In this document: positions 1 through 46,705 of the stretch, piece after piece
How the letters are laid out: every line of letters begins with the position of its first letter
How positions within the stretch are numbered: position 1 is the stretch's first letter
Source: Candidatus Poribacteria bacterium
Lineage (GTDB): Bacteria; Poribacteria; WGA-4E; PCPOR2b
Direction: 5' to 3'
DNA: 46,705 bases
Assembly: GCA_022822785.1 (NCBI GenBank)
Contig: JAJEAL010000055.1
Coordinates: 1 to 46,705 of the forward strand
Made by a program: the position numbers and the translations under genes
Notes under the pieces: model-generated
What the model was told of the DNA's origin: nothing
Databases searched by the model: none
The model's input: only the letters and a program-made list of their open reading frames with translations

Positions 1-22
1 CAAGTTACTGAAAAAGCTGCCA

Positions 23-54
23 GAAACCGAGTTTTTTCTTCAAAACTCGGTTTC
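23..54. terminator. Rho-independent terminator-like hairpin (GAAACCGAG family)
   Basis: A perfect 13-bp inverted repeat, GAAACCGAGTTTT at 23-35 and its complement at 42-54, surrounds a 6-nt loop and runs into TTTTCT. It would terminate on the + strand. A close relative lies at 18420-18451 and a lone left arm at 791-799, so this is a dispersed terminator or palindrome family. The gene it serves lies off the left edge. Confidence 0.7.
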
Positions 55-230
55 TTTTCTAGGGAGTCTACCTTAGTGAACCGATTTGTGCTTCTCTATT
101 ATCTGATTACGATGAAATGCCAACAGAACCTAGCTATAATCTTGAGTCTCCTGATTCAGATAATATGCGCGCCTCTACATAGACAGACCATCTCACTAAA
201 ACGCACAAAAACGCACACCCAGATCAAAAA

Positions 231-358
231 TATGTGACATTTTGTGATATTTTGTGACATCTAATCAAAATCAAAGCTAATGCCCATCAACGTTCTGCCA
301 CTAGACTTACGAAAATATGCAAAATATGTGAGAATATGTGACATTTTGTGACATCTAA
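231..358. repeat. Pair of 34-bp direct repeats rich in TGTGACATTT
   Basis: Two similar 34-bp units occupy 231-264 and 325-358. Both end in the same TTTTGTGACATCTAA. Inside each unit a shorter TGTGA(C/T)AT motif recurs two or three times in roughly 10-11-bp steps, which puts the motif on one helical face. No gene is visible around them. They could be iterons or regulator sites, or only decayed tandem repeats. Confidence 0.5.
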
Positions 359-371
359 CGCCGGTCGCTAT

Positions 372-518
372 TTTATAGTAAATGCTAAAAATAAATAGAC
401 ACTTTCGCCCCCCGGTAGGCGCTGTTTCCAACTGCGCTGTCCAGTCTCCCATTTGGTAGGCGCTGTTTCCAACTGCGCCGGTATAGAGTGTCCAAGTAAT
501 TCTAAAATTCACCATAAT
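372..518 (+). mobile_element. MITE-like element, copy 1 (30-bp inverted termini, two hairpins)
   Basis: The left terminus at 372-401 (TTTATAGTAAAT...ATAGACA) and the right terminus at 489-518 (TGTCCAAGTAATTC...CATAAT) are imperfect 30-bp inverted repeats. The core carries two copies of a GTAGGCGCTG...AACTGCGC hairpin, at 415-438 and 456-479. The same termini recur at 6422-6533 and 46521-46650. There is no open frame and no transposase, so movement would have to be in trans. A TA dinucleotide lies close to the left end of all three copies. Confidence 0.65.
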
Positions 519-940
519 TCTAAGATCTACTATTATATGTAACGCCTAAGAGGGTAACGCAAGGTTCCGAGTAACTTCCGAGGTGCTTTCTGTGCAAATC
601 CCCCAGAACGCAGTCATGGCCTAGGTTTCCACCCTTTTTTGTCTCTATCGAATTCTCGCGTTTACTCTGAAAACTCTGAAATTTTCACACATTTCTCAAT
701 CGGATTTAGCACCGTTTGTCGTAGCGCAATTCATGGCGCGTTCAGCAGATAACCTTAAAAATGACCCTCATATTAAGAAATCCCGCCACAGAAACCGAGT
801 TTTTTCTGGTCTCGGAATGGAAGATCGTTGTTTCCTACGGTTTCTCTCAGTCATTGAAAATCCATCAGAACTTGTAGGTCGAGATTTACATCTCAACAAA
901 ACACGAACACCTAGCGTGTATATGAAATGAGGACTATAAA
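519..940. other. Non-coding stretch with repeat debris
   Basis: No convincing gene is present. The stretch holds a lone GAAACCGAG arm (791-799), a small GCGC-flanked palindrome near 730-740, and a GTAGGTCGAGAT...ATCTC hairpin (874-897) that recurs at 11710-11733. A 65-codon open frame at 733-930 is built largely from these repeats and is not counted as a gene. Confidence 0.5.
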
Positions 941-2224
941 ATAGCAAGGATAGAAGGCTTCAGAGTCAGAAACTTCAAGGTACTCAAGGATGTGACACTG
1001 GGCCGCCTATGGAACCAACACCAAAAACAGCCACCCACCCCCATGACAGCAGTTATTGGCAAAAATGGGGTCGGGAAAAGTGCCTTATTCGACGCGTTTG
1101 GGTTCCTTGCCGATGCCCTCAAGTCCGGTGTCGAGGAAGCCTGCGACGCACGAGGGCGCGGCGGCTTCGGGAAAATACGGACACAAGGGGAAACAGGCCC
1201 CATTAAGTTCGAGGTGTACTACAGAGAACACGGGAATGCACGGCCCATTACATACCAGATTGACATAGTAATAGATGAGTCTGGACGCCCTTATGTCCAA
1301 CAGGAACGCCTCAGACAGAGACGAAAAGGTCAAAAGCGTGGACAACCGCTCCCTTTTTTATTTTTCAATGATGGCAAAGGTGTGGCATGGAAAGGGGAAC
1401 AGGAAGGACTTCAGATTGACGAAGAAGAAATAGAACAACTCGATCTCTCAGAATTCATAAAGTTTATAATGGCTGAGGAATCTAGCGAAACTGAGTTTAT
1501 CGAATTGGAGGACCTGCGTAAGCTCGGTATTGCCACCCTCGGTGCCTTAAAACAACACCCACGAATTTCCGCTTTTCGCCGTTTCATCGAAGGTTGGTAT
1601 CTGAGCTACTTCACCCCGGATGCTGCGCGCAGTCTACCGTTAGCAGGCCCACAGCAGCATCTCAATATTCATGGCGATAACCTCAGTAATGTTGTGCAAT
1701 TCATGGAACGTGAGCATCCACGGCGTTTTCAAGCAATTTTAACAGAAATTGCTGCTAAAATTCCGGGAATAGACCAAATCGACACGGAAAGAACCAGTGA
1801 TGGACGGTTGCTACTCAGGTTTAACGACAAAGGCTTTGAAGACCCCTTTTACGCCCAACAAGTATCCGATGGAACGCTCAAGGTTTTCGCCTATCTCTTG
1901 TTACTCGAAGATCCAACACCGCCGCCGTTCCTCTGCATCGAAGAGCCGGAAAACGGCTTGTATCATAAACTCTTGGAGTCCCTCGCCGATGAATTCCGTG
2001 ATCATGCTAGTTCACACAGAGGCGGCTCTCAGGTTTTTATTACAACGCACCAACCATACTTCGTTGATTCGTTAGATCCGAAAGAGGTCTGGATCCTTGA
2101 AAAGGGCGAGGACGGTTTTTCGAGCATTCGCCGAGCAAGCGATGATCCTATCGTGACTGACATGGTTGCGGAGGGATTGCCGTTGGGTGGACTCTGGTAC
2201 AGCGATTATCTTGATGCGAGGTGA
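941..2224 (+). CDS. AAA/RecF-like ATPase (AAA_21 type)
   Basis: This is an ABC/SMC-type ATPase of the family found in OLD-like and other defence or repair modules. With the proposed start it is 427 residues. Visible motifs are Walker A GKNGVGKS (about 40-47), a signature-like QQVSDGTLKVFAY, Walker B FLCIEEPENG (acidic pair near 334-335) and an H-loop in ITTHQPYF near 369. The first ATG/GTG/TTG in frame is GTG 992, but starting there removes the conserved first beta strand (IEGFRVRNFKVL). The frame is open back to 926, and GAGG at 929-932 sits 8 nt before ATA 941, so an ATA start or a mutated ATG is proposed. The stop overlaps the Shine-Dalgarno of the following DUF4276 fragment, so the two form a transcriptional pair. 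Its substrate is unknown. Confidence 0.8.
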   Translation: MARIEGFRVRNFKVLKDVTLGRLWNQHQKQPPTPMTAVIGKNGVGKSALFDAFGFLADALKSGVEEACDARGRGGFGKIRTQGETGPIKFEVYYREHGNARPITYQIDIVIDESGRPYVQQERLRQRRKGQKRGQPLPFLFFNDGKGVAWKGEQEGLQIDEEEIEQLDLSEFIKFIMAEESSETEFIELEDLRKLGIATLGALKQHPRISAFRRFIEGWYLSYFTPDAARSLPLAGPQQHLNIHGDNLSNVVQFMEREHPRRFQAILTEIAAKIPGIDQIDTERTSDGRLLLRFNDKGFEDPFYAQQVSDGTLKVFAYLLLLEDPTPPPFLCIEEPENGLYHKLLESLADEFRDHASSHRGGSQVFITTHQPYFVDSLDPKEVWILEKGEDGFSSIRRASDDPIVTDMVAEGLPLGGLWYSDYLDAR

Positions 2225-2228
2225 TTGG

Positions 2229-2444
2229 ATGCACTTTGAGATACTTGTTGAAGACCAATCAGGCAAGCGGATGCTCGATATGCTTATCCCAAAAATCATT
2301 GATGACCAGCATTCATTCCGGGTTCATGCTTATCAAGGAATTGGTCGCATTCCTAGAAACCTTACAAGCGGCACCGATGTCAGAAACCGTCTTTTACTTA
2401 ACCAACTTCCTAGGCTACTTAGAGGGTATGGAAACGCATATTGA
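2229..2444 (+). pseudogene. DUF4276 family protein, N-terminal fragment
   Basis: ATG 2229 follows GAGGTG with 5-nt spacing, 4 nt after the ATPase stop. The 71-residue product opens with MHFEILVEDQSGKRMLDMLI and continues with YQGIGRIPRNL and LPRLLRGYG. This matches the first third of DUF4276 proteins, which are usually about 200 residues and are often encoded beside such ATPases. The frame stops at 2444, right at the start of the nucleotidyltransferase gene. A deletion appears to have joined the two genes. The ATPase has probably lost its partner's function, unless a full copy exists elsewhere. Confidence 0.7.
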
Positions 2445-2760
2445 CAGAACCACTATCCAAGCGATAGCACAACTGATTGTCGAACGCTTCAATCCGGAAC
2501 AGGTCATCCTCTTCGGCAGTCATGCTCGCGGGGAAGGTGGAGCGCACAGCGATGTCGACCTACTAGTTGTGCTTGCTGACACCGGGCAGTCACAACGCGG
2601 TAATCCAATTCGTCGGGCAATTGCCGAGCATTTTGTCCTGCCCGTTGATGTCATTATCCGCTCCCCGGCAGTTCTCGCCGCACAGCGCAATGATCCGTAT
2701 TCATTTGTCCACAAAGCCCTGAAAGAAGAGGAAGTATTGTATGAACGACGTGCGGCCTGA
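2428..2760 (+). CDS. MNT-type minimal nucleotidyltransferase
   Basis: This is a 110-residue protein of the DNA polymerase beta-like nucleotidyltransferase superfamily, MntA type. The motif GSHARGEGGAHSDVDLLVV (near residues 28-46) has the GS...SDxD metal-binding pattern; a third acidic residue lies in LPVDVIIRS. In HEPN/MNT toxin-antitoxin pairs such proteins adenylylate and silence the HEPN RNase. The start ATG 2428 lies inside the DUF4276 remnant, with AGAGGG directly before it at short spacing. The frame is open further upstream to 2221, but that part only reads DUF4276 out of frame. The HEPN partner directly downstream is cut to 30 residues, so this copy may be an orphan. Confidence 0.8.
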   Translation: METHIDRTTIQAIAQLIVERFNPEQVILFGSHARGEGGAHSDVDLLVVLADTGQSQRGNPIRRAIAEHFVLPVDVIIRSPAVLAAQRNDPYSFVHKALKEEEVLYERRAA

Positions 2761-2833
2761 ACGGGCTTGGTTTAATAAGGCAGACCAAGATTTGGAGATG
2801 GCTCATCGAGTATTAGGGGGACAAAAATCCTGA
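2741..2833 (+). pseudogene. HEPN domain protein, 30-residue N-terminal remnant
   Basis: ATG 2741 overlaps the last 20 nt of the MNT gene, as expected for a translationally coupled partner. The product MNDVRPERAWFNKADQDLEM continues for ten more residues and stops at 2833. WFNKADQDLEMAHR is the typical first helix of HEPN proteins, which are normally 120-140 residues; the catalytic region is gone. The break falls in A-rich sequence (ATCCTGAAAATCCAGATTC). Confidence 0.6.
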
Positions 2834-2907
2834 AAATCCAGATTCAGACAATTGCAGCACCCCACTGACCAATGTGGGAAGTCCAAAGAAGAACGTCTGT
2901 TTAATAA

Positions 2908-3306
2908 TTAACCACTAAACAAGCGTTTCCAGAAAGACGGCTTTCGGTTATCTGCTACTAAGGGGTGATGCTGCTGATTCGTGACCTGTTGGAGCGATCT
3001 GTGGGCAACAGCCAATAGTTGAGAAAGATGCTCTATATGCTGATTCATGGATTCAATTTGGCTGTCCCGGTTGGCTAATAACTCTCGCAGATGTCTTGTT
3101 TCGTCCTTCAGCTGCTCGAAGGCTAACTGAGTATCCATCTGGGGGTTAGGGTTTAGATAGCCTGCAAATGTGCTATCAGCTTGAACGTACCATTTCCCAT
3201 CTACCTTTTCGCCGTTTAGCTTGCCACCTTTGAGCCACCGTTTAACGCTTTTAGATGAGAGATTTAATGTTTGAGCAGCTTGATTGATTGTTAGTTTGGT
3301 GTCCAT
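2908..3306 (-). CDS. Excisionase/MerR-like helix-turn-helix protein with coiled coil
   Basis: This is a 132-residue protein. Residues 1-45 form a MerR/excisionase-type winged helix (LTINQAAQTLNLSSKSVKRW, then GEKVDGKWYV). Residues about 60-108 look like a coiled coil (heptad-rich, LRELLANRDSQIESMNQHIE). The C-terminus ends in a basic aromatic tail, FWKRLFSG, which may bind membrane or a partner. It diverges from the hydantoinase gene across 72 bp. The HTH fold is clear, but its target and role (local regulator, or plasmid- or phage-derived) cannot be told. Confidence 0.7.
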   Translation of the reverse strand: MDTKLTINQAAQTLNLSSKSVKRWLKGGKLNGEKVDGKWYVQADSTFAGYLNPNPQMDTQLAFEQLKDETRHLRELLANRDSQIESMNQHIEHLSQLLAVAHRSLQQVTNQQHHPLVADNRKPSFWKRLFSG

Positions 3307-3378
3307 GTGGATATCAACGCAGATGAGCCCAGAGCCGTTTCAGAAGGAACAACCGGTCAAAATATAAGGAACCATAAC

Positions 3379-5472
3379 ATGAATTCAACCCAAAACGCAT
3401 ACCGGCTTGGCATTGACATCGGCGGCACCTTCACCGACATTGTGCTGATAGGGGAGGATGGGACGGTGTTGACGCAAAAAGTACCCTCCACGCCAGACAA
3501 TTACGCGGAAGGCATAATTGCCGGCGTAACACCGCTGCTGCCGCGTCAAATCGGCGAAGTCGTACACGGCACAACGGTCGCGACCAACACGATTTTGGAG
3601 CGTAAGGGGGCGCTGACCGGACTCATTACAACAAAGGGCTTTCGGGATGTGCTTGAGATTGGACGGCTACGCTACCCTCGTCTGTACGACCTAACATGGG
3701 AGAAGCCGCTCCCATTGGTGTCGAGACGTTTGCGGCGCGAGGTTGCGGAGCGCATTGATGCCAATGGCGAAATCGTGCACCCCTTAAATGTCGAAGAAGC
3801 GCGGGAGGTGGTTCGCTGGATGGTGGCACAAAATATTGAATCCCTTGCAGTTTGCCTCATCAACGCCTACCTCAATCCGACCCATGAACGGCAGCTGGGC
3901 GAACTCATCCGCGAACTAGCGCCAGATCTACCCGTTTCCCTATCCTGCGATGTCCTACCCGAAATCAAAGAGTACGAGCGGACCAGCACGACTGTCATCA
4001 ACGCTTACCTACAACCCGTTGTCAGTCGCTACCTACATTCGCTGTCCAATCGATTGAACCAACAGCTAACTCATACAGATGCTATTCCCCCACTCTATGT
4101 TATGCAATCCAACGGTGGGGTCATGTCCGCCGAATCCGCTGCCGAGATGCCTATCCATATCATCGAGTCGGGACCAGCAGCCGGGGTCATCGCCTCACTC
4201 ACGCTTGCTGAGCGTGTCGGTTTGACTAACGTGTTAACGCTTGACATGGGCGGGACAACGGCAAAGGCATCGTTAATTGAGGACGGACAGATTATGCACT
4301 CACCGGAATACCAAGTCGGCGGGGGTGTCTCGGTCGGCACCCGTTTGAGCAAAGGGGGAGGTTACCCTTTGCGTGTGCCTGCAATTGACATCGCCGAAGT
4401 CGGTGCCGGCGGGGGGAGCATCGTATATCTGGACACGGGCGGTGCGCTGCGCGTCGGGCCGCAGAGCGCAGGTGCCGTGCCAGGCCCCGCTTGTTATGCC
4501 TTGGGTGGAGAAGAACCAACGCTTACCGATGCGAATGTGGTGCTCGGCTATCTCAATCCGGATTACCTCGCAGGCGGTGCGCTACCACTGAACGCAGAGA
4601 AAGCCCACCAAACCTTGCACGACAAAATTGCTGCCCCACTCAATTTGAGTACGCCTGACGCCGCTCACGGGGTCTATCGGATCGCTGCCGCCAACATGGC
4701 GCGGGCGGCACGGGCAGTGTCATTAGAGCGCGGACGTGACCCGCGTGAGTTTGTACTGTGCGCTTTCGGCGGCAACGGGCCCCTACATGCAACAGAGTTA
4801 GCAGAATCGCTCGGTGTGAAGCAGCTCCTCATCCCCCCGTCCCCTGGACTCTTCAGTGCGTTTGGGTTGCTCTATGCGGACATCGCCTATCACCTTGTCC
4901 AAACCTACAAGCGTCTACTCACTGAACTCGACGCAGATGAACTCAAGGAAACGTTGACCCGACTGGAGGGCTCGGCGCAGGAGGGGTTGCTAGCAGAAGG
5001 GGAAAACGCTGCACAAGTAATTTTGCAGCGTGCGGTAGATCTGCGCTATGCGGGACAATCGTCCGAACTCACATTGCCTGTTGTCGATGCCGAGGTCGGG
5101 CAGCCGCAGTTCTTCGACACATTGGGCGAGCGGTTTGCCGCCGACCACGAGCGTACCTACGGACACCGGGCACCCGATGACCCGATAGAGGTCGTCAACC
5201 TCCGCTTAACCGCCATTATCCCAACCGCCAAATCCCAGTTCTCAGTACTGCAGCCCCGAAACGCCCAATCGTTAACCTCAAATCGTCGGTGCTACTTTGG
5301 TAGAGAGACCGGCTGGCTTGAGGTGCCCGTGTTATCCCGTAATCAGCTAGGAAGTGAGCTTGAAAGCGGGCCCTTCATCGTTGAAGAGTATGACACCACG
5401 ATTCTAGTCCCACCACGTTGCACCGGGCGGCGGGATGAATGGGGAAATGTAGTCATTGATATGGGGAGCTGA
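3379..5472 (+). CDS. hyuA: Hydantoinase/oxoprolinase subunit A (HyuA-like)
   Basis: This is the ATP-dependent N-methylhydantoinase / 5-oxoprolinase A-subunit family, which opens cyclic amide rings with ATP. It is 697 residues, normal for the family. The N-terminal actin-like phosphate loop LGIDIGGTFTDIVLI (near 10-24), HGTTVATNTILERKGA, SNGGVMS, the second phosphate loop LDMGGTTAKASL and VGAGGGSI all match. Translation could open at GTG 3307, but ATG 3379 has AAGGA 8 nt upstream and starts where family members start. HyuA normally works with a B subunit encoded next to it; no hyuB is present here and the next gene is a GNAT. Substrate (hydantoin, 5-oxoproline, acetone or acetophenone) cannot be assigned. 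Confidence 0.85.
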   Translation: MNSTQNAYRLGIDIGGTFTDIVLIGEDGTVLTQKVPSTPDNYAEGIIAGVTPLLPRQIGEVVHGTTVATNTILERKGALTGLITTKGFRDVLEIGRLRYPRLYDLTWEKPLPLVSRRLRREVAERIDANGEIVHPLNVEEAREVVRWMVAQNIESLAVCLINAYLNPTHERQLGELIRELAPDLPVSLSCDVLPEIKEYERTSTTVINAYLQPVVSRYLHSLSNRLNQQLTHTDAIPPLYVMQSNGGVMSAESAAEMPIHIIESGPAAGVIASLTLAERVGLTNVLTLDMGGTTAKASLIEDGQIMHSPEYQVGGGVSVGTRLSKGGGYPLRVPAIDIAEVGAGGGSIVYLDTGGALRVGPQSAGAVPGPACYALGGEEPTLTDANVVLGYLNPDYLAGGALPLNAEKAHQTLHDKIAAPLNLSTPDAAHGVYRIAAANMARAARAVSLERGRDPREFVLCAFGGNGPLHATELAESLGVKQLLIPPSPGLFSAFGLLYADIAYHLVQTYKRLLTELDADELKETLTRLEGSAQEGLLAEGENAAQVILQRAVDLRYAGQSSELTLPVVDAEVGQPQFFDTLGERFAADHERTYGHRAPDDPIEVVNLRLTAIIPTAKSQFSVLQPRNAQSLTSNRRCYFGRETGWLEVPVLSRNQLGSELESGPFIVEEYDTTILVPPRCTGRRDEWGNVVIDMGS

Positions 5473-5523
5473 ATGCGGGGCTTCCTTTCTCCGCTTCACC
5501 CTAAGAAAGGATAAACACACAAA

Positions 5524-6438
5524 ATGAATCACCTAACCGTAGAACAACTGAACACAGAAAATCGGAGCGCAGTGCTCTCCTTAATCAATGATACTTACGA
5601 CAATGTGCACGGATTTGAGCCACTCACGGCAGCTGATTTAGGTGCCCTTGAACAATCGGGGCTCTTCGTGCTCGGTTCGATGGATGGCAAGCTGGTCAGT
5701 TTCGCATACGGTTCTATGGTAGAGGAGGGGTTAGGAGAAATTCGTTGGGCGGGTGTGCCCGAGGAATTCCGAGGTGAATGTCGCAGCCTTCCCCCAATGC
5801 AGGCATGTATTGACCGCCTCAAGGATAAAGGCGCAAAGCGAATCGGTGTGGCGAGCTGGCTGGATGCCCCTTACCGTCAGATGTTGAACCACTTTGAACG
5901 GAAAGGAATCGAGGTTAAGCATGACCACCTTATCCTACGCCTTGACATGCACAACTATACGCCGCAACCGCCCTCGATCAAAGCGGGGTATAACCTGCGA
6001 ACATTTCAAGAGGGTGATGAACAAACTTGGGCGGATGTCAAGAATGCAGTGTTTGGCAGCTCATCAACACCAGAGGAATTCTGGACCCAAACCTTCTCGG
6101 GTGTCAACAAGAAACTAGATTTTGCGCCGGAGGGATTCTTCTTTGCCGAAAAGGAGGGAGAACCTGTCGGCATCTGTGCGGGCATCGTTCTACATGACCG
6201 AAAAAAGATTGGCGGAACGTTCCCCGGCGTCATTGGGTGGACAGGTGTCCATGAAGATCACAGAGGGGTCGGACTCGGTAGAGCGTTGATGGTGAGTTCT
6301 CTGAATTACCTGCATGACCGGGGTGTCGCCATGACGGAGATTGGCACTCAGTTTTATCGAACCGCAGCGGTGAACCTATATGAAAGTCTTGGCTTTCGCA
6401 TTCACACCGCCTCGTTTACTATCTATGGTGAATACTAA
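5524..6438 (+). CDS. Tandem GNAT-family N-acetyltransferase
   Basis: This is a 304-residue protein with two GNAT-like halves. The C-terminal half (about 160-304) holds a clear acetyl-CoA motif A, VHEDHRGVGLGRALM, and the motif B-like ending YRTAAVNLYESLGF. The N-terminal half (1-150) has the fold pattern without a clean QxxGxG/A loop and is probably a degenerate GNAT domain. The substrate is unknown. The gene is 51 bp after hyuA, so co-transcription is possible. Oddly, its last codons and TAA stop lie inside the left terminus of a MITE-like element (6422-6533), so the C-terminus has been rewritten by the insertion. Confidence 0.8.
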   Translation: MNHLTVEQLNTENRSAVLSLINDTYDNVHGFEPLTAADLGALEQSGLFVLGSMDGKLVSFAYGSMVEEGLGEIRWAGVPEEFRGECRSLPPMQACIDRLKDKGAKRIGVASWLDAPYRQMLNHFERKGIEVKHDHLILRLDMHNYTPQPPSIKAGYNLRTFQEGDEQTWADVKNAVFGSSSTPEEFWTQTFSGVNKKLDFAPEGFFFAEKEGEPVGICAGIVLHDRKKIGGTFPGVIGWTGVHEDHRGVGLGRALMVSSLNYLHDRGVAMTEIGTQFYRTAAVNLYESLGFRIHTASFTIYGEY

Positions 6439-6533
6439 AAACAGATAGACACTTTCGCTCTCCGTGTTTGGTAGGCGCTGTTTTCAACTGCGCCGATTGG
6501 CAGTGTCTAATTAATTCTAAAATCTACTATAAT
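6422..6533 (+). mobile_element. MITE-like element, copy 2
   Basis: A 112-bp element. The 30-bp left terminus (6422-6451, TCTATGGTGAAT...ATAGACA) and the inverted right terminus (6504-6533, TGTCTAATTAATTC...TATAAT) match those of copies 1 and 3. The core has one GTAGGCGCTG...AACTGCGCC hairpin (6471-6494). It overlaps the GNAT stop codon and ends 4 bp before the stop of the convergent dioxygenase gene, so its hairpin may also serve as a bidirectional terminator. Confidence 0.65.
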
Positions 6534-6537
6534 CCGT

Positions 6538-7302
6538 TCAAACACACCCGCTGTATTCCTTGCCCCGCAGGAGCGGAAAGTCCGGCTTTTTATCTGGGTC
6601 GCCAACCCATTTGGAATCCGCTCGCATATAACTGGTCGCTAGCCCCCGACGGCGATATGGTGTCCGATTTTCGCCGCTGCCATGAACAGTCAAACTATGA
6701 TGAAAACTGCAGCCACCTGCCCTCAACACCACCGGCACTGCCGTTGATTCGTCGATGCCTTGAGCGTGCAGGAAGTCTCGCCGTTCATGAGGCCAAATCC
6801 CCTTCTTGTAACTGCCGGGGAGTAATCGCAGACAACCGTTCTCTTCGGTTACATCGTCCAACGCTGTCCAGCAGCTCACAAGCGTGGGCGGATCCACGGA
6901 CGTCCAGTACGCCGAGTCCTGATGCCAAGAAACAATCGAACCGTGGAAAGCCGGCTTCATCAAGGTCTGGGTGTGGAACAGTTTGATGTCCTCCGTACCA
7001 AGCAGCTCCGAAACGATGTCCAGGATCTTCGGGCTACTGGCGTGGTTAAAAACCGCTTCATCGTAACGATGAGGATCTAGAAGTTGCCACACCTTATCCC
7101 GACGGGGCACGTTCTCAAGCTCGCCGCGTTGAACGGCTGCTTCCAATCGCACCCCCGCTTTCTCCGCATTGGGATGCGAACCGTCTGCTAGAGCATCTAT
7201 CCGTTCGCGTAAGATTTCTAATGTGTTCTCTGACAGGAGGGGGCCGTAAATCACAAATCCATCGCGTTCATAATCTGCTTTCTGTTTATCCGTTAAACTC
7301 AT
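6538..7302 (-). CDS. PhyH-family Fe(II)/2-oxoglutarate dioxygenase
   Basis: A 254-residue phytanoyl-CoA dioxygenase-like hydroxylase. The iron facial triad is visible: WHQDSAYW gives H127 and D129, and TVHGSGENRTPYRRRG gives H207, with an arginine-rich stretch for 2-oxoglutarate near 216-219. ATG 7300-7302 is preceded by AAGGAGG, a strong ribosome site. The gene follows the enolase-superfamily gene at 54 bp on the same strand. The substrate is unknown; the family is large and varied, and two more members lie at 39631-41297. Confidence 0.88.
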   Translation of the reverse strand: MSLTDKQKADYERDGFVIYGPLLSENTLEILRERIDALADGSHPNAEKAGVRLEAAVQRGELENVPRRDKVWQLLDPHRYDEAVFNHASSPKILDIVSELLGTEDIKLFHTQTLMKPAFHGSIVSWHQDSAYWTSVDPPTLVSCWTALDDVTEENGCLRLLPGSYKKGIWPHERRDFLHAQGIDESTAVPVVLRAGGCSFHHSLTVHGSGENRTPYRRRGLATSYMRADSKWVGDPDKKPDFPLLRGKEYSGCV

Positions 7303-7355
7303 CCGAACCTCCTTATATCGTTAGGTTTCTGCTTCTGCTATTATCAGCCAAAATC

Positions 7356-8501
7356 TTACCCAATGCGATGTGGTTCAAGGAGAGCCATGTTTGGTTCAAA
7401 ACCAATGCCCGGCCTATCCGGCACCGTTACATACCCATCCTTTTCCAATGACATTTGCGGGAGAAAAATTTCACCCCTCAACGGATCCACAGCAGGTGGA
7501 TAATATTCAAGCATCAAACCGTTTTGACGCGCTGCTGCAATATGCACCTGAAGCTCCTGCGCCCCGTGAGGGGCAATCAGCTTCTGATGAACTGCAGATT
7601 CTTCGACCACCGCTAAAGCGGGGTCGTAGCCGGCGAGAATCGCAACATCAATATTGAAAACATCCGCCCCTTGATAATCAATTAGCGTTTGAAAGTGATG
7701 AACCCCGTAGCCGTTTTCGCCCGTTGCGATTAGGACATCGTAATCTTTAGCGGTTGCAGCCAAGCCCTTATGGCCCCGGTAATCGTGGCTGGGAATCGGC
7801 TCTTCAAACCAGAACACATCGTTTGCTTTCAACGCGGGAAGATAAGCCATCGCTTCCTCAAGGGTTAGCGCACAGTTGGCGTCTACCATCACGGTAATAT
7901 CGGGCCCAACCTGCTGCCGCACCGCCTCTATCCGTTTGAGGTCAATGTCGAGTCCCGCGTCTCTGTCCCCAATCTTCATCTTCACAGCGGTTGCACGAAA
8001 CTCGTTCACGTTGCGATCCATCTCTTCTCTCAACTCATCAAGTCCTTTATCTCTACCATAGTAACCGCCAGCGATATAAGTGCGAATCCGTCGCTGTTGA
8101 CCGTCGAGTAACCGGTGAACCGACTTTCCCGCAACCTTCCCCTTGATATCCCAACACGCTTGATTGATCGCAGCCAACACCTGTGTGTGATAACCGCCCG
8201 GACCGTATATCTTATAATTATCCGCCAATCGAGATACATACGCGGTGTCTATCGGGGACTTCCCTATCAACTGCGGGCTGAATTCGTCAACGTATATTGG
8301 AAATATCTGAAGCGGTCGCGTCGCTGCTGTCCCTCCATTGAAGCCATAGCCAATAACCTCTTCTCTTCCGCTCCTTGCTCGCACCCGTACCAGATGAAGC
8401 CGTCCTTTGTCATAGACGTGCAGACCGTTCCAGATTGGCGGTTTATCCCATTGGTAGAGCTCACTTTCGATACCTGTAATTTTGATTGCCTGATTTTCCA
8501 T
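7356..8501 (-). CDS. Mandelate racemase/muconate lactonizing-family enzyme
   Basis: An enolase-superfamily protein of 381 residues, probably a sugar-acid dehydratase or a racemase acting by alpha-proton abstraction. Metal ligands are visible at D207 (MVDAN), E233 (WFEEP) and E262 (ATGENG). The base motif KMK (K174, K176) and H312 (APHG) place it in the mandelate racemase subgroup. A start at 8522 is open, but ATG 8501 has AGGAG six nt upstream and is preferred. It sits between a DUF3352-like gene and a PhyH gene on the same strand. A second enolase-superfamily enzyme is at 11852-13012; the two share little beyond the catalytic motifs. Confidence 0.87.
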   Translation of the reverse strand: MENQAIKITGIESELYQWDKPPIWNGLHVYDKGRLHLVRVRARSGREEVIGYGFNGGTAATRPLQIFPIYVDEFSPQLIGKSPIDTAYVSRLADNYKIYGPGGYHTQVLAAINQACWDIKGKVAGKSVHRLLDGQQRRIRTYIAGGYYGRDKGLDELREEMDRNVNEFRATAVKMKIGDRDAGLDIDLKRIEAVRQQVGPDITVMVDANCALTLEEAMAYLPALKANDVFWFEEPIPSHDYRGHKGLAATAKDYDVLIATGENGYGVHHFQTLIDYQGADVFNIDVAILAGYDPALAVVEESAVHQKLIAPHGAQELQVHIAAARQNGLMLEYYPPAVDPLRGEIFLPQMSLEKDGYVTVPDRPGIGFEPNMALLEPHRIG

Positions 8502-8572
8502 AATAACTCCTGAACGACTCATTTCACAAATTTGTATAGGGGGTCTGAGTCAAATCCCTTAGTTTATATCCC

Positions 8573-10234
8573 CTATTTTTCTTCCAAAATAATTTGGATT
8601 TCGGCTTCCACAGAATCATCGTTGAAATTGATACCGGCAGTGATTAATCCAAGGGCTGCCAATGGCGACAAGTTATCCGTTATGCGTCGAATCAGTTTTG
8701 TGTCGATCTGCCGGGCAAACATCAGACCGGCAATGGGAAGCCAATTTTTCAGCTCCGGAATCAAAAGGGGTGGTTGAATCCGGATATGACTGTGGCTCGG
8801 CTGCTGCAAGTGGTCTGGCATTGTCATGCCAGCTAGCGCGGCCTGCTGCCCGGTGAAGGCGTTGATAGCGGACTTCACCCCGCCGAGCGTTGTGCCGACG
8901 ACCCAATAATTATCAAGGAACGCATATCCACCCTTTAGGGCAAAGATGAGACCGAGTTGGAGGTGTATCGGTTGTAACTCAACGTCTCGGTGCACGACTG
9001 GGGACACGAACCGGAGCCGTTTGCCGTTGACGGCAAGCTCAGAGCGCTTCAGCTTTGCTAGAGCACCTTCTAAGCCGGCTCGGTCCTGAATCGGACAGAT
9101 CAAAAGTATCGAGGGGACCAACGCGGGAACACCTGCCGAGGGAGCGAGCAGTGTCAGCGCAATCCTATCTTCAAGGTGGTGTGATAAATCAATCCCGTTT
9201 TGTGGGTATTGCAGAGATAGATTGGCTTTCACTTGTCGCCACAACCCTGTGAGGTCGGCATCGTTATGGGCAATCAAAAATTCGGTCGTTGCGGGCAGAA
9301 TTGAGAACAACTTTTCGTCCACCGGGCGTGGAGATTGTCGGGATTGCGAATCGGTGTTCCTAATGATTCGGTGTTGCGAGTAGATTACGCCATCTTTGTA
9401 GCGATTGCTGAACGCCCACACATCGATTCCCTGTAATAATGACTTGAGCGTTTCGCCAAACTTAAAGACTTCAGCAAGTTTGGTGAAATTGATATAAATG
9501 GTGTTGCGAGCGGTGTCATACCGTTTGCCAAGATAGGCTTTCGTCGCTGCTAGCTCCGATTTATCGGAGTCCTCGGAACGGGACGCGGTAAAGCCGTGCT
9601 TCTGCCCCGCGTAGATGTCAACCGTATCCTGAATCAAAGATTTATCTGTTGCTAACAAGCCGATTTTGCCAATAAAGGCGTAACTGAAATCTTGCGGATA
9701 ACCTGTGATAGTGTTGATGTCCAGTTTCTTATAACTCTCTTTCAACCGTCTGTATTTAGGATTGATGGGCGCTGTTGCGGTGAGTGTCGCAATTTCTAGT
9801 TTCTCCTTCGCTCCGAGGGCACTGATGAGCAGCAGTGAAATTTTATCGTCCCGCTTGTAGACCCCCAAGATTGCCTCTTCACCCAGATACCCGCGAACCC
9901 GATTAAGGTCGAATTCCCCACCCATTTCCAACTCCCACCGCTGCTTCTGATACATGAGACGCCGCCACCAGAATTCCCTTTGAATCTCTGCAAGGAGGGG
10001 CATCTCTACGCTCTGTTTCCCAAATTCGCTCCGTTGAAAGATCTCGATGAAACCACCTAAGTCCTTCATGCTGACATAGCAGATGGGCCCATCGGGGATA
10101 AGCGCAAGGAGACGCTGATCCGGCTCCCAGAGAGAGGTCTGGCGATAAATCAGCGCAATCAGGAGCAAAAAGAGAGCGATTGCACCGAAGATGATAATCT
10201 GCTTTTTGGAAGGTTGAAATCTTATCCGTGGCAA
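8573..10234 (-). CDS. Membrane-anchored DUF3352-like protein
   Basis: A 553-residue protein with a short basic N-terminus (KK at 10-11) and one hydrophobic segment near residues 13-29 (IIIFGAIALFLLLIALIY). A long soluble, presumably periplasmic part follows. Phrases such as LLALIPDGPICYVSMKDL near the start, the repeated evaluation-like blocks and LLATDKSLIQDTVDIY recall DUF3352 family proteins, whose function is not known. The only available start is TTG 10234 with no clear Shine-Dalgarno, so the start is uncertain. It is the first gene of a minus-strand run with the enolase-type and PhyH genes. Confidence 0.6.
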   Translation of the reverse strand: MPRIRFQPSKKQIIIFGAIALFLLLIALIYRQTSLWEPDQRLLALIPDGPICYVSMKDLGGFIEIFQRSEFGKQSVEMPLLAEIQREFWWRRLMYQKQRWELEMGGEFDLNRVRGYLGEEAILGVYKRDDKISLLLISALGAKEKLEIATLTATAPINPKYRRLKESYKKLDINTITGYPQDFSYAFIGKIGLLATDKSLIQDTVDIYAGQKHGFTASRSEDSDKSELAATKAYLGKRYDTARNTIYINFTKLAEVFKFGETLKSLLQGIDVWAFSNRYKDGVIYSQHRIIRNTDSQSRQSPRPVDEKLFSILPATTEFLIAHNDADLTGLWRQVKANLSLQYPQNGIDLSHHLEDRIALTLLAPSAGVPALVPSILLICPIQDRAGLEGALAKLKRSELAVNGKRLRFVSPVVHRDVELQPIHLQLGLIFALKGGYAFLDNYWVVGTTLGGVKSAINAFTGQQAALAGMTMPDHLQQPSHSHIRIQPPLLIPELKNWLPIAGLMFARQIDTKLIRRITDNLSPLAALGLITAGINFNDDSVEAEIQIILEEK

Positions 10235-10277
10235 AAGAAATTAGAAGTGTGAAACAAATCGAATCGCATCAATCCGG

Positions 10278-10306
10278 TTGAATTAATGTGCAGAACCTCA
10301 TATAAT
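10278..10306 (+). promoter_or_regulatory. Sigma70-type promoter for the Gfo/Idh gene
   Basis: TTGAAT (10278-10283) and a consensus TATAAT (10301-10306) are separated by exactly 17 bp, about 100 bp before ATG 10410. The region lies between divergent genes, so it is a sensible promoter position. Confidence 0.6.
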
Positions 10307-10409
10307 AAGACACGCGGTCTACTATATCATTAGCTTCAGACAACGTCAAGCACGAAAGCGTGAGGATAACGGCACGCAGTAAAACCCCTCAACACATCTA
10401 GGAGGTCGT

Positions 10410-11576
10410 ATGAAAACCTATCGTGTCGCAATTTTAGGATGTCGTGGGCGAGGCACTGCCGCAGGACGGGCCTATCACGCCCATCCACGTACCGAAGTCG
10501 TCGCATTGTGTGATCTTGTTCAAGAACGACTGGACACCCTTGGCGATGAGTTGGAGGTTGCCGCTCGGTTCGCTGACTTGGACGAGATGATTGTCCAGAT
10601 CCAACCGGACATCGTGGCTATTCCGACGGGGACAGAGTTCCACTATCCACTCTGTATGCGGGTATTGGAGCACGGTGTACATATTGAGGTCGAAAAGCCG
10701 ATGTGCGTTGACCTTGAAGGCACCACTGCGGTGATGGCGAAGGCAGAGGAGAAGGGGGGTCGGATCGCAGTACATCACCAAGGGCGCGTGGGGGCGCTCA
10801 TGCGAGCGATGCACAAGGCGTTCACGAAAGGGGTAATTGGTGAACTCCGTTACATCAATAGCCGTGGAAAAGCCTACTACGGTGGTTTGGGGTTGATGAA
10901 TATCGGGACACATCAACTGAACAATATGCTGAAATTTGCCGGTCATTGTCGGACTGTTTCCGCCGTTGCACTGACCGACGGTCATCCCATCACGCCCGAA
11001 GACGTTGTCCCGTCTCCGCTCGGTATGGGAACGATTGCCGGGGAATCAATCACCGCGACGCTGCACTTTGACAACGGGGTCACCGCAAATCTTTTGCAAC
11101 ACCGCTTCCCAGCCGGCACAAACCCGGTAATGGAGATTGTCGGCACCGAAGGCAAACTATTCGGTTCAGCGTGTCTGCTCGTCAAAGGTGGCGCATGGCA
11201 TCTGTCGCAACCTGTCTACATTCCAGAGCGGAAGCCCGATCAATGGGAGCCCTTAGAACCTGTTTATCCAGAACACTATGACCCTTTGAGCCCAGCGCAA
11301 CTCGACGATTACTGGTTCGTTGACGAGTATGTTTCTGCTCTAGATCAAGATCGAGACCATGAATGCAGCGGCGCAGAGGGACATCATATCGTCGGTATTA
11401 TGATGGGAATTTTCGACTCGGCCGCGTACGGGAAACGGGTTGATCTGCCCCAAAAATGTCTTGAGCATCCCCTGCTCCGCTGGCGGCGTGAACAGGGACT
11501 AGCCCCGCCTGAACCGATGCCCCGTGATTATAATGAATGGCTGGCAGCAGAAGATCAGCGACTCGGCCGCGGATAG
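10410..11576 (+). CDS. Gfo/Idh/MocA-family oxidoreductase
   Basis: An NAD(P)-dependent sugar or polyol dehydrogenase of 388 residues. The N-terminal Rossmann fold has VAILGCRGRGTAAGRAY (about 5-21), then VVALCDL and the EKPMCVDLEG motif near 95-104 with the catalytic-site lysine-proline pair. The C-terminal alpha/beta half begins near 130 (HHQGRVGALMRAMHKAF). ATG 10410 has GGAGG upstream with good spacing. Placed with enolase-type dehydratases, a sulfatase and mannonate dehydratase, it probably oxidises a sugar or sugar acid; the exact substrate is not readable. Confidence 0.85.
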   Translation: MKTYRVAILGCRGRGTAAGRAYHAHPRTEVVALCDLVQERLDTLGDELEVAARFADLDEMIVQIQPDIVAIPTGTEFHYPLCMRVLEHGVHIEVEKPMCVDLEGTTAVMAKAEEKGGRIAVHHQGRVGALMRAMHKAFTKGVIGELRYINSRGKAYYGGLGLMNIGTHQLNNMLKFAGHCRTVSAVALTDGHPITPEDVVPSPLGMGTIAGESITATLHFDNGVTANLLQHRFPAGTNPVMEIVGTEGKLFGSACLLVKGGAWHLSQPVYIPERKPDQWEPLEPVYPEHYDPLSPAQLDDYWFVDEYVSALDQDRDHECSGAEGHHIVGIMMGIFDSAAYGKRVDLPQKCLEHPLLRWRREQGLAPPEPMPRDYNEWLAAEDQRLGRG

Positions 11577-11709
11577 ATTATTTTTACCCCTTTTCTTAGT
11601 GCACAGGTTGGGTTGAACGGTAAAAGAAATCCCTATCGACAACAATAGAACCCATGTGTCGTAAAAACACCCACCTATATATAGATGCAGTGAAACCCAA
11701 CACCACACC

Positions 11710-11758
11710 GTAGGTCGAGATCTATATCTCGGCACCCAAGTCCCCCTGACAAGGGGGA
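11710..11758. repeat. Two adjacent palindromic repeats
   Basis: GTAGGTCGAGATCTATATCTC with two further bases (11710-11733) repeats the hairpin seen at 874-897. Immediately after comes TCCCCCT-GACA-AGGGGGA (11741-11758), followed by GATTTAGGGGGTT, a type of G-rich palindrome dispersed in many genomes. The 270-bp gap 11577-11851 holds nothing else that I recognise apart from the AAGG ribosome site of the next gene. Confidence 0.55.
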
Positions 11759-11851
11759 TTTAGGGGGTTAAAAATCAAAAATCTACCCTCTGTATGCTAA
11801 ATTTGCGTAAGTCTTGACTTAGTAGATTTATCCATAACGAAAGGAAAATTG

Positions 11852-13012
11852 ATGAAAATAGAAACAATCGAAATATATCCGCTTCAAGCAAAATTATCGA
11901 AACCGTTCGGCTGGTCTCAGCGGTGGACGGATGAACGAAGCACAACCGCGGTGAAAATCACCGCTGATGACGAGACATACGGTTGGGGTGAAAGTGGAGA
12001 CGCACGAACAATGGAAGCACTCGCCCCACTGCTTATCGGTAAAGACCCACGACGCACAGAGGCTATTTGGCAGATGCTATATACGCTCCGGTATCAAGGT
12101 CACGGTTTTGCCGGATCACAGATGCTCGCTATGAGTGCGTTCGACATGGCGCTATGGGACATCGCCGGAAAAGCCGCCGGTTTGCCAGTCTGTGAGTTAC
12201 TAGGTGGGAGGGTGCGTGACCGCATCCCTGTATACGCCACCGGCCTCTACTATACAGAGGATGATTTTCCAGACGCTTTGACCGAGGAAGCCGTGGGATA
12301 CGTTGAGGCAGGTTTCACCGGGATGAAAATGAAAATCGGCGGCAAGCCAGTTGACGAGGATATCGAGCGGGTATATCATCTCCGCGACGCGCTCGGTCCG
12401 CAAACCCATCTCATGGTAGACGCAAACGAGGCTTATAGTCCGACGACGGCTGTCATGGTAGCGCAAAAGCTCGCCGACGCAGACCTTACGTGGTTTGAAG
12501 AACCGTGCGGATCTTACGATGACGCGGGTAACCTGCTTGTTCGACAGTTAGGGTTGATGCCAATCTCCGGTGGCGAGAGCCTGAAGTCGCGGTATGAGTT
12601 TGCTGAACGTCTCGCCAGCCGCATGTTCGACATTATCCAGCCGGACATCGTCAACGCCGGCGGCGTGTCAGAGATGTTCAAGCTCGGTCACATGGCAAAC
12701 GCCTTTGGCGTCCACTTCAACCCCCATTTTTGGGGAACTGGCATTAGCTTGTCAGCAACGCTGCACGTGGTCGCCTGCCTTCCGTCAAATCCGCCCTCTG
12801 ACTGTCCCGAACCATACATCAACCAATCCGTTATGGAGTTTGATCGGACGCCCCACCCAATTCGCGAGAACCTCACAGATCCAATTTTTGATCAGGTAGA
12901 CAGCCATATTCCAGTCCCGACAACCCCAGGGTTGGGGATCGAGGTGATTGAAGAAGAAGCACATCGGTTCTTGGGGTGGGGACTAAGTTCTCCGATTCGA
13001 GTTACCGCATGA
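11852..13012 (+). CDS. Mandelate racemase/muconate lactonizing-family enzyme (sugar-acid dehydratase type)
   Basis: A 386-residue enolase-superfamily enzyme. Visible catalytic residues are KMK (K159, K161), D190 (MVDANEAY), E216 (WFEEP), E242 (SGGES) and H292 (NPHFWGTG). The KxK plus His arrangement fits the mandelate racemase subgroup, which includes galactonate, gluconate and other acid-sugar dehydratases. A TTG at 11849 could open the frame, but ATG 11852 has AAGG 7 nt upstream. It follows the Gfo/Idh gene and precedes the glycosidase-like gene by 46 bp; together they look like a sugar-acid degradation set. Confidence 0.87.
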   Translation: MKIETIEIYPLQAKLSKPFGWSQRWTDERSTTAVKITADDETYGWGESGDARTMEALAPLLIGKDPRRTEAIWQMLYTLRYQGHGFAGSQMLAMSAFDMALWDIAGKAAGLPVCELLGGRVRDRIPVYATGLYYTEDDFPDALTEEAVGYVEAGFTGMKMKIGGKPVDEDIERVYHLRDALGPQTHLMVDANEAYSPTTAVMVAQKLADADLTWFEEPCGSYDDAGNLLVRQLGLMPISGGESLKSRYEFAERLASRMFDIIQPDIVNAGGVSEMFKLGHMANAFGVHFNPHFWGTGISLSATLHVVACLPSNPPSDCPEPYINQSVMEFDRTPHPIRENLTDPIFDQVDSHIPVPTTPGLGIEVIEEEAHRFLGWGLSSPIRVTA

Positions 13013-13058
13013 TTCACTAGTGTTTTTTGATGTGCTATAATGTGTTGAGGAGGCAACG

Positions 13059-14513
13059 GTGACAAGAAAGAAAATGCTGTTCACAGATTGGCGGGACATC
13101 CAGTGCGGAGCAGTTGCTTGGTTGACAGCGGAAGGGGATCATTACCGGGTTAGTACCCCACCTGAACCACAGGTTCCCATGCGAGCTGAACCCCGTTTGG
13201 TGCCGCGCGGCATCCGCCTGCAAGCACAACCGGCGCGCAAAGCGGGAAAAATGGAGGGTTACGGAGGCTGGGGACGCGTCATCTTCGATGGCGAGCAGTA
13301 CCGCACGTGGTATATCGAAGTCAATGGAGTCTCAATGTTAGGCTCAGGATCGGTGGCGCATACCGACACAATCACCTCCGTCGCCATCTGTGGGATTAAA
13401 TCGCGGGATGGCTATCACTGGAGTGAACCGACGCGCAGCGAAATCAGTGTGCCGGGACAGCGCGGCTTCGACGGGATGACCTTTTTCATTGATCCACACG
13501 CCCCGGAATCCCAGCGTTACAAGTTCATCTATTGCGCCCAATTCGAGGAAGGCATGTTTCAACCGCAACTCACCGAGTATTTCAACCGCCAACCTCGCCA
13601 TCGGGATGACCGGATATCAGGCGAGCGGCGATTTGGGATGTTTGCCGCCGTTTCGCCCGATGGGGTCAATTGGACAGCGTTGCCCAAACCGTTTATGTTG
13701 CATCCAAGCGATACCGATACCACCGTATTGTGGAACGAAACGCTGGAACGGTATGTGATGTACACCCGTATGATGCGGGATGGACGGCGCTGGATCGGAC
13801 GAGCGGAAGCGGAGGACTTCATGCACTGGACGCCGGTGGTGCCTATTATTTGGCCCCGCCTCGACGATCCACCCGACTACGATTTCTACCTCAACGGCTA
13901 TAGCCCCTACCCCGACCTCCCAGAGTACCAGTTGATGATTCCTATGGTCTATCACCGCTACACCGAGCGTAGCGAAGTTCGGCTCTATTCAAGTGAGGAT
14001 GGTATCGCGTGGAATCAGATTCCCGGCGGTCCCGTTCTGACACCCGGCGAGTTAGGGGAATGGGACTGCGAATTTATCGGTACAGGGAAAGACCTACAAC
14101 CCTTCGGGGCGAACAAAATTGCTATCCCCTATTCCGGAACGATTTACCCACACAAATTTCCTCGTTGGCCCCCGGTTTTTGCTGCAGCAAGCATGGGGTG
14201 GGCATCGTGGCAAAAAGATCGACTCTGTGCAGTAACCACCGACTACGAAGGTGAATTTTGGACTGTACCGATTCTCCCGTCAGGTCGTCAGATTCGACTC
14301 AATTTCCGTGCACCCATGGCGGGTAAGGTTGAGGTCGGTATTGAGGGGGTAGCGGGACGTTCTGCCTCCGACTGCGATCCGCTCACCGGTGATTGGTCAG
14401 ACAAGGTCGTAACATGGAACGGCGAGCCCGATATCAACACGCCGGAGGGAAAACCGGTTGTTCTACACCTGAAACTGCGCGCTGCGGAGCTCTTCTCCGT
14501 TACCTTTGAATGA
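13059..14513 (+). CDS. Glycosidase-like beta-propeller protein (GH32/GH43-related fold)
   Basis: A 484-residue protein. Recurrent blade phrases DGYHWSEPTR, SPDGVNWTALPKPF and SEDGIAWNQIPGGPVL show a five-bladed propeller of the GH32/43/68 type. Acidic residues sit at likely active-site positions (IDPHAPES, DTDTTVLWNE, EWDCEFIGTG). The last 100 residues (RQIRLNFRAPMAGKVEVGIEG) form a beta-sandwich-like tail, as in GH32. No signal peptide is evident. GTG 13059 with GAGGAGG 5-6 nt upstream is the start. The substrate is not readable, and catalytic activity is inferred only from the fold-like repeats. Confidence 0.6.
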   Translation: MTRKKMLFTDWRDIQCGAVAWLTAEGDHYRVSTPPEPQVPMRAEPRLVPRGIRLQAQPARKAGKMEGYGGWGRVIFDGEQYRTWYIEVNGVSMLGSGSVAHTDTITSVAICGIKSRDGYHWSEPTRSEISVPGQRGFDGMTFFIDPHAPESQRYKFIYCAQFEEGMFQPQLTEYFNRQPRHRDDRISGERRFGMFAAVSPDGVNWTALPKPFMLHPSDTDTTVLWNETLERYVMYTRMMRDGRRWIGRAEAEDFMHWTPVVPIIWPRLDDPPDYDFYLNGYSPYPDLPEYQLMIPMVYHRYTERSEVRLYSSEDGIAWNQIPGGPVLTPGELGEWDCEFIGTGKDLQPFGANKIAIPYSGTIYPHKFPRWPPVFAAASMGWASWQKDRLCAVTTDYEGEFWTVPILPSGRQIRLNFRAPMAGKVEVGIEGVAGRSASDCDPLTGDWSDKVVTWNGEPDINTPEGKPVVLHLKLRAAELFSVTFE

Positions 14514-14540
14514 TCCTTTATGCGATTCAAAAAATGAAAG

Positions 14541-16562
14541 TTACTGCCTAACAACTGGAGCATTCACAACCGCGAGAAACTCAGGGTCATGCCGCACAGG
14601 CTCAAAAGCATCGTCCTCCTCAAAGAAACGCTTGATCGAACCGCGTGCTGCGCGTCGCCGATCTTCGTGGGCACGCTTGAGGTATTCAAGGCTTGCTTCG
14701 CGGTCGTTGCGGAATTTTAGGGTCATCGCCGCTAGCCACGCCATGATCCTTCCTCCAGACGACCACACCTTGACCTTCTCCCCGATATAATTCCGACGCT
14801 GCTCCCAGTGTTGCGCCGCACGGTTCAACAGACGTATAGCAGCTTCTCCCTCACCCACCTCTGCGCAGCCTAAAGCGAGGCACGTCGTGGCGATGTGGAT
14901 CGCTACAAAATACTTCCGATTCAGCCAGCTACGGATATCCGCCACACTGCCTCCTGTGGGATAATCTCCAGCGTTTCGGTAAATCCGATCTAACCGTTTG
15001 CGCGTTGCTTCGTGCCGTTCCGAGCATTCCGATATATCGGAACTTTCATCGGGGATACTCGCCATTACGGTATCCCACTCAACGAAGTAACTCTCAAGAT
15101 TGGCTTCGGCTTCAGCAAGCAGCGCCTTCACCTTTTGATGTTCACCAAGCTGATAATAGGTCGGTGCGAGATGGAGATAGTCACCCTGCGCTCCAATGAG
15201 AAGTGCCCGCTTTTCTGGGTCCATTGTCTCTGAATTTTGAAGCCAGTCGATGAACGCTTCATAGGTTTGAGCCGCCTCTCGATAGCGTCCCCATTCGCGC
15301 AACGTTTTACCCCGTTCACGCGTGTAGAAGGCGCGATGCATCAGTGTAATGTCATCGCCAATCTGCTCGACGAGGTGCTCGGTTTGCTCCAACCAATCGG
15401 CAGCGCGTCCGACCTTACGGTACGCATCAAAGATGTGGAAATATGACTCAAGTTGATCGGTCAGGGTTATTTGACCCTCAAACCGCTTCAACAGCATCTT
15501 GTGGGCGTCTACTGCCCGTTTGTGGTCAGCGACGCACGGTTCCTGCATCTCGGCAATACTCCTGCACCCGGCGTCGAAACCAGCATCGAAATCGTCCGTT
15601 GTCATGGCAAAATTCCAAAGTAGATCCACATATTCCTCACACCGTTGGAACTGATGGTACAGATGCGCCAATGCCCGAACTGTATCCGGGTCCCGTGCAC
15701 CGAGCCGATAGGCGCGTCCGAGTTCGGTACACGCTTCTTCAATTAACGTCATATCAACCGTTCCATCTGGGAGAGAAAGCTGCTCCTCAATCATCTCCCG
15801 TGCGACCATGCCGAGTCCTCGATATGCGGGGGCGTAGCCCGCTTGAGCGTCTGCGGCGCGTTGGAACTGTTCACGGGCACTTTTCCAATGACCATCGGCA
15901 AGATACCGCTCACCCTGTTTTATCGCCGCTGTGACAACCTGTTCGGTAAAGTCTTCTGCCAGAGGTTGGTTCTCAATCGTGTTTTCGACCATACGAATCA
16001 TCTCCTGCTTCAATCGTTTACGGGCGTCTGACAATCGCGTCGTAACTGCTGTCCGTGAAATCCCCAGAAACTTCGCAATCTCAGCGGACTTCATTTCGCG
16101 GATGTAGGATAGAATTAGGACCTCAGAAGAGATGTGAGGTAACGTAATGAGGCAGCGCCACAGCAGTTGACGCAACTCTGCATGTTCGGCAGTTTCGTCA
16201 GGCGTTTTTTCGGCTGCACTGACGTGTAGTAGCTGGGCTTTATGCGCTGATTCCGAAGTGTTTTCGAGTAACCCCTCAAGGCTCAAATCATCTCGTTTCT
16301 CCCGGTAGATCCACTTATTAGCGAGGTTTCGCGCTATCCCACACAGCCACGGTCCGACTTTTTCCGGTGCGTCAAGGGATTCGATAGACAGATACGCGGT
16401 GACAAACGTCTCCGACGTCAAATCTTGGGCTTGATGGAAGTCTCGCACTTTCGGCAAAATAACGCCATACACCATCTTTTTGTATTTTTCAACAAGCACT
16501 GTAAAGGCTGCCGAGTCCCCACCTCGGATGGCACGGACGATTTGTAGATCATCTTGCTTCAA
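14541..16562 (-). CDS. ECF-family sigma factor with long TPR-like C-terminal extension
   Basis: A 673-residue protein. Residues about 1-165 are an ECF sigma factor: region 2 (DSAAFTVLVEKYKKMVYGVI ... LTSETFVTAYLS ... WLCGIARNLA) and region 4 (LPHISSEVLILSYI ... SAEIAKFLGISRTAVTTRLS). The remaining roughly 500 residues are helical with TPR-like repeats (GYAPAYRGLGMVARE, EWGRYREAAQTYEAFIDW, YYQLGEHQKVKALLAEAE). ECF factors with C-terminal extensions may be controlled through the extension rather than by an anti-sigma factor, and none is seen nearby. ATG 16604 is open, but AAGGAGGG sits 7 nt before TTG 16562, which fits the normal ECF start. It diverges from the sulfatase gene, a plausible target. 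Confidence 0.85.
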   Translation of the reverse strand: MKQDDLQIVRAIRGGDSAAFTVLVEKYKKMVYGVILPKVRDFHQAQDLTSETFVTAYLSIESLDAPEKVGPWLCGIARNLANKWIYREKRDDLSLEGLLENTSESAHKAQLLHVSAAEKTPDETAEHAELRQLLWRCLITLPHISSEVLILSYIREMKSAEIAKFLGISRTAVTTRLSDARKRLKQEMIRMVENTIENQPLAEDFTEQVVTAAIKQGERYLADGHWKSAREQFQRAADAQAGYAPAYRGLGMVAREMIEEQLSLPDGTVDMTLIEEACTELGRAYRLGARDPDTVRALAHLYHQFQRCEEYVDLLWNFAMTTDDFDAGFDAGCRSIAEMQEPCVADHKRAVDAHKMLLKRFEGQITLTDQLESYFHIFDAYRKVGRAADWLEQTEHLVEQIGDDITLMHRAFYTRERGKTLREWGRYREAAQTYEAFIDWLQNSETMDPEKRALLIGAQGDYLHLAPTYYQLGEHQKVKALLAEAEANLESYFVEWDTVMASIPDESSDISECSERHEATRKRLDRIYRNAGDYPTGGSVADIRSWLNRKYFVAIHIATTCLALGCAEVGEGEAAIRLLNRAAQHWEQRRNYIGEKVKVWSSGGRIMAWLAAMTLKFRNDREASLEYLKRAHEDRRRAARGSIKRFFEEDDAFEPVRHDPEFLAVVNAPVVRQ

Positions 16563-16674
16563 TGCGCTACCCTCCTTCGTTATATTATGTGCCCAAACGC
16601 TCAAAAATGTCAGCGACTTTTTTCAATATTTTTCCAAGATAGTGCTTTTGCCACACCCCTACTGAAATTGTTCC

Positions 16675-16706
16675 TTGACTTACTTATCCTTATTGGAATA
16701 AGATAA
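16675..16706 (+). promoter_or_regulatory. Putative promoter with internal dyad, sigma/sulfatase intergenic region
   Basis: TTGACT (16675-16680), an 18-bp spacer and TAAGAT (16699-16704) form a possible sulfatase promoter. Within it lies an inverted repeat, TTATCCTTATT-GG-AATAAGATAA (16684-16706), with one bulged base, which covers the spacer and the -10 box and could be an operator. The regulator is unknown. Confidence 0.4.
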
Positions 16707-16835
16707 CCCAAGTTAGTAGCAGTGGGCATATCGTTTTGAATCCCGACTGAGTGGGGCAGAACCATAGGTGTGTCGCATTGGGGTGATGCACAATACATTA
16801 AAAAAAACAATTGCTTACACAGAGGAGATATAAGA

Positions 16836-18374
16836 ATGCCTGATAAACGTCCAAATATCTTGTTTGCTTTCGCCGACGATTGGGGCAGGTACGCCAGTGC
16901 CTATCGACAAATCGAAGGGGATAACACGCCCAACGCCCTACTGGATACACCGAACTTTGACCGTATAGCACGCGAGGGTGCCCTGTTCACCAACGCCTTT
17001 GTGCCCGCGCCTTCCTGCACGCCGTGCCGGAGTTCTATACTCACGGGACGCTACTTCTGGCAGACCGGGCGTGGTGCAATCCTCCAAGGCGCAATCTGGG
17101 ATTCCTCTATCCCCTCATATCCCTTACTGTTGGAGGAAGCAGGCTACCATATCGGCTACACCTACAAGGTGTGGTCGCCAGGGATGCCACGCGATGAACC
17201 CTACGGCGGAGACCGGACACGCTACGCCCCGGCGGGCACGAAGTTCGACGAATTTTCGTTCGTCGCCACAGAAAATGTTCCCGAACACGGTGTCGAGGGT
17301 GCGAAACAGATCCTTTACGACGAGTCGCGCCAAAACTTCGACGCCTTTCTGGAGGCTCGCCTACCGGATACACCGTTCTGCTACTGGTGGGGTCCCACAA
17401 ACACACATCGCAAATGGCAGCGGGGCTCTGGTAAGGCGCTCTGGGGATTAGACCCCGACGACCTGAAAGGGCGTCTGCCCGCTTTTCTGCCGGACGTGCA
17501 CGACGTGCGTGAAGATGTCTGTGACTACTTGGGTGAATGTCTCGCTGTCGATACCGGGCTTGGAGGACTTCTGGAACGCCTAGAGGAATTGGGCGAATTG
17601 GACAATACACTGATTGTCGCGAGTGGCGATCACGGCATCCCGGGATTCCCACGTGGCAAATGCAACCTATACAACCTCGGTTGTGAAGTGGCACTGGCAG
17701 CGCGTTGGCCCAAGCATATCCCCGCAGGTCGAACGTTGAACGACTTTGTGAACCTCATGGATTTGGCACCGACCTTCATGGAAGCTGCTGGGCTTGAACC
17801 TCACAGCGACATGACGGGGCGGAGCCTGCTAAATGTGCTCGCTTCATCACAAGATGAGCAGGTAGATCCAGAACGAACATTTGTTGTTACCGGACGAGAA
17901 CGGCACGTTGGCACCGCACGCGAAGGCAATCTGCCTTACCCGCAACGCGCCATCCGTACGAAGGATTTTCTGTATATCCGCAACTTTGCGCCCGACCGCT
18001 GGCCCATGGGCGATCCGAAAGGTTTGGATGACCCGACCACGGAGCCACCCCCTTACGACGAATTGTGTGATGACACAAGACTCGTCTATCCGGACATGGA
18101 CGCCAGCCCAACGAAGGCGTGGATGATCCACCACCGCGCAGAAACACAGGTCCAAAGGCTATTCGAGATGGGATTCGGGAAATTTCCAGCGGAGGAACTC
18201 TACGACCTGCGAGTAGATCCACACTACCTGAACAACGTAGCGGAAGATGCTAACTACAGCGCGGTCCAACAACAACTCTCCGATCAACTCATGAGCGTTC
18301 TAACGGAACAGGAGGATCCGCGGGTTGTCGAGCCGGACTGCCGTTTTGAACGTTCCCCATTCACAGACCTCTAG
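16836..18374 (+). CDS. Type I sulfatase
   Basis: A 512-residue alkaline-phosphatase-superfamily sulfatase, hydrolysing sulfate esters, probably of a sulfated polysaccharide or small molecule. Metal ligands D14/D15 are in FADDWGRY. The formylglycine site is CTPCR (C61-R65) followed by SSILTGRY, and a second metal site appears in ASGDHGIPGF. No signal peptide is visible at the chosen start, so it is likely cytoplasmic or exported by another route. Activation of C61 needs a formylglycine-generating enzyme, which is not in this window. The frame is open from 16770, but GAGGAG precedes ATG 16836 by 8 nt and the protein then begins at the conserved MPDKRPNILF. Confidence 0.9.
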   Translation: MPDKRPNILFAFADDWGRYASAYRQIEGDNTPNALLDTPNFDRIAREGALFTNAFVPAPSCTPCRSSILTGRYFWQTGRGAILQGAIWDSSIPSYPLLLEEAGYHIGYTYKVWSPGMPRDEPYGGDRTRYAPAGTKFDEFSFVATENVPEHGVEGAKQILYDESRQNFDAFLEARLPDTPFCYWWGPTNTHRKWQRGSGKALWGLDPDDLKGRLPAFLPDVHDVREDVCDYLGECLAVDTGLGGLLERLEELGELDNTLIVASGDHGIPGFPRGKCNLYNLGCEVALAARWPKHIPAGRTLNDFVNLMDLAPTFMEAAGLEPHSDMTGRSLLNVLASSQDEQVDPERTFVVTGRERHVGTAREGNLPYPQRAIRTKDFLYIRNFAPDRWPMGDPKGLDDPTTEPPPYDELCDDTRLVYPDMDASPTKAWMIHHRAETQVQRLFEMGFGKFPAEELYDLRVDPHYLNNVAEDANYSAVQQQLSDQLMSVLTEQEDPRVVEPDCRFERSPFTDL

Positions 18375-18419
18375 GGCGCACCGATTAACTGATGCGCTCA
18401 TGCGAAGAGATAGTGCAAA

Positions 18420-18451
18420 GAAACCGAGTTTTTCCGAAAAAGCTCGGTTTC
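18420..18451. terminator. Terminator-like hairpin (GAAACCGAG family)
   Basis: GAAACCGAGTTTTTC (18420-18434) pairs with GAAAAAGCTCGGTTTC (to 18451), leaving almost no loop and one bulge. It lies between the sulfatase stop and mannonate dehydratase and is a relative of the hairpin at 23-54. It has no U tract on the right, so termination is likely but not certain. Confidence 0.55.
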
Positions 18452-18512
18452 TCTAAGCTACCCTACACTTGCCTTTGACATAAACTAGCTGATCTAAGAA
18501 AGGAAAACCGAT

Positions 18513-19490
18513 ATGATTCAGATTGCAGAAATGCTTGGACCACACCCTTCACCCCTGTGGAAAATGGTCAAGCAGTGCGGCGTCGATTACGCAGTCGGTG
18601 CGATGGACTCCCGGAACGACTCAGATGCCCTGCCGCTAGAGGAACGACCGTGGGGGTATAATTCGCTCGCGCGGGTGAAGAAAGCTTACGAGGATGGCGG
18701 ATTTGAACTCGCTGTCCTTGAGAGCCGTCCACCGTTGAACAACGCCAAGCTCGGATTGCCCGGAGGGGACGAAGAAATCGAAACCGCCTGCGAACTCATC
18801 CGTAATATGGGAAAGCTAGGGATTCCTGTCTGGTGCTATGAGTGGATGGCGGTGTTTAACTGGATGCGTACTTCCACAGAGATTCCCTCTCGCGGTGGCG
18901 CGCTGGTTACGGGTTACGATAACGAGGATATGCGCGATAAACCGAACACCGAATACGGTGTCGTGACTGAGGAGCAGTTGTGGGATAACCTAAAATATTT
19001 CCTTGAGCGCGTCGTGCCGGTCGCTGAAGAGGCGAATGTCAAATTAGCGATGCACCCCGATGACCCACCACTTTCTCCTATCCGAGGGATTGGTCGGATT
19101 ATGCGAAGCGTTGAAAACTATCAGCGCCTAATCGATCTGGTGCCGAGTCCGGTGAATGGGATCACACTCTGTCAGGGCAACTTTACCCTGATGACAGACG
19201 ATCTTCCGGCAGTTATCCGCCATTTCGGAGAGCAGGACAAAATCTTCTTTGTGCATCTGCGGGATGTGAGAGGAACCCCGGAGAAATTTGAGGAAACCTT
19301 CCACGACGACGGCAAAACCGATATGTTAGCGTGTCTAGAGGCATACCGGGATATTGAATTCAACGGCGTGCTGCGTCCCGACCATGTGCCGACAATGGAG
19401 GGCGATAGCAACGAACACGCTGGATATTCATCACTTGGACGGTTGTTTGCCATCGGTTACATCAAAGGGTTGCGTGAATCTGTCTACTAG
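18513..19490 (+). CDS. uxuA: Mannonate dehydratase (UxuA family)
   Basis: Converts D-mannonate to 2-keto-3-deoxygluconate in hexuronate catabolism. It is 325 residues, shorter than the roughly 390-residue Escherichia coli enzyme but like many UxuA-type proteins of other phyla. Family motifs are visible: [34 protein letters not shown] and [17 protein letters not shown]. These histidines, the cysteine and the aspartate form the metal site. ATG 18513 follows AAAGGA. With the enolase-type dehydratases and Gfo/Idh enzyme it supports a uronate or sugar-acid degradation district. A related isomerase of the same TIM-barrel family is the main alternative. Confidence 0.85.
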
Positions 19491-19572
19491 GATTGAATTG
19501 AGACGCTTAGCGCGGTGAGATGCATCGTGATGATAGTGTAGCAAAAAATTTCTGCTGCAAATCAGATATTCT

Positions 19573-19601
19573 TTGACAAACCGATTCATATAGGGTATAA
19601 T
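19573..19601 (+). promoter_or_regulatory. Near-consensus sigma70 promoter of the iron transporter operon
   Basis: TTGACA (19573-19578), a 17-bp spacer and TATAAT (19596-19601) match both consensus boxes exactly. It lies 80 bp before the start of the iron-binding protein gene. Such a strong promoter is usually held down by a repressor; see the overlapping Fur-like box. Confidence 0.8.
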
Positions 19602-19615
19602 TATGGTCATTTTAT

Positions 19616-19636
19616 TGAAACTGAATCTCAATATCA
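19616..19636 (+). promoter_or_regulatory. Fur-like operator
   Basis: The 21-bp site reads TGA-AAC-TGA-ATC-TCA-ATA-TCA, which is the same TGA-N3-TGA-N3-TCA-N3-TCA skeleton as the 21-bp Fur consensus. It begins 15 bp after the TATAAT box, so it covers the early transcribed region, where Fur binding would block transcription. Its place before a ferric-iron transporter makes Fur control the simplest reading. The regulator gene itself is not in the window. Confidence 0.65.
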
Positions 19637-19679
19637 ATAACGCAGACCTAAAATAACTGTACAATTTTCGGAGGTTACA

Positions 19680-20678
19680 ATGCTAAGATATCTGGTGGGA
19701 GCTCTATGTCTATTCCTCGCTGTGGGGACCAGCGGTGCAACCGGTGACAGAGAATTGGTCGTCTATTCAGGGCGCAGCAAAGGGCTGGTTCACCCCATTA
19801 TTAAGCAGTTTGAAAAAGAAACCGGTATCATAGTCAAGGTGCGGTACGGCAACACGGCTCAACTGGCCGTCGCTTTGTTGGAGGAGGGATCGGAAAGCCC
19901 CGCTGACCTTTTCTGGGCGCAGGATGCAGGAGCACTCGGCACAGTCAGTAAACAAGGACTGTTTCAGACCCTACCCGAATCTATCCTATTGACAGTTCCC
20001 GACAAATTTCGCAATGCTAAGGGAACGTGGGTCGCGACAAGCGGTCGGGCGCGTGTCCTTGCGTATGCGCCTGAACGTGTCAAGGCGGAGGAATTGCCCA
20101 ATAGCATCTTTGAGTTGACAGAGCCCAAATGGGAAGGACGCGTCGGGTGGGCGCCACAGAACGCATCGTTTCAAGCCTTTGTAACAGCGATGCGTGTTTT
20201 TAAAGGCGAAAAAAAAGCCGAAGAATGGCTGCGTGGCATGAAGGCAAATGGTGCGAAAAACTATCCGAAGAACACGCCCATTATTCAAGGGCTCGCCGCT
20301 GGGGAAATCGATCTCGGCTTACCCAACCACTATTACTTGATGCGTTTCAAAAAGAGCGACTCCGGATTCCCTGTTGAGCAAACCTTCTTTACCTCCGGCG
20401 ATGCAGGAAATCTCGTTAACGTCGCTGGCATCGGTGTCCTGAAAAGCAGCACCCGCGCCGAAGAAGTCAGCAGTTTCGTCGAATATCTATTATCCCCAAA
20501 AGTGCAGCAGCTCTTCGTCAGTGAAATCTTTGAGTATCCCGTTACAGACGCGGTCATCCCGAGCGAAAAATTGTTGCCACTAGATGAACTCTTGAAACTT
20601 ACGCCTGAACTCGACCTAGAAAAGTTGGACGACCTAGAAGGCACCTTGAACCTTCTGCGTAAGGTTGATATTCTGTGA
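19680..20678 (+). CDS. fbpA: Ferric iron ABC transporter, periplasmic binding protein (FbpA/FutA type)
   Basis: Binds Fe(III) in the periplasm and delivers it to the FbpB-type permease. It is 332 residues with a signal peptide at about 1-20 (MLRYLVGALCLFLAVGTSGA). The mature start RELVVYSGRSKGLV is typical of FbpA/FutA. NHYYLMRF contains the adjacent tyrosines (Y218, Y219) that bind ferric iron in this family. CGGAGG precedes ATG 19680 at good spacing. The stop overlaps the permease start (GTGA), and a Fur-like box lies upstream. Thiamine-binding ThiB is a distant relative, but the NHYY motif favours iron. Confidence 0.87.
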   Translation: MLRYLVGALCLFLAVGTSGATGDRELVVYSGRSKGLVHPIIKQFEKETGIIVKVRYGNTAQLAVALLEEGSESPADLFWAQDAGALGTVSKQGLFQTLPESILLTVPDKFRNAKGTWVATSGRARVLAYAPERVKAEELPNSIFELTEPKWEGRVGWAPQNASFQAFVTAMRVFKGEKKAEEWLRGMKANGAKNYPKNTPIIQGLAAGEIDLGLPNHYYLMRFKKSDSGFPVEQTFFTSGDAGNLVNVAGIGVLKSSTRAEEVSSFVEYLLSPKVQQLFVSEIFEYPVTDAVIPSEKLLPLDELLKLTPELDLEKLDDLEGTLNLLRKVDIL

Positions 20679-22267
20679 CCTATTCTGAAACACGCTACTT
20701 GCCACCATGGTATTTCCTGCTTCCTGGCGTTGCTGTCGGAACCGGAGTTTTGCTGCCTCTGATTTACCTCGTTGTTCGAGCATTTGAGGCTGAAGTGGGT
20801 GAGTTGCTCCAAATTGTCTTCCGCGCCCGGACTGTGCATCTTTTGGGTAATACCCTTCTTCTTGTCATCGGAGTTGTCGGGACCGGCATACTTCTGGCAG
20901 CACCGCTTGCATGGGTTACAACGCGGACAGATCTCAGGGGCAAACGGTTTTTTACGTTGCTAGGGGTGTTACCCCTGGCAATTCCCGGCTATGTGATGGC
21001 TTACGCTTTATTGGGATTAAGCGGACCTAGCGGAACCTTTGCGAGCCTGTTTGGACCAAGTTTTCCAAATCTCCGCGGATTCTGGGGGGCTCTCATCGCT
21101 CTCAGTTTCTACACTTTCCCGTATCTCTTTCTGAACCTCCGTACAGCGCTCTTGGGATTAGATCCTGCGATTGAAGAAACTGCTCATAGTCTTGGTAGTA
21201 CGTCACGAGCGGTCTTTTTCCACGCAATTGTGCCACAACTGAAGCCCGCCCTTTATGCCGGCGGGCTCCTCGTCGGATTGCATGTACTTGGAGATTTTGG
21301 TGTGGTATCTCTGATGCGATACGAGACCTTTAGCCATGCACTCTATACACAATATACCGCCGCTTTCGATCGTACCTACGCTGCATGGCTTGCGTTGATG
21401 CTTCTCGCACTCACCGGCAGCCTGCTCTATCTTGAAGCAAGGTTGTTGCGTGGAAGTAAATTTCACCGCATGGGTAGCGGCAGCTCACATCAAGCTGTTC
21501 CAATCGCTCTGGGAGCTTGGCGGATACCTGCTTACGTTTATCTTGGCACCTTAACACTGGCGAGCGTGGTTGCCCCCATGGTAACAATCGGGTTCTGGAC
21601 CCTCAAGGAGGTGCACAGCATATATATGCAAGATTTTCTCCAAGCGCTCTCCGGCTCTTTTCTCGTGTCAACACCTGCGGCTTTACTCACTGCTGTTCTC
21701 GCGGTTCCCTTAGCCTACTTGGGAGTCCGATATTCATCTTTGATCTGTCGTACCCTAGAGCGGGGCGCGTATATCGGTTATGCTACACCCCCGCTAGCGT
21801 TTGCACTCGCACTCATCTTCTTTTTTCGAGGAATACCAGCGGTTTACCAGACACTTTGGATCTTAATCTATGCCTACACTGTACATTTTCTTGCCGAAGC
21901 AATCGGTCCTGTCCGCAGCGCGCTCTATCAAGCCTCACCCCATCTGGAAGAAGCCGCCAGATCGCTCGGATATCGACCCTTCAAGGCGTTTTTCAAATCT
22001 ACCTTTCCGCTGCTGCGGAGCGGGGTCATTGTCAGTATCGCTTTCGTTTTTCTCGCCGCAATGAAAGAACTGCCGCTGACTTTTCTGCTCTCGCCCGCAG
22101 GATATGAGACCTTAGCCGTAAACGTCTGGAGCTACACAACGGAGGCAATGTTCCCTGAAGGCGCACGGTATGCCTTGGCAATTGTGCTCTGCTCATCACT
22201 GTTTGTAGGACTGCTGTTGATGAAGGACGCACGAGCATCCTATGACTACACAGAAGCGCCAATATAA
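20675..22267 (+). CDS. fbpB: Ferric iron ABC transporter permease (FbpB type)
   Basis: A 530-residue inner-membrane protein with two fused permease halves, as in FbpB and ThiP. About 12 hydrophobic segments are visible. Each half has an EAA-type loop that contacts the ATPase: EETAHSLGSTSRAVFFHAIVP in the first and EEAARSLGYRPFKAFFKSTF in the second. GTG 20675 overlaps the fbpA stop by 4 nt (GTGA), showing translational coupling. It works with the binding protein upstream and the ATPase downstream. Confidence 0.87.
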   Translation: MTYSETRYLPPWYFLLPGVAVGTGVLLPLIYLVVRAFEAEVGELLQIVFRARTVHLLGNTLLLVIGVVGTGILLAAPLAWVTTRTDLRGKRFFTLLGVLPLAIPGYVMAYALLGLSGPSGTFASLFGPSFPNLRGFWGALIALSFYTFPYLFLNLRTALLGLDPAIEETAHSLGSTSRAVFFHAIVPQLKPALYAGGLLVGLHVLGDFGVVSLMRYETFSHALYTQYTAAFDRTYAAWLALMLLALTGSLLYLEARLLRGSKFHRMGSGSSHQAVPIALGAWRIPAYVYLGTLTLASVVAPMVTIGFWTLKEVHSIYMQDFLQALSGSFLVSTPAALLTAVLAVPLAYLGVRYSSLICRTLERGAYIGYATPPLAFALALIFFFRGIPAVYQTLWILIYAYTVHFLAEAIGPVRSALYQASPHLEEAARSLGYRPFKAFFKSTFPLLRSGVIVSIAFVFLAAMKELPLTFLLSPAGYETLAVNVWSYTTEAMFPEGARYALAIVLCSSLFVGLLLMKDARASYDYTEAPI

Positions 22268-22348
22268 TTAACGACTAAACAGCACGGATTGAGCGATGAG
22301 AAACGATAGCACGATTTCCATCGTAACGCAATGTTCTAAGGAGTTATA

Positions 22349-23404
22349 ATGCAGCCGCTGCTTAATATCCGCAACGTTACCAAAAGATTTGTTCGTAACC
22401 TGCCAGTGGTTGAAGACCTCTGTTTCGAGGTCTATGCCGGCGAGATTTTTGCCCTTTTGGGACCGAGTGGTTGCGGAAAGACAACGACACTACGCCTGAT
22501 TGCCGGATTTGAGCGTGCTGATGCTGGAGAAATTTATGTGGATGGACAATGCTTCGAGGGATCTAAAACCCATTTACCCCCTGAAGCACGAGACATCGGA
22601 ATTGTTTTCCAAGAGTACGCGCTCTTTCCCCACCTCAATGTCTTACAGAACGTTGCTTTTGGACTCAGGAAGCTGTCCGCAAAATTGCGTGATGAGCGCG
22701 TCGCGACAGTGCTGGACATGGTTGGCATGACTGCCTTCAAATATCGAAAACCACACCAGCTTTCCGGTGGGCAGCAGCAACGCGTAGCACTAGCGCGTTC
22801 AATTGCTCCCAACCCCAAACTCATTTTGCTGGACGAGCCATTTTCTAACCTTGACGCGGGCTTGCGCCATTCGACGCGCGAGGAAATTCGGACCCTCTTG
22901 AAAGATGCAGGGATGAGCGCAGTGTTTATTACCCATGACCGAGAGGAGGCGCTCTGCTTCGCAGACCGGCTAGCGGTTATGCATGGCGGACGTATCGAAC
23001 AGATTGGTACGCCCGAAACGGTCTATCGCCGTCCGGAAACGCCATTCGTAGCAGATTTCCTCGGCGCAACCAACCTGATTGATGGTGAGGCTGAGGGCAA
23101 TTGTGCTGAAACCCTTTTGGGTAAATGCCAAATCTTACCTTCAGCACATGGACCGGTACTCCTCTCGGTTCGTCCAGAGCATCTGGTCATGGTTCCGTCG
23201 GACACAGCAGGTCAAAATAACGGTATCGGCGAGATTGTTACCCGTGAGTTCAAAGGGCATGATCTGACCTATCGAGTAAAGGTTGGAGCAGAGAGCTATG
23301 TTGTGCAGACCGACTACTGCTGTCCGCTTCAAGTGGGTGCTCAGGTGGCGCTCCAAGCCGTTGAACCTGCGGTAGTTGTGAAGCAAAATGTGCCGCTTCC
23401 ATAA
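22349..23404 (+). CDS. fbpC: Ferric iron ABC transporter ATP-binding protein (FbpC type)
   Basis: A 351-residue ATPase that powers the transporter. Walker A GPSGCGKTTTLRLIAGF (about 36-52), Q-loop FQEYALFPHLN, signature LSGGQQQRVALARSI, Walker B LILLDEPFSNLD and switch histidine VFITHDREEA are all present. The C-terminal 110 residues form a TOBE/OB-like regulatory domain, as in FbpC and PotA; the length excludes short ThiQ. AAGGAG precedes ATG. The 81-bp gap from fbpB holds no clear signal. Confidence 0.87.
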   Translation: MQPLLNIRNVTKRFVRNLPVVEDLCFEVYAGEIFALLGPSGCGKTTTLRLIAGFERADAGEIYVDGQCFEGSKTHLPPEARDIGIVFQEYALFPHLNVLQNVAFGLRKLSAKLRDERVATVLDMVGMTAFKYRKPHQLSGGQQQRVALARSIAPNPKLILLDEPFSNLDAGLRHSTREEIRTLLKDAGMSAVFITHDREEALCFADRLAVMHGGRIEQIGTPETVYRRPETPFVADFLGATNLIDGEAEGNCAETLLGKCQILPSAHGPVLLSVRPEHLVMVPSDTAGQNNGIGEIVTREFKGHDLTYRVKVGAESYVVQTDYCCPLQVGAQVALQAVEPAVVVKQNVPLP

Positions 23405-23423
23405 CCGGGAAAGAACATAAAAA

Positions 23424-24134
23424 GTGCCAAAAAAGACAGTGCATCGTCGAAAAGTGGCGGCTGATGCAAGTCTTCCGCCCCGCCAACCCCTCCGTTTTAA
23501 ACTCTACGCTATCACCGATCGAGGACTTTGCGTACCACGCACCCTGTACGACACTGTTCATGGACTTTTAGATGTCGGGGTGTCTGCAATCCAACTCAGG
23601 GAAAAAGACCTGAGCGATACCGCGTTTATTAAATTAGCTGAACCCCTCTGTCAGCTCTGTCACACCTATTCCGCTCAACTGTTCATTAACTCACGTATCA
23701 AGATAGCTACGGAGATCGGCGCAGATGGTCTCCATTTGCCAGGGGACTCAGGTTCCGTAAAAAAAGTAATCGAGGAAACAAACCACCGCTTCATCATCGG
23801 CAGCTCTGTCCATGCACATACCGAAGCGAAACAGCGGGAAATGGAAGGTGCAGATTTTATCACCTATAGCCCAATCTACCCGACGCTCAGTAAGCCGGGC
23901 TACGGCCCCACTATTAGTCCCGATCAGATCGGGCTCGAAGACGACTTGGAGGGATTGCGGAAGGTCACAGAGCAAGTCAACATACCTGTCTTTGCATTGG
24001 GTGGAATAACACCTCAACGGGTTGGAGAATGCCTCAATGCCGGCGCCTACGGGGTTGCGGTGATGTCCGGGGTGATGTCTCCAGAGAACGGCGCACAGCG
24101 CGCAAAGCTGTATCTACGACAGCTGTTGGGATAA
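23424..24134 (+). CDS. thiE: Thiamine-phosphate synthase
   Basis: Joins HMP-pyrophosphate and thiazole phosphate to form thiamine phosphate. It is 236 residues, about 25 longer than usual because of a basic N-terminal extension (KKTVHRRKVAAD). The core begins RFKLYAITDR and shows AIQLREKDLS, LFINSRIKIA, ADGLHLPGDSG, SVHAHTEA, GADFITYSPIYPT, PVFALGGIT and AYGVAVMSGVM, all family motifs. GTG 23424 is used because no ATG is available before the core; its ribosome site is weak, so one of the GTG codons at 23439 or 23454 may be the true start. It sits 19 bp after fbpC and 13 bp before thiD. Confidence 0.88.
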   Translation: MPKKTVHRRKVAADASLPPRQPLRFKLYAITDRGLCVPRTLYDTVHGLLDVGVSAIQLREKDLSDTAFIKLAEPLCQLCHTYSAQLFINSRIKIATEIGADGLHLPGDSGSVKKVIEETNHRFIIGSSVHAHTEAKQREMEGADFITYSPIYPTLSKPGYGPTISPDQIGLEDDLEGLRKVTEQVNIPVFALGGITPQRVGECLNAGAYGVAVMSGVMSPENGAQRAKLYLRQLLG

Positions 24135-24147
24135 GGGGGTTTCAAAC

Positions 24148-24936
24148 ATGAAACAGATCTTAACAATTGCTGGTTCAGATTCAGGCGGCGGGGCAGGGAT
24201 CCAAGCCGACCTCAAATCCATCCACGCCAACGGCGGTTTTGGGTTATCTGTCATCACGTCAGTTACGGCACAGAATACACGCCAAGTGACCCACGCCTTC
24301 GATCTGCCAACCGATATCATTGACGCGCAGATCGACGCTATCTTCTCTGACTTTGATGTTGCAGCTCTCAAGACAGGGATGCTATCTTCAGCCGAAATTG
24401 TGAACGCTGTGGCAAAAAAACTGCGCGAATATTCGCCAAGTAATATTGTGATTGATCCCGTGATGGTTTCCAAAAGTAAGTACCCTCTGCTCAAACCAGA
24501 TGCTATTGAGTGTTTGCAAGCGGAGCTACTACCGCTGGCGACGGTCGTCATGCCCAATATCCATGAAGCTGAACTCCTCGCCGAATGCGAAATCCGGACT
24601 CTTGATGATGCAAAAACCGCAGCCAAAGTCATTCAAGGATATGGATGCCAAAGTGTGCTAGTCAAAGGGGGACACCTCTCAGGGGAACAATCGATTGATG
24701 TCCTGTACGCCGATGGAACTTTTACCCTCTTTGAGGCGGAGCGGATTGAAACGAAAAACACACATGGCACCGGCTGCACGTACTCCGCAGCAATCGCTAC
24801 GTACCTTGGACTTGGAAAGGCCCTTGTCGTTGCCGTTCAGTCCGCCAAGGATTACATTACTAACGCTATCCGCTACTCCCTTGACATCGGGGGAGGACAC
24901 GGACCCACCAACCACTTCTACTTCTTGAACAGGTAA
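24148..24936 (+). CDS. thiD: Hydroxymethylpyrimidine/phosphomethylpyrimidine kinase
   Basis: Phosphorylates HMP and HMP-phosphate to supply ThiE. It is 262 residues of the ribokinase fold: start ILTIAGSDSGGGAGIQADLK, AALKTGML, VIDPVMVSKS, VVMPNIHEAELL and the anion-hole/catalytic motif NTHGTGCTYSAAIATYL near 208-224. The chain ends HGPTNHFYFLN. It lies 13 bp after thiE, in the same operon. No TPP riboswitch was recognised upstream of thiE or thiD. Confidence 0.9.
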   Translation: MKQILTIAGSDSGGGAGIQADLKSIHANGGFGLSVITSVTAQNTRQVTHAFDLPTDIIDAQIDAIFSDFDVAALKTGMLSSAEIVNAVAKKLREYSPSNIVIDPVMVSKSKYPLLKPDAIECLQAELLPLATVVMPNIHEAELLAECEIRTLDDAKTAAKVIQGYGCQSVLVKGGHLSGEQSIDVLYADGTFTLFEAERIETKNTHGTGCTYSAAIATYLGLGKALVVAVQSAKDYITNAIRYSLDIGGGHGPTNHFYFLNR

Positions 24937-24947
24937 CACTTGAGGAG

Positions 24948-25118
24948 ATGGCAGAATTGAATCAACCCAAACTTTTTGAGGGGCTCAAACCCAATACCAT
25001 CGTCACTGTTGCAGGAGTTGGCTACCGCGATGGCATACCCACTAAGGATGCAGATATCGGTTGGCCCATGGGTGTGGTGCGGCGACCCGATGGCGACCTA
25101 AGCCGCGCCTACAATTAA
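24948..25118 (+). pseudogene. NHL-repeat-like protein, 56-residue N-terminal fragment
   Basis: ATG 24948 has GAGGAG immediately upstream. The product, MAELNQPKLFEGLKPNTIVT and on through VAGVGYRDGIP to GWPMGVVRRPDGDL, looks like the first blade of an NHL/SMP-30-type propeller and then stops (SRAYN). Such proteins normally run to 300 residues or more. The break directly after RRPDGDL suggests truncation by deletion. Confidence 0.5.
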
Positions 25119-25151
25119 GGTCGGATTTTATTCGGCTACGAAAATTAGGTC

Positions 25152-25180
25152 TTGACAAAACGTTGAGCCTCGCGTATCAT
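25152..25180 (+). promoter_or_regulatory. Sigma70-type promoter of the tetR gene
   Basis: TTGACA (25152-25157), a 17-bp spacer and TATCAT (25175-25180), followed at once by an operator-like site, 40 bp before ATG 25221. Confidence 0.65.
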
Positions 25181-25181
25181 A

Positions 25182-25201
25182 TTGTACGAACATTCAATCA
25201 G
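25182..25201 (+). promoter_or_regulatory. Putative TetR operator 1
   Basis: TTGTACGAACATTCAATCAG matches the site at 25809-25828 in TTGN3GAANANTCAATCA. It begins 1 bp after the -10 box, so a bound repressor would block the tetR promoter. The dyad is imperfect, and assignment to the adjacent TetR protein is inference. Confidence 0.5.
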
Positions 25202-25220
25202 GATAAGCTGATAAAGTCAA

Positions 25221-25790
25221 ATGAATCAAATTAAAGATAAACGTACAGCAATTTTAGAAGCCGCGTTAAAGCTAATTTCGGAAAATGGCTTTCACGGAAC
25301 GGCTATGTCGAAGGTGGCTAAAGAAGCCGGTGTGAGTGCAGGCATCATTTATCACTACTTCGACAGCAAGGATGATTTGATTGACGACCTTTACAGAACA
25401 GTCAAACGCAAATCTGCCGATACCGTTCTTGAAAGTTATGACCAGAGTAGACCTTTGAGGGCGCAAATCCGCCAGATATGGGAAGATATCTTTAAGTATT
25501 GCCTCCGGCATCCCCAGGAGGTAATCTTTATGGAACAGTATAGTACCTCCCCCTATTATCGCGCTGAGGTCGAGGCGGATGTCAGCCAGTATTTTACTCC
25601 CATAATTGCCTGTTTCGAGCGTGCCCGGCAGGAAATGATCATCAAAGATTTGCCGCAATCAGTTATAGCCACACTAACCTTGAATGTTGCGAGTTCGCTG
25701 GCTCAAAAACAAGCAGCAGGGCTCATTAATTTGACGGATGAGTTAGTTGAGCGGATCATTGATGCCTTGTGGGAGGCAATTAGGGAGTAG
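25221..25790 (+). CDS. TetR-family transcriptional repressor
   Basis: A 189-residue regulator. The N-terminal HTH is AILEAALKLISENGFHGTAM then VAKEAGVSAGIIYHYFDSKD (about 10-55), the standard TetR pattern. The C-terminal half is a helical ligand domain of unknown specificity. Two similar operator-like sites flank the gene (25182-25201 and 25809-25828), which suggests it represses itself and the downstream oxidoreductase genes. A small electrophile or lipophilic compound is a reasonable inducer in view of those genes, but this is a guess. Confidence 0.87.
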   Translation: MNQIKDKRTAILEAALKLISENGFHGTAMSKVAKEAGVSAGIIYHYFDSKDDLIDDLYRTVKRKSADTVLESYDQSRPLRAQIRQIWEDIFKYCLRHPQEVIFMEQYSTSPYYRAEVEADVSQYFTPIIACFERARQEMIIKDLPQSVIATLTLNVASSLAQKQAAGLINLTDELVERIIDALWEAIRE

Positions 25791-25808
25791 TTTTTTTTAT
25801 CTATGATA

Positions 25809-25828
25809 TTGAATGAATAGTCAATCAA
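25809..25828 (+). promoter_or_regulatory. Putative TetR operator 2
   Basis: TTGAATGAATAGTCAATCAA is a 20-bp dyad with 16 of 20 positions symmetric. It lies 18 bp after the tetR stop and before the aldo/keto reductase fragment. It shares its right half with operator 1. Confidence 0.6.
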
Positions 25829-25850
25829 TAACGTGAGGAAAATTCAATCA

Positions 25851-26045
25851 TGAGATATTCAGTGCTAGGAAACAGAGGACTTTATGTGTCGAAACTTACG
25901 TTGGGGACGATGACTTTTGACTAAAAGGAGGGATCTTCGCGCAGTTGGTCGGCGGTACCGGTCAGGAATTGGACACCAAAATGGTAGACCTCTTCATCGA
26001 AGCGGGGTCAATCTGTTTGATATGGCCAACATATATGCCTCTGGC
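25851..26045 (+). pseudogene. Aldo/keto reductase, 5' remnant with stop and frameshift
   Basis: ATG 25851 (after GTGAGGA) reads MRYSVLGNRGLYVSKLTLGT then MTFD and a TAA stop; this is the standard AKR opening. After the stop, one frame reads FAQLVGGTGQELDTKMVDLF and IEAG, and after a frame change VNLFDMANIYASG, the next conserved AKR block. The gene therefore carries a nonsense change and a frameshift and is cut after about 65 codons. It directly precedes an intact AKR. Confidence 0.65.
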
Positions 26046-26072
26046 CATCAGAATTGCCGACGGAGGAGAAAA

Positions 26073-27056
26073 ATGAATACTATGTCAACAAATAAAAACA
26101 TCAAATTACGGCAATTAGGTCAAACTGATATTTACATCTCACCCATCGGGTTAGGCTGCTGGCAATTCTCAGAGGGCAAAGGCGGTGCAGCTGGAACATG
26201 GGCGCCAATTTCCATAGAAGAAACAAATGGCATCGTGCAAGCGGTATTGAATGGTGGCATCAATTGGTTTGATACTGCTGAACTTTACGGGTGGGGACGT
26301 TCCGAGCGTGCAATCGCACGAGCACTTAAAAAATCAGGGAAAATCGATCAAGAGGTAATTATCGCTACCAAATGGAATCCCATAGGACGAACGGCATGGT
26401 CAATTACCAGAACAATCGGTAAGCGCCAGGAATGCTTGAATCCCTATACCATTGACCTCTATCAGATTCATGCCCCCTTCGGGTTTACTACTCGCAGATC
26501 AGAGATGAACGCAATGGCTGATTTGGTGGAATCCGAGAAAATCCGCTCGGTTGGAATCAGTAACTATAGTGCCCGACAGATGCGGCAAGCTCATGAAGTA
26601 TTACGCTCTCGAGGGTTGAGGCTGGTTTCCAATCAGGTCAGGTTCAACTTACTTGATCGCAGCATTGAGTCTAATGGCATTCTTGATATAGCCAAGGAAC
26701 TGGGGGTTACGATTATTGCTTACTCTCCCCTTGGCTTGGGCCTGCTAACCGGCAAGTTCCACAAGAATCCAGAATTGCTCAGTAACCGTCGGTGGCTCCG
26801 CCGGTACCAACTGCGCCGTAAAATCGAATCAAGCCGTGAATTGGTCAACACACTCGAAGAGATCGCTCAAGCGCACGGCGTCACCGCCACTCAGGTAGCC
26901 CTGAACTGGTTGATCAACTTTCACGGGGATACGGTCGTTGCCATCCCGGGGGCAACAAAAGTGCGTCATGCCGAACAGAATGTCGGTGCAATGACCTTCA
27001 CCTTATCCAATACAGAACTCTCGCAAATTGATAATCTGTCAAAGCAGTTCATGTAG
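26073..27056 (+). CDS. Aldo/keto reductase
   Basis: A 327-residue NAD(P)H-dependent reductase of aldehydes and ketones. The catalytic tetrad is visible: Asp and Tyr in NWFDTAELYG, Lys in VIIATKWNP and His in DLYQIHAPFG. SVGISNYS, SNQVRFNLLDR, IIAYSPLGLGLLTGKF and VAIPGATKVRHAEQN complete the barrel and cofactor site. GGAGGAG sits just upstream of ATG 26073; the open frame before it (from 25917) reads only the AKR remnant. It belongs to the TetR-linked oxidoreductase cluster. Confidence 0.88.
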   Translation: MNTMSTNKNIKLRQLGQTDIYISPIGLGCWQFSEGKGGAAGTWAPISIEETNGIVQAVLNGGINWFDTAELYGWGRSERAIARALKKSGKIDQEVIIATKWNPIGRTAWSITRTIGKRQECLNPYTIDLYQIHAPFGFTTRRSEMNAMADLVESEKIRSVGISNYSARQMRQAHEVLRSRGLRLVSNQVRFNLLDRSIESNGILDIAKELGVTIIAYSPLGLGLLTGKFHKNPELLSNRRWLRRYQLRRKIESSRELVNTLEEIAQAHGVTATQVALNWLINFHGDTVVAIPGATKVRHAEQNVGAMTFTLSNTELSQIDNLSKQFM

Positions 27057-27067
27057 AGGAAAAAACA

Positions 27068-27130
27068 ATGCCAACTAAAATGGAGCACCTGAAAGGTAAA
27101 GTTGTCGTTATACAACAAAATTTTGTCTAA
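27068..27130 (+). pseudogene. SDR-family dehydrogenase, 20-residue N-terminal remnant
   Basis: ATG 27068, 11 nt after the AKR stop, reads MPTKMEHLKGKVVVIQQNFV. MxxLKGKVVVI is the usual first strand of a short-chain dehydrogenase, normally followed by TGASSGIG; here it ends at once. It is another 5' gene stump in the same cluster, 15 nt before the exported SDR fusion. Confidence 0.45.
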
Positions 27131-27145
27131 TCATAAGGAGATGAA

Positions 27146-28561
27146 ATGATGAGAATTAAAATGGAATTAGCATGGATTGTCCTCTGTATTTTAATGCTTG
27201 GGGTTAATACGATCCAAGCCCAGGACAATGACCAAAAAGTAGTCTTAATCACCGGAACTGCTTCAGGAATTGGTAAAGCTACCGCAGAATACCTCATTCA
27301 AAAAGGTCACATCGTTTATGGTGGAGACATTCAGTTTGAAGAGAATAAATATCTGGACAAAATCGGTGGGCATTCACTCGATATGGATGTTACAAAAGTC
27401 GATATGGTACAGGCAGGTGTTGACAAAATTATTGAAGAGCAAGGTAGGATAGATGTGCTCGTAAACAATGCAGGTTTTGGTCTATATGCACCTGTAGAAG
27501 AAACGACCGATGAGGATGCTAGGTATCAGTTTGAGGTTAACTTCTTTGGCGTTGCTAATGTCACAAAAGCTGTTCTTCCACATATGCGGAAGGCAAAATC
27601 TGGAAAGATAATCAACATTTCATCGATGGGAGGTAAAATTTATATGCCGCTCGGAGCATGGTATCATGCGACCAAGCATGCTATAGAAGGATGGAGTGAT
27701 TGTTTACGTCTTGAACTGAAAGCATTTAATATTGATGTGGTCATCATTGAACCGGGTGCTATTAACACTAACTTCGGCAATGTGACTGCTCGATACATGG
27801 AAAAATATATTGAGGGCAGCAATTACAAACATATGCTGGAGCCATTTCAGGATATGATGTCAATCCTTGATGATCCTGAAGCAGTGAGACGTATGTCAGC
27901 AGACCCAATTGTGATAGCCAAGGTCATCAATGAAGCCATCAATGCAAAAAATCCTAAAACAAGATATGTCAAAGGTCCAATGGCACGAATGGCAATTTCG
28001 TACCGCCAACTCTTTGGCGATAGAGCTTTTGATGATTTTATATTGCAAGCATTTTACCCTGAAACGAGACAAAGTCTGAATATAGGGACAAATACCTTGG
28101 CTTATCTCAATGATGGTTATGACATAAACTTAACCTACAATATCGGCCTCTGGAGATTTGGATTTTCCTATACAGACATGGATTTTTCCACTGATGATGA
28201 CTTTGAAGATAAAAGAACAGGTATCGGTTTTTATACCGGGGCAGGTTTACTTGTTGATCAAACAGGTATAAACTTTGGTTTAGGATTCGATTATTTTAGT
28301 GAAAATAAAGTCAATGATGTAAATGATGATGGAATAATCCAGCAAAGCCTTGAAAAGGATCTATATCGAGTTTATTTCAGAACAGCATGGCTAAGAGAAA
28401 TCGTGAAAATTTCTAATATAGGTCTCTATGTCGAGCCAGGTCTAGATGTTGCTTATGGATTCGGAGATGAAGATCTGACTTTTGATAGCGGTAAAGTTTA
28501 TGAAGAAGTTGGATTTAAATTTTCCCCATTCGTAAAGTTCGGAACCAAAATAAGGTTTTAA
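27146..28561 (+). CDS. Exported SDR-family dehydrogenase fused to a probable outer-membrane beta-barrel
   Basis: A 471-residue protein. Residues 1-26 look like a signal peptide (basic MMRIK, then AWIVLCILMLGV and an AQA-like cleavage site). Residues about 31-300 are a classical SDR: TGTASGIG (36-43), NNAG (107-110), S160 and YHATK (Y173, K177), so the catalytic set is complete. From about 305 the sequence changes to alternating polar/apolar strands with many glycines and aromatics (GLWRFGFSYTDMDF, GIGFYTGAGLL, GINFGLGFDYF) and ends FGTKIRF, a C-terminal Phe as in outer-membrane barrels. AAGGAG precedes the start. The gene is visibly more A+T-rich than its neighbours, which suggests transfer. 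A dinucleotide-dependent enzyme outside the cytoplasm would be odd; the signal peptide and barrel may instead indicate a chimera. Confidence 0.75.
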   Translation: MMRIKMELAWIVLCILMLGVNTIQAQDNDQKVVLITGTASGIGKATAEYLIQKGHIVYGGDIQFEENKYLDKIGGHSLDMDVTKVDMVQAGVDKIIEEQGRIDVLVNNAGFGLYAPVEETTDEDARYQFEVNFFGVANVTKAVLPHMRKAKSGKIINISSMGGKIYMPLGAWYHATKHAIEGWSDCLRLELKAFNIDVVIIEPGAINTNFGNVTARYMEKYIEGSNYKHMLEPFQDMMSILDDPEAVRRMSADPIVIAKVINEAINAKNPKTRYVKGPMARMAISYRQLFGDRAFDDFILQAFYPETRQSLNIGTNTLAYLNDGYDINLTYNIGLWRFGFSYTDMDFSTDDDFEDKRTGIGFYTGAGLLVDQTGINFGLGFDYFSENKVNDVNDDGIIQQSLEKDLYRVYFRTAWLREIVKISNIGLYVEPGLDVAYGFGDEDLTFDSGKVYEEVGFKFSPFVKFGTKIRF

Positions 28562-28635
28562 AATTGTCGATGAACTTCCTGCGATGTCGGGGCGGATTGA
28601 TGAACTTTATTTGAAGTTCCAACGCTGATAATTTC

Positions 28636-31600
28636 TCAAAATCTTTGCGACAGGAGTAAGATGGGGACAAAATTACGTTCCTCCCGCAACGCACGCGCAA
28701 CTTCAAACCCAAGGACACGGGCTGGATCGCCGAGGAAGAGAGACAACCCAACTCCAACCGATGTGTTGAAACGATCGAACCGAGGGGCTTCATCGTAGAA
28801 CCAAGCGTCCCCTGTATCCAAGAAAGCTGCTATTACACCGAGAGGTCCTTCGCTGTCATCCAGATATCTGGTTTTCGCAAAATAAATCCGGTACTCCATG
28901 TTGAAGAGGAGAATATTATCCCCGGCGAACTCTTTGGAATCGTAACCGCGCAAGGCGTTGATTCCGCCTAGGTAAAGGAGACGTTGTCTAGGAAGTGGTC
29001 CATCAGAGAAGCCGCCTATCAGACGAAAGTTCAGATGGTGGTTGTTGAACAGTTGATTGTAGCGAACAACCGTAAAGCGATAGAGGTTAAAATCGAAGTC
29101 GCTGTTAAGCCTTTTATCCGCATATTCGACGGAAAAATTCCCTCGCCAACCGTGTTTGGTACGGTAATCATTCTGCATTTGATGCGCTGGCGCCTTCAAG
29201 CTATTAAGATTATAACCCACAGTTACGCTACGCAAGTGTCCCTCATCAATTCGCAGGTTACCCCGCTTTGGGGTGTTGCTATTCAACAAACTCCAGTCGG
29301 TTGACTTAAATAAGATTTCGTGATCTTCATCGGTGAATTCCAGCGTGATGTTCATCGATCGTGTTAACTCACCCTTTACTCGAGCCTGATACCCCTTGCG
29401 CTGATAGTAATCCAAGGAGACGGACCCAAGGAAGAAGGCACCAAGGAATTCGCCACCTTTGGACCATCTAGCATAGCGATTGGCATCTGTTTGCTGATAA
29501 ACACTTCCGCCGATAGTCAGAGCGTGGCGGTCGAACCAACTGTTTTCAGCTCCTAGTTGATAGTTCCAAATTTTACTTGACAGTCCGTTACTGACCTGCC
29601 CGTAAATTTGCGCGTTTGCTTCTATGGTCGAAAGGACTCCACCGCCGCCTAAAATTAAGCCGTGTACACGGTTGAAGTCGAGGATTGGGCGCCAATTCAC
29701 CTTGATTCGGGATCGCTCCTCAATCTCAATAGCAAGCACATTCTGGTCCCCGTCCCGCTTCACCCCCCAACTTTTGATGCTTTTGAAGTAGGGGTTAGTT
29801 TCACTGAGCCGCGTCCGCATCTGATTGAGGCGCGTCGTGCCAATCTGTTTGCTGTAGGCGTCTCCCTGCTTGAAACCGAGTGTATCAACCAACTCCGGGC
29901 GTTTAATTCGGCGGTTACCAGAAAAACGAAGGTCGTCCAAATGCCCTTCGTCAACCTCAATCAACAGATGAGTGTCGGAGAATCGGTGGGTGACTTGTGC
30001 AAGTTCGTAACCGTGATGTCTATAAAGATTTTCAATCAGTTGGCATTTGGTGTTCAGGCTTTCGATTGAAGTGCGTTCTCGCTTCAACCCGAATGCTGCG
30101 CGCAGAAATGGAGATATAAGGTATCTGTTTCCTTGTACACTAAGACTGTCGACAACACTCGTTGGTGCTTCGGTCAAATGAATACGCAAAGTCACTTTAA
30201 AGATAGAAGTTAGCGGCGTCTCATCACCTTCCTCCACCTCCTCTCTAATAGCGTCGCTCGTTTCTATGTGGACATCGCTAAACCAATCGAGCGCTTCAAA
30301 TTCACGACTAAGCCATGATAGTTCATCAATGGAAATAATATCCCCCGACTGAAAGGGGATTTTCTCAAGGACTGCCGATATCGGAATATCGCGGTTTCCC
30401 TCAACCTCGATCGCGACAAGCGAGAACTGTTCCATAAATTCAAAGCTCTGTGCGGACTCGGTCTGCCCCGTCTCTGTCAAACGTATGATACCCATCCGAT
30501 CAGGCCAGTGGGGCCACCAAGGTTGTATTTTGTCATAAGTAGGTGACCAGTAACTGTACTCGACACCCAGCTTTGACGAGGGGTCGGTGACAGTGTCCTG
30601 CGTTTTGCGATGTAGATTAAATCGCCAGTCCCGCTCGTTCCGCAAGGCGGAATCCCGATGTATCGGGACGGGAATCCCCGATGAATCGGGACTTTCGGAG
30701 GTGGAAGGCTCAAGTGCATCGCGGGGCAGCGCAACTTCTACACTCCAAAAAGTCGGCGTAATCTGCGTCTTAACTTCGGCACGCGAATCCCAATCAGGCT
30801 TTGCCATCTTTTCATAAGCAGGTCCAAGGTCGGAATCCAACGGATAATCCGCTTCGATGTGCTGATCGAAAACCGTACCGATCGGGTTGATAACGAGGTG
30901 ATGATAAGTCGGGGTTTTCGGATTGGGATCTATGAGAATCTCTAATGTATCATCAAGCCAAACTGCTGAATCTGGATTGGTTTGTGTGGTTTGAACCCGT
31001 TTCATCTGCGGGTCATATACCCTCGCACCGATATAGAGATACTGTTCATCCCATAGGAGAAATCCCTGTGTCGGTTTGTTTGGTTGTGTAATTGCGTCTA
31101 CCCGGTAGAATGGGGAAAGCGGCACTGACTTTGCCCAAGCTTTCTCGAATAAGTCGCCATCTATTACCGGTTGCACGGACGCGCGCGGAACGTCAACCGT
31201 TGGTGGGGGAGGTAGGTCATCTTCGGCGTAAGGATCATCGACTTCTGTTTCATCGTCGTCGCTTTTGGACTCGGTGGAAACGGATTGGGAGGGGCGAATC
31301 GTAATTCCCTGACCTGCGGTCATTTGAATTAGGGGACCACCATCGTTGATCCAGCCGTGGACGACATCGCCCACATAGGCGGTTTCGAGTGCTACCGGCA
31401 AGTCAATGGTAATAGCGCGTTGGTCCTCGTTTTCAACCTGTAGCTCGATGTCAGCTGGGTAGCTTTCTGGCAAGCGCAGCGAAATTGCTCCATCATACGC
31501 CTTGAGGTCCATTTTTGCCGGTATCTCGTCCAAAACTACCAAATCTATCGAACCGGACTGCGTCTCAAATGTGTTGGCACCACCGGTTAATAGGATCCGT

Positions 31601-32265
31601 CCATAGATTCGTCCTTCTTGGGTGTTGACTTGATAGGCGCCCATCACTTTATCAAGATGAACATTACCGGCTGTTGTTGTCAAAACCATGTCGCCGCGGA
31701 TGCCGTGTACACGAATATCTCCTAATTTTGTTTTGACTTTGAGGGTTAGGTCAGGAGGTGTTTCAATGAAGCAGTTCAAATGGGTCAGCTTGGTATATGG
31801 ATCGGGAGGTTCGGGGAGATGTGGGGTTAACAGCAAGATATCGTCTTTGGTGGAAGTTCCCAGCTGCACGGCGTCGAGATAGGTTTGGACGATTCCTTCA
31901 CTGCTACCTGCCCCACGTTTTTCAAGTTTGACGTTGATATCTTCAGCCGTGGTCGCACTCACCTCCACACTCCCTGCCAGAGGCAGCGTCAGTTCAAGAC
32001 CATATACATCGTCATAGCTAATCTGTTGTTCGGAAGTTGAACGATACTCTGAGATACTTTGTCCAGACGTAGGTGCGCCTAGTTCGGCTCCGATTTCATT
32101 GCTCGATAGGAGGTACTCAGCTTGCGAAATGTCAGTGTACACAGTGCCGTTTCGAGCGTCCTCAACAGAGTGGGACCGATGCTGCGTGTGCCCGCTCCCC
32201 GCCTGTATAACGCTATAGAGCAAGCAGATGTGTAAAATGAGAGTGAATTTTGTGATGGTACTCAT
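28636..32265 (-). CDS. Omp85/BamA-like outer-membrane protein with adhesin-like and CBM9-like N-terminal domains
   Basis: A 1209-residue protein. Residues 1-24 are a signal peptide (FTLILHICLLYSVIQAGSG). About 90-325 is a DUF4097-like beta-helical repeat region (GNVHLDKVMGAYQVNTQEGR, SGSIDLVVLDEI). About 355-590 is a CBM9/DOMON-like sugar-binding domain (PVIDGDLFEKAWAKSVPLSP, LWDEQYLYIGARVYD, DDTLEILIDPNP). About 610-860 has POTRA-like units (VAIEVEGNRDIPISAVLEKI, LSVQGNRYLISPFLRAAFGL, LRFSGNRRIKRPELVDTLGF). The rest is an Omp85 barrel with the loop-6 motif NALRGYDSKEF near 1108, and ends FVPILLLSQRF. It is probably a cell-surface transporter or assembly factor. The start ATG has GAGGTG about 10 nt upstream. 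Confidence 0.8.
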   Translation of the reverse strand: MSTITKFTLILHICLLYSVIQAGSGHTQHRSHSVEDARNGTVYTDISQAEYLLSSNEIGAELGAPTSGQSISEYRSTSEQQISYDDVYGLELTLPLAGSVEVSATTAEDINVKLEKRGAGSSEGIVQTYLDAVQLGTSTKDDILLLTPHLPEPPDPYTKLTHLNCFIETPPDLTLKVKTKLGDIRVHGIRGDMVLTTTAGNVHLDKVMGAYQVNTQEGRIYGRILLTGGANTFETQSGSIDLVVLDEIPAKMDLKAYDGAISLRLPESYPADIELQVENEDQRAITIDLPVALETAYVGDVVHGWINDGGPLIQMTAGQGITIRPSQSVSTESKSDDDETEVDDPYAEDDLPPPPTVDVPRASVQPVIDGDLFEKAWAKSVPLSPFYRVDAITQPNKPTQGFLLWDEQYLYIGARVYDPQMKRVQTTQTNPDSAVWLDDTLEILIDPNPKTPTYHHLVINPIGTVFDQHIEADYPLDSDLGPAYEKMAKPDWDSRAEVKTQITPTFWSVEVALPRDALEPSTSESPDSSGIPVPIHRDSALRNERDWRFNLHRKTQDTVTDPSSKLGVEYSYWSPTYDKIQPWWPHWPDRMGIIRLTETGQTESAQSFEFMEQFSLVAIEVEGNRDIPISAVLEKIPFQSGDIISIDELSWLSREFEALDWFSDVHIETSDAIREEVEEGDETPLTSIFKVTLRIHLTEAPTSVVDSLSVQGNRYLISPFLRAAFGLKRERTSIESLNTKCQLIENLYRHHGYELAQVTHRFSDTHLLIEVDEGHLDDLRFSGNRRIKRPELVDTLGFKQGDAYSKQIGTTRLNQMRTRLSETNPYFKSIKSWGVKRDGDQNVLAIEIEERSRIKVNWRPILDFNRVHGLILGGGGVLSTIEANAQIYGQVSNGLSSKIWNYQLGAENSWFDRHALTIGGSVYQQTDANRYARWSKGGEFLGAFFLGSVSLDYYQRKGYQARVKGELTRSMNITLEFTDEDHEILFKSTDWSLLNSNTPKRGNLRIDEGHLRSVTVGYNLNSLKAPAHQMQNDYRTKHGWRGNFSVEYADKRLNSDFDFNLYRFTVVRYNQLFNNHHLNFRLIGGFSDGPLPRQRLLYLGGINALRGYDSKEFAGDNILLFNMEYRIYFAKTRYLDDSEGPLGVIAAFLDTGDAWFYDEAPRFDRFNTSVGVGLSLFLGDPARVLGFEVARALREERNFVPILLLSQRF
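30653..30691. repeat. Double palindrome inserted inside the Omp85-fusion gene
   Basis: Two hairpins, TCCCGAT-GT-ATCGGGA (30653-30668) and CCCGAT-GA-ATCGGG (30677-30690), lie in tandem within the CBM9-like coding region. In frame they encode the low-complexity SPDSSGIPVPIHRDS near residues 524-538, which looks unlike the surrounding domain. A half copy, TCCCGATTCATCG, lies at about 32662. Confidence 0.65.
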
Positions 32266-32684
32266 TCCGGGAGGTCACCTCAAATTTAGCGGCAGTATTG
32301 TCAACGCGCTATAGCATTGGACTGGAGGGTCCGTCAAAATGTTGAGTCTGTCGGCAAATTCACGCCGCCTGAGCTCGTCGTACCTTTGGGCGGGAGTCTT
32401 GTGTTTGGGTCAATGGGATTTTAATACGTAGAGGGCTAAGGGATGTTTCCGGTGGTTCCAGAAATCTCCACAAAGGTATCTGATAATGAAAAGTTTAACA
32501 AATATACGATCACACGTCAAACAGATTTTACCCCGACATTTTTTGTTTATGTTTTCAAGGCGGTTGTAGTAATCTGACGTCTGCTAGTAATAGGTGCTCG
32601 ATTGAGATGAAGGATGCAGATCTGTTTTCGTTGCGCTTCCGTTAACGGGAACTTGTGTCAGTCCCGATTCATCGAAGATCCTCG
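32266..32684. other. 419-bp intergenic region without a recognised gene
   Basis: Both flanking genes are on the minus strand. I see the ribosome site of the Omp85 fusion at the left end (GAGGTG on the minus strand), a minus-strand TTGACA near 32300 without a convincing -10 partner, and a half-palindrome TCCCGATTCATCG near 32662. Nothing else stands out. Confidence 0.4.
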
Positions 32685-33968
32685 CTATGCTCTATCTTTT
32701 AAAAAAATGACTAGTGGCAGTGCTAACAGCATTACTACACCGTTAGCATAGAAGATAGCTTTCAGACTGTAAGTATCTCCCACCAAGCCCGCCAGATATG
32801 GCGCACTCGCAGAGGCAATAAAACTTAGGGTATAGTGCAGTGCATAACCTCGACTACGGAATTCCGAATTGAGCGTCGGCGCGGTCCCGACATAGATTAC
32901 GGAAGAGGTGCCATTTAACATAAACCCAAACAGTGGCAGAAACAGCACAATAATCCAGCCTGACGGCACCGAAGGTAAGGCAAAACAGCCAACTATCATG
33001 AGCAACTCTGTCAACAGAATAATCTTTCTTATGCCCAATTTCCGAATTGGCATTCCGCACAACAGCTTGCCCAAAGCACCGCCGAAAAACGTCAAGGACA
33101 TCAACCCGCCCACCGCACCTGCCTCTACGCGGATTTTGATTAAAAATGCTAGGAACGTCGTAACAGCGGCTCGAATACCGTTATCCAAAAGCCCAAGAAT
33201 AGAATAGATCGTAAACTGGGTCGGCTGTGCTATGCCCCAACCCTGAAAAGTCATCCATTTTGTGCGACTACCTTTCTGTCCTTCCACCTTTGGTGCAGCC
33301 TGATTCCTTTTTCTGCCGATATCCGCTCGAAAGAAGAAGATATACAAAACAGAGGCCGCAAGCCCGATCGTTCCTAACACCGAGCAGCTTGCACCCCAAC
33401 CAATCCTGATGACCAAGATGCCCGCTAAAGCTGGAAAAAGAACCTTGCCAACATCGCCAAAGAAGTTTAGTGTGCTGATTGCCGGTCCCGCCTTTTCGGG
33501 CGGATAAACATTTGAGACGAGGGCTGTACCCACCGGATGGTATACCCCACCACCTACCCCGGATGAAAAGATTAGTATCAGTGCTAATGGATAGCTGAAC
33601 GCCAGAATCAACCCCATGTAACTCAGGCTGAACCACGTCGTACCTATCCCCAGGATTAATATATCACCGAGTCGTTCAGCCAAAATCCCGGCGGGTATTT
33701 GGGTCGCACTTATCGCTCCATGGCTGGCGGTTTTAAGGAAGCCGGATTGGGTGTAGGTAAGGTTTAAATCTGCTGCGATGAATGGAAGTAGGATGGACAG
33801 GCTAGAGATATAACCATCGTTGATGATGTGAAGGACACTGCACCACCATAGATATTTCTTCGGTTTCGTTGGGCTCGACTCCGAAACGTTTACGGCGTGG
33901 TCGGGGACTGAAACGGCTGCGTTCTTTTTCGCTTGAGGTGTACGTCGAAAAATAGCGGGGATTTTCAT
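32685..33968 (-). CDS. Major facilitator superfamily transporter (Fsr-like)
   Basis: A 427-residue inner-membrane transporter with about 12 hydrophobic segments after a polar 40-residue N-terminus. LHIINDGYISSLSILLPFI, SGVGGGVYHPVGTALVSN and the cytoplasmic loop GIPAGILAERLGD resemble the fosmidomycin-resistance branch of the MFS. The substrate is not readable. ATG 33968 lies 24 bp after the GH127 fragment on the same strand, so it is probably expressed with the esterase-like genes. Confidence 0.82.
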   Translation of the reverse strand: MKIPAIFRRTPQAKKNAAVSVPDHAVNVSESSPTKPKKYLWWCSVLHIINDGYISSLSILLPFIAADLNLTYTQSGFLKTASHGAISATQIPAGILAERLGDILILGIGTTWFSLSYMGLILAFSYPLALILIFSSGVGGGVYHPVGTALVSNVYPPEKAGPAISTLNFFGDVGKVLFPALAGILVIRIGWGASCSVLGTIGLAASVLYIFFFRADIGRKRNQAAPKVEGQKGSRTKWMTFQGWGIAQPTQFTIYSILGLLDNGIRAAVTTFLAFLIKIRVEAGAVGGLMSLTFFGGALGKLLCGMPIRKLGIRKIILLTELLMIVGCFALPSVPSGWIIVLFLPLFGFMLNGTSSVIYVGTAPTLNSEFRSRGYALHYTLSFIASASAPYLAGLVGDTYSLKAIFYANGVVMLLALPLVIFLKDRA

Positions 33969-33992
33969 AGATTTTGTCGCAGGGTCCGGCTG

Positions 33993-34514
33993 CTATTGGG
34001 GACGGCCGCTATGCAGTGGATTATCCAACGTAAAAGAAGTTTTATTAATCTGCGCTACCGGCAACCATGAACGATATGGAGATCCACCCTCACCTGCGCT
34101 GCCAAAATCATAGAGCCGCAACTTGCACCCATCTAGTGCGGTATACTCCACAACTACAACAGTCGGCAAGCTGTCCTTATTGTCTATTAACCGCTCTTTC
34201 ATCGCTGTAGCGTTGAGTGTGGGAATATCATCAGGATCCATCGTGTTGAGGCGTCGATCATAGGTCAGCAGAATGGGACCGCGGTAGATAGAAGTCTTCC
34301 CCTCACACTCTCTCCCCCCAACCCAGTAGTGGAGCGACATGTCTAATTCAGGCGCTACCTGATCGCCAACCTTCCATTCCCTATCCAGCACGAGATAGGT
34401 TGCCGCTGACACCGACTTCACACGCTCACCGTTCAGCCTGACCTTTGTGTTGGAAGACCAGTGGGGGATACGGAATTTCAACACAAACTGTGCAGGTTGT
34501 GAGGGCGAGTTCAT
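33993..34514 (-). pseudogene. GH127/DUF1680-type glycosidase, C-terminal fragment
   Basis: A 173-residue open frame that reads only the C-terminal beta-sandwich of DUF1680 / beta-L-arabinofuranosidase proteins: FVLKFRIPHWSSNTKVRLNG, YLVLDREWKVGDQV, IYRGPILLTYDRR. Full-length members are about 600-700 residues and carry their catalytic residues in the missing (alpha/alpha)6 domain, so this product cannot be an active enzyme. It begins 5 nt after the esterase-like gene stop; a deletion or recombination has removed the 5' part. It could still be translated as a lone binding domain. Confidence 0.6.
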
Positions 34515-34519
34515 GGTGG

Positions 34520-35389
34520 CTATTGCCAGTGTTCGGGAAGGATGGCGTCCTCAAAGCCAAATTGATCGGCGAGCCACCGTTCCTGAAACATCCCGTCCTT
34601 ATACGAAGAACTCTCACTCTGCCGGACATCCGTCTCACCGGCCAATGCTTCTACCAGTGGCGCGACAGCCTCTGGGTTTCCCGAAAGCAATGTCCGCGCA
34701 CGCACATTAGGGGCAAAGAAAAATGGATCGAAATATGAGAGGGTCCGCTTAACTTGTGCTTCCTTCTCTGGATATAAACGGAGATAGTCTTCAACCTCAC
34801 CCGGTACTTGGTCACCGGTGTTGTAAAAACTCCCAGGCGAAGCAACGACATGGGTCACTTCAGGTCGAAGTGCTGCTGTCAACAACGGCATACCTTCCTG
34901 CTTAATTGCTGCAAGGCGGGAGCGGTCTACTTCAGGGCGTGTCAGCAGATAATCGACAGCCCGTAACCAATCCGCAACAAATCCACGAAAAATAGAGGTC
35001 TCAGGAGAATCAATTCCCTCGGTCATCATACCCGGAAATACGCCCGCATACGGTTTATCGGCATTACGCTGTCCGCGACCAGCGGTCGAAAAGACGAGGA
35101 AACGCCCACGTTTTTCGTTGGCATCTCCTTGCGGCAGCGGATCCACGACGCTGCGATATGCCGGGCCAAGCAGCAGCGTCGGGAACGGTCCGTCCCCGTG
35201 TGGAATACTTAAATAACCGAACAATCGATAGGGACCTATACCGGTGAAACGCACCGTGTAGCATTCGCAGAACTCTGTTGATCGGATCGGCAGATGTTCC
35301 TCTTCGGGGGCGATGGGTGTCGCTTCTAACTCACCACAAACCTGCTGCCAATACCTATCAAAATCTTCGGGGCGAGATGTATTAGACAT
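34520..35389 (-). CDS. Acetyl-xylan-esterase-like alpha/beta hydrolase, probably inactive
   Basis: A 289-residue paralogue of the gene at 35483-36421. The two share RPxDFDxxW near the N-terminus, the RGF...DYLLxRxEVD helix region, TAALRPE and DYLRLYPE...TLxYFD. The nucleophile elbow has been lost: where the paralogue has GSSQG, this protein reads AIKQEG (161-166), three residues shorter. The acid and histidine regions also do not align; the C-terminus instead reads QERWLADQFGFEDAI. It is probably a pseudoenzyme or binding protein. AAAGGAG precedes ATG 35389, so it is likely expressed. Confidence 0.72.
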   Translation of the reverse strand: MSNTSRPEDFDRYWQQVCGELEATPIAPEEEHLPIRSTEFCECYTVRFTGIGPYRLFGYLSIPHGDGPFPTLLLGPAYRSVVDPLPQGDANEKRGRFLVFSTAGRGQRNADKPYAGVFPGMMTEGIDSPETSIFRGFVADWLRAVDYLLTRPEVDRSRLAAIKQEGMPLLTAALRPEVTHVVASPGSFYNTGDQVPGEVEDYLRLYPEKEAQVKRTLSYFDPFFFAPNVRARTLLSGNPEAVAPLVEALAGETDVRQSESSSYKDGMFQERWLADQFGFEDAILPEHWQ

Positions 35390-35482
35390 AATTAACTCCT
35401 TTGGGGTAGAACTGATATAGGATGAAAGTAGAACAGTAATAAGGGAAAGAATTTTGCAAAAACAGGTGTCACTTTCATCCTA

Positions 35483-36421
35483 TTAACGGTCTTGTAGATG
35501 GGTTTTTAAGAAATCTTCTAGGATAGGCCGATGATGAACGCTGCCGGCATCGTGACCATGTCCATCGTAGGGATAAATCTGCTTATCTTCAGAGGCGATG
35601 GTGCGAAAAGCAGCGTAGCCTGTTTCCGGCGGACATACGTTGTCCTGTAAACCGATGTAGATCATGATAGGACAGGTAATCCGAGGTCCAAAGTTGATGC
35701 CGTCGAAGTATGCCAGCGTGTCGCGTACCGCCTCTCTCCGCTCCGGATAAAGCCGCAGATAATCGCTGATTTCTTGGTAAGGGTAGGTGTGTGTCAACTC
35801 AATCGAATCCATATACCCGCAAAGATATGGACAACCGGACGCTGCGGCACGAATTTCGGGACGCAACGCTGCTGTAGAAATTGCTAAGCCACCGCCCTGA
35901 CTGCTACCAGTGACGCCTATCCGTTCATTGTCAACCTCATCACGTGCAAGCAGGAAATCAATCGTCCGAGCCGCATCGATATAGAAACCGCGATAAGTAT
36001 AGGTATTGCGATCGACCATATTATGCGTCAGTAGGCCCGGGTAACCGGGGTTAAACTGTTGGTTGCTGCGAATCTTCCCACGCGGTGCGGCAGCGAAAGC
36101 AGCGTAACCTTTCTGCGCCCATGCCCGCGGGATAGGTGGGTCTTGAAGGTAGCCCGGCATCTGTACAATCGCGGGTAGTTTCCCAGACCTTTCACGGGGC
36201 ACGGCATACCAACCGGCGATACGCACACCGTCGAGACTGTCATAATGCACGTCATAAACTTCGACGTCCGGCGTACAACGCAGTGGCACCAACTCTACCG
36301 CCGCGTTCAGCGGAATCTCTGCTGCCTGCGCTAATAAATCGTCCCAGAACGCATCAAAATCAGCAGGCCGCGTGACCACCGTTCCATATTGATCGGGGGG
36401 TACTCTCTCAGTTTGACTCAT
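35483..36421 (-). CDS. Acetyl xylan esterase / cephalosporin-C deacetylase-like hydrolase
   Basis: A 312-residue alpha/beta hydrolase of the AXE1 family, deacetylating sugars or related esters. The triad is visible: S174 in GSSQGG, D260 in GLQDNVCPP and a histidine in DGHGHDAG (288 or 290). The family's conserved GLLTHNMVDRNTYTYRGFY block is present. No signal peptide is seen, so it is probably cytoplasmic and acts on imported oligosaccharides. The frame opens at 36505, but AAGGAG lies 6 nt before ATG 36421, which is chosen. It heads a minus-strand run with the inactive paralogue, the GH127 fragment and the MFS transporter. Confidence 0.87.
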   Translation of the reverse strand: MSQTERVPPDQYGTVVTRPADFDAFWDDLLAQAAEIPLNAAVELVPLRCTPDVEVYDVHYDSLDGVRIAGWYAVPRERSGKLPAIVQMPGYLQDPPIPRAWAQKGYAAFAAAPRGKIRSNQQFNPGYPGLLTHNMVDRNTYTYRGFYIDAARTIDFLLARDEVDNERIGVTGSSQGGGLAISTAALRPEIRAAASGCPYLCGYMDSIELTHTYPYQEISDYLRLYPERREAVRDTLAYFDGINFGPRITCPIMIYIGLQDNVCPPETGYAAFRTIASEDKQIYPYDGHGHDAGSVHHRPILEDFLKTHLQDR

Positions 36422-36539
36422 GCTATGCTCCTTGTATGAGATGTCGTCAGTCCTTTTTCCAAAATACAGATGTGAATTTCGACCAACGACATTAATAATT
36501 TTCACATCCTACCAACTATTTTGCTTTACGGTGCAAAAC

Positions 36540-37457
36540 TCAATCTGTCTCCCGTTTCATCCGTCCCCAAAGCGTTATCCACTGCCCTACATCTGATACT
36601 GCCAACTTTGTACCAAACCAGGAAGGATTATCTCCTCCCTCAACCAATAATCTGATATTTTCTCCATCTTTATCTATAATAAAAATACCCTCTATATCCT
36701 CTTGGCGTGATACAAAGGCAATTTGTTGCCCGTCGGGCGACCATTCGGGAGATCTTCCATTAGCGAGCCGCTTGGCATTCGCGCCATCTGCCTCCATCAG
36801 ATAAACGGCATTACCTCCATCTCGGTTTGACCAGAAGGCGATCCACTGTCCATCAGGAGACCAAGCTGGATACAAATCTTGCCAAGGGTGGTCCGTTAAC
36901 TGTTGAAGGTTATTCCCTGTGATATCAACGACGTAAATATCATTCCCCACGCCAGGAAGCCTAATCGTAAAGGCTAACTTGTTGCCGTCAGGAGCCCAGG
37001 CTGCCATGCCAGTGGCACCGTGTGGACGTCCCCAGCGAATTTCTTTTCGCTTCAGTCCATCAATATCCACGAGTAACAGAGATCCAGCGGGAGTCTGAGC
37101 AATCCACTGTCCATCGGGAGATATAGCTGGTCTACCATTTTCAACTGCAACGCGTTTGATATTTTTCCCGGCGAGATCCATTGTATAAATGCTAAAAACA
37201 CCATCGCGATCTGAACAGAAGGCTATACGGCGTCCATCCGGCAACCAAACGGGCCATTTATCCACTGCAGGATGGTGTGTTAATCGCCGGAGGTTTTTAC
37301 TATCATCATTAATAATGTAAATCTCTTCATTTCCTTCCCGGTTCAATGTGAAAACAATTTTTCCTCTTTCGGCACTTGCCATTTGGTTTGGGTGAATCAG
37401 TAAAAGACCCCCGACGAATACAATAACAAACAATAAACTGCTCTTCACATTATTCAT
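36540..37457 (-). CDS. TolB-like beta-propeller protein, tandem copy 3
   Basis: A 305-residue exported protein. The signal peptide (SLLFVIVFVGGLLLIHPNQM, then ASAE) is followed by PD40/WD40-like blades with the usual SPDGQWIAFWSNRDG and APDGNKLAFTI phrases, about six in number. Such propellers bind proteins or glycans in the periplasm. It is the last of three tandem paralogues (961 bp start-to-start from the previous one). The function is unknown; it lacks the TolB N-terminal domain, so it is not TolB itself. Confidence 0.78.
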   Translation of the reverse strand: MNNVKSSLLFVIVFVGGLLLIHPNQMASAERGKIVFTLNREGNEEIYIINDDSKNLRRLTHHPAVDKWPVWLPDGRRIAFCSDRDGVFSIYTMDLAGKNIKRVAVENGRPAISPDGQWIAQTPAGSLLLVDIDGLKRKEIRWGRPHGATGMAAWAPDGNKLAFTIRLPGVGNDIYVVDITGNNLQQLTDHPWQDLYPAWSPDGQWIAFWSNRDGGNAVYLMEADGANAKRLANGRSPEWSPDGQQIAFVSRQEDIEGIFIIDKDGENIRLLVEGGDNPSWFGTKLAVSDVGQWITLWGRMKRETD

Positions 37458-37485
37458 GAGTGTCGTTAATCCTCCTGACCCAATT

Positions 37486-38418
37486 TCATTGGATTCGTTC
37501 TCCGCGTTTCATCCGTCCCCAAAGCGTTATCCACTTCCCTGCACCTGATACCGCCAACTTTGAACCGAACCAAGAAGGCTGGTCTCCACCTTCAACCAAG
37601 AGTCTGATATTTCCACCATCCCTATCCATAATAAAAATGCCTGGAACGCCTCCTCGACGTGAGACAAAGGCAATCTGTTGACTATCGGGCGACCATTCTG
37701 GTCTTCTTCCATTAGCAAGCCACTTGGCATTCGCTCCATCTGTCTCCATCAAATAAATGGCCATATCTCCATCTCGGTCTGACTGGAATACAATCCACTG
37801 TCCATCAGGAGACCAAGCGGGATACACATCTTGTGCAGGATGGTCTGTCAACTGTTGAAGGTTTTCGCCCGTGATATCAACGATATAAATATCATTCAAC
37901 ACCCCAGGGATATTCCTCATCCCAGGGATCTGGATTGTGAAGGCTAATCTTTTGCTGTCAGGAGACCAAGCAGCCATTCCGGTGACACCTTGCGGACCAT
38001 CCCAGTGAATCTCTCTCTGCTTCAATCCATCAATATCCACAAGTAACAGAATCTCATCGGGAGCCAAAGCAATCCACTGTCCATTGGGAGAGACAGCAGG
38101 TCTACCAATTGCATCTACAGTTCGTTTTATATTTTTTCCAGCAAGGTCCATTGTATAAATGCTAAAAACGCCATCGCGATTTGAACAGAAGACTATATGG
38201 CGTCCATCTGGTAGCCAAACAGGATAGGAATCATGTGCCAGATGGTCTGTTAATTGCCGGAGGTTTTCACCATTATCATCAATGATGTAAATCCCTCCAT
38301 TTCCGTCATGGAGCAATGTGAAAACAATTTTTCCTCTTTCGGCACTTGCCATTTGGTTTGGGTGAATCAGTGAAAAACTCCCGACAAATGCAATAATAAA
38401 TAATAAATCGCTTTTCAT
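37486..38418 (-). CDS. TolB-like beta-propeller protein, tandem copy 2
   Basis: A 310-residue paralogue of the genes on each side. The signal peptide ends near HPNQMASAE, and blades include SPDGQWIVFQSDRDG and SPDSKRLAFTI. It carries a small insertion (GMRNIPGVLNDIYIVD) not seen in the others. A GTG at 38430 is also open, but ATG 38418 sits at the same place relative to its ribosome site as in copy 1 (GTGGCAATCATG against GAGGACAATCATG). It lies 28 bp after copy 1 and is probably co-transcribed. Confidence 0.77.
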   Translation of the reverse strand: MKSDLLFIIAFVGSFSLIHPNQMASAERGKIVFTLLHDGNGGIYIIDDNGENLRQLTDHLAHDSYPVWLPDGRHIVFCSNRDGVFSIYTMDLAGKNIKRTVDAIGRPAVSPNGQWIALAPDEILLLVDIDGLKQREIHWDGPQGVTGMAAWSPDSKRLAFTIQIPGMRNIPGVLNDIYIVDITGENLQQLTDHPAQDVYPAWSPDGQWIVFQSDRDGDMAIYLMETDGANAKWLANGRRPEWSPDSQQIAFVSRRGGVPGIFIMDRDGGNIRLLVEGGDQPSWFGSKLAVSGAGKWITLWGRMKRGERIQ

Positions 38419-38446
38419 GATTGCCACCAATCCTTCTGACGCAATT

Positions 38447-39391
38447 TCACTGGATTGGTTCTCCCCGTTTCATCCGCCCCCAAAACGTTATCCGCTTCCC
38501 TATATCTGATACTGCCAACTTTGAACCGAACCATGCAGGTTGATTCCCACCTTCAACCAATAGTTTGATATTTTCGCCCTCCGTATCCATAATAAAGATA
38601 CCTTCTAGGTCGTCTTGGCGTGATACAAAGGCGATTTGTTGACCATCGGGGGCCCACTCGGGAGATCTTCCATTAGCAAGTCGCTTAGGATTCGCTCCAT
38701 CTGCATCCATCAGATAAACAGCATTGCCTCCCTCCCGATTTGACCAGAAGGCAATCCACTGTCCATCAGGAGACCAAGCAGGATATAAATCTTGTGCAGG
38801 ATCCTCCGTTAATTGTCGAAGGTTTTCTCCGTTGATATCAACGACATAGATATCATTCAATACCTCAGGGGTTCGGATTGTGAAGGCTAACCTTTTGCCA
38901 TCAGGAGACCAATCAATCATTCCGTAGAAACCTACCGGTGCTCGCAGTAAAATTTCTCTTTGCATCAACCCTTCAATGTCTACGAGTAATAGTGAGGGAT
39001 TACGCTGCAATCGTCCGCGCACATGGCTTACAGCTATCCATTGCCCAGCCGGAGATATAACAGGTATATCGCCTGAATCCACAATTCGTTTTATATTTTT
39101 CCCGGCGAGATCCATTGTATAAATGCTAAAATCCCTATCGCGATTTGAAGAAAACGCTATATGGCGTCCATCCGGTAGCCAAGCAGGATAAAAGTCTACT
39201 TCAGGATGGTCTGTTAATCGCCGAAGGTTTTTACCATTATCATCAATGATATAAATCTCTATATTTCCACCACGATCTAATGTAAAGGCAATCTTTCCAC
39301 TTTTAGCGCTTACCATTTGCTTTGGGTGAATCAGCAAAAGGCTTCCAACGAATACAATCGCTAGTAGTAAGCTCCTGTTTATGCGTTTCAT
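38447..39391 (-). CDS. TolB-like beta-propeller protein, tandem copy 1
   Basis: A 314-residue exported propeller. The signal peptide (NRSLLLAIVFVGSLLLIHPK) is followed by blades such as LPDGRHIAFSSNRD, SPDGQWIAFWSNREG and APDGQQIAFVSRQD. A short insertion, HVRGRLQRNPS, distinguishes it from copies 2 and 3. The frame opens at 39424, but ATG 39391 preceded by GAGGAC gives a normal signal peptide and is chosen. It is the first gene of the three-copy array. Confidence 0.77.
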   Translation of the reverse strand: MKRINRSLLLAIVFVGSLLLIHPKQMVSAKSGKIAFTLDRGGNIEIYIIDDNGKNLRRLTDHPEVDFYPAWLPDGRHIAFSSNRDRDFSIYTMDLAGKNIKRIVDSGDIPVISPAGQWIAVSHVRGRLQRNPSLLLVDIEGLMQREILLRAPVGFYGMIDWSPDGKRLAFTIRTPEVLNDIYVVDINGENLRQLTEDPAQDLYPAWSPDGQWIAFWSNREGGNAVYLMDADGANPKRLANGRSPEWAPDGQQIAFVSRQDDLEGIFIMDTEGENIKLLVEGGNQPAWFGSKLAVSDIGKRITFWGRMKRGEPIQ

Positions 39392-39540
39392 GATTGTCCT
39401 CAATGTTTTCAAGTCTAGGGCCATTCAGTCCTTCTGTCGGAGGGATTTCCGAATCCCGACTTCCTACTTGCTAGGTTCTGTTGATATTTCATCACAACCC
39501 AGATAATCAACGGGTGTGCACAGACACATGATCCCCGTAA

Positions 39541-39559
39541 GGGTTGGGTCTCCCAACCC
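39541..39559. repeat. Short perfect hairpin in a repeat-rich gap
   Basis: GGGTTGGG-TCT-CCCAACCC, followed by GCGTTGGGCAATGGGCGAGG. The 239-bp gap between the first propeller gene and the dioxygenase gene (39392-39630) holds this and a GGAATTCGG-like short palindrome near 39445 (ATTTCCGAATCCCGAC). It contains no gene. The hairpin may terminate transcription from the dioxygenase side. Confidence 0.5.
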
Positions 39560-39630
39560 GCGTTGGGCAATGGGCGAGGGGACCTCACGCCTACGGTTAC
39601 GCACACGCATCACATAAATGTCAACACGTC

Positions 39631-40455
39631 CTAATATTCACCATTCGCATTCCAACCGGGATACTGTTCCTCCAGAGCCTCCAAGGTTTGCGGTGTATAG
39701 TATGGATGCCCTGCCGGTGGGAAGCGGAAAACCTCACGCTCTTTCGCCGTCAACGTTCCGATGAACTGACTAAACACCGGATTCTTTCCTTTGTCCGTAT
39801 AATGCCTAAACCCTTCCCAATAGTTATCAGCTCTACCAATCCCAAATCCCCATGTGAAGCGTTGACCGTCCTCACGGAGATAATCGCTCGCAGAGTGCAG
39901 TGTGTAGTTGGTGAACATACACAGCGTTCCTCCCTTGCAGATCAGCGGTTCGTACTTGGTCGTGTCGCGCCCATGTTCCTTGGCAAGCAGCCGCAATGGG
40001 GCTTGGTCTTCATCGACATCTTCAAGATGCACCCAGAAGCCAAGTTGACCAAACTCACGCAGGGCGTCGGATGGCGGCAGCAAGGAGTTATTTCCGTTGT
40101 CGATATGTAAACCCGCAGCGTCGCTGCCCACACCACCCCCTTTGAAGCCCGGATAGCGGGCAATCATGCAGCCGGCGCGAAAATGGATGTGTTCTGTCTT
40201 GAGCCACTTCCGGGCAAATCCCCACGCCCGATAGTCAACAATGCCTCGCAGCAAGGCTATCTCTGGCGGTGGAAAATCAGTAAGAATCGCACGGCCCGGC
40301 GGCGGGTTATCTTTCACTTCGTCCCATGTAAGAAGCGACCTTCGCTGCGCCGCTTGCATTTCGCGCAACTTTTCGCCTGTATAAAAGTCCGGGACGATAA
40401 CGTAACCTTTGGCTTCTAGCTCTTCAAGATGTGCATCGGTCAGTTTTGCGGACAT
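39631..40455 (-). CDS. PhyH-family Fe(II)/2-oxoglutarate dioxygenase
   Basis: A 274-residue hydroxylase. The iron site is LHIDNGNN (H117, D119) with the distal H187 in YTLHSASDY and R199 in GQRFTWGF for 2-oxoglutarate. The opening HLEELEAKGYVIVPDFY is the standard PhyH N-terminus. A TTG at 40470 is in frame, but ATG 40455 has AGAGGT 6 nt upstream. It lies 32 bp after a second PhyH gene on the same strand; the two are distant in sequence, so they probably act on different substrates or steps. Confidence 0.87.
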   Translation of the reverse strand: MSAKLTDAHLEELEAKGYVIVPDFYTGEKLREMQAAQRRSLLTWDEVKDNPPPGRAILTDFPPPEIALLRGIVDYRAWGFARKWLKTEHIHFRAGCMIARYPGFKGGGVGSDAAGLHIDNGNNSLLPPSDALREFGQLGFWVHLEDVDEDQAPLRLLAKEHGRDTTKYEPLICKGGTLCMFTNYTLHSASDYLREDGQRFTWGFGIGRADNYWEGFRHYTDKGKNPVFSQFIGTLTAKEREVFRFPPAGHPYYTPQTLEALEEQYPGWNANGEY

Positions 40456-40487
40456 ATTTTCACCTCTCAATTGTTAGCACTTCAATG

Positions 40488-41297
40488 TCAAGCCTCCATC
40501 ACCCACGGAGCAGGTTCTAAAAAAATATTGTGGTGTTTTGCCCAATCAATTAAACCGTCGCACTTCCCGCCCAACAGCTGTTTGGCAGCGTCATCAACTT
40601 GGGCTAAGACGGTGTCATCGGGTTGGACAAGGTGCATCGCCCCGTGTGCGCCTCCCATCCAGCGGTAAGCATAGCCAAAAATCACTACTTTCGAGACACG
40701 ATCGGTCAGGTTGGGGGCAGAGGTGTGGAAGAGACGATTTTCAAAAAGAAAAGCATCTCCAGGGTTAAGGCGGAGCTCCACCGTTCCAGCGGGATCTACC
40801 TCTCCTTTTGGGATAGGTAGCGGGGTATCTATCAGATGTGAGCCCTGTGCGAAGAGCGTAAAGCCGGAACGCGGTTGATTAAAATCTGTCAAGCAGTATC
40901 CTACCTTGATACTTACACGTGGCACATTTTTGTGACCCAAATCCATGGTGAGTCCACTGTCACGGTGCCACCCTCGTTGGTTAACGGTTTCTTCGTCCGC
41001 TGCTTCTGGAAACTTATAGATAATCGCTGTCGTATGCAGCTGAATATTAGGGGAAAGCAGCTGGGCAACAAAGGGCACCGTCGGTGATTGAGTCAACAAG
41101 GGGTGAAAATCCGGTTCTTGGACGATGCCGGGACGCCTTTGAACGTAAGCGCCATTTTTGTCGAACGATTCAATTAGCCGGTCACTAACCTTTGTGAGTC
41201 TATCAATCATCTCCAGGGATAAGACCTCCGGGACAACCAGATAGCCGTTTTCATCAAAAAATTGACGTTGCTCCACTGTAAGCTTTACAAAATCCAT
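40488..41297 (-). CDS. PhyH-family Fe(II)/2-oxoglutarate dioxygenase
   Basis: A 269-residue member. The iron ligands are H111 and D113 (WHRDSGLT) and H191 (LFHTSAPN), with R200 in TDRVSKVVIF. It starts MDFVKLTVEQRQFFDENGYL, as usual for the family. It is followed closely by the second PhyH gene and is preceded, 98 bp away, by the dienelactone hydrolase gene. The substrate is unknown. Confidence 0.87.
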   Translation of the reverse strand: MDFVKLTVEQRQFFDENGYLVVPEVLSLEMIDRLTKVSDRLIESFDKNGAYVQRRPGIVQEPDFHPLLTQSPTVPFVAQLLSPNIQLHTTAIIYKFPEAADEETVNQRGWHRDSGLTMDLGHKNVPRVSIKVGYCLTDFNQPRSGFTLFAQGSHLIDTPLPIPKGEVDPAGTVELRLNPGDAFLFENRLFHTSAPNLTDRVSKVVIFGYAYRWMGGAHGAMHLVQPDDTVLAQVDDAAKQLLGGKCDGLIDWAKHHNIFLEPAPWVMEA

Positions 41298-41395
41298 GTC
41301 AACGGTCCTTTTAGCCTGCGATAGAGATAGATACAGTGAGCCCCAACACTATATTCAGATCTCAGCAGCCAAATGTTAACGGGACTTGGGCTGTT

Positions 41396-42094
41396 TTAAT
41401 CCCCTAGATGCCGAGCAAAGAACTCCAACGTTCGAGGCCAAGCAGCTGCCGCCGCTGCTTCATGGTGACGCTGACCGGTAAAGTCCATGAAGGCGTGCCC
41501 GGCGTCGGGATATGTATAGAATTCGTGTGCCTTATTATGGCGCGTTAATTCGGCATCAAGTTTCTGCATATCTTCCGAGGATGGGTTGGCATCCTCCTCA
41601 CCAAAATGGAACAACAGCGGACAATTAATCTCGCCGGTGCGCTCAAACGGCGATGCGCCGCCCTCACCCAGAGCCACCATGGTGTTACCGCCGTAATAAG
41701 CTTCAGCAGCTTTGAAGTGTGGAAGGGCTGCTGCCATCAAGTAGGCGACTCTGCCTCCCATGCAGAAGCCGGTGATGCCCAATGTCTCGCTATCGACAGC
41801 ACTATGGCTTTTCAAAAACGTTACGGTGGCGTCAACATCTGCAATCATCTCTGCATCTATGAGTTCCCGCGGGCCTCGTGGATCGTCGGGTCCCAAGCGA
41901 TGATACAGATCTGGAGCAGCAGCGACATAGCCAGCTTCCGCCAACCGATCTGCCATCGCGCAGATGAACGTATCAACTCCGCCGGCGTGCTGTGCAACCA
42001 CCACAGCGGGAAAAGGTCCCGTACCATCGGGTATAGAGACGTAAACTTCCATATCTTGGTTATCGACGTTGATGGTTTCTGTGAACGATGACAT
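41396..42094 (-). CDS. Dienelactone hydrolase family protein
   Basis: A 232-residue alpha/beta hydrolase. The catalytic triad is C111 in GFCMGG, D168 in GEEDANPS and H200 in DAGHAFMDF, the cysteine-type triad of dienelactone hydrolases. ATG 42109 is open, but GGAGGG 7 nt before ATG 42094 favours the latter. The enzyme normally opens dienelactone in chloroaromatic breakdown; many members act on other lactones or esters, and no aromatic pathway is seen here. It sits 51 bp after hemH on the same strand. Confidence 0.87.
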   Translation of the reverse strand: MSSFTETINVDNQDMEVYVSIPDGTGPFPAVVVAQHAGGVDTFICAMADRLAEAGYVAAAPDLYHRLGPDDPRGPRELIDAEMIADVDATVTFLKSHSAVDSETLGITGFCMGGRVAYLMAAALPHFKAAEAYYGGNTMVALGEGGASPFERTGEINCPLLFHFGEEDANPSSEDMQKLDAELTRHNKAHEFYTYPDAGHAFMDFTGQRHHEAAAAAAWPRTLEFFARHLGD

Positions 42095-42145
42095 ATCTTG
42101 TCCCTCCATTTCTGTTTTGGCCTATTGTAAATATAGGTTTCGTGT

Positions 42146-43141
42146 TTATCTCACCGCTTGAAACTCCTCACACACGAGATCTGCCAACATATTGATAAAT
42201 TCCGGATGCTCGCCAACAGTGCCAGCACGAATAAAATTCATGCCACACGCCTCAGCGGTTGCTCTAGCCTCCAAATCGAGATCGTAAAGCACTTCGACAT
42301 GGTCACAGAGGAAGCCGATCGGTGATACGATGACATCCTGAACGCCAGCAGCCTTTTTTTTCTGAATTAGGTCATTAATGTCAGGTCCCGTCCACGGCAC
42401 GGTTGGGTTATCGGGCGCGCTCTGATAGGCAATATCGAAGTCCGTCCCAAGTACCTCTGCCACGGCTGAAGCGGTCTGACGAAACTGCTTGATGTAGGGA
42501 GAGGTCCTTGCCGCAACTTCGGGAATTGCATGAGCGGTAAAAATCAGTGCTGTCTTACCAAAACGTGATTCAGAAATGTCGTTACATGCCATACGAATAC
42601 GCTCAGCGATAGCGTTGATGAACCCAGGACGCAGATGCCACAAATCTTCTAAATAACGAATATTGAGTGCTGAAGCGCCTACCGTTTCGACGGCAGCGAT
42701 AACATCGTTCTGATAGCGTTCCCAACTCGCTTTAGACCGATAAGCGGACATGATGATAGCGAGGATGTTGCGGTGCCTTTGTTCCGACATTTTTTCTAGT
42801 GTCTCATGAAGATATGGCGTCCAATTGCGCATCCCGACATAGATAGGCAGATCACCACCCCGTTTTTTAAGAGCTGCTCCAAGGGCGTCTGCTTGCTTAA
42901 ACGTCAGTTCGTTAAAGGGCGAAAATCCGCCGAGTTTGATATAGTGATTCGCAACCGCTTTCACGCGGGGGGCGTGCGATGGCGCATCACCGACGATGCC
43001 CTCGACGAAACAGTACGCCTCTCCAGGACATGAATCGTGCCGCTGACAGCAACCGGGGGTTGGTCCCCCAAATCCAACAAGTAGGAGGCTGTCATACGCG
43101 CCCTTTCCGGAATCCCCTTGAGGGTTTATGTTCTTCTGCAA
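42146..43141 (-). CDS. hemH: Ferrochelatase
   Basis: Inserts Fe(II) into protoporphyrin or coproporphyrin, the end of heme synthesis. It is 331 residues. Family motifs include LLLVGFGGPTPG, HYIKLGGFSPFNE, FTAHAIPEVA (the catalytic His) and VSPIGFLCDHVEVLYDLDLEA (the acidic Glu). An unusual N-terminal cysteine set, C31, C32, C38 and C44, occupies a loop just after the first strand and may bind a metal or [2Fe-2S] cluster. The start is TTG 43141 with AAGGAG 9 nt upstream. It follows hemE by 13 bp. Confidence 0.9.
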   Translation of the reverse strand: MQKNINPQGDSGKGAYDSLLLVGFGGPTPGCCQRHDSCPGEAYCFVEGIVGDAPSHAPRVKAVANHYIKLGGFSPFNELTFKQADALGAALKKRGGDLPIYVGMRNWTPYLHETLEKMSEQRHRNILAIIMSAYRSKASWERYQNDVIAAVETVGASALNIRYLEDLWHLRPGFINAIAERIRMACNDISESRFGKTALIFTAHAIPEVAARTSPYIKQFRQTASAVAEVLGTDFDIAYQSAPDNPTVPWTGPDINDLIQKKKAAGVQDVIVSPIGFLCDHVEVLYDLDLEARATAEACGMNFIRAGTVGEHPEFINMLADLVCEEFQAVR

Positions 43142-43154
43142 CAGTTTTCACTCC

Positions 43155-44231
43155 TTAATTTTGTGCTTCCTTTGCAACTTTCACAAAATGCTTCACATTT
43201 TCAAACGGTGTGTCCCGGTAAAGTCCGTGGCTGAGGTTGAGAATATGCCCAGTCTTTCCACCACTTTGCAAGCAGCGATGCACAGCGTCTATAATATCGT
43301 CGTGGGTGCCAGCTCGTAGGATTTCATTGTCCACGTTACCCTGAAAGGCAACTCTACCTTTTGCCTCTTTCTGTGCTGCCGCTAAATCGACACATTTTCC
43401 AACGCTCAAAACATCAGCACCACTTTTCAACATCAGCGCGAGGTAGGGACACTCTTTGGTAAATAGGATAGAAGGTACGCTCGGATCTAATTCTGCAAAG
43501 ATCTGTTCGTGATACGGCTGGGCAAAGGTTTGATAGGTCGGCAGGTCAAGTTGATCGGCGATGGACTCGAAAAGCTGTACAACCTGTGCACCTTGGGAAA
43601 TTTGGTGATTGAGGTCGTTAATCGTCATATGCGTTAAACGTTGCAGCAATTCATGAAATATCCCCGGCTCTTCTTCCATCATACGAAAAACATTACGAGC
43701 CCCGTTTGAAATCCCGCCACTAGCAGCCATCGGGCTGGTCCCAGCAACCATGAAGAACGCTAAGGTCAGTGGCGATCCAGCAAAGCCGAGCAACGGCAAT
43801 TCTCCGTTCAACGTCTTACGCAACCCACTGATAATCTTTCCGGTGAACGCCATCTGTGAAGCGGGATCATCAAGCGGTTTTAACGCCTCAATCTGTTCTC
43901 GGGTACGGATGGGCGAATCTAAAACCGGACCGGGGGCAAATCGGAAGTGCACCCCCATTGGACAGAGCGGCGTGAGGATATCCTTGTACACAATGATTGC
44001 ATCTACCCCAATGCGTTTGGGTAGAAGAGAAATTTCAATCGCCCATTCAATCTCTTGATCGCTGAATGGGCACGGTATCGTCCGAAATAACCGTTCTAAT
44101 GGCAGATTAATTTTTTCTCTGAGTGCGCGATACGCCGGATCTGAACGTCCAGCTTGCCGCATCATCCATACCGGAACCCGTTCTACCGGCATTCGCCGCG
44201 CGGCACGAAGGACGAGATCGTTTTTAGGCAT
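43155..44231 (-). CDS. hemE: Uroporphyrinogen decarboxylase
   Basis: Decarboxylates uroporphyrinogen III to coproporphyrinogen III. It is 358 residues with the family signature PVWMMRQAGRSDPAYR near 20, DAIIVYKDILTP, GFAGSPLTLAFFMVAG and QLFESIADQL. At the C-terminus the usual NLGHG is replaced by NLSHGLYRDTPFENV. The start at 44267 is open, but its ribosome site touches the ATG; ATG 44231 with GAGG 5 nt upstream gives a normal length. It is followed by hemH; no hemG, hemY or hemN is present here. Confidence 0.92.
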   Translation of the reverse strand: MPKNDLVLRAARRMPVERVPVWMMRQAGRSDPAYRALREKINLPLERLFRTIPCPFSDQEIEWAIEISLLPKRIGVDAIIVYKDILTPLCPMGVHFRFAPGPVLDSPIRTREQIEALKPLDDPASQMAFTGKIISGLRKTLNGELPLLGFAGSPLTLAFFMVAGTSPMAASGGISNGARNVFRMMEEEPGIFHELLQRLTHMTINDLNHQISQGAQVVQLFESIADQLDLPTYQTFAQPYHEQIFAELDPSVPSILFTKECPYLALMLKSGADVLSVGKCVDLAAAQKEAKGRVAFQGNVDNEILRAGTHDDIIDAVHRCLQSGGKTGHILNLSHGLYRDTPFENVKHFVKVAKEAQN

Positions 44232-44253
44232 AGTCTCCTCTATGGTTTCAGAG

Positions 44254-44562
44254 CTAATGGGGCTCATCCCTCCGTCCCTTTAACTCAAGATATTCCCTCA
44301 GTTTTACGTAGCTTTTGATGTTTTTCATAATCCGACCACTCTCTCGCTCTTCAAGATACAAAAAAAATCCCATCAGATACAAGCTAATCAGAAACAACAA
44401 GAAACCGATGAAGCATCGGAAAATAGCAAAGTAGTTCGCTGTAAAATCTAATGTAGGCATCCCGTCACCCCACGAAACCGAGACAAAGCCTTGCCAGCCC
44501 GTGACGCCCATTGATAAAAAAGCGATTGACAGTACGAAAACAACGAAAAACTGTATGCCCAT
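44254..44562 (-). CDS. Small two-segment membrane protein, unknown function
   Basis: A 102-residue protein that I do not recognise. It has an N-terminal hydrophobic segment (IQFFVVFVLSIAFLSMGV, about 3-20), a central loop with WGDGMPTLDFTANYF, a second hydrophobic stretch (FIGFLLFLISLYLMGFFLYL, about 51-70) and a basic C-terminus ending KGRRDEPH. AAAGGTGA precedes ATG 44562. It ends 22 nt before hemE, so it likely belongs to the heme operon. It is too short and lacks the marks of HemJ. Confidence 0.6.
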   Translation of the reverse strand: MGIQFFVVFVLSIAFLSMGVTGWQGFVSVSWGDGMPTLDFTANYFAIFRCFIGFLLFLISLYLMGFFLYLEERESGRIMKNIKSYVKLREYLELKGRRDEPH

Positions 44563-44671
44563 GACTCACCTTTCTGGTAGGGACTTCGGGATCAATAGTC
44601 AATTCCATATTATAGCATATTGATTGCCTGTGGTAAAGCCTTCTATGCCCCCAAATTTCTGATGTTTTTCG

Positions 44672-44700
44672 TTGCACAAATAGCTAACCTGTGATAAAGT
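44672..44700 (+). promoter_or_regulatory. Sigma70-type promoter of kdsB
   Basis: TTGCAC (44672-44677), a 17-bp spacer and TAAAGT (44695-44700). Transcription would begin near 44707, which excludes the earliest open ATG at 44691 as the kdsB start. Confidence 0.45.
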
Positions 44701-44771
44701 GTTACCGAGTCAAATATAAGTCTTTGATGATAGAGCTGGAAGAAAGTAAACGCCAAGGAGAGCTCAGAGTC

Positions 44772-45518
44772 GTGAAGATTGTAGGAGTTATCCCTGCTCG
44801 TTATGCGTCGAGTCGATTTCAGGGGAAGGCGTTGGTAGATATCCTCGGCAAACCAATGGTGCAGCACGTCTATGAGCGAGCCGCACATGCCAAAACATTG
44901 GATGCTGTCATTGTTGCAACCGATGACCAACGAATCTACGATGTCGTCGCCGGCTTCGGTGGACAGGTGGCCATGACCTCCCCAGATTGTCCCACAGGCA
45001 CCGAAAGGGTCGCGATTGTCGCGGAAACACTCGATTGCGATGTCGTGGCGAACATTCAAGGCGATGAGCCATTGTTGGAGCCGGTGGTTATTGATCAGAT
45101 GATTCAACCATTTCTCGATGACCCCAGTGTCGAAGTTAGCACGTTGAAACAGCGGGTCGAAAATGAAGAAGATTATCGAGACCCCAACGTCGTTAAAGTT
45201 TTGACTGACCTCCAAGGCTTCGCCTTATATTTTTCCAGAGCCTCAATCCCCGGTAACCTCTCGAATCATTGGCTACAGACCCAGCCAAACTATCGGCATG
45301 TGGGATTGTACGCTTATTGCCGAGAACGCCTCCTTGAGTTCACCCAATGGGAGAGAACGCCGTACGAGGGCGCTGAAGGACTTGAGCAGTTGCGCTTCCT
45401 TGAACACGGTATCCGCATCCGTGTTGTTGAGACAGAACATTCGTTGATTGGGGTTGATGTGCCGGCTGATTTGGAACGGGTGCTTGAGATTTTGAAATCA
45501 CGCAGGAATGAAAAGTGA
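44772..45518 (+). CDS. kdsB: 3-deoxy-manno-octulosonate cytidylyltransferase
   Basis: Activates Kdo with CTP for lipopolysaccharide core synthesis, showing that the organism makes an LPS-type outer membrane. It is 248 residues from GTG 44772, the usual length. Motifs visible are the nucleotide loop VIPARYASSRFQGKAL, VIVATDDQRI, SPDCPTGTERVA, VVANIQGDEPLLEP, YFSRASIPG and HVGLYAYCRERLLEF. The open frame extends to 44691, but AGGAGAG lies about 8 nt before the GTG and family proteins begin at KIVGVIPARY. It is divergent from the hem operon. Confidence 0.92.
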   Translation: MKIVGVIPARYASSRFQGKALVDILGKPMVQHVYERAAHAKTLDAVIVATDDQRIYDVVAGFGGQVAMTSPDCPTGTERVAIVAETLDCDVVANIQGDEPLLEPVVIDQMIQPFLDDPSVEVSTLKQRVENEEDYRDPNVVKVLTDLQGFALYFSRASIPGNLSNHWLQTQPNYRHVGLYAYCRERLLEFTQWERTPYEGAEGLEQLRFLEHGIRIRVVETEHSLIGVDVPADLERVLEILKSRRNEK

Positions 45519-45571
45519 AGCGTGAGGGTTCCCATCTATTACGTTTCACGAGTGGTTCATGAGGCAAACTG

Positions 45572-45982
45572 ATGGTGCGATCTACAGATTGGCTCAAACA
45601 GCCCGAAGCTGAATTTAAGGCAGCAACAGATCTTCTAAACACCAACAACTTTGCGTGGTGTTGTTTCACTGCCCAACAATCAGCCGAAAAATCAATTAAG
45701 GCAATTCTGAACCATCTCCAAAGTGACGCGTTAGGGCATAACTTAAACACACTCATCCAAGAAGTTGAACAACACCTACAAGTAAATCAAGCGGTCATTA
45801 ATGCGTGTATCCGACTAAATCGCTTTTATATTCCAACGCGTTATCCAGATGCCTTCGCAAGCGGGGTTCCCGCCGAACAATACTTTGATCAAGATGCAAA
45901 TCAAGCGGTTCAAGATGCTGACGAGGTGCTCCGTTTTGCCAGAACTATTATCCAACCAACCACATCAAGAACTACTATCTAA
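45572..45982 (+). CDS. HEPN domain protein
   Basis: A 136-residue all-helical protein. The HEPN signature is visible in FAWCCFTAQQSAEKSIKAIL and FYIPTRYPDAFASG; the family often uses an Rx4-6H motif for RNase action, which I do not see clearly, so catalysis is uncertain. It forms a pair with the nucleotidyltransferase that overlaps its 3' end. Such HEPN/MNT pairs are toxin-antitoxin modules. It lies 53 bp after kdsB. Confidence 0.8.
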   Translation: MVRSTDWLKQPEAEFKAATDLLNTNNFAWCCFTAQQSAEKSIKAILNHLQSDALGHNLNTLIQEVEQHLQVNQAVINACIRLNRFYIPTRYPDAFASGVPAEQYFDQDANQAVQDADEVLRFARTIIQPTTSRTTI

Positions 45983-46418
45983 CCGGCCACATGTTGAAAA
46001 GTTATGGGAATTCGTAGATCAAGTCCTCAAGCAGAAAGGTGATGAGATTGAATTCATCGTTCTGTATGGTTCTATGGCGAAAGGCAACTGGTCAGTCGGT
46101 AGTGATTATGATGTCCTAATTGGATTGTGCATTGATGATGAAAAACGCTTCATAGATCGGCTTTATGACTACTCCCTGTTCACCTCTGCGCCCATTGATA
46201 TTTTTGCTTACAGCCGATCCGAACTCGATTTGATGATCGGTAACCTTCATCTGACCTTATTGGAATCTTTGAACCACGGGATTGTCCTGTTTGACCGAGG
46301 ACGATGGGCTAAAATGCGAGAGCAATTTAAGGAATGGAAGACATCGGGCGTGATTGAACAGATACCGGTGGGTTGGCGGGTTAAGAGGGAACAACGGAAT
46401 ACTAGAGACACGGGATAG
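45936..46418 (+). CDS. MNT-type nucleotidyltransferase
   Basis: A 160-residue protein with the nucleotidyltransferase motif LYGSMAKGNWSVGSDYDVLIGL and a third acidic residue in APIDIFAYSRSE. It overlaps the HEPN gene by 47 nt. The frame extends to 45849, but TTG 45936 has GAGGTG 8 nt upstream and starts at PELLSNQPH, close to the family's usual beginning. A tandem duplication of about 24 bp follows the start (ELLSNQPH repeated as ELLSNRPH), which lengthens the N-terminus. It is likely the antitoxin of the pair. Confidence 0.8.
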   Translation: MPELLSNQPHQELLSNRPHVEKLWEFVDQVLKQKGDEIEFIVLYGSMAKGNWSVGSDYDVLIGLCIDDEKRFIDRLYDYSLFTSAPIDIFAYSRSELDLMIGNLHLTLLESLNHGIVLFDRGRWAKMREQFKEWKTSGVIEQIPVGWRVKREQRNTRDTG

Positions 46419-46520
46419 ATGTAGGAGTTGTAAAGTTTTTATCGGTGTGAACTGAATCTGATATGATTTGTCACTCTAGGATTTTACAAAATATGGGGCA
46501 CGCAAGGGATAATTCGCGTA

Positions 46521-46650
46521 TTTATGGTCGATTTTAGAATTACTTAGACATGATGAGCGAACCAAGTCACGAACCTTGCTCGCGGAGTTACGGCACACGG
46601 AGTGTGCCTACTACTATTAATGTCTACTTATTTCTATAATTCACTATAAA
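46521..46650 (-). mobile_element. MITE-like element, copy 3
   Basis: A 130-bp element. Its termini at 46521-46550 and 46621-46650 are inverted repeats identical at 23 of 30 positions and match those of copies 1 and 2 (read on the opposite strand). The core differs from the other two: it contains a GGCACAC-GGA-GTGTGCC hairpin (46592-46608), which read on the minus strand also opens with GTAGGC. Left end preceded by TA. Confidence 0.65.
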
Positions 46651-46664
46651 AACAAGGTTCTTAA

Positions 46665-46705
46665 ATGCAGACTGATTCGGCTGAACAAACCATGCAGCGG
46701 CTAAT
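46665..46705 (+). CDS. Start of an unidentified gene, cut by the window edge
   Basis: ATG 46665 follows an AAGG 9 nt upstream and reads MQTDSAEQTMQRL before the window ends. Thirteen codons are too few to identify it. The MITE-like copy 3 ends 15 bp before the ATG and may supply or replace its promoter. Confidence 0.3.
   Translation, partial: MQTDSAEQTMQRL

Follow-up and report, generated by a model that had tools for sequence, protein, structure and literature searches.

SDRs are typically cytoplasmic, single-domain proteins of ~270 residues, and the periplasm is not a compartment in which NAD(P)H would be expected. OmpX/OmpW/OmpA-type proteins are small outer-membrane barrels of 8 strands, and autotransporters (type V secretion) combine an enzyme with a C-terminal barrel, a 12-strand translocator. 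Glucose-fructose oxidoreductase of Zymomonas is a periplasmic Tat substrate exported with bound NADP (reference 142 listed in PMC6708511).

The window, i.e. the whole stretch of 46,705 nucleotides that was analysed, contains a gene (hereafter the fusion gene) in which a predicted signal peptide, a complete SDR and a barrel-like tail follow one another in a single reading frame. Its features are the following:

27135..27140, + strand: Shine-Dalgarno sequence AAGGAG, 5 bases 5' of the fusion gene ATG (from the sequence)
27146-28561, + strand: open reading frame of the fusion gene, 471 codons, ATG start
27146..27220, + strand: predicted signal peptide of Sec type, residues 1-25, MMRIKMELAWIVLCILMLGVNTIQA with cleavage before Q (rule-based)
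27227..28057, + strand: complete classical SDR, residues 28-304 (NF004826, Pfam, alignment), with the motifs TGTASGIG (36-43), NNAG (107-110), N132, S160, Y173 and K177
28058..28558, + strand: orphan barrel-like tail, residues 305-471, with C-terminal KFGTKIRF (recognized by its pattern; without relatives)

The fusion resembles PRK06182/NF004826 SDRs in its complete domain, its motifs and the C-terminal end of the SDR, but these relatives have neither signal nor tail, and after strand beta-2 Arg is found in them in place of the Asp-Ile-Gln of the fusion. Its tail is similar to OmpX/OmpW/OmpA-type barrels in length, alternating strands and terminal Phe; however, there is no detectable sequence relationship, and an enzyme of 277 residues lies ahead of the first strand. 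A signal, an N-terminal enzyme and a barrel-like C-terminal part are shared with autotransporters, but the tail (167 residues) is too short for a 12-strand translocator and gave no Pfam autotransporter match. As a nucleotide-cofactor oxidoreductase predicted to be periplasmic, the fusion is also comparable to the Zymomonas enzyme, which uses Tat, whereas the fusion has no twin-arginine motif. We know of no barrel in that enzyme.

The open reading frame is genuine and has a good ribosome-binding site. The first-pass annotation had proposed an export signal, and by rule-based criteria one is present: a basic n-region, a hydrophobic core (LAWIVLCILML; best 11-residue mean hydropathy 3.06, residues 8-18) and a cleavage motif, IQA followed by Q. 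A search of this segment revealed no twin-arginine motif and the signal is therefore assigned to the Sec type. No in-frame ATG, GTG or TTG was found near residue 28, the usual start of the relatives, and the internal ATG (residue 17) lacks, as judged by eye, a ribosome site. A signal-like stretch was looked for at the SDR-tail junction and none was found; thus, the N-terminal signal would serve the tail too.

The catalytic Ser, Tyr and Lys and the cofactor motif of the SDR had been reported as intact, and this was borne out. Residues 29-302 align with positions 3-272 of the 274 of NF004826 (PRK06182) at 344.3 bits, for a curated cut-off of 305 bits, and the SDR part matches Pfam adh_short at 1.4e-48. 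In an alignment with five relatives, all of which start at about residue 28, stop at about residue 304 (fusion numbering) and are devoid of signal and tail, the cofactor loop and NNAG are kept and the four catalytic residues (N132, S160, Y173 and K177) are invariant. The protein WP_261891819 of Acaryochloris marina is 55% identical to the SDR of the fusion (alignment A1). Asp at position 61 of the fusion corresponds to a neutral residue plus a following Arg in the relatives; according to general SDR rules, this swap suggests a change of preference from NADP to NAD. The preserved catalytic residues of this single copy speak against prolonged decay. With a signal peptide and a 167-residue tail added, the fusion does not match the typical SDR form: it carries an SDR domain but is no typical member of the family. 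Identity with KdsR (3-ketodihydrosphingosine reductase, NF049977) was rejected at 242.7 bits, below the 400-bit curated cut-off; relatives whose matches start at query positions 12-19 proved to be ordinary SDRs without N-terminal signal; and plasmid alignments running past residue 304 (e.g. Acinetobacter, to 314) cross a stop codon into unrelated sequence.

The tail begins where ordinary SDRs end, is ~167 residues long and has Phe as its last residue. About 8 alternating strands can be distinguished by eye, Gly plus aromatic residues make up 29% and the terminal Phe is accompanied by alternating hydrophobic residues. G+C by codon position (0.46/0.32/0.27) and three-base periodicity throughout fit a coding sequence. 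A home-made alternating-strand score, to be taken as support rather than proof since its scale was set by hand and its threshold chosen among four, gave 7 non-overlapping strands at threshold 4. This value was reached by 3 of 500 composition-preserving shuffles of the tail and by none of 467 control windows (168 residues each, taken from 32 proteins or protein parts of the window, SDR part included); the Omp85-like barrel next door scored slightly lower, with 6 strands at the same threshold. The single-sequence AlphaFold model of the tail is all-beta with long antiparallel strands but has very low confidence (pLDDT 35, the same value as for a model of the whole fusion protein) and gives no usable fold. 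No relatives of the tail were detected in 84 genomes of its own phylum (E 0.01), in the plasmid collection (up to E 10) or among PDB sequences, and nothing in Pfam was above cut-off. Because the tail has no homologue anywhere searched, its fold is unproven. Thus, from the earlier description of a barrel-like tail of ~170 residues ending in Phe, the length, the Phe and the strand pattern stand, but no family, sequence or fold match of any significance goes with them. The pattern (strands, terminal Phe and the very-low-confidence model) supports a putative outer-membrane beta-barrel. The absence of a barrel family match, together with a model unusable for fold assignment, would also suit an SDR, periplasmic or anchored in a membrane, that ends in a soluble all-beta domain; we consider this very unlikely given the alternating hydrophobic pattern, the hydrophobic residues alternating up to the C-terminal Phe and the Gly plus aromatic content.

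Several matches of the tail were set aside. Weak matches within the phylum (E up to 10) were, for those inspected, unrelated soluble-looking fragments (one threonine synthase-like) and were judged to be due to chance. Porin_4 (E 0.007 with the whole protein) is sub-threshold and vanishes with the tail alone, and DUF6850 (E 0.04) is below cut-off; a shuffled tail gave E 0.012. Foldseek matches of the tail model (the best being actin-capping proteins and phage coats, not outer-membrane proteins) are meaningless for a low-confidence model.

When the whole fusion protein was compared with plasmids, 0 of 5000 records covered 80% of it, and neither the plasmid collection nor the 84 phylum genomes had a record joining SDR and tail. 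A whole-protein scan of genome contigs returned one distant SDR, without tail. In the collections searched the fusion is found in one genome only; the literature search for such SDR-barrel fusions gave nothing relevant. The domain combination is genuine and so far unique and lies in foreign DNA that looks mobile; at this stage it is a singular chimera, short of a demonstrated new system. A chimera had been one of two options offered at first pass, and it agrees with the data: relatives stop where the tail starts, both halves occur together in no other record and the foreign block described below is absent from congeners. We favour, with a probability of roughly 0.5, a horizontally acquired chimera: a complete PRK06182-type SDR placed, in frame, after the signal peptide and before the barrel of an apparent small (~8-strand) outer-membrane protein.

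In congeners, thiD and an Omp85-like gene are close neighbours. They are 186 bp apart in G001; in G002, G003 and G005 a 715-codon NHL-repeat gene lies between them, and G005 has further genes beside it, with a 6.1 kb insertion at this place. In the window, the NHL-repeat gene is truncated at ~25101 and congener homology is back at ~28615, both flanks being conserved and syntenic with congeners. The ~3.5 kb in between, in which the fusion gene is last, contain:

25102..28614, no strand: foreign block, replacing most of the NHL-repeat gene kept in three congeners (congener comparison)
25152-25180: promoter-like TTGACA-17-TATCAT, 5' of tetR (the regional promoter count is at chance level)
25221..25790, + strand: TetR-family regulator
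25850..26045, + strand: aldo/keto reductase fragment, frameshifted and truncated, MRYSVLGNRGLYVSKLTLGTMTFD / KGGIFAQLVGGTGQELDTKMVDLFIEAG / VNLFDMANIYASG (three frames, by eye)
26073..27056, + strand: intact aldo/keto reductase (Pfam PF00248, E 7.5e-63, profile positions 1-290 of 291)
27068..27112, + strand: stub of an SDR gene start, MPTKMEHLKGKVVVI (SDR identity by eye; stop at 27128-27130)

Between thiD and the Omp85-like gene, at 24936-28636 and in the equivalent position in G001, G002, G003 and G005, there is either nothing, the NHL-repeat gene, this gene and others, or the foreign block; the region looks like a hot spot of gene gain and loss. No transposase or integrase gene is apparent within the block, and no terminator-like site was found 3' of the fusion gene up to 28900. 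A sequence in this 3' region, IVDELPAMSGRIDELYLKFQR, had been considered as the remnant of an interrupted SDR and was dropped as its end is native flank. Within its own genome the DNA of the block is not matched elsewhere, and the matches in 57 related genomes are all short or distant, the best (320 bp at 70% identity) being inside an ordinary SDR of G057. By eye, a near-palindrome (TTGAATGA-ATAG-TCAATCAA, 25808-25832) lies 3' of tetR and a similar sequence (ATTCAATCA, ~25190-25200) 5' of it; both are possible TetR operators.

The state of the neighbouring genes bears on whether the fusion is a non-functional by-product, patched together from gene fragments by illegitimate recombination, its reading frame open by chance or recent and without selected role. 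Next to a frameshifted reductase fragment, an SDR stub and the loss of most of the NHL-repeat gene, and for an architecture without relatives that occurs in a single genome, such an origin is conceivable; yet 471 stop-free codons with every SDR catalytic residue, a good ribosome site and a codon-position composition kept through the tail make it rather unlikely. Since the neighbouring genes of the block are partly decayed, the fusion gene could likewise be in the process of being lost.

The deviant base composition noticed at first pass was confirmed. G+C is 0.384 (38%) in the fusion gene for a window mean of 0.50, the lowest value among equal-length windows outside its neighbourhood being 0.431, and two-breakpoint segmentation placed the low-G+C segment at 26991-28675, approximately the fusion gene itself. 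GC3 is 0.35 in the SDR and 0.27 in the tail, as against 0.50-0.60 in the native set (eight other window genes), with no significant difference between SDR and tail (Fisher P = 0.11). A sharp drop in composition is also what would be seen if foreign metagenome DNA had been joined into the contig during assembly, possibly with a further false join inside the open reading frame, and the genome does consist of 147 contigs with 3.24% estimated contamination, the fusion and its tail occurring nowhere else in the collections searched. However, this would take two false joins between syntenic flanks and, to create the fusion, another one at 28060, where SDR and tail are equal in composition and the frame is unbroken; moreover, the site is naturally variable, other insertions being present in congeners (6.1 kb in G005). 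We found no homologue sharing both halves; at 28060, however, nothing points positively to misassembly, and an assembly error is unlikely.

Returning to the acquired chimera, both halves have the same low G+C and the fusion was thus probably older than its arrival, i.e. formed before transfer. The simplest history is that of one low-GC donor already carrying the fusion. Bacteroidota are a plausible donor group. The earlier term 'recent chimera' is consequently retained for the chimera, whereas recency is not clearly supported, both halves being foreign in composition. The exact fit of the SDR between the signal peptide and the tail suggests that an SDR domain was inserted in the gene of a small outer-membrane protein or, alternatively, that an SDR was supplied with both a signal and a barrel.

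If expressed, the fusion protein would be exported through Sec, its C-terminal beta-signal would be recognized by BAM and the tail would be inserted in the outer membrane. The SDR would be on the periplasmic side, because an even-stranded barrel with a periplasmic C-terminus has its N-terminus there too. It might act as an enzyme on NAD(H) that is scavenged or has been retained; a folded domain with little turnover is more likely. The expected absence of NAD(P)H from the periplasm and the lack of a Tat motif for export of a cofactor-loaded enzyme are points against reading it as an exported, working SDR: it would cross the membrane unfolded and cofactor-free, which renders activity outside the cytoplasm doubtful. 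A new role at the outer membrane, the other option offered at first pass, is possible, given the predicted signal and a tail with a barrel-like pattern. Its stronger form, an outer-membrane-tethered, periplasm-facing SDR active on periplasmic or export-retained NAD(H) and representing a new redox architecture, at the surface or in the periplasm, spread by horizontal transfer, appears decidedly improbable, and a function of the fusion is unproven. Were the fusion expressed and its tail a barrel, a nicotinamide-dependent enzyme fold would be present in a compartment thought to be cofactor-free. At present a single copy in one draft genome, with an architecture that has no relative in the collections searched, it would provide a clear test of the ability of SDRs exported by Sec to fold and function beyond the cytoplasm.

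Phytanoyl-CoA dioxygenases, sulfatases and TolB-like propellers among the genes suggest a host genome of Poribacteria type. The neighbouring Omp85-like gene (28636-32265, - strand) encodes a 1209-residue protein made of a DUF4097 region, a CBM9-like domain, POTRA and an Omp85 barrel, an unusual Omp85 architecture which is kept in most congeners. Further along, at 36540-39424 (- strand), three closely similar genes for TolB-like propellers with signal peptides stand in tandem and represent a recent duplication.

Follow-up and report, generated by a model that had tools for sequence, protein, structure and literature searches.

A single protein of Candidatus Poribacteria joins, in one chain, a Toastrack (DUF4097) beta-helix domain, a CBM9 domain, three POTRA domains and a C-terminal Omp85 barrel, and this combination is outside the described Omp85 types. 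The pairing of Toastrack and Omp85 genes in other phyla, which was absent from the original prediction, best explains the architecture. Its most likely role is in assembling the outer membrane or organising the envelope, and it would dock onto glycan through an arm in the periplasm. The complete picture, that of an additional poribacterial Omp85 protein with a Toastrack-barrel core, a glycan-docking CBM9 domain and a barrel fed by POTRAs, is tentative, and we give it slightly less than an even chance.

The gene and its reading frame

The window, a 46,705-nucleotide stretch (contig JAJEAL010000055.1), contains the gene at 28636..32265 on the reverse strand, the strand of all features described below. 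From the open-reading-frame analysis it is one frame of 1209 residues with an ATG start, the coordinates including the stop codon, and the forward strand over this interval has no open frame. The original prediction had read a signal peptide, a DUF4097-like domain, a CBM9-like domain, three POTRAs and an Omp85 barrel from this single frame, and the Pfam and profile searches agree on the domains, with DUF4097, CBM9_1, POTRA and Omp85 all scoring above their curated cut-offs. The same architecture is found in related genomes, the full fusion being present as one open frame and one copy each in ~70 of 85 Poribacteria genomes (~four fifths), and it is absent from all of the ~200 genomes sampled in other phyla. 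These orthologous fusions share 27-77 % identity, and since they are open in ~70 independent assemblies, some of them single-contig, the joining of two genes by misassembly can be set aside as virtually impossible; no evidence favouring an assembly artefact was found.

At the N-terminus, residues 1 to ~22 (MSTITKFTLILHICLLYSVIQA; 32200..32265) form a predicted signal peptide, recognised by eye from a basic residue, a hydrophobic stretch and, where cleavage is likely, a small residue. The Toastrack domain follows at residues ~80-335 (31261..32028). Pfam DUF4097 (PF13349) matches residues 174-265 (E 7e-6, 26.0 bits against a cut-off of 22.9) and reaches 38.6 bits in the orthologue from family f9; the LiaG family model also matches the region weakly, and a glycine ladder within it is invariant across 21 homologues.

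Three POTRA domains and an Omp85 barrel

POTRA 1 (residues ~610-690, 30196..30438) and POTRA 2 (residues ~700-776, 29938..30168) were placed using a profile, A5, aligned over the BamA POTRAs, with a weak Pfam POTRA_2 match at 726-759 in the latter. POTRA 3 (residues ~777-855, 29701..29937) includes the better of the two stretches found with Pfam POTRA (778-851, E 1.6e-12). Profile A5, built on residues 604-856 of 21 homologues, aligns with a run of three POTRAs in the solved structure of BamA (4.1e-34), and the count of three is therefore right; members of the Omp85 superfamily have one or more.

The barrel occupies residues ~860-1209 (28639..29688) and ends in Phe, its ~350 residues being compatible with 16 strands. 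Pfam Omp85 matches residues 893-1195 (E 1.6e-8, 34.9 bits against a cut-off of 24), and the barrel profile matches 9ccg (5e-10) and TamA (1e-5). The LRGY motif noted previously lies at residues 1105-1108 (28942..28953) and has the R-G-Y/F form of L6; of 39 orthologues, 35 have R1106 and 38 have G1107. An AlphaFold2 model of the full-length protein from a shallow alignment (five rows) has a pLDDT of 31, too low for use, with only POTRA 3 near 60. We regard the domain architecture together with an outer-membrane location as almost certain.

The protein is neither BamA nor TamA, scoring 69.9 bits against the TIGR03303 (BamA) cut-off of 297 and 31.2 bits against the NF047950 (TamA) cut-off of 625. 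A true BamA that exceeds the TIGR03303 cut-off is encoded separately in the genome (G000:C92), near a TamB gene, and the protein described here is thus an extra Omp85.

A CBM9 domain with two conserved tryptophans

Between the Toastrack and the POTRAs lies the CBM9 domain (residues ~357-600, 30466..31197). Pfam CBM9_1 matches residues 368-563 above its curated cut-off (E 7.2e-11), and a profile of the region matches both CBM9-2 of Thermotoga maritima Xyn10A (1i82, 5e-9) and, at 1.7e-4, 7nwn, a CBM9 from C. kristjansonii. An AlphaFold2 model of residues 352-602 is of low confidence (mean pLDDT 46, pTM 0.52) and served solely for Foldseek ranking; only two matches fall below 1e-3, the CBM9 7nwn (the best, 4.4e-6, prob 1.00) and the CBM9-like 4jpq. 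Pfam, profile and Foldseek thus place the region in CBM9 by both profile and fold, and the weak predicted structure does not contradict the CBM9 fold that had been proposed at residues ~355-590.

True CBM9 modules hold sugar in a clamp of two facing aromatic residues, Trp71/Trp175 or Tyr89/Trp191 (residue roles from PMC8280721). W436 (30958..30960) is the counterpart of Trp71 of CBM9-2 by direct profile alignment (WEQDSVEI/WLDDTLEI) and is kept in 19 of 21 alignment rows and in 38 of 39 orthologues. W584 (30514..30516) is the probable counterpart of Trp175, picked from W583, W584 and W587 by alignment only (WWPHWPDRMG against NNSWRDPSKFG); it is kept in 19 of 21 rows and in all 39 orthologues, the latter having been chosen partly for an intact motif. 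Polar residues beside both tryptophans are also nearly invariant. At the second clamp site, no clear tryptophan is seen in the CBM9 domains of six further proteins encoded in the genome. Compared with families f6, f8, f9 and f10, identity is 33-45 % in the CBM9 domain, 35-42 % in the barrel and 20-24 % in POTRA 1, and the CBM9 domain is therefore under stronger constraint than POTRA 1; it is also conserved above POTRA 2. From these sequence features we lean slightly towards a CBM9 domain that truly binds sugar.

Comparison with known Omp85, CBM9 and Toastrack proteins

With BamA, TamA and the 'BamA-like' Omp85 proteins (PMC4104836) the poribacterial protein shares its BamA-type POTRAs, three in number, ahead of an LRGY barrel, and it is present besides a true BamA, but it adds the Toastrack and CBM9 domains in front and, as noted, scores far below the cut-offs for both BamA and TamA. 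None of the ten Omp85 subfamilies surveyed by Heinz and Lithgow in 2014 was described with CBM9 or DUF4097 (PMC4104836). In the patatin-Omp85 protein PlpD (type Vd), too, the chain that holds POTRA and barrel starts with an additional domain, and that domain has been demonstrated to be periplasmic (PMC11116518). In PlpD it is a patatin enzyme, whereas the poribacterial protein, which has no patatin match in Pfam, has three POTRAs preceded by a CBM9 domain and a beta-helix that is not an enzyme.

CBM9-like domains had been said to occur on other barrels, and the same genome bears this out, with at least one confirmed DUF5916 protein that has an N-terminal CBM9_1 (PF19313 plus PF06452), along with several further CBM9 proteins of similar length. 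In DUF5916 proteins a CBM9-type domain is likewise N-terminal to an outer-membrane barrel, but the barrel is of another family, there is no POTRA or Toastrack, and the second clamp tryptophan is not seen; the poribacterial Omp85 protein has no Pfam DUF5916 match at E up to 1. The Toastrack domain is the same beta-helix domain as in phage-shock proteins (DUF4097, LiaG, LiaF-C; PMC11237479), and the one review surveying it places the domain inside the cell, linked to the membrane, with no mention of a barrel or of the outer membrane (PMC11237479). In contrast, the Toastrack of the poribacterial protein leaves the cytoplasm and is joined to an Omp85 barrel.

Toastrack genes beside Omp85 genes in other phyla

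The closest barrels found outside the Poribacteria are encoded by short Omp85 genes (profile E ~1e-45 to 1e-75), whose products have an N-terminal domain that is minimal or absent, or a stretch that weakly resembles bactofilin. A DUF4097-like gene lies on the same strand within 3.5 kb at 20 of 44 such loci, as compared with a chance expectation from DUF4097 gene density of 0.7 % per locus (~0.3 of the 44), an estimate that overstates independence because the loci are mostly of one phylum with gene order shared by descent. The pairing is supported by at least three phyla plus the poribacterial fusion, and at additional loci a LiaF-like Toastrack gene is directly downstream of the barrel gene. 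These Toastracks are separate, secreted products, so that two or three genes correspond to the one poribacterial chain, and neither a CBM9 nor a POTRA profile match was found in the 44 loci. The idea that the poribacterial Toastrack is especially close to those linked to barrels elsewhere was considered and rejected, as other Toastracks of the same genome score equally. That Toastrack and barrel form a functional pair is very likely, and since barrels elsewhere often have neighbouring Toastrack genes and are free of POTRA and CBM9, it looks like an older pair, fused in the Poribacteria with CBM9 and POTRAs in between.

Within the Poribacteria, family f4 has lost or never had the CBM9 domain and the POTRAs, which are missing together, and Toastrack and barrel are retained, and in one genome (G043) the CBM9 domain has decayed with the remainder of the protein intact. 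In a barrel tree the inner branches are poorly supported and the outgroup branches long, and the preference for loss over an older state in f4 comes only from the occurrence of the full form in f6, f8, f9 and f10 as well, outside the order. No conserved glycan-related gene was found adjoining the Omp85 gene in the Poribacteria, nor any conserved neighbour that hints at a client, and an operon with a glycan system is rejected, as each family has different neighbours. Downstream in f2 and f3 a single gene recurs, which from its sequence reads as GcvT/YgfZ-like; in f3 only, it is followed further on by genes for a TPR protein and for a binding protein of the TRAP type.

Possible functions

In the function that we favour, every soluble domain would hang in the periplasm under the barrel. 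For the CBM9 domain this location, already proposed in the original prediction, is likely by analogy, as Omp85 proteins have their N-termini in the periplasm and the N-terminal domain of PlpD stays there. The Toastrack would offer a flat docking surface at the barrel, and the CBM9 domain, via its two conserved tryptophans, could grip the end of a periplasmic glycan, for which a peptidoglycan strand, a surface-polysaccharide intermediate or a glycosylated client are candidates. This hold would position or load the machine, and the POTRAs would pass polypeptide to the barrel for outer-membrane insertion or crossing. That the barrel serves to assemble or translocate protein has about an even chance, and the f4 form and the relatives in other phyla, all without POTRAs, argue that its ancestral job was not POTRA-dependent protein assembly.

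Alternatively, the CBM9 domain could bind no sugar and serve as a scaffold only, its fold kept to space Toastrack and POTRAs apart or to bind protein between them. DUF5916-type CBM9 domains in the genome share an equivalent of W436, and the DUF5916-type barrels may likewise carry a non-binding CBM9; CBM9.1, which has no aromatic pair, bound none of the tested natural glycans (PMC8280721); and the decayed domain of G043 shows the rest persisting. We nonetheless find this doubtful, as both tryptophans and the nearby polar residues are near-invariant where POTRA 1 drops to ~20 % identity. The original prediction of a barrel specific for glycan or glycoprotein export or uptake draws on the presence of CBM9 and an outer-membrane barrel in one chain, but the gene is single-copy, phylum-wide and not in a sugar-use locus, no carbohydrate-use genes are conserved alongside, CBM9-free forms persist and Omp85 barrels are not known to pass glycans. 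We found no evidence for such a device and consider it very unlikely.

A further reading follows the initial proposal for type Vd secretion, surface display, in which the barrel would bring its own Toastrack and CBM9 domains to the cell surface and the CBM9 domain would be a glycan adhesin, in a symbiont one for host glycans. The type Vd layout has an N-terminal domain ahead of POTRA and barrel, and type V secretion typically involves beta-helix passengers, but PlpD-type proteins have one POTRA, not three, the f4 form has no POTRA to guide a passenger, and near-universal single-copy inheritance suits a housekeeping role over a host adhesin. Although the Poribacteria include sponge symbionts (PMC3909097), the type Vd prototype PlpD itself retains its N-terminal domain in the periplasm (PMC11116518), and surface display seems unlikely. 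The periplasmic, glycan-docking assembly device remains our preferred reading. It is a long shot, somewhat less probable still than surface display, that Toastrack-Omp85 is an undescribed multi-phylum outer-membrane machine, in which an exported beta-helix docks on and controls a barrel and to which the poribacterial form adds a glycan sensor, so that a cell-wall or surface-glycan signal would govern insertion or passage through its barrel.

Implications

Omp85 proteins serve in building the outer membrane and in transport across it, and PlpD is a precedent for the Omp85 scaffold acquiring other jobs. As most of the phylum is uncultured, it is notable that a near-universal, single-copy Omp85 protein bearing a CBM9 arm makes a coupling of outer-membrane assembly to periplasmic glycan testable. 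Through the pairing, the little-understood Toastrack, hitherto viewed as a domain of stress responses inside the cell, also acquires a likely outer-membrane role, and two unnamed genes present in many genomes of other phyla gain a functional lead.

Domain organization of the Omp85 protein

The minus-strand gene at 28636-32265 is a single frame of 1209 codons plus a stop, and it bears out the domain order of the original prediction within one 1209-residue product, with each family scoring over its Pfam cut-off. An N-terminal signal peptide, as read from the sequence, is followed by a DUF4097/Toastrack beta-helix (residues about 80-335); beyond an acidic linker rich in proline come a CBM9 domain (about 357-600), a block of three POTRAs (about 610-855) and an Omp85 barrel (about 860-1209) whose last residue is phenylalanine. 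Domain profiles built from 20-21 homologues and matched to solved structures link the CBM9 with module 1i82 of T. maritima (5e-9), the POTRA block with three consecutive BamA POTRAs (4e-34), and the barrel with 9ccg (5e-10) and TamA (1e-5); the sequence profile search of solved structures gave no convincing relative for the Toastrack region.

A survey of Omp85 architectures recognizes ten subfamilies and describes none of them as having a CBM9 or a DUF4097 domain (PMC4104836); this protein adds both. A survey of Toastrack proteins places the domain inside the cell, with outer membrane and barrel unmentioned (PMC11237479). Neither combination was found described in the literature searched, whose coverage is incomplete, and we therefore regard this as an Omp85 protein whose set of soluble domains is new.

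The protein is additional to BamA rather than the genome's main assembly factor: a true BamA is encoded on contig C92 with a TamB nearby. Other Omp85-type proteins of the genome are a 612-residue BamA-like protein, a 588-residue POTRA protein, a propeller-peptidase-Omp85 and an 831-residue protein. The third (locus L076, 2329-5193; contig C7) is an elaborated WD40-Omp85 of 955 residues with a peptidase-MA domain and PD40 beta-propeller repeats fused to the barrel. The fourth (locus L079, 4451-6943; contig C85) has one POTRA and an N-terminal region of about 370 residues lacking an assigned domain; this type is also present at G005:C154 and G024:C43, and its barrels occur as adjoining copies in several poribacterial genomes.

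Next to the gene, a plus-strand frame of 471 residues (27146-28558) encodes a signal peptide and a complete short-chain dehydrogenase (adh_short, 1.4e-48), then about 170 residues resembling outer-membrane barrel strands (Porin_4, weak, 0.007). A search of 39 related genomes at 1e-60 gave no relative, so the frame could be a recent fusion or could come from a join made during assembly.

Distribution and the Toastrack-barrel pairing

The window spans an entire contig of a Poribacteria genome; the named relatives (57-74 % identity) are all Candidatus Poribacteria. Of the phylum's 85 genomes, 78 gave a match to the single protein at 1e-25, barrel-only matches counted. A 21-row profile matched over essentially its whole length in 68, and in two more, G036 and G043, the match was split between two parts of a single open frame; shorter pieces in a few further genomes are probably cut by contig ends. 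Carrying genomes have one copy. The protein was not found in family f7 or the same-genus genome G004, absences that may partly be gaps, since the genomes are largely metagenome-assembled. Among about 200 genomes of other phyla, with the best two candidates per genome scored, the full architecture was not found and the barrel alone was matched at 1e-60 in four.

The nearest barrels found outside Poribacteria occur in one phylum in 64 of its 82 genomes, in a second and third in 7/9 and 3/6, and in the single genome examined from a fourth. They are shorter proteins that lack POTRA and CBM9 profile matches; in some, a weak bactofilin-like segment precedes the barrel. With neighbouring genes called mechanically, 20 of 44 barrel loci have a DUF4097-like gene on the barrel's strand no more than 3.5 kb away, downstream in nearly every case, and further loci encode a LiaF-like Toastrack protein directly downstream. 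In 21 of 25 genomes selected partly for showing such a neighbour, the barrel match has a Pfam DUF4097 match at a distance of about 3 kb or less; the density of DUF4097 matches predicts 0.7 % per locus by chance, and formal significance is inflated by relatedness of the genomes. The pattern extends to at least three phyla, once with Toastrack upstream (G141), plus the poribacterial fusion. Three genomes of family f4 carry a Toastrack-barrel fusion of 650-690 residues without CBM9 and POTRAs, and the G043 protein has a CBM9 beyond Pfam recognition and POTRAs below cut-off. Toastrack and barrel are therefore the constant core, and CBM9 and POTRAs a poribacterial module.

From mechanical gene calls, a gene run recurs around the short Omp85 gene in the phylum of G273 (L138, L140, L144, L145 and other loci), reading like ileS, a DksA-type gene, lspA and an RluD-type pseudouridine synthase, then Toastrack genes. 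Elsewhere in the genome of the window (locus L080, 279-3892; contig C102) are three consecutive Toastrack-type proteins, the first two with a similar short N-terminal stretch (VLKMxAEGKIxAEE) resembling a small helical domain and the third with a signal peptide.

The CBM9 domain and possible function

CBM9 modules clamp sugar between two aromatics; in CBM9-2 of T. maritima these are Trp71 and Trp175, and in CBM9.3 they are Tyr89 and Trp191 (PMC8280721). W436 aligns with Trp71. Trp175 lies within NNSWRDPSKFG (a letter-for-letter match in the PDB search), corresponding to the family block WWPHW....MG, in which W584 is the best-kept position of an alignment in a variable loop. Each tryptophan is present in 19 of 21 alignment rows, and W436 in 38 and W584 in all of 39 non-redundant orthologues chosen partly for an intact CBM9 motif; in other proteins of the genome that carry a CBM9, the first tryptophan is often retained and no clear tryptophan is seen at the second site. 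A stand-alone CBM9 protein of about 250 residues (locus L005, 1504-2250; contig C10, 43312-43998) is matched across one in-frame stop codon, as in two related genomes (G005:C9:28097 and G004:C52:215493).

The two tryptophans point to sugar binding, which is favoured but not proven because the second is placed by a variable-loop alignment and the CBM9 model, whose best PDB matches are CBM9 modules, is too weak for clamp geometry (pLDDT 46). Compared domain by domain, the CBM9 diverges less rapidly than POTRA1 does, and less rapidly than POTRA2 in most comparisons, so it is under constraint. That it is a mere scaffold seems doubtful. Surface display is somewhat less probable still: from studied Omp85 proteins, specifically PlpD, in which the extra domain had been predicted to lie outside but was found inside (PMC11116518), the barrel would sit in the outer membrane with all remaining domains periplasmic. 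Glycan transport, the export or uptake originally proposed, is very improbable.

The protein is one conserved chain with an N-terminal export signal, and its barrel type is linked elsewhere to Toastrack genes. We suggest, from its sequence, that the CBM9 would grip the end of a glycan and, by analogy, that the POTRAs would pass a polypeptide to the barrel; candidates for what the CBM9 grips are peptidoglycan, an intermediate of a surface polysaccharide and a glycosylated client.
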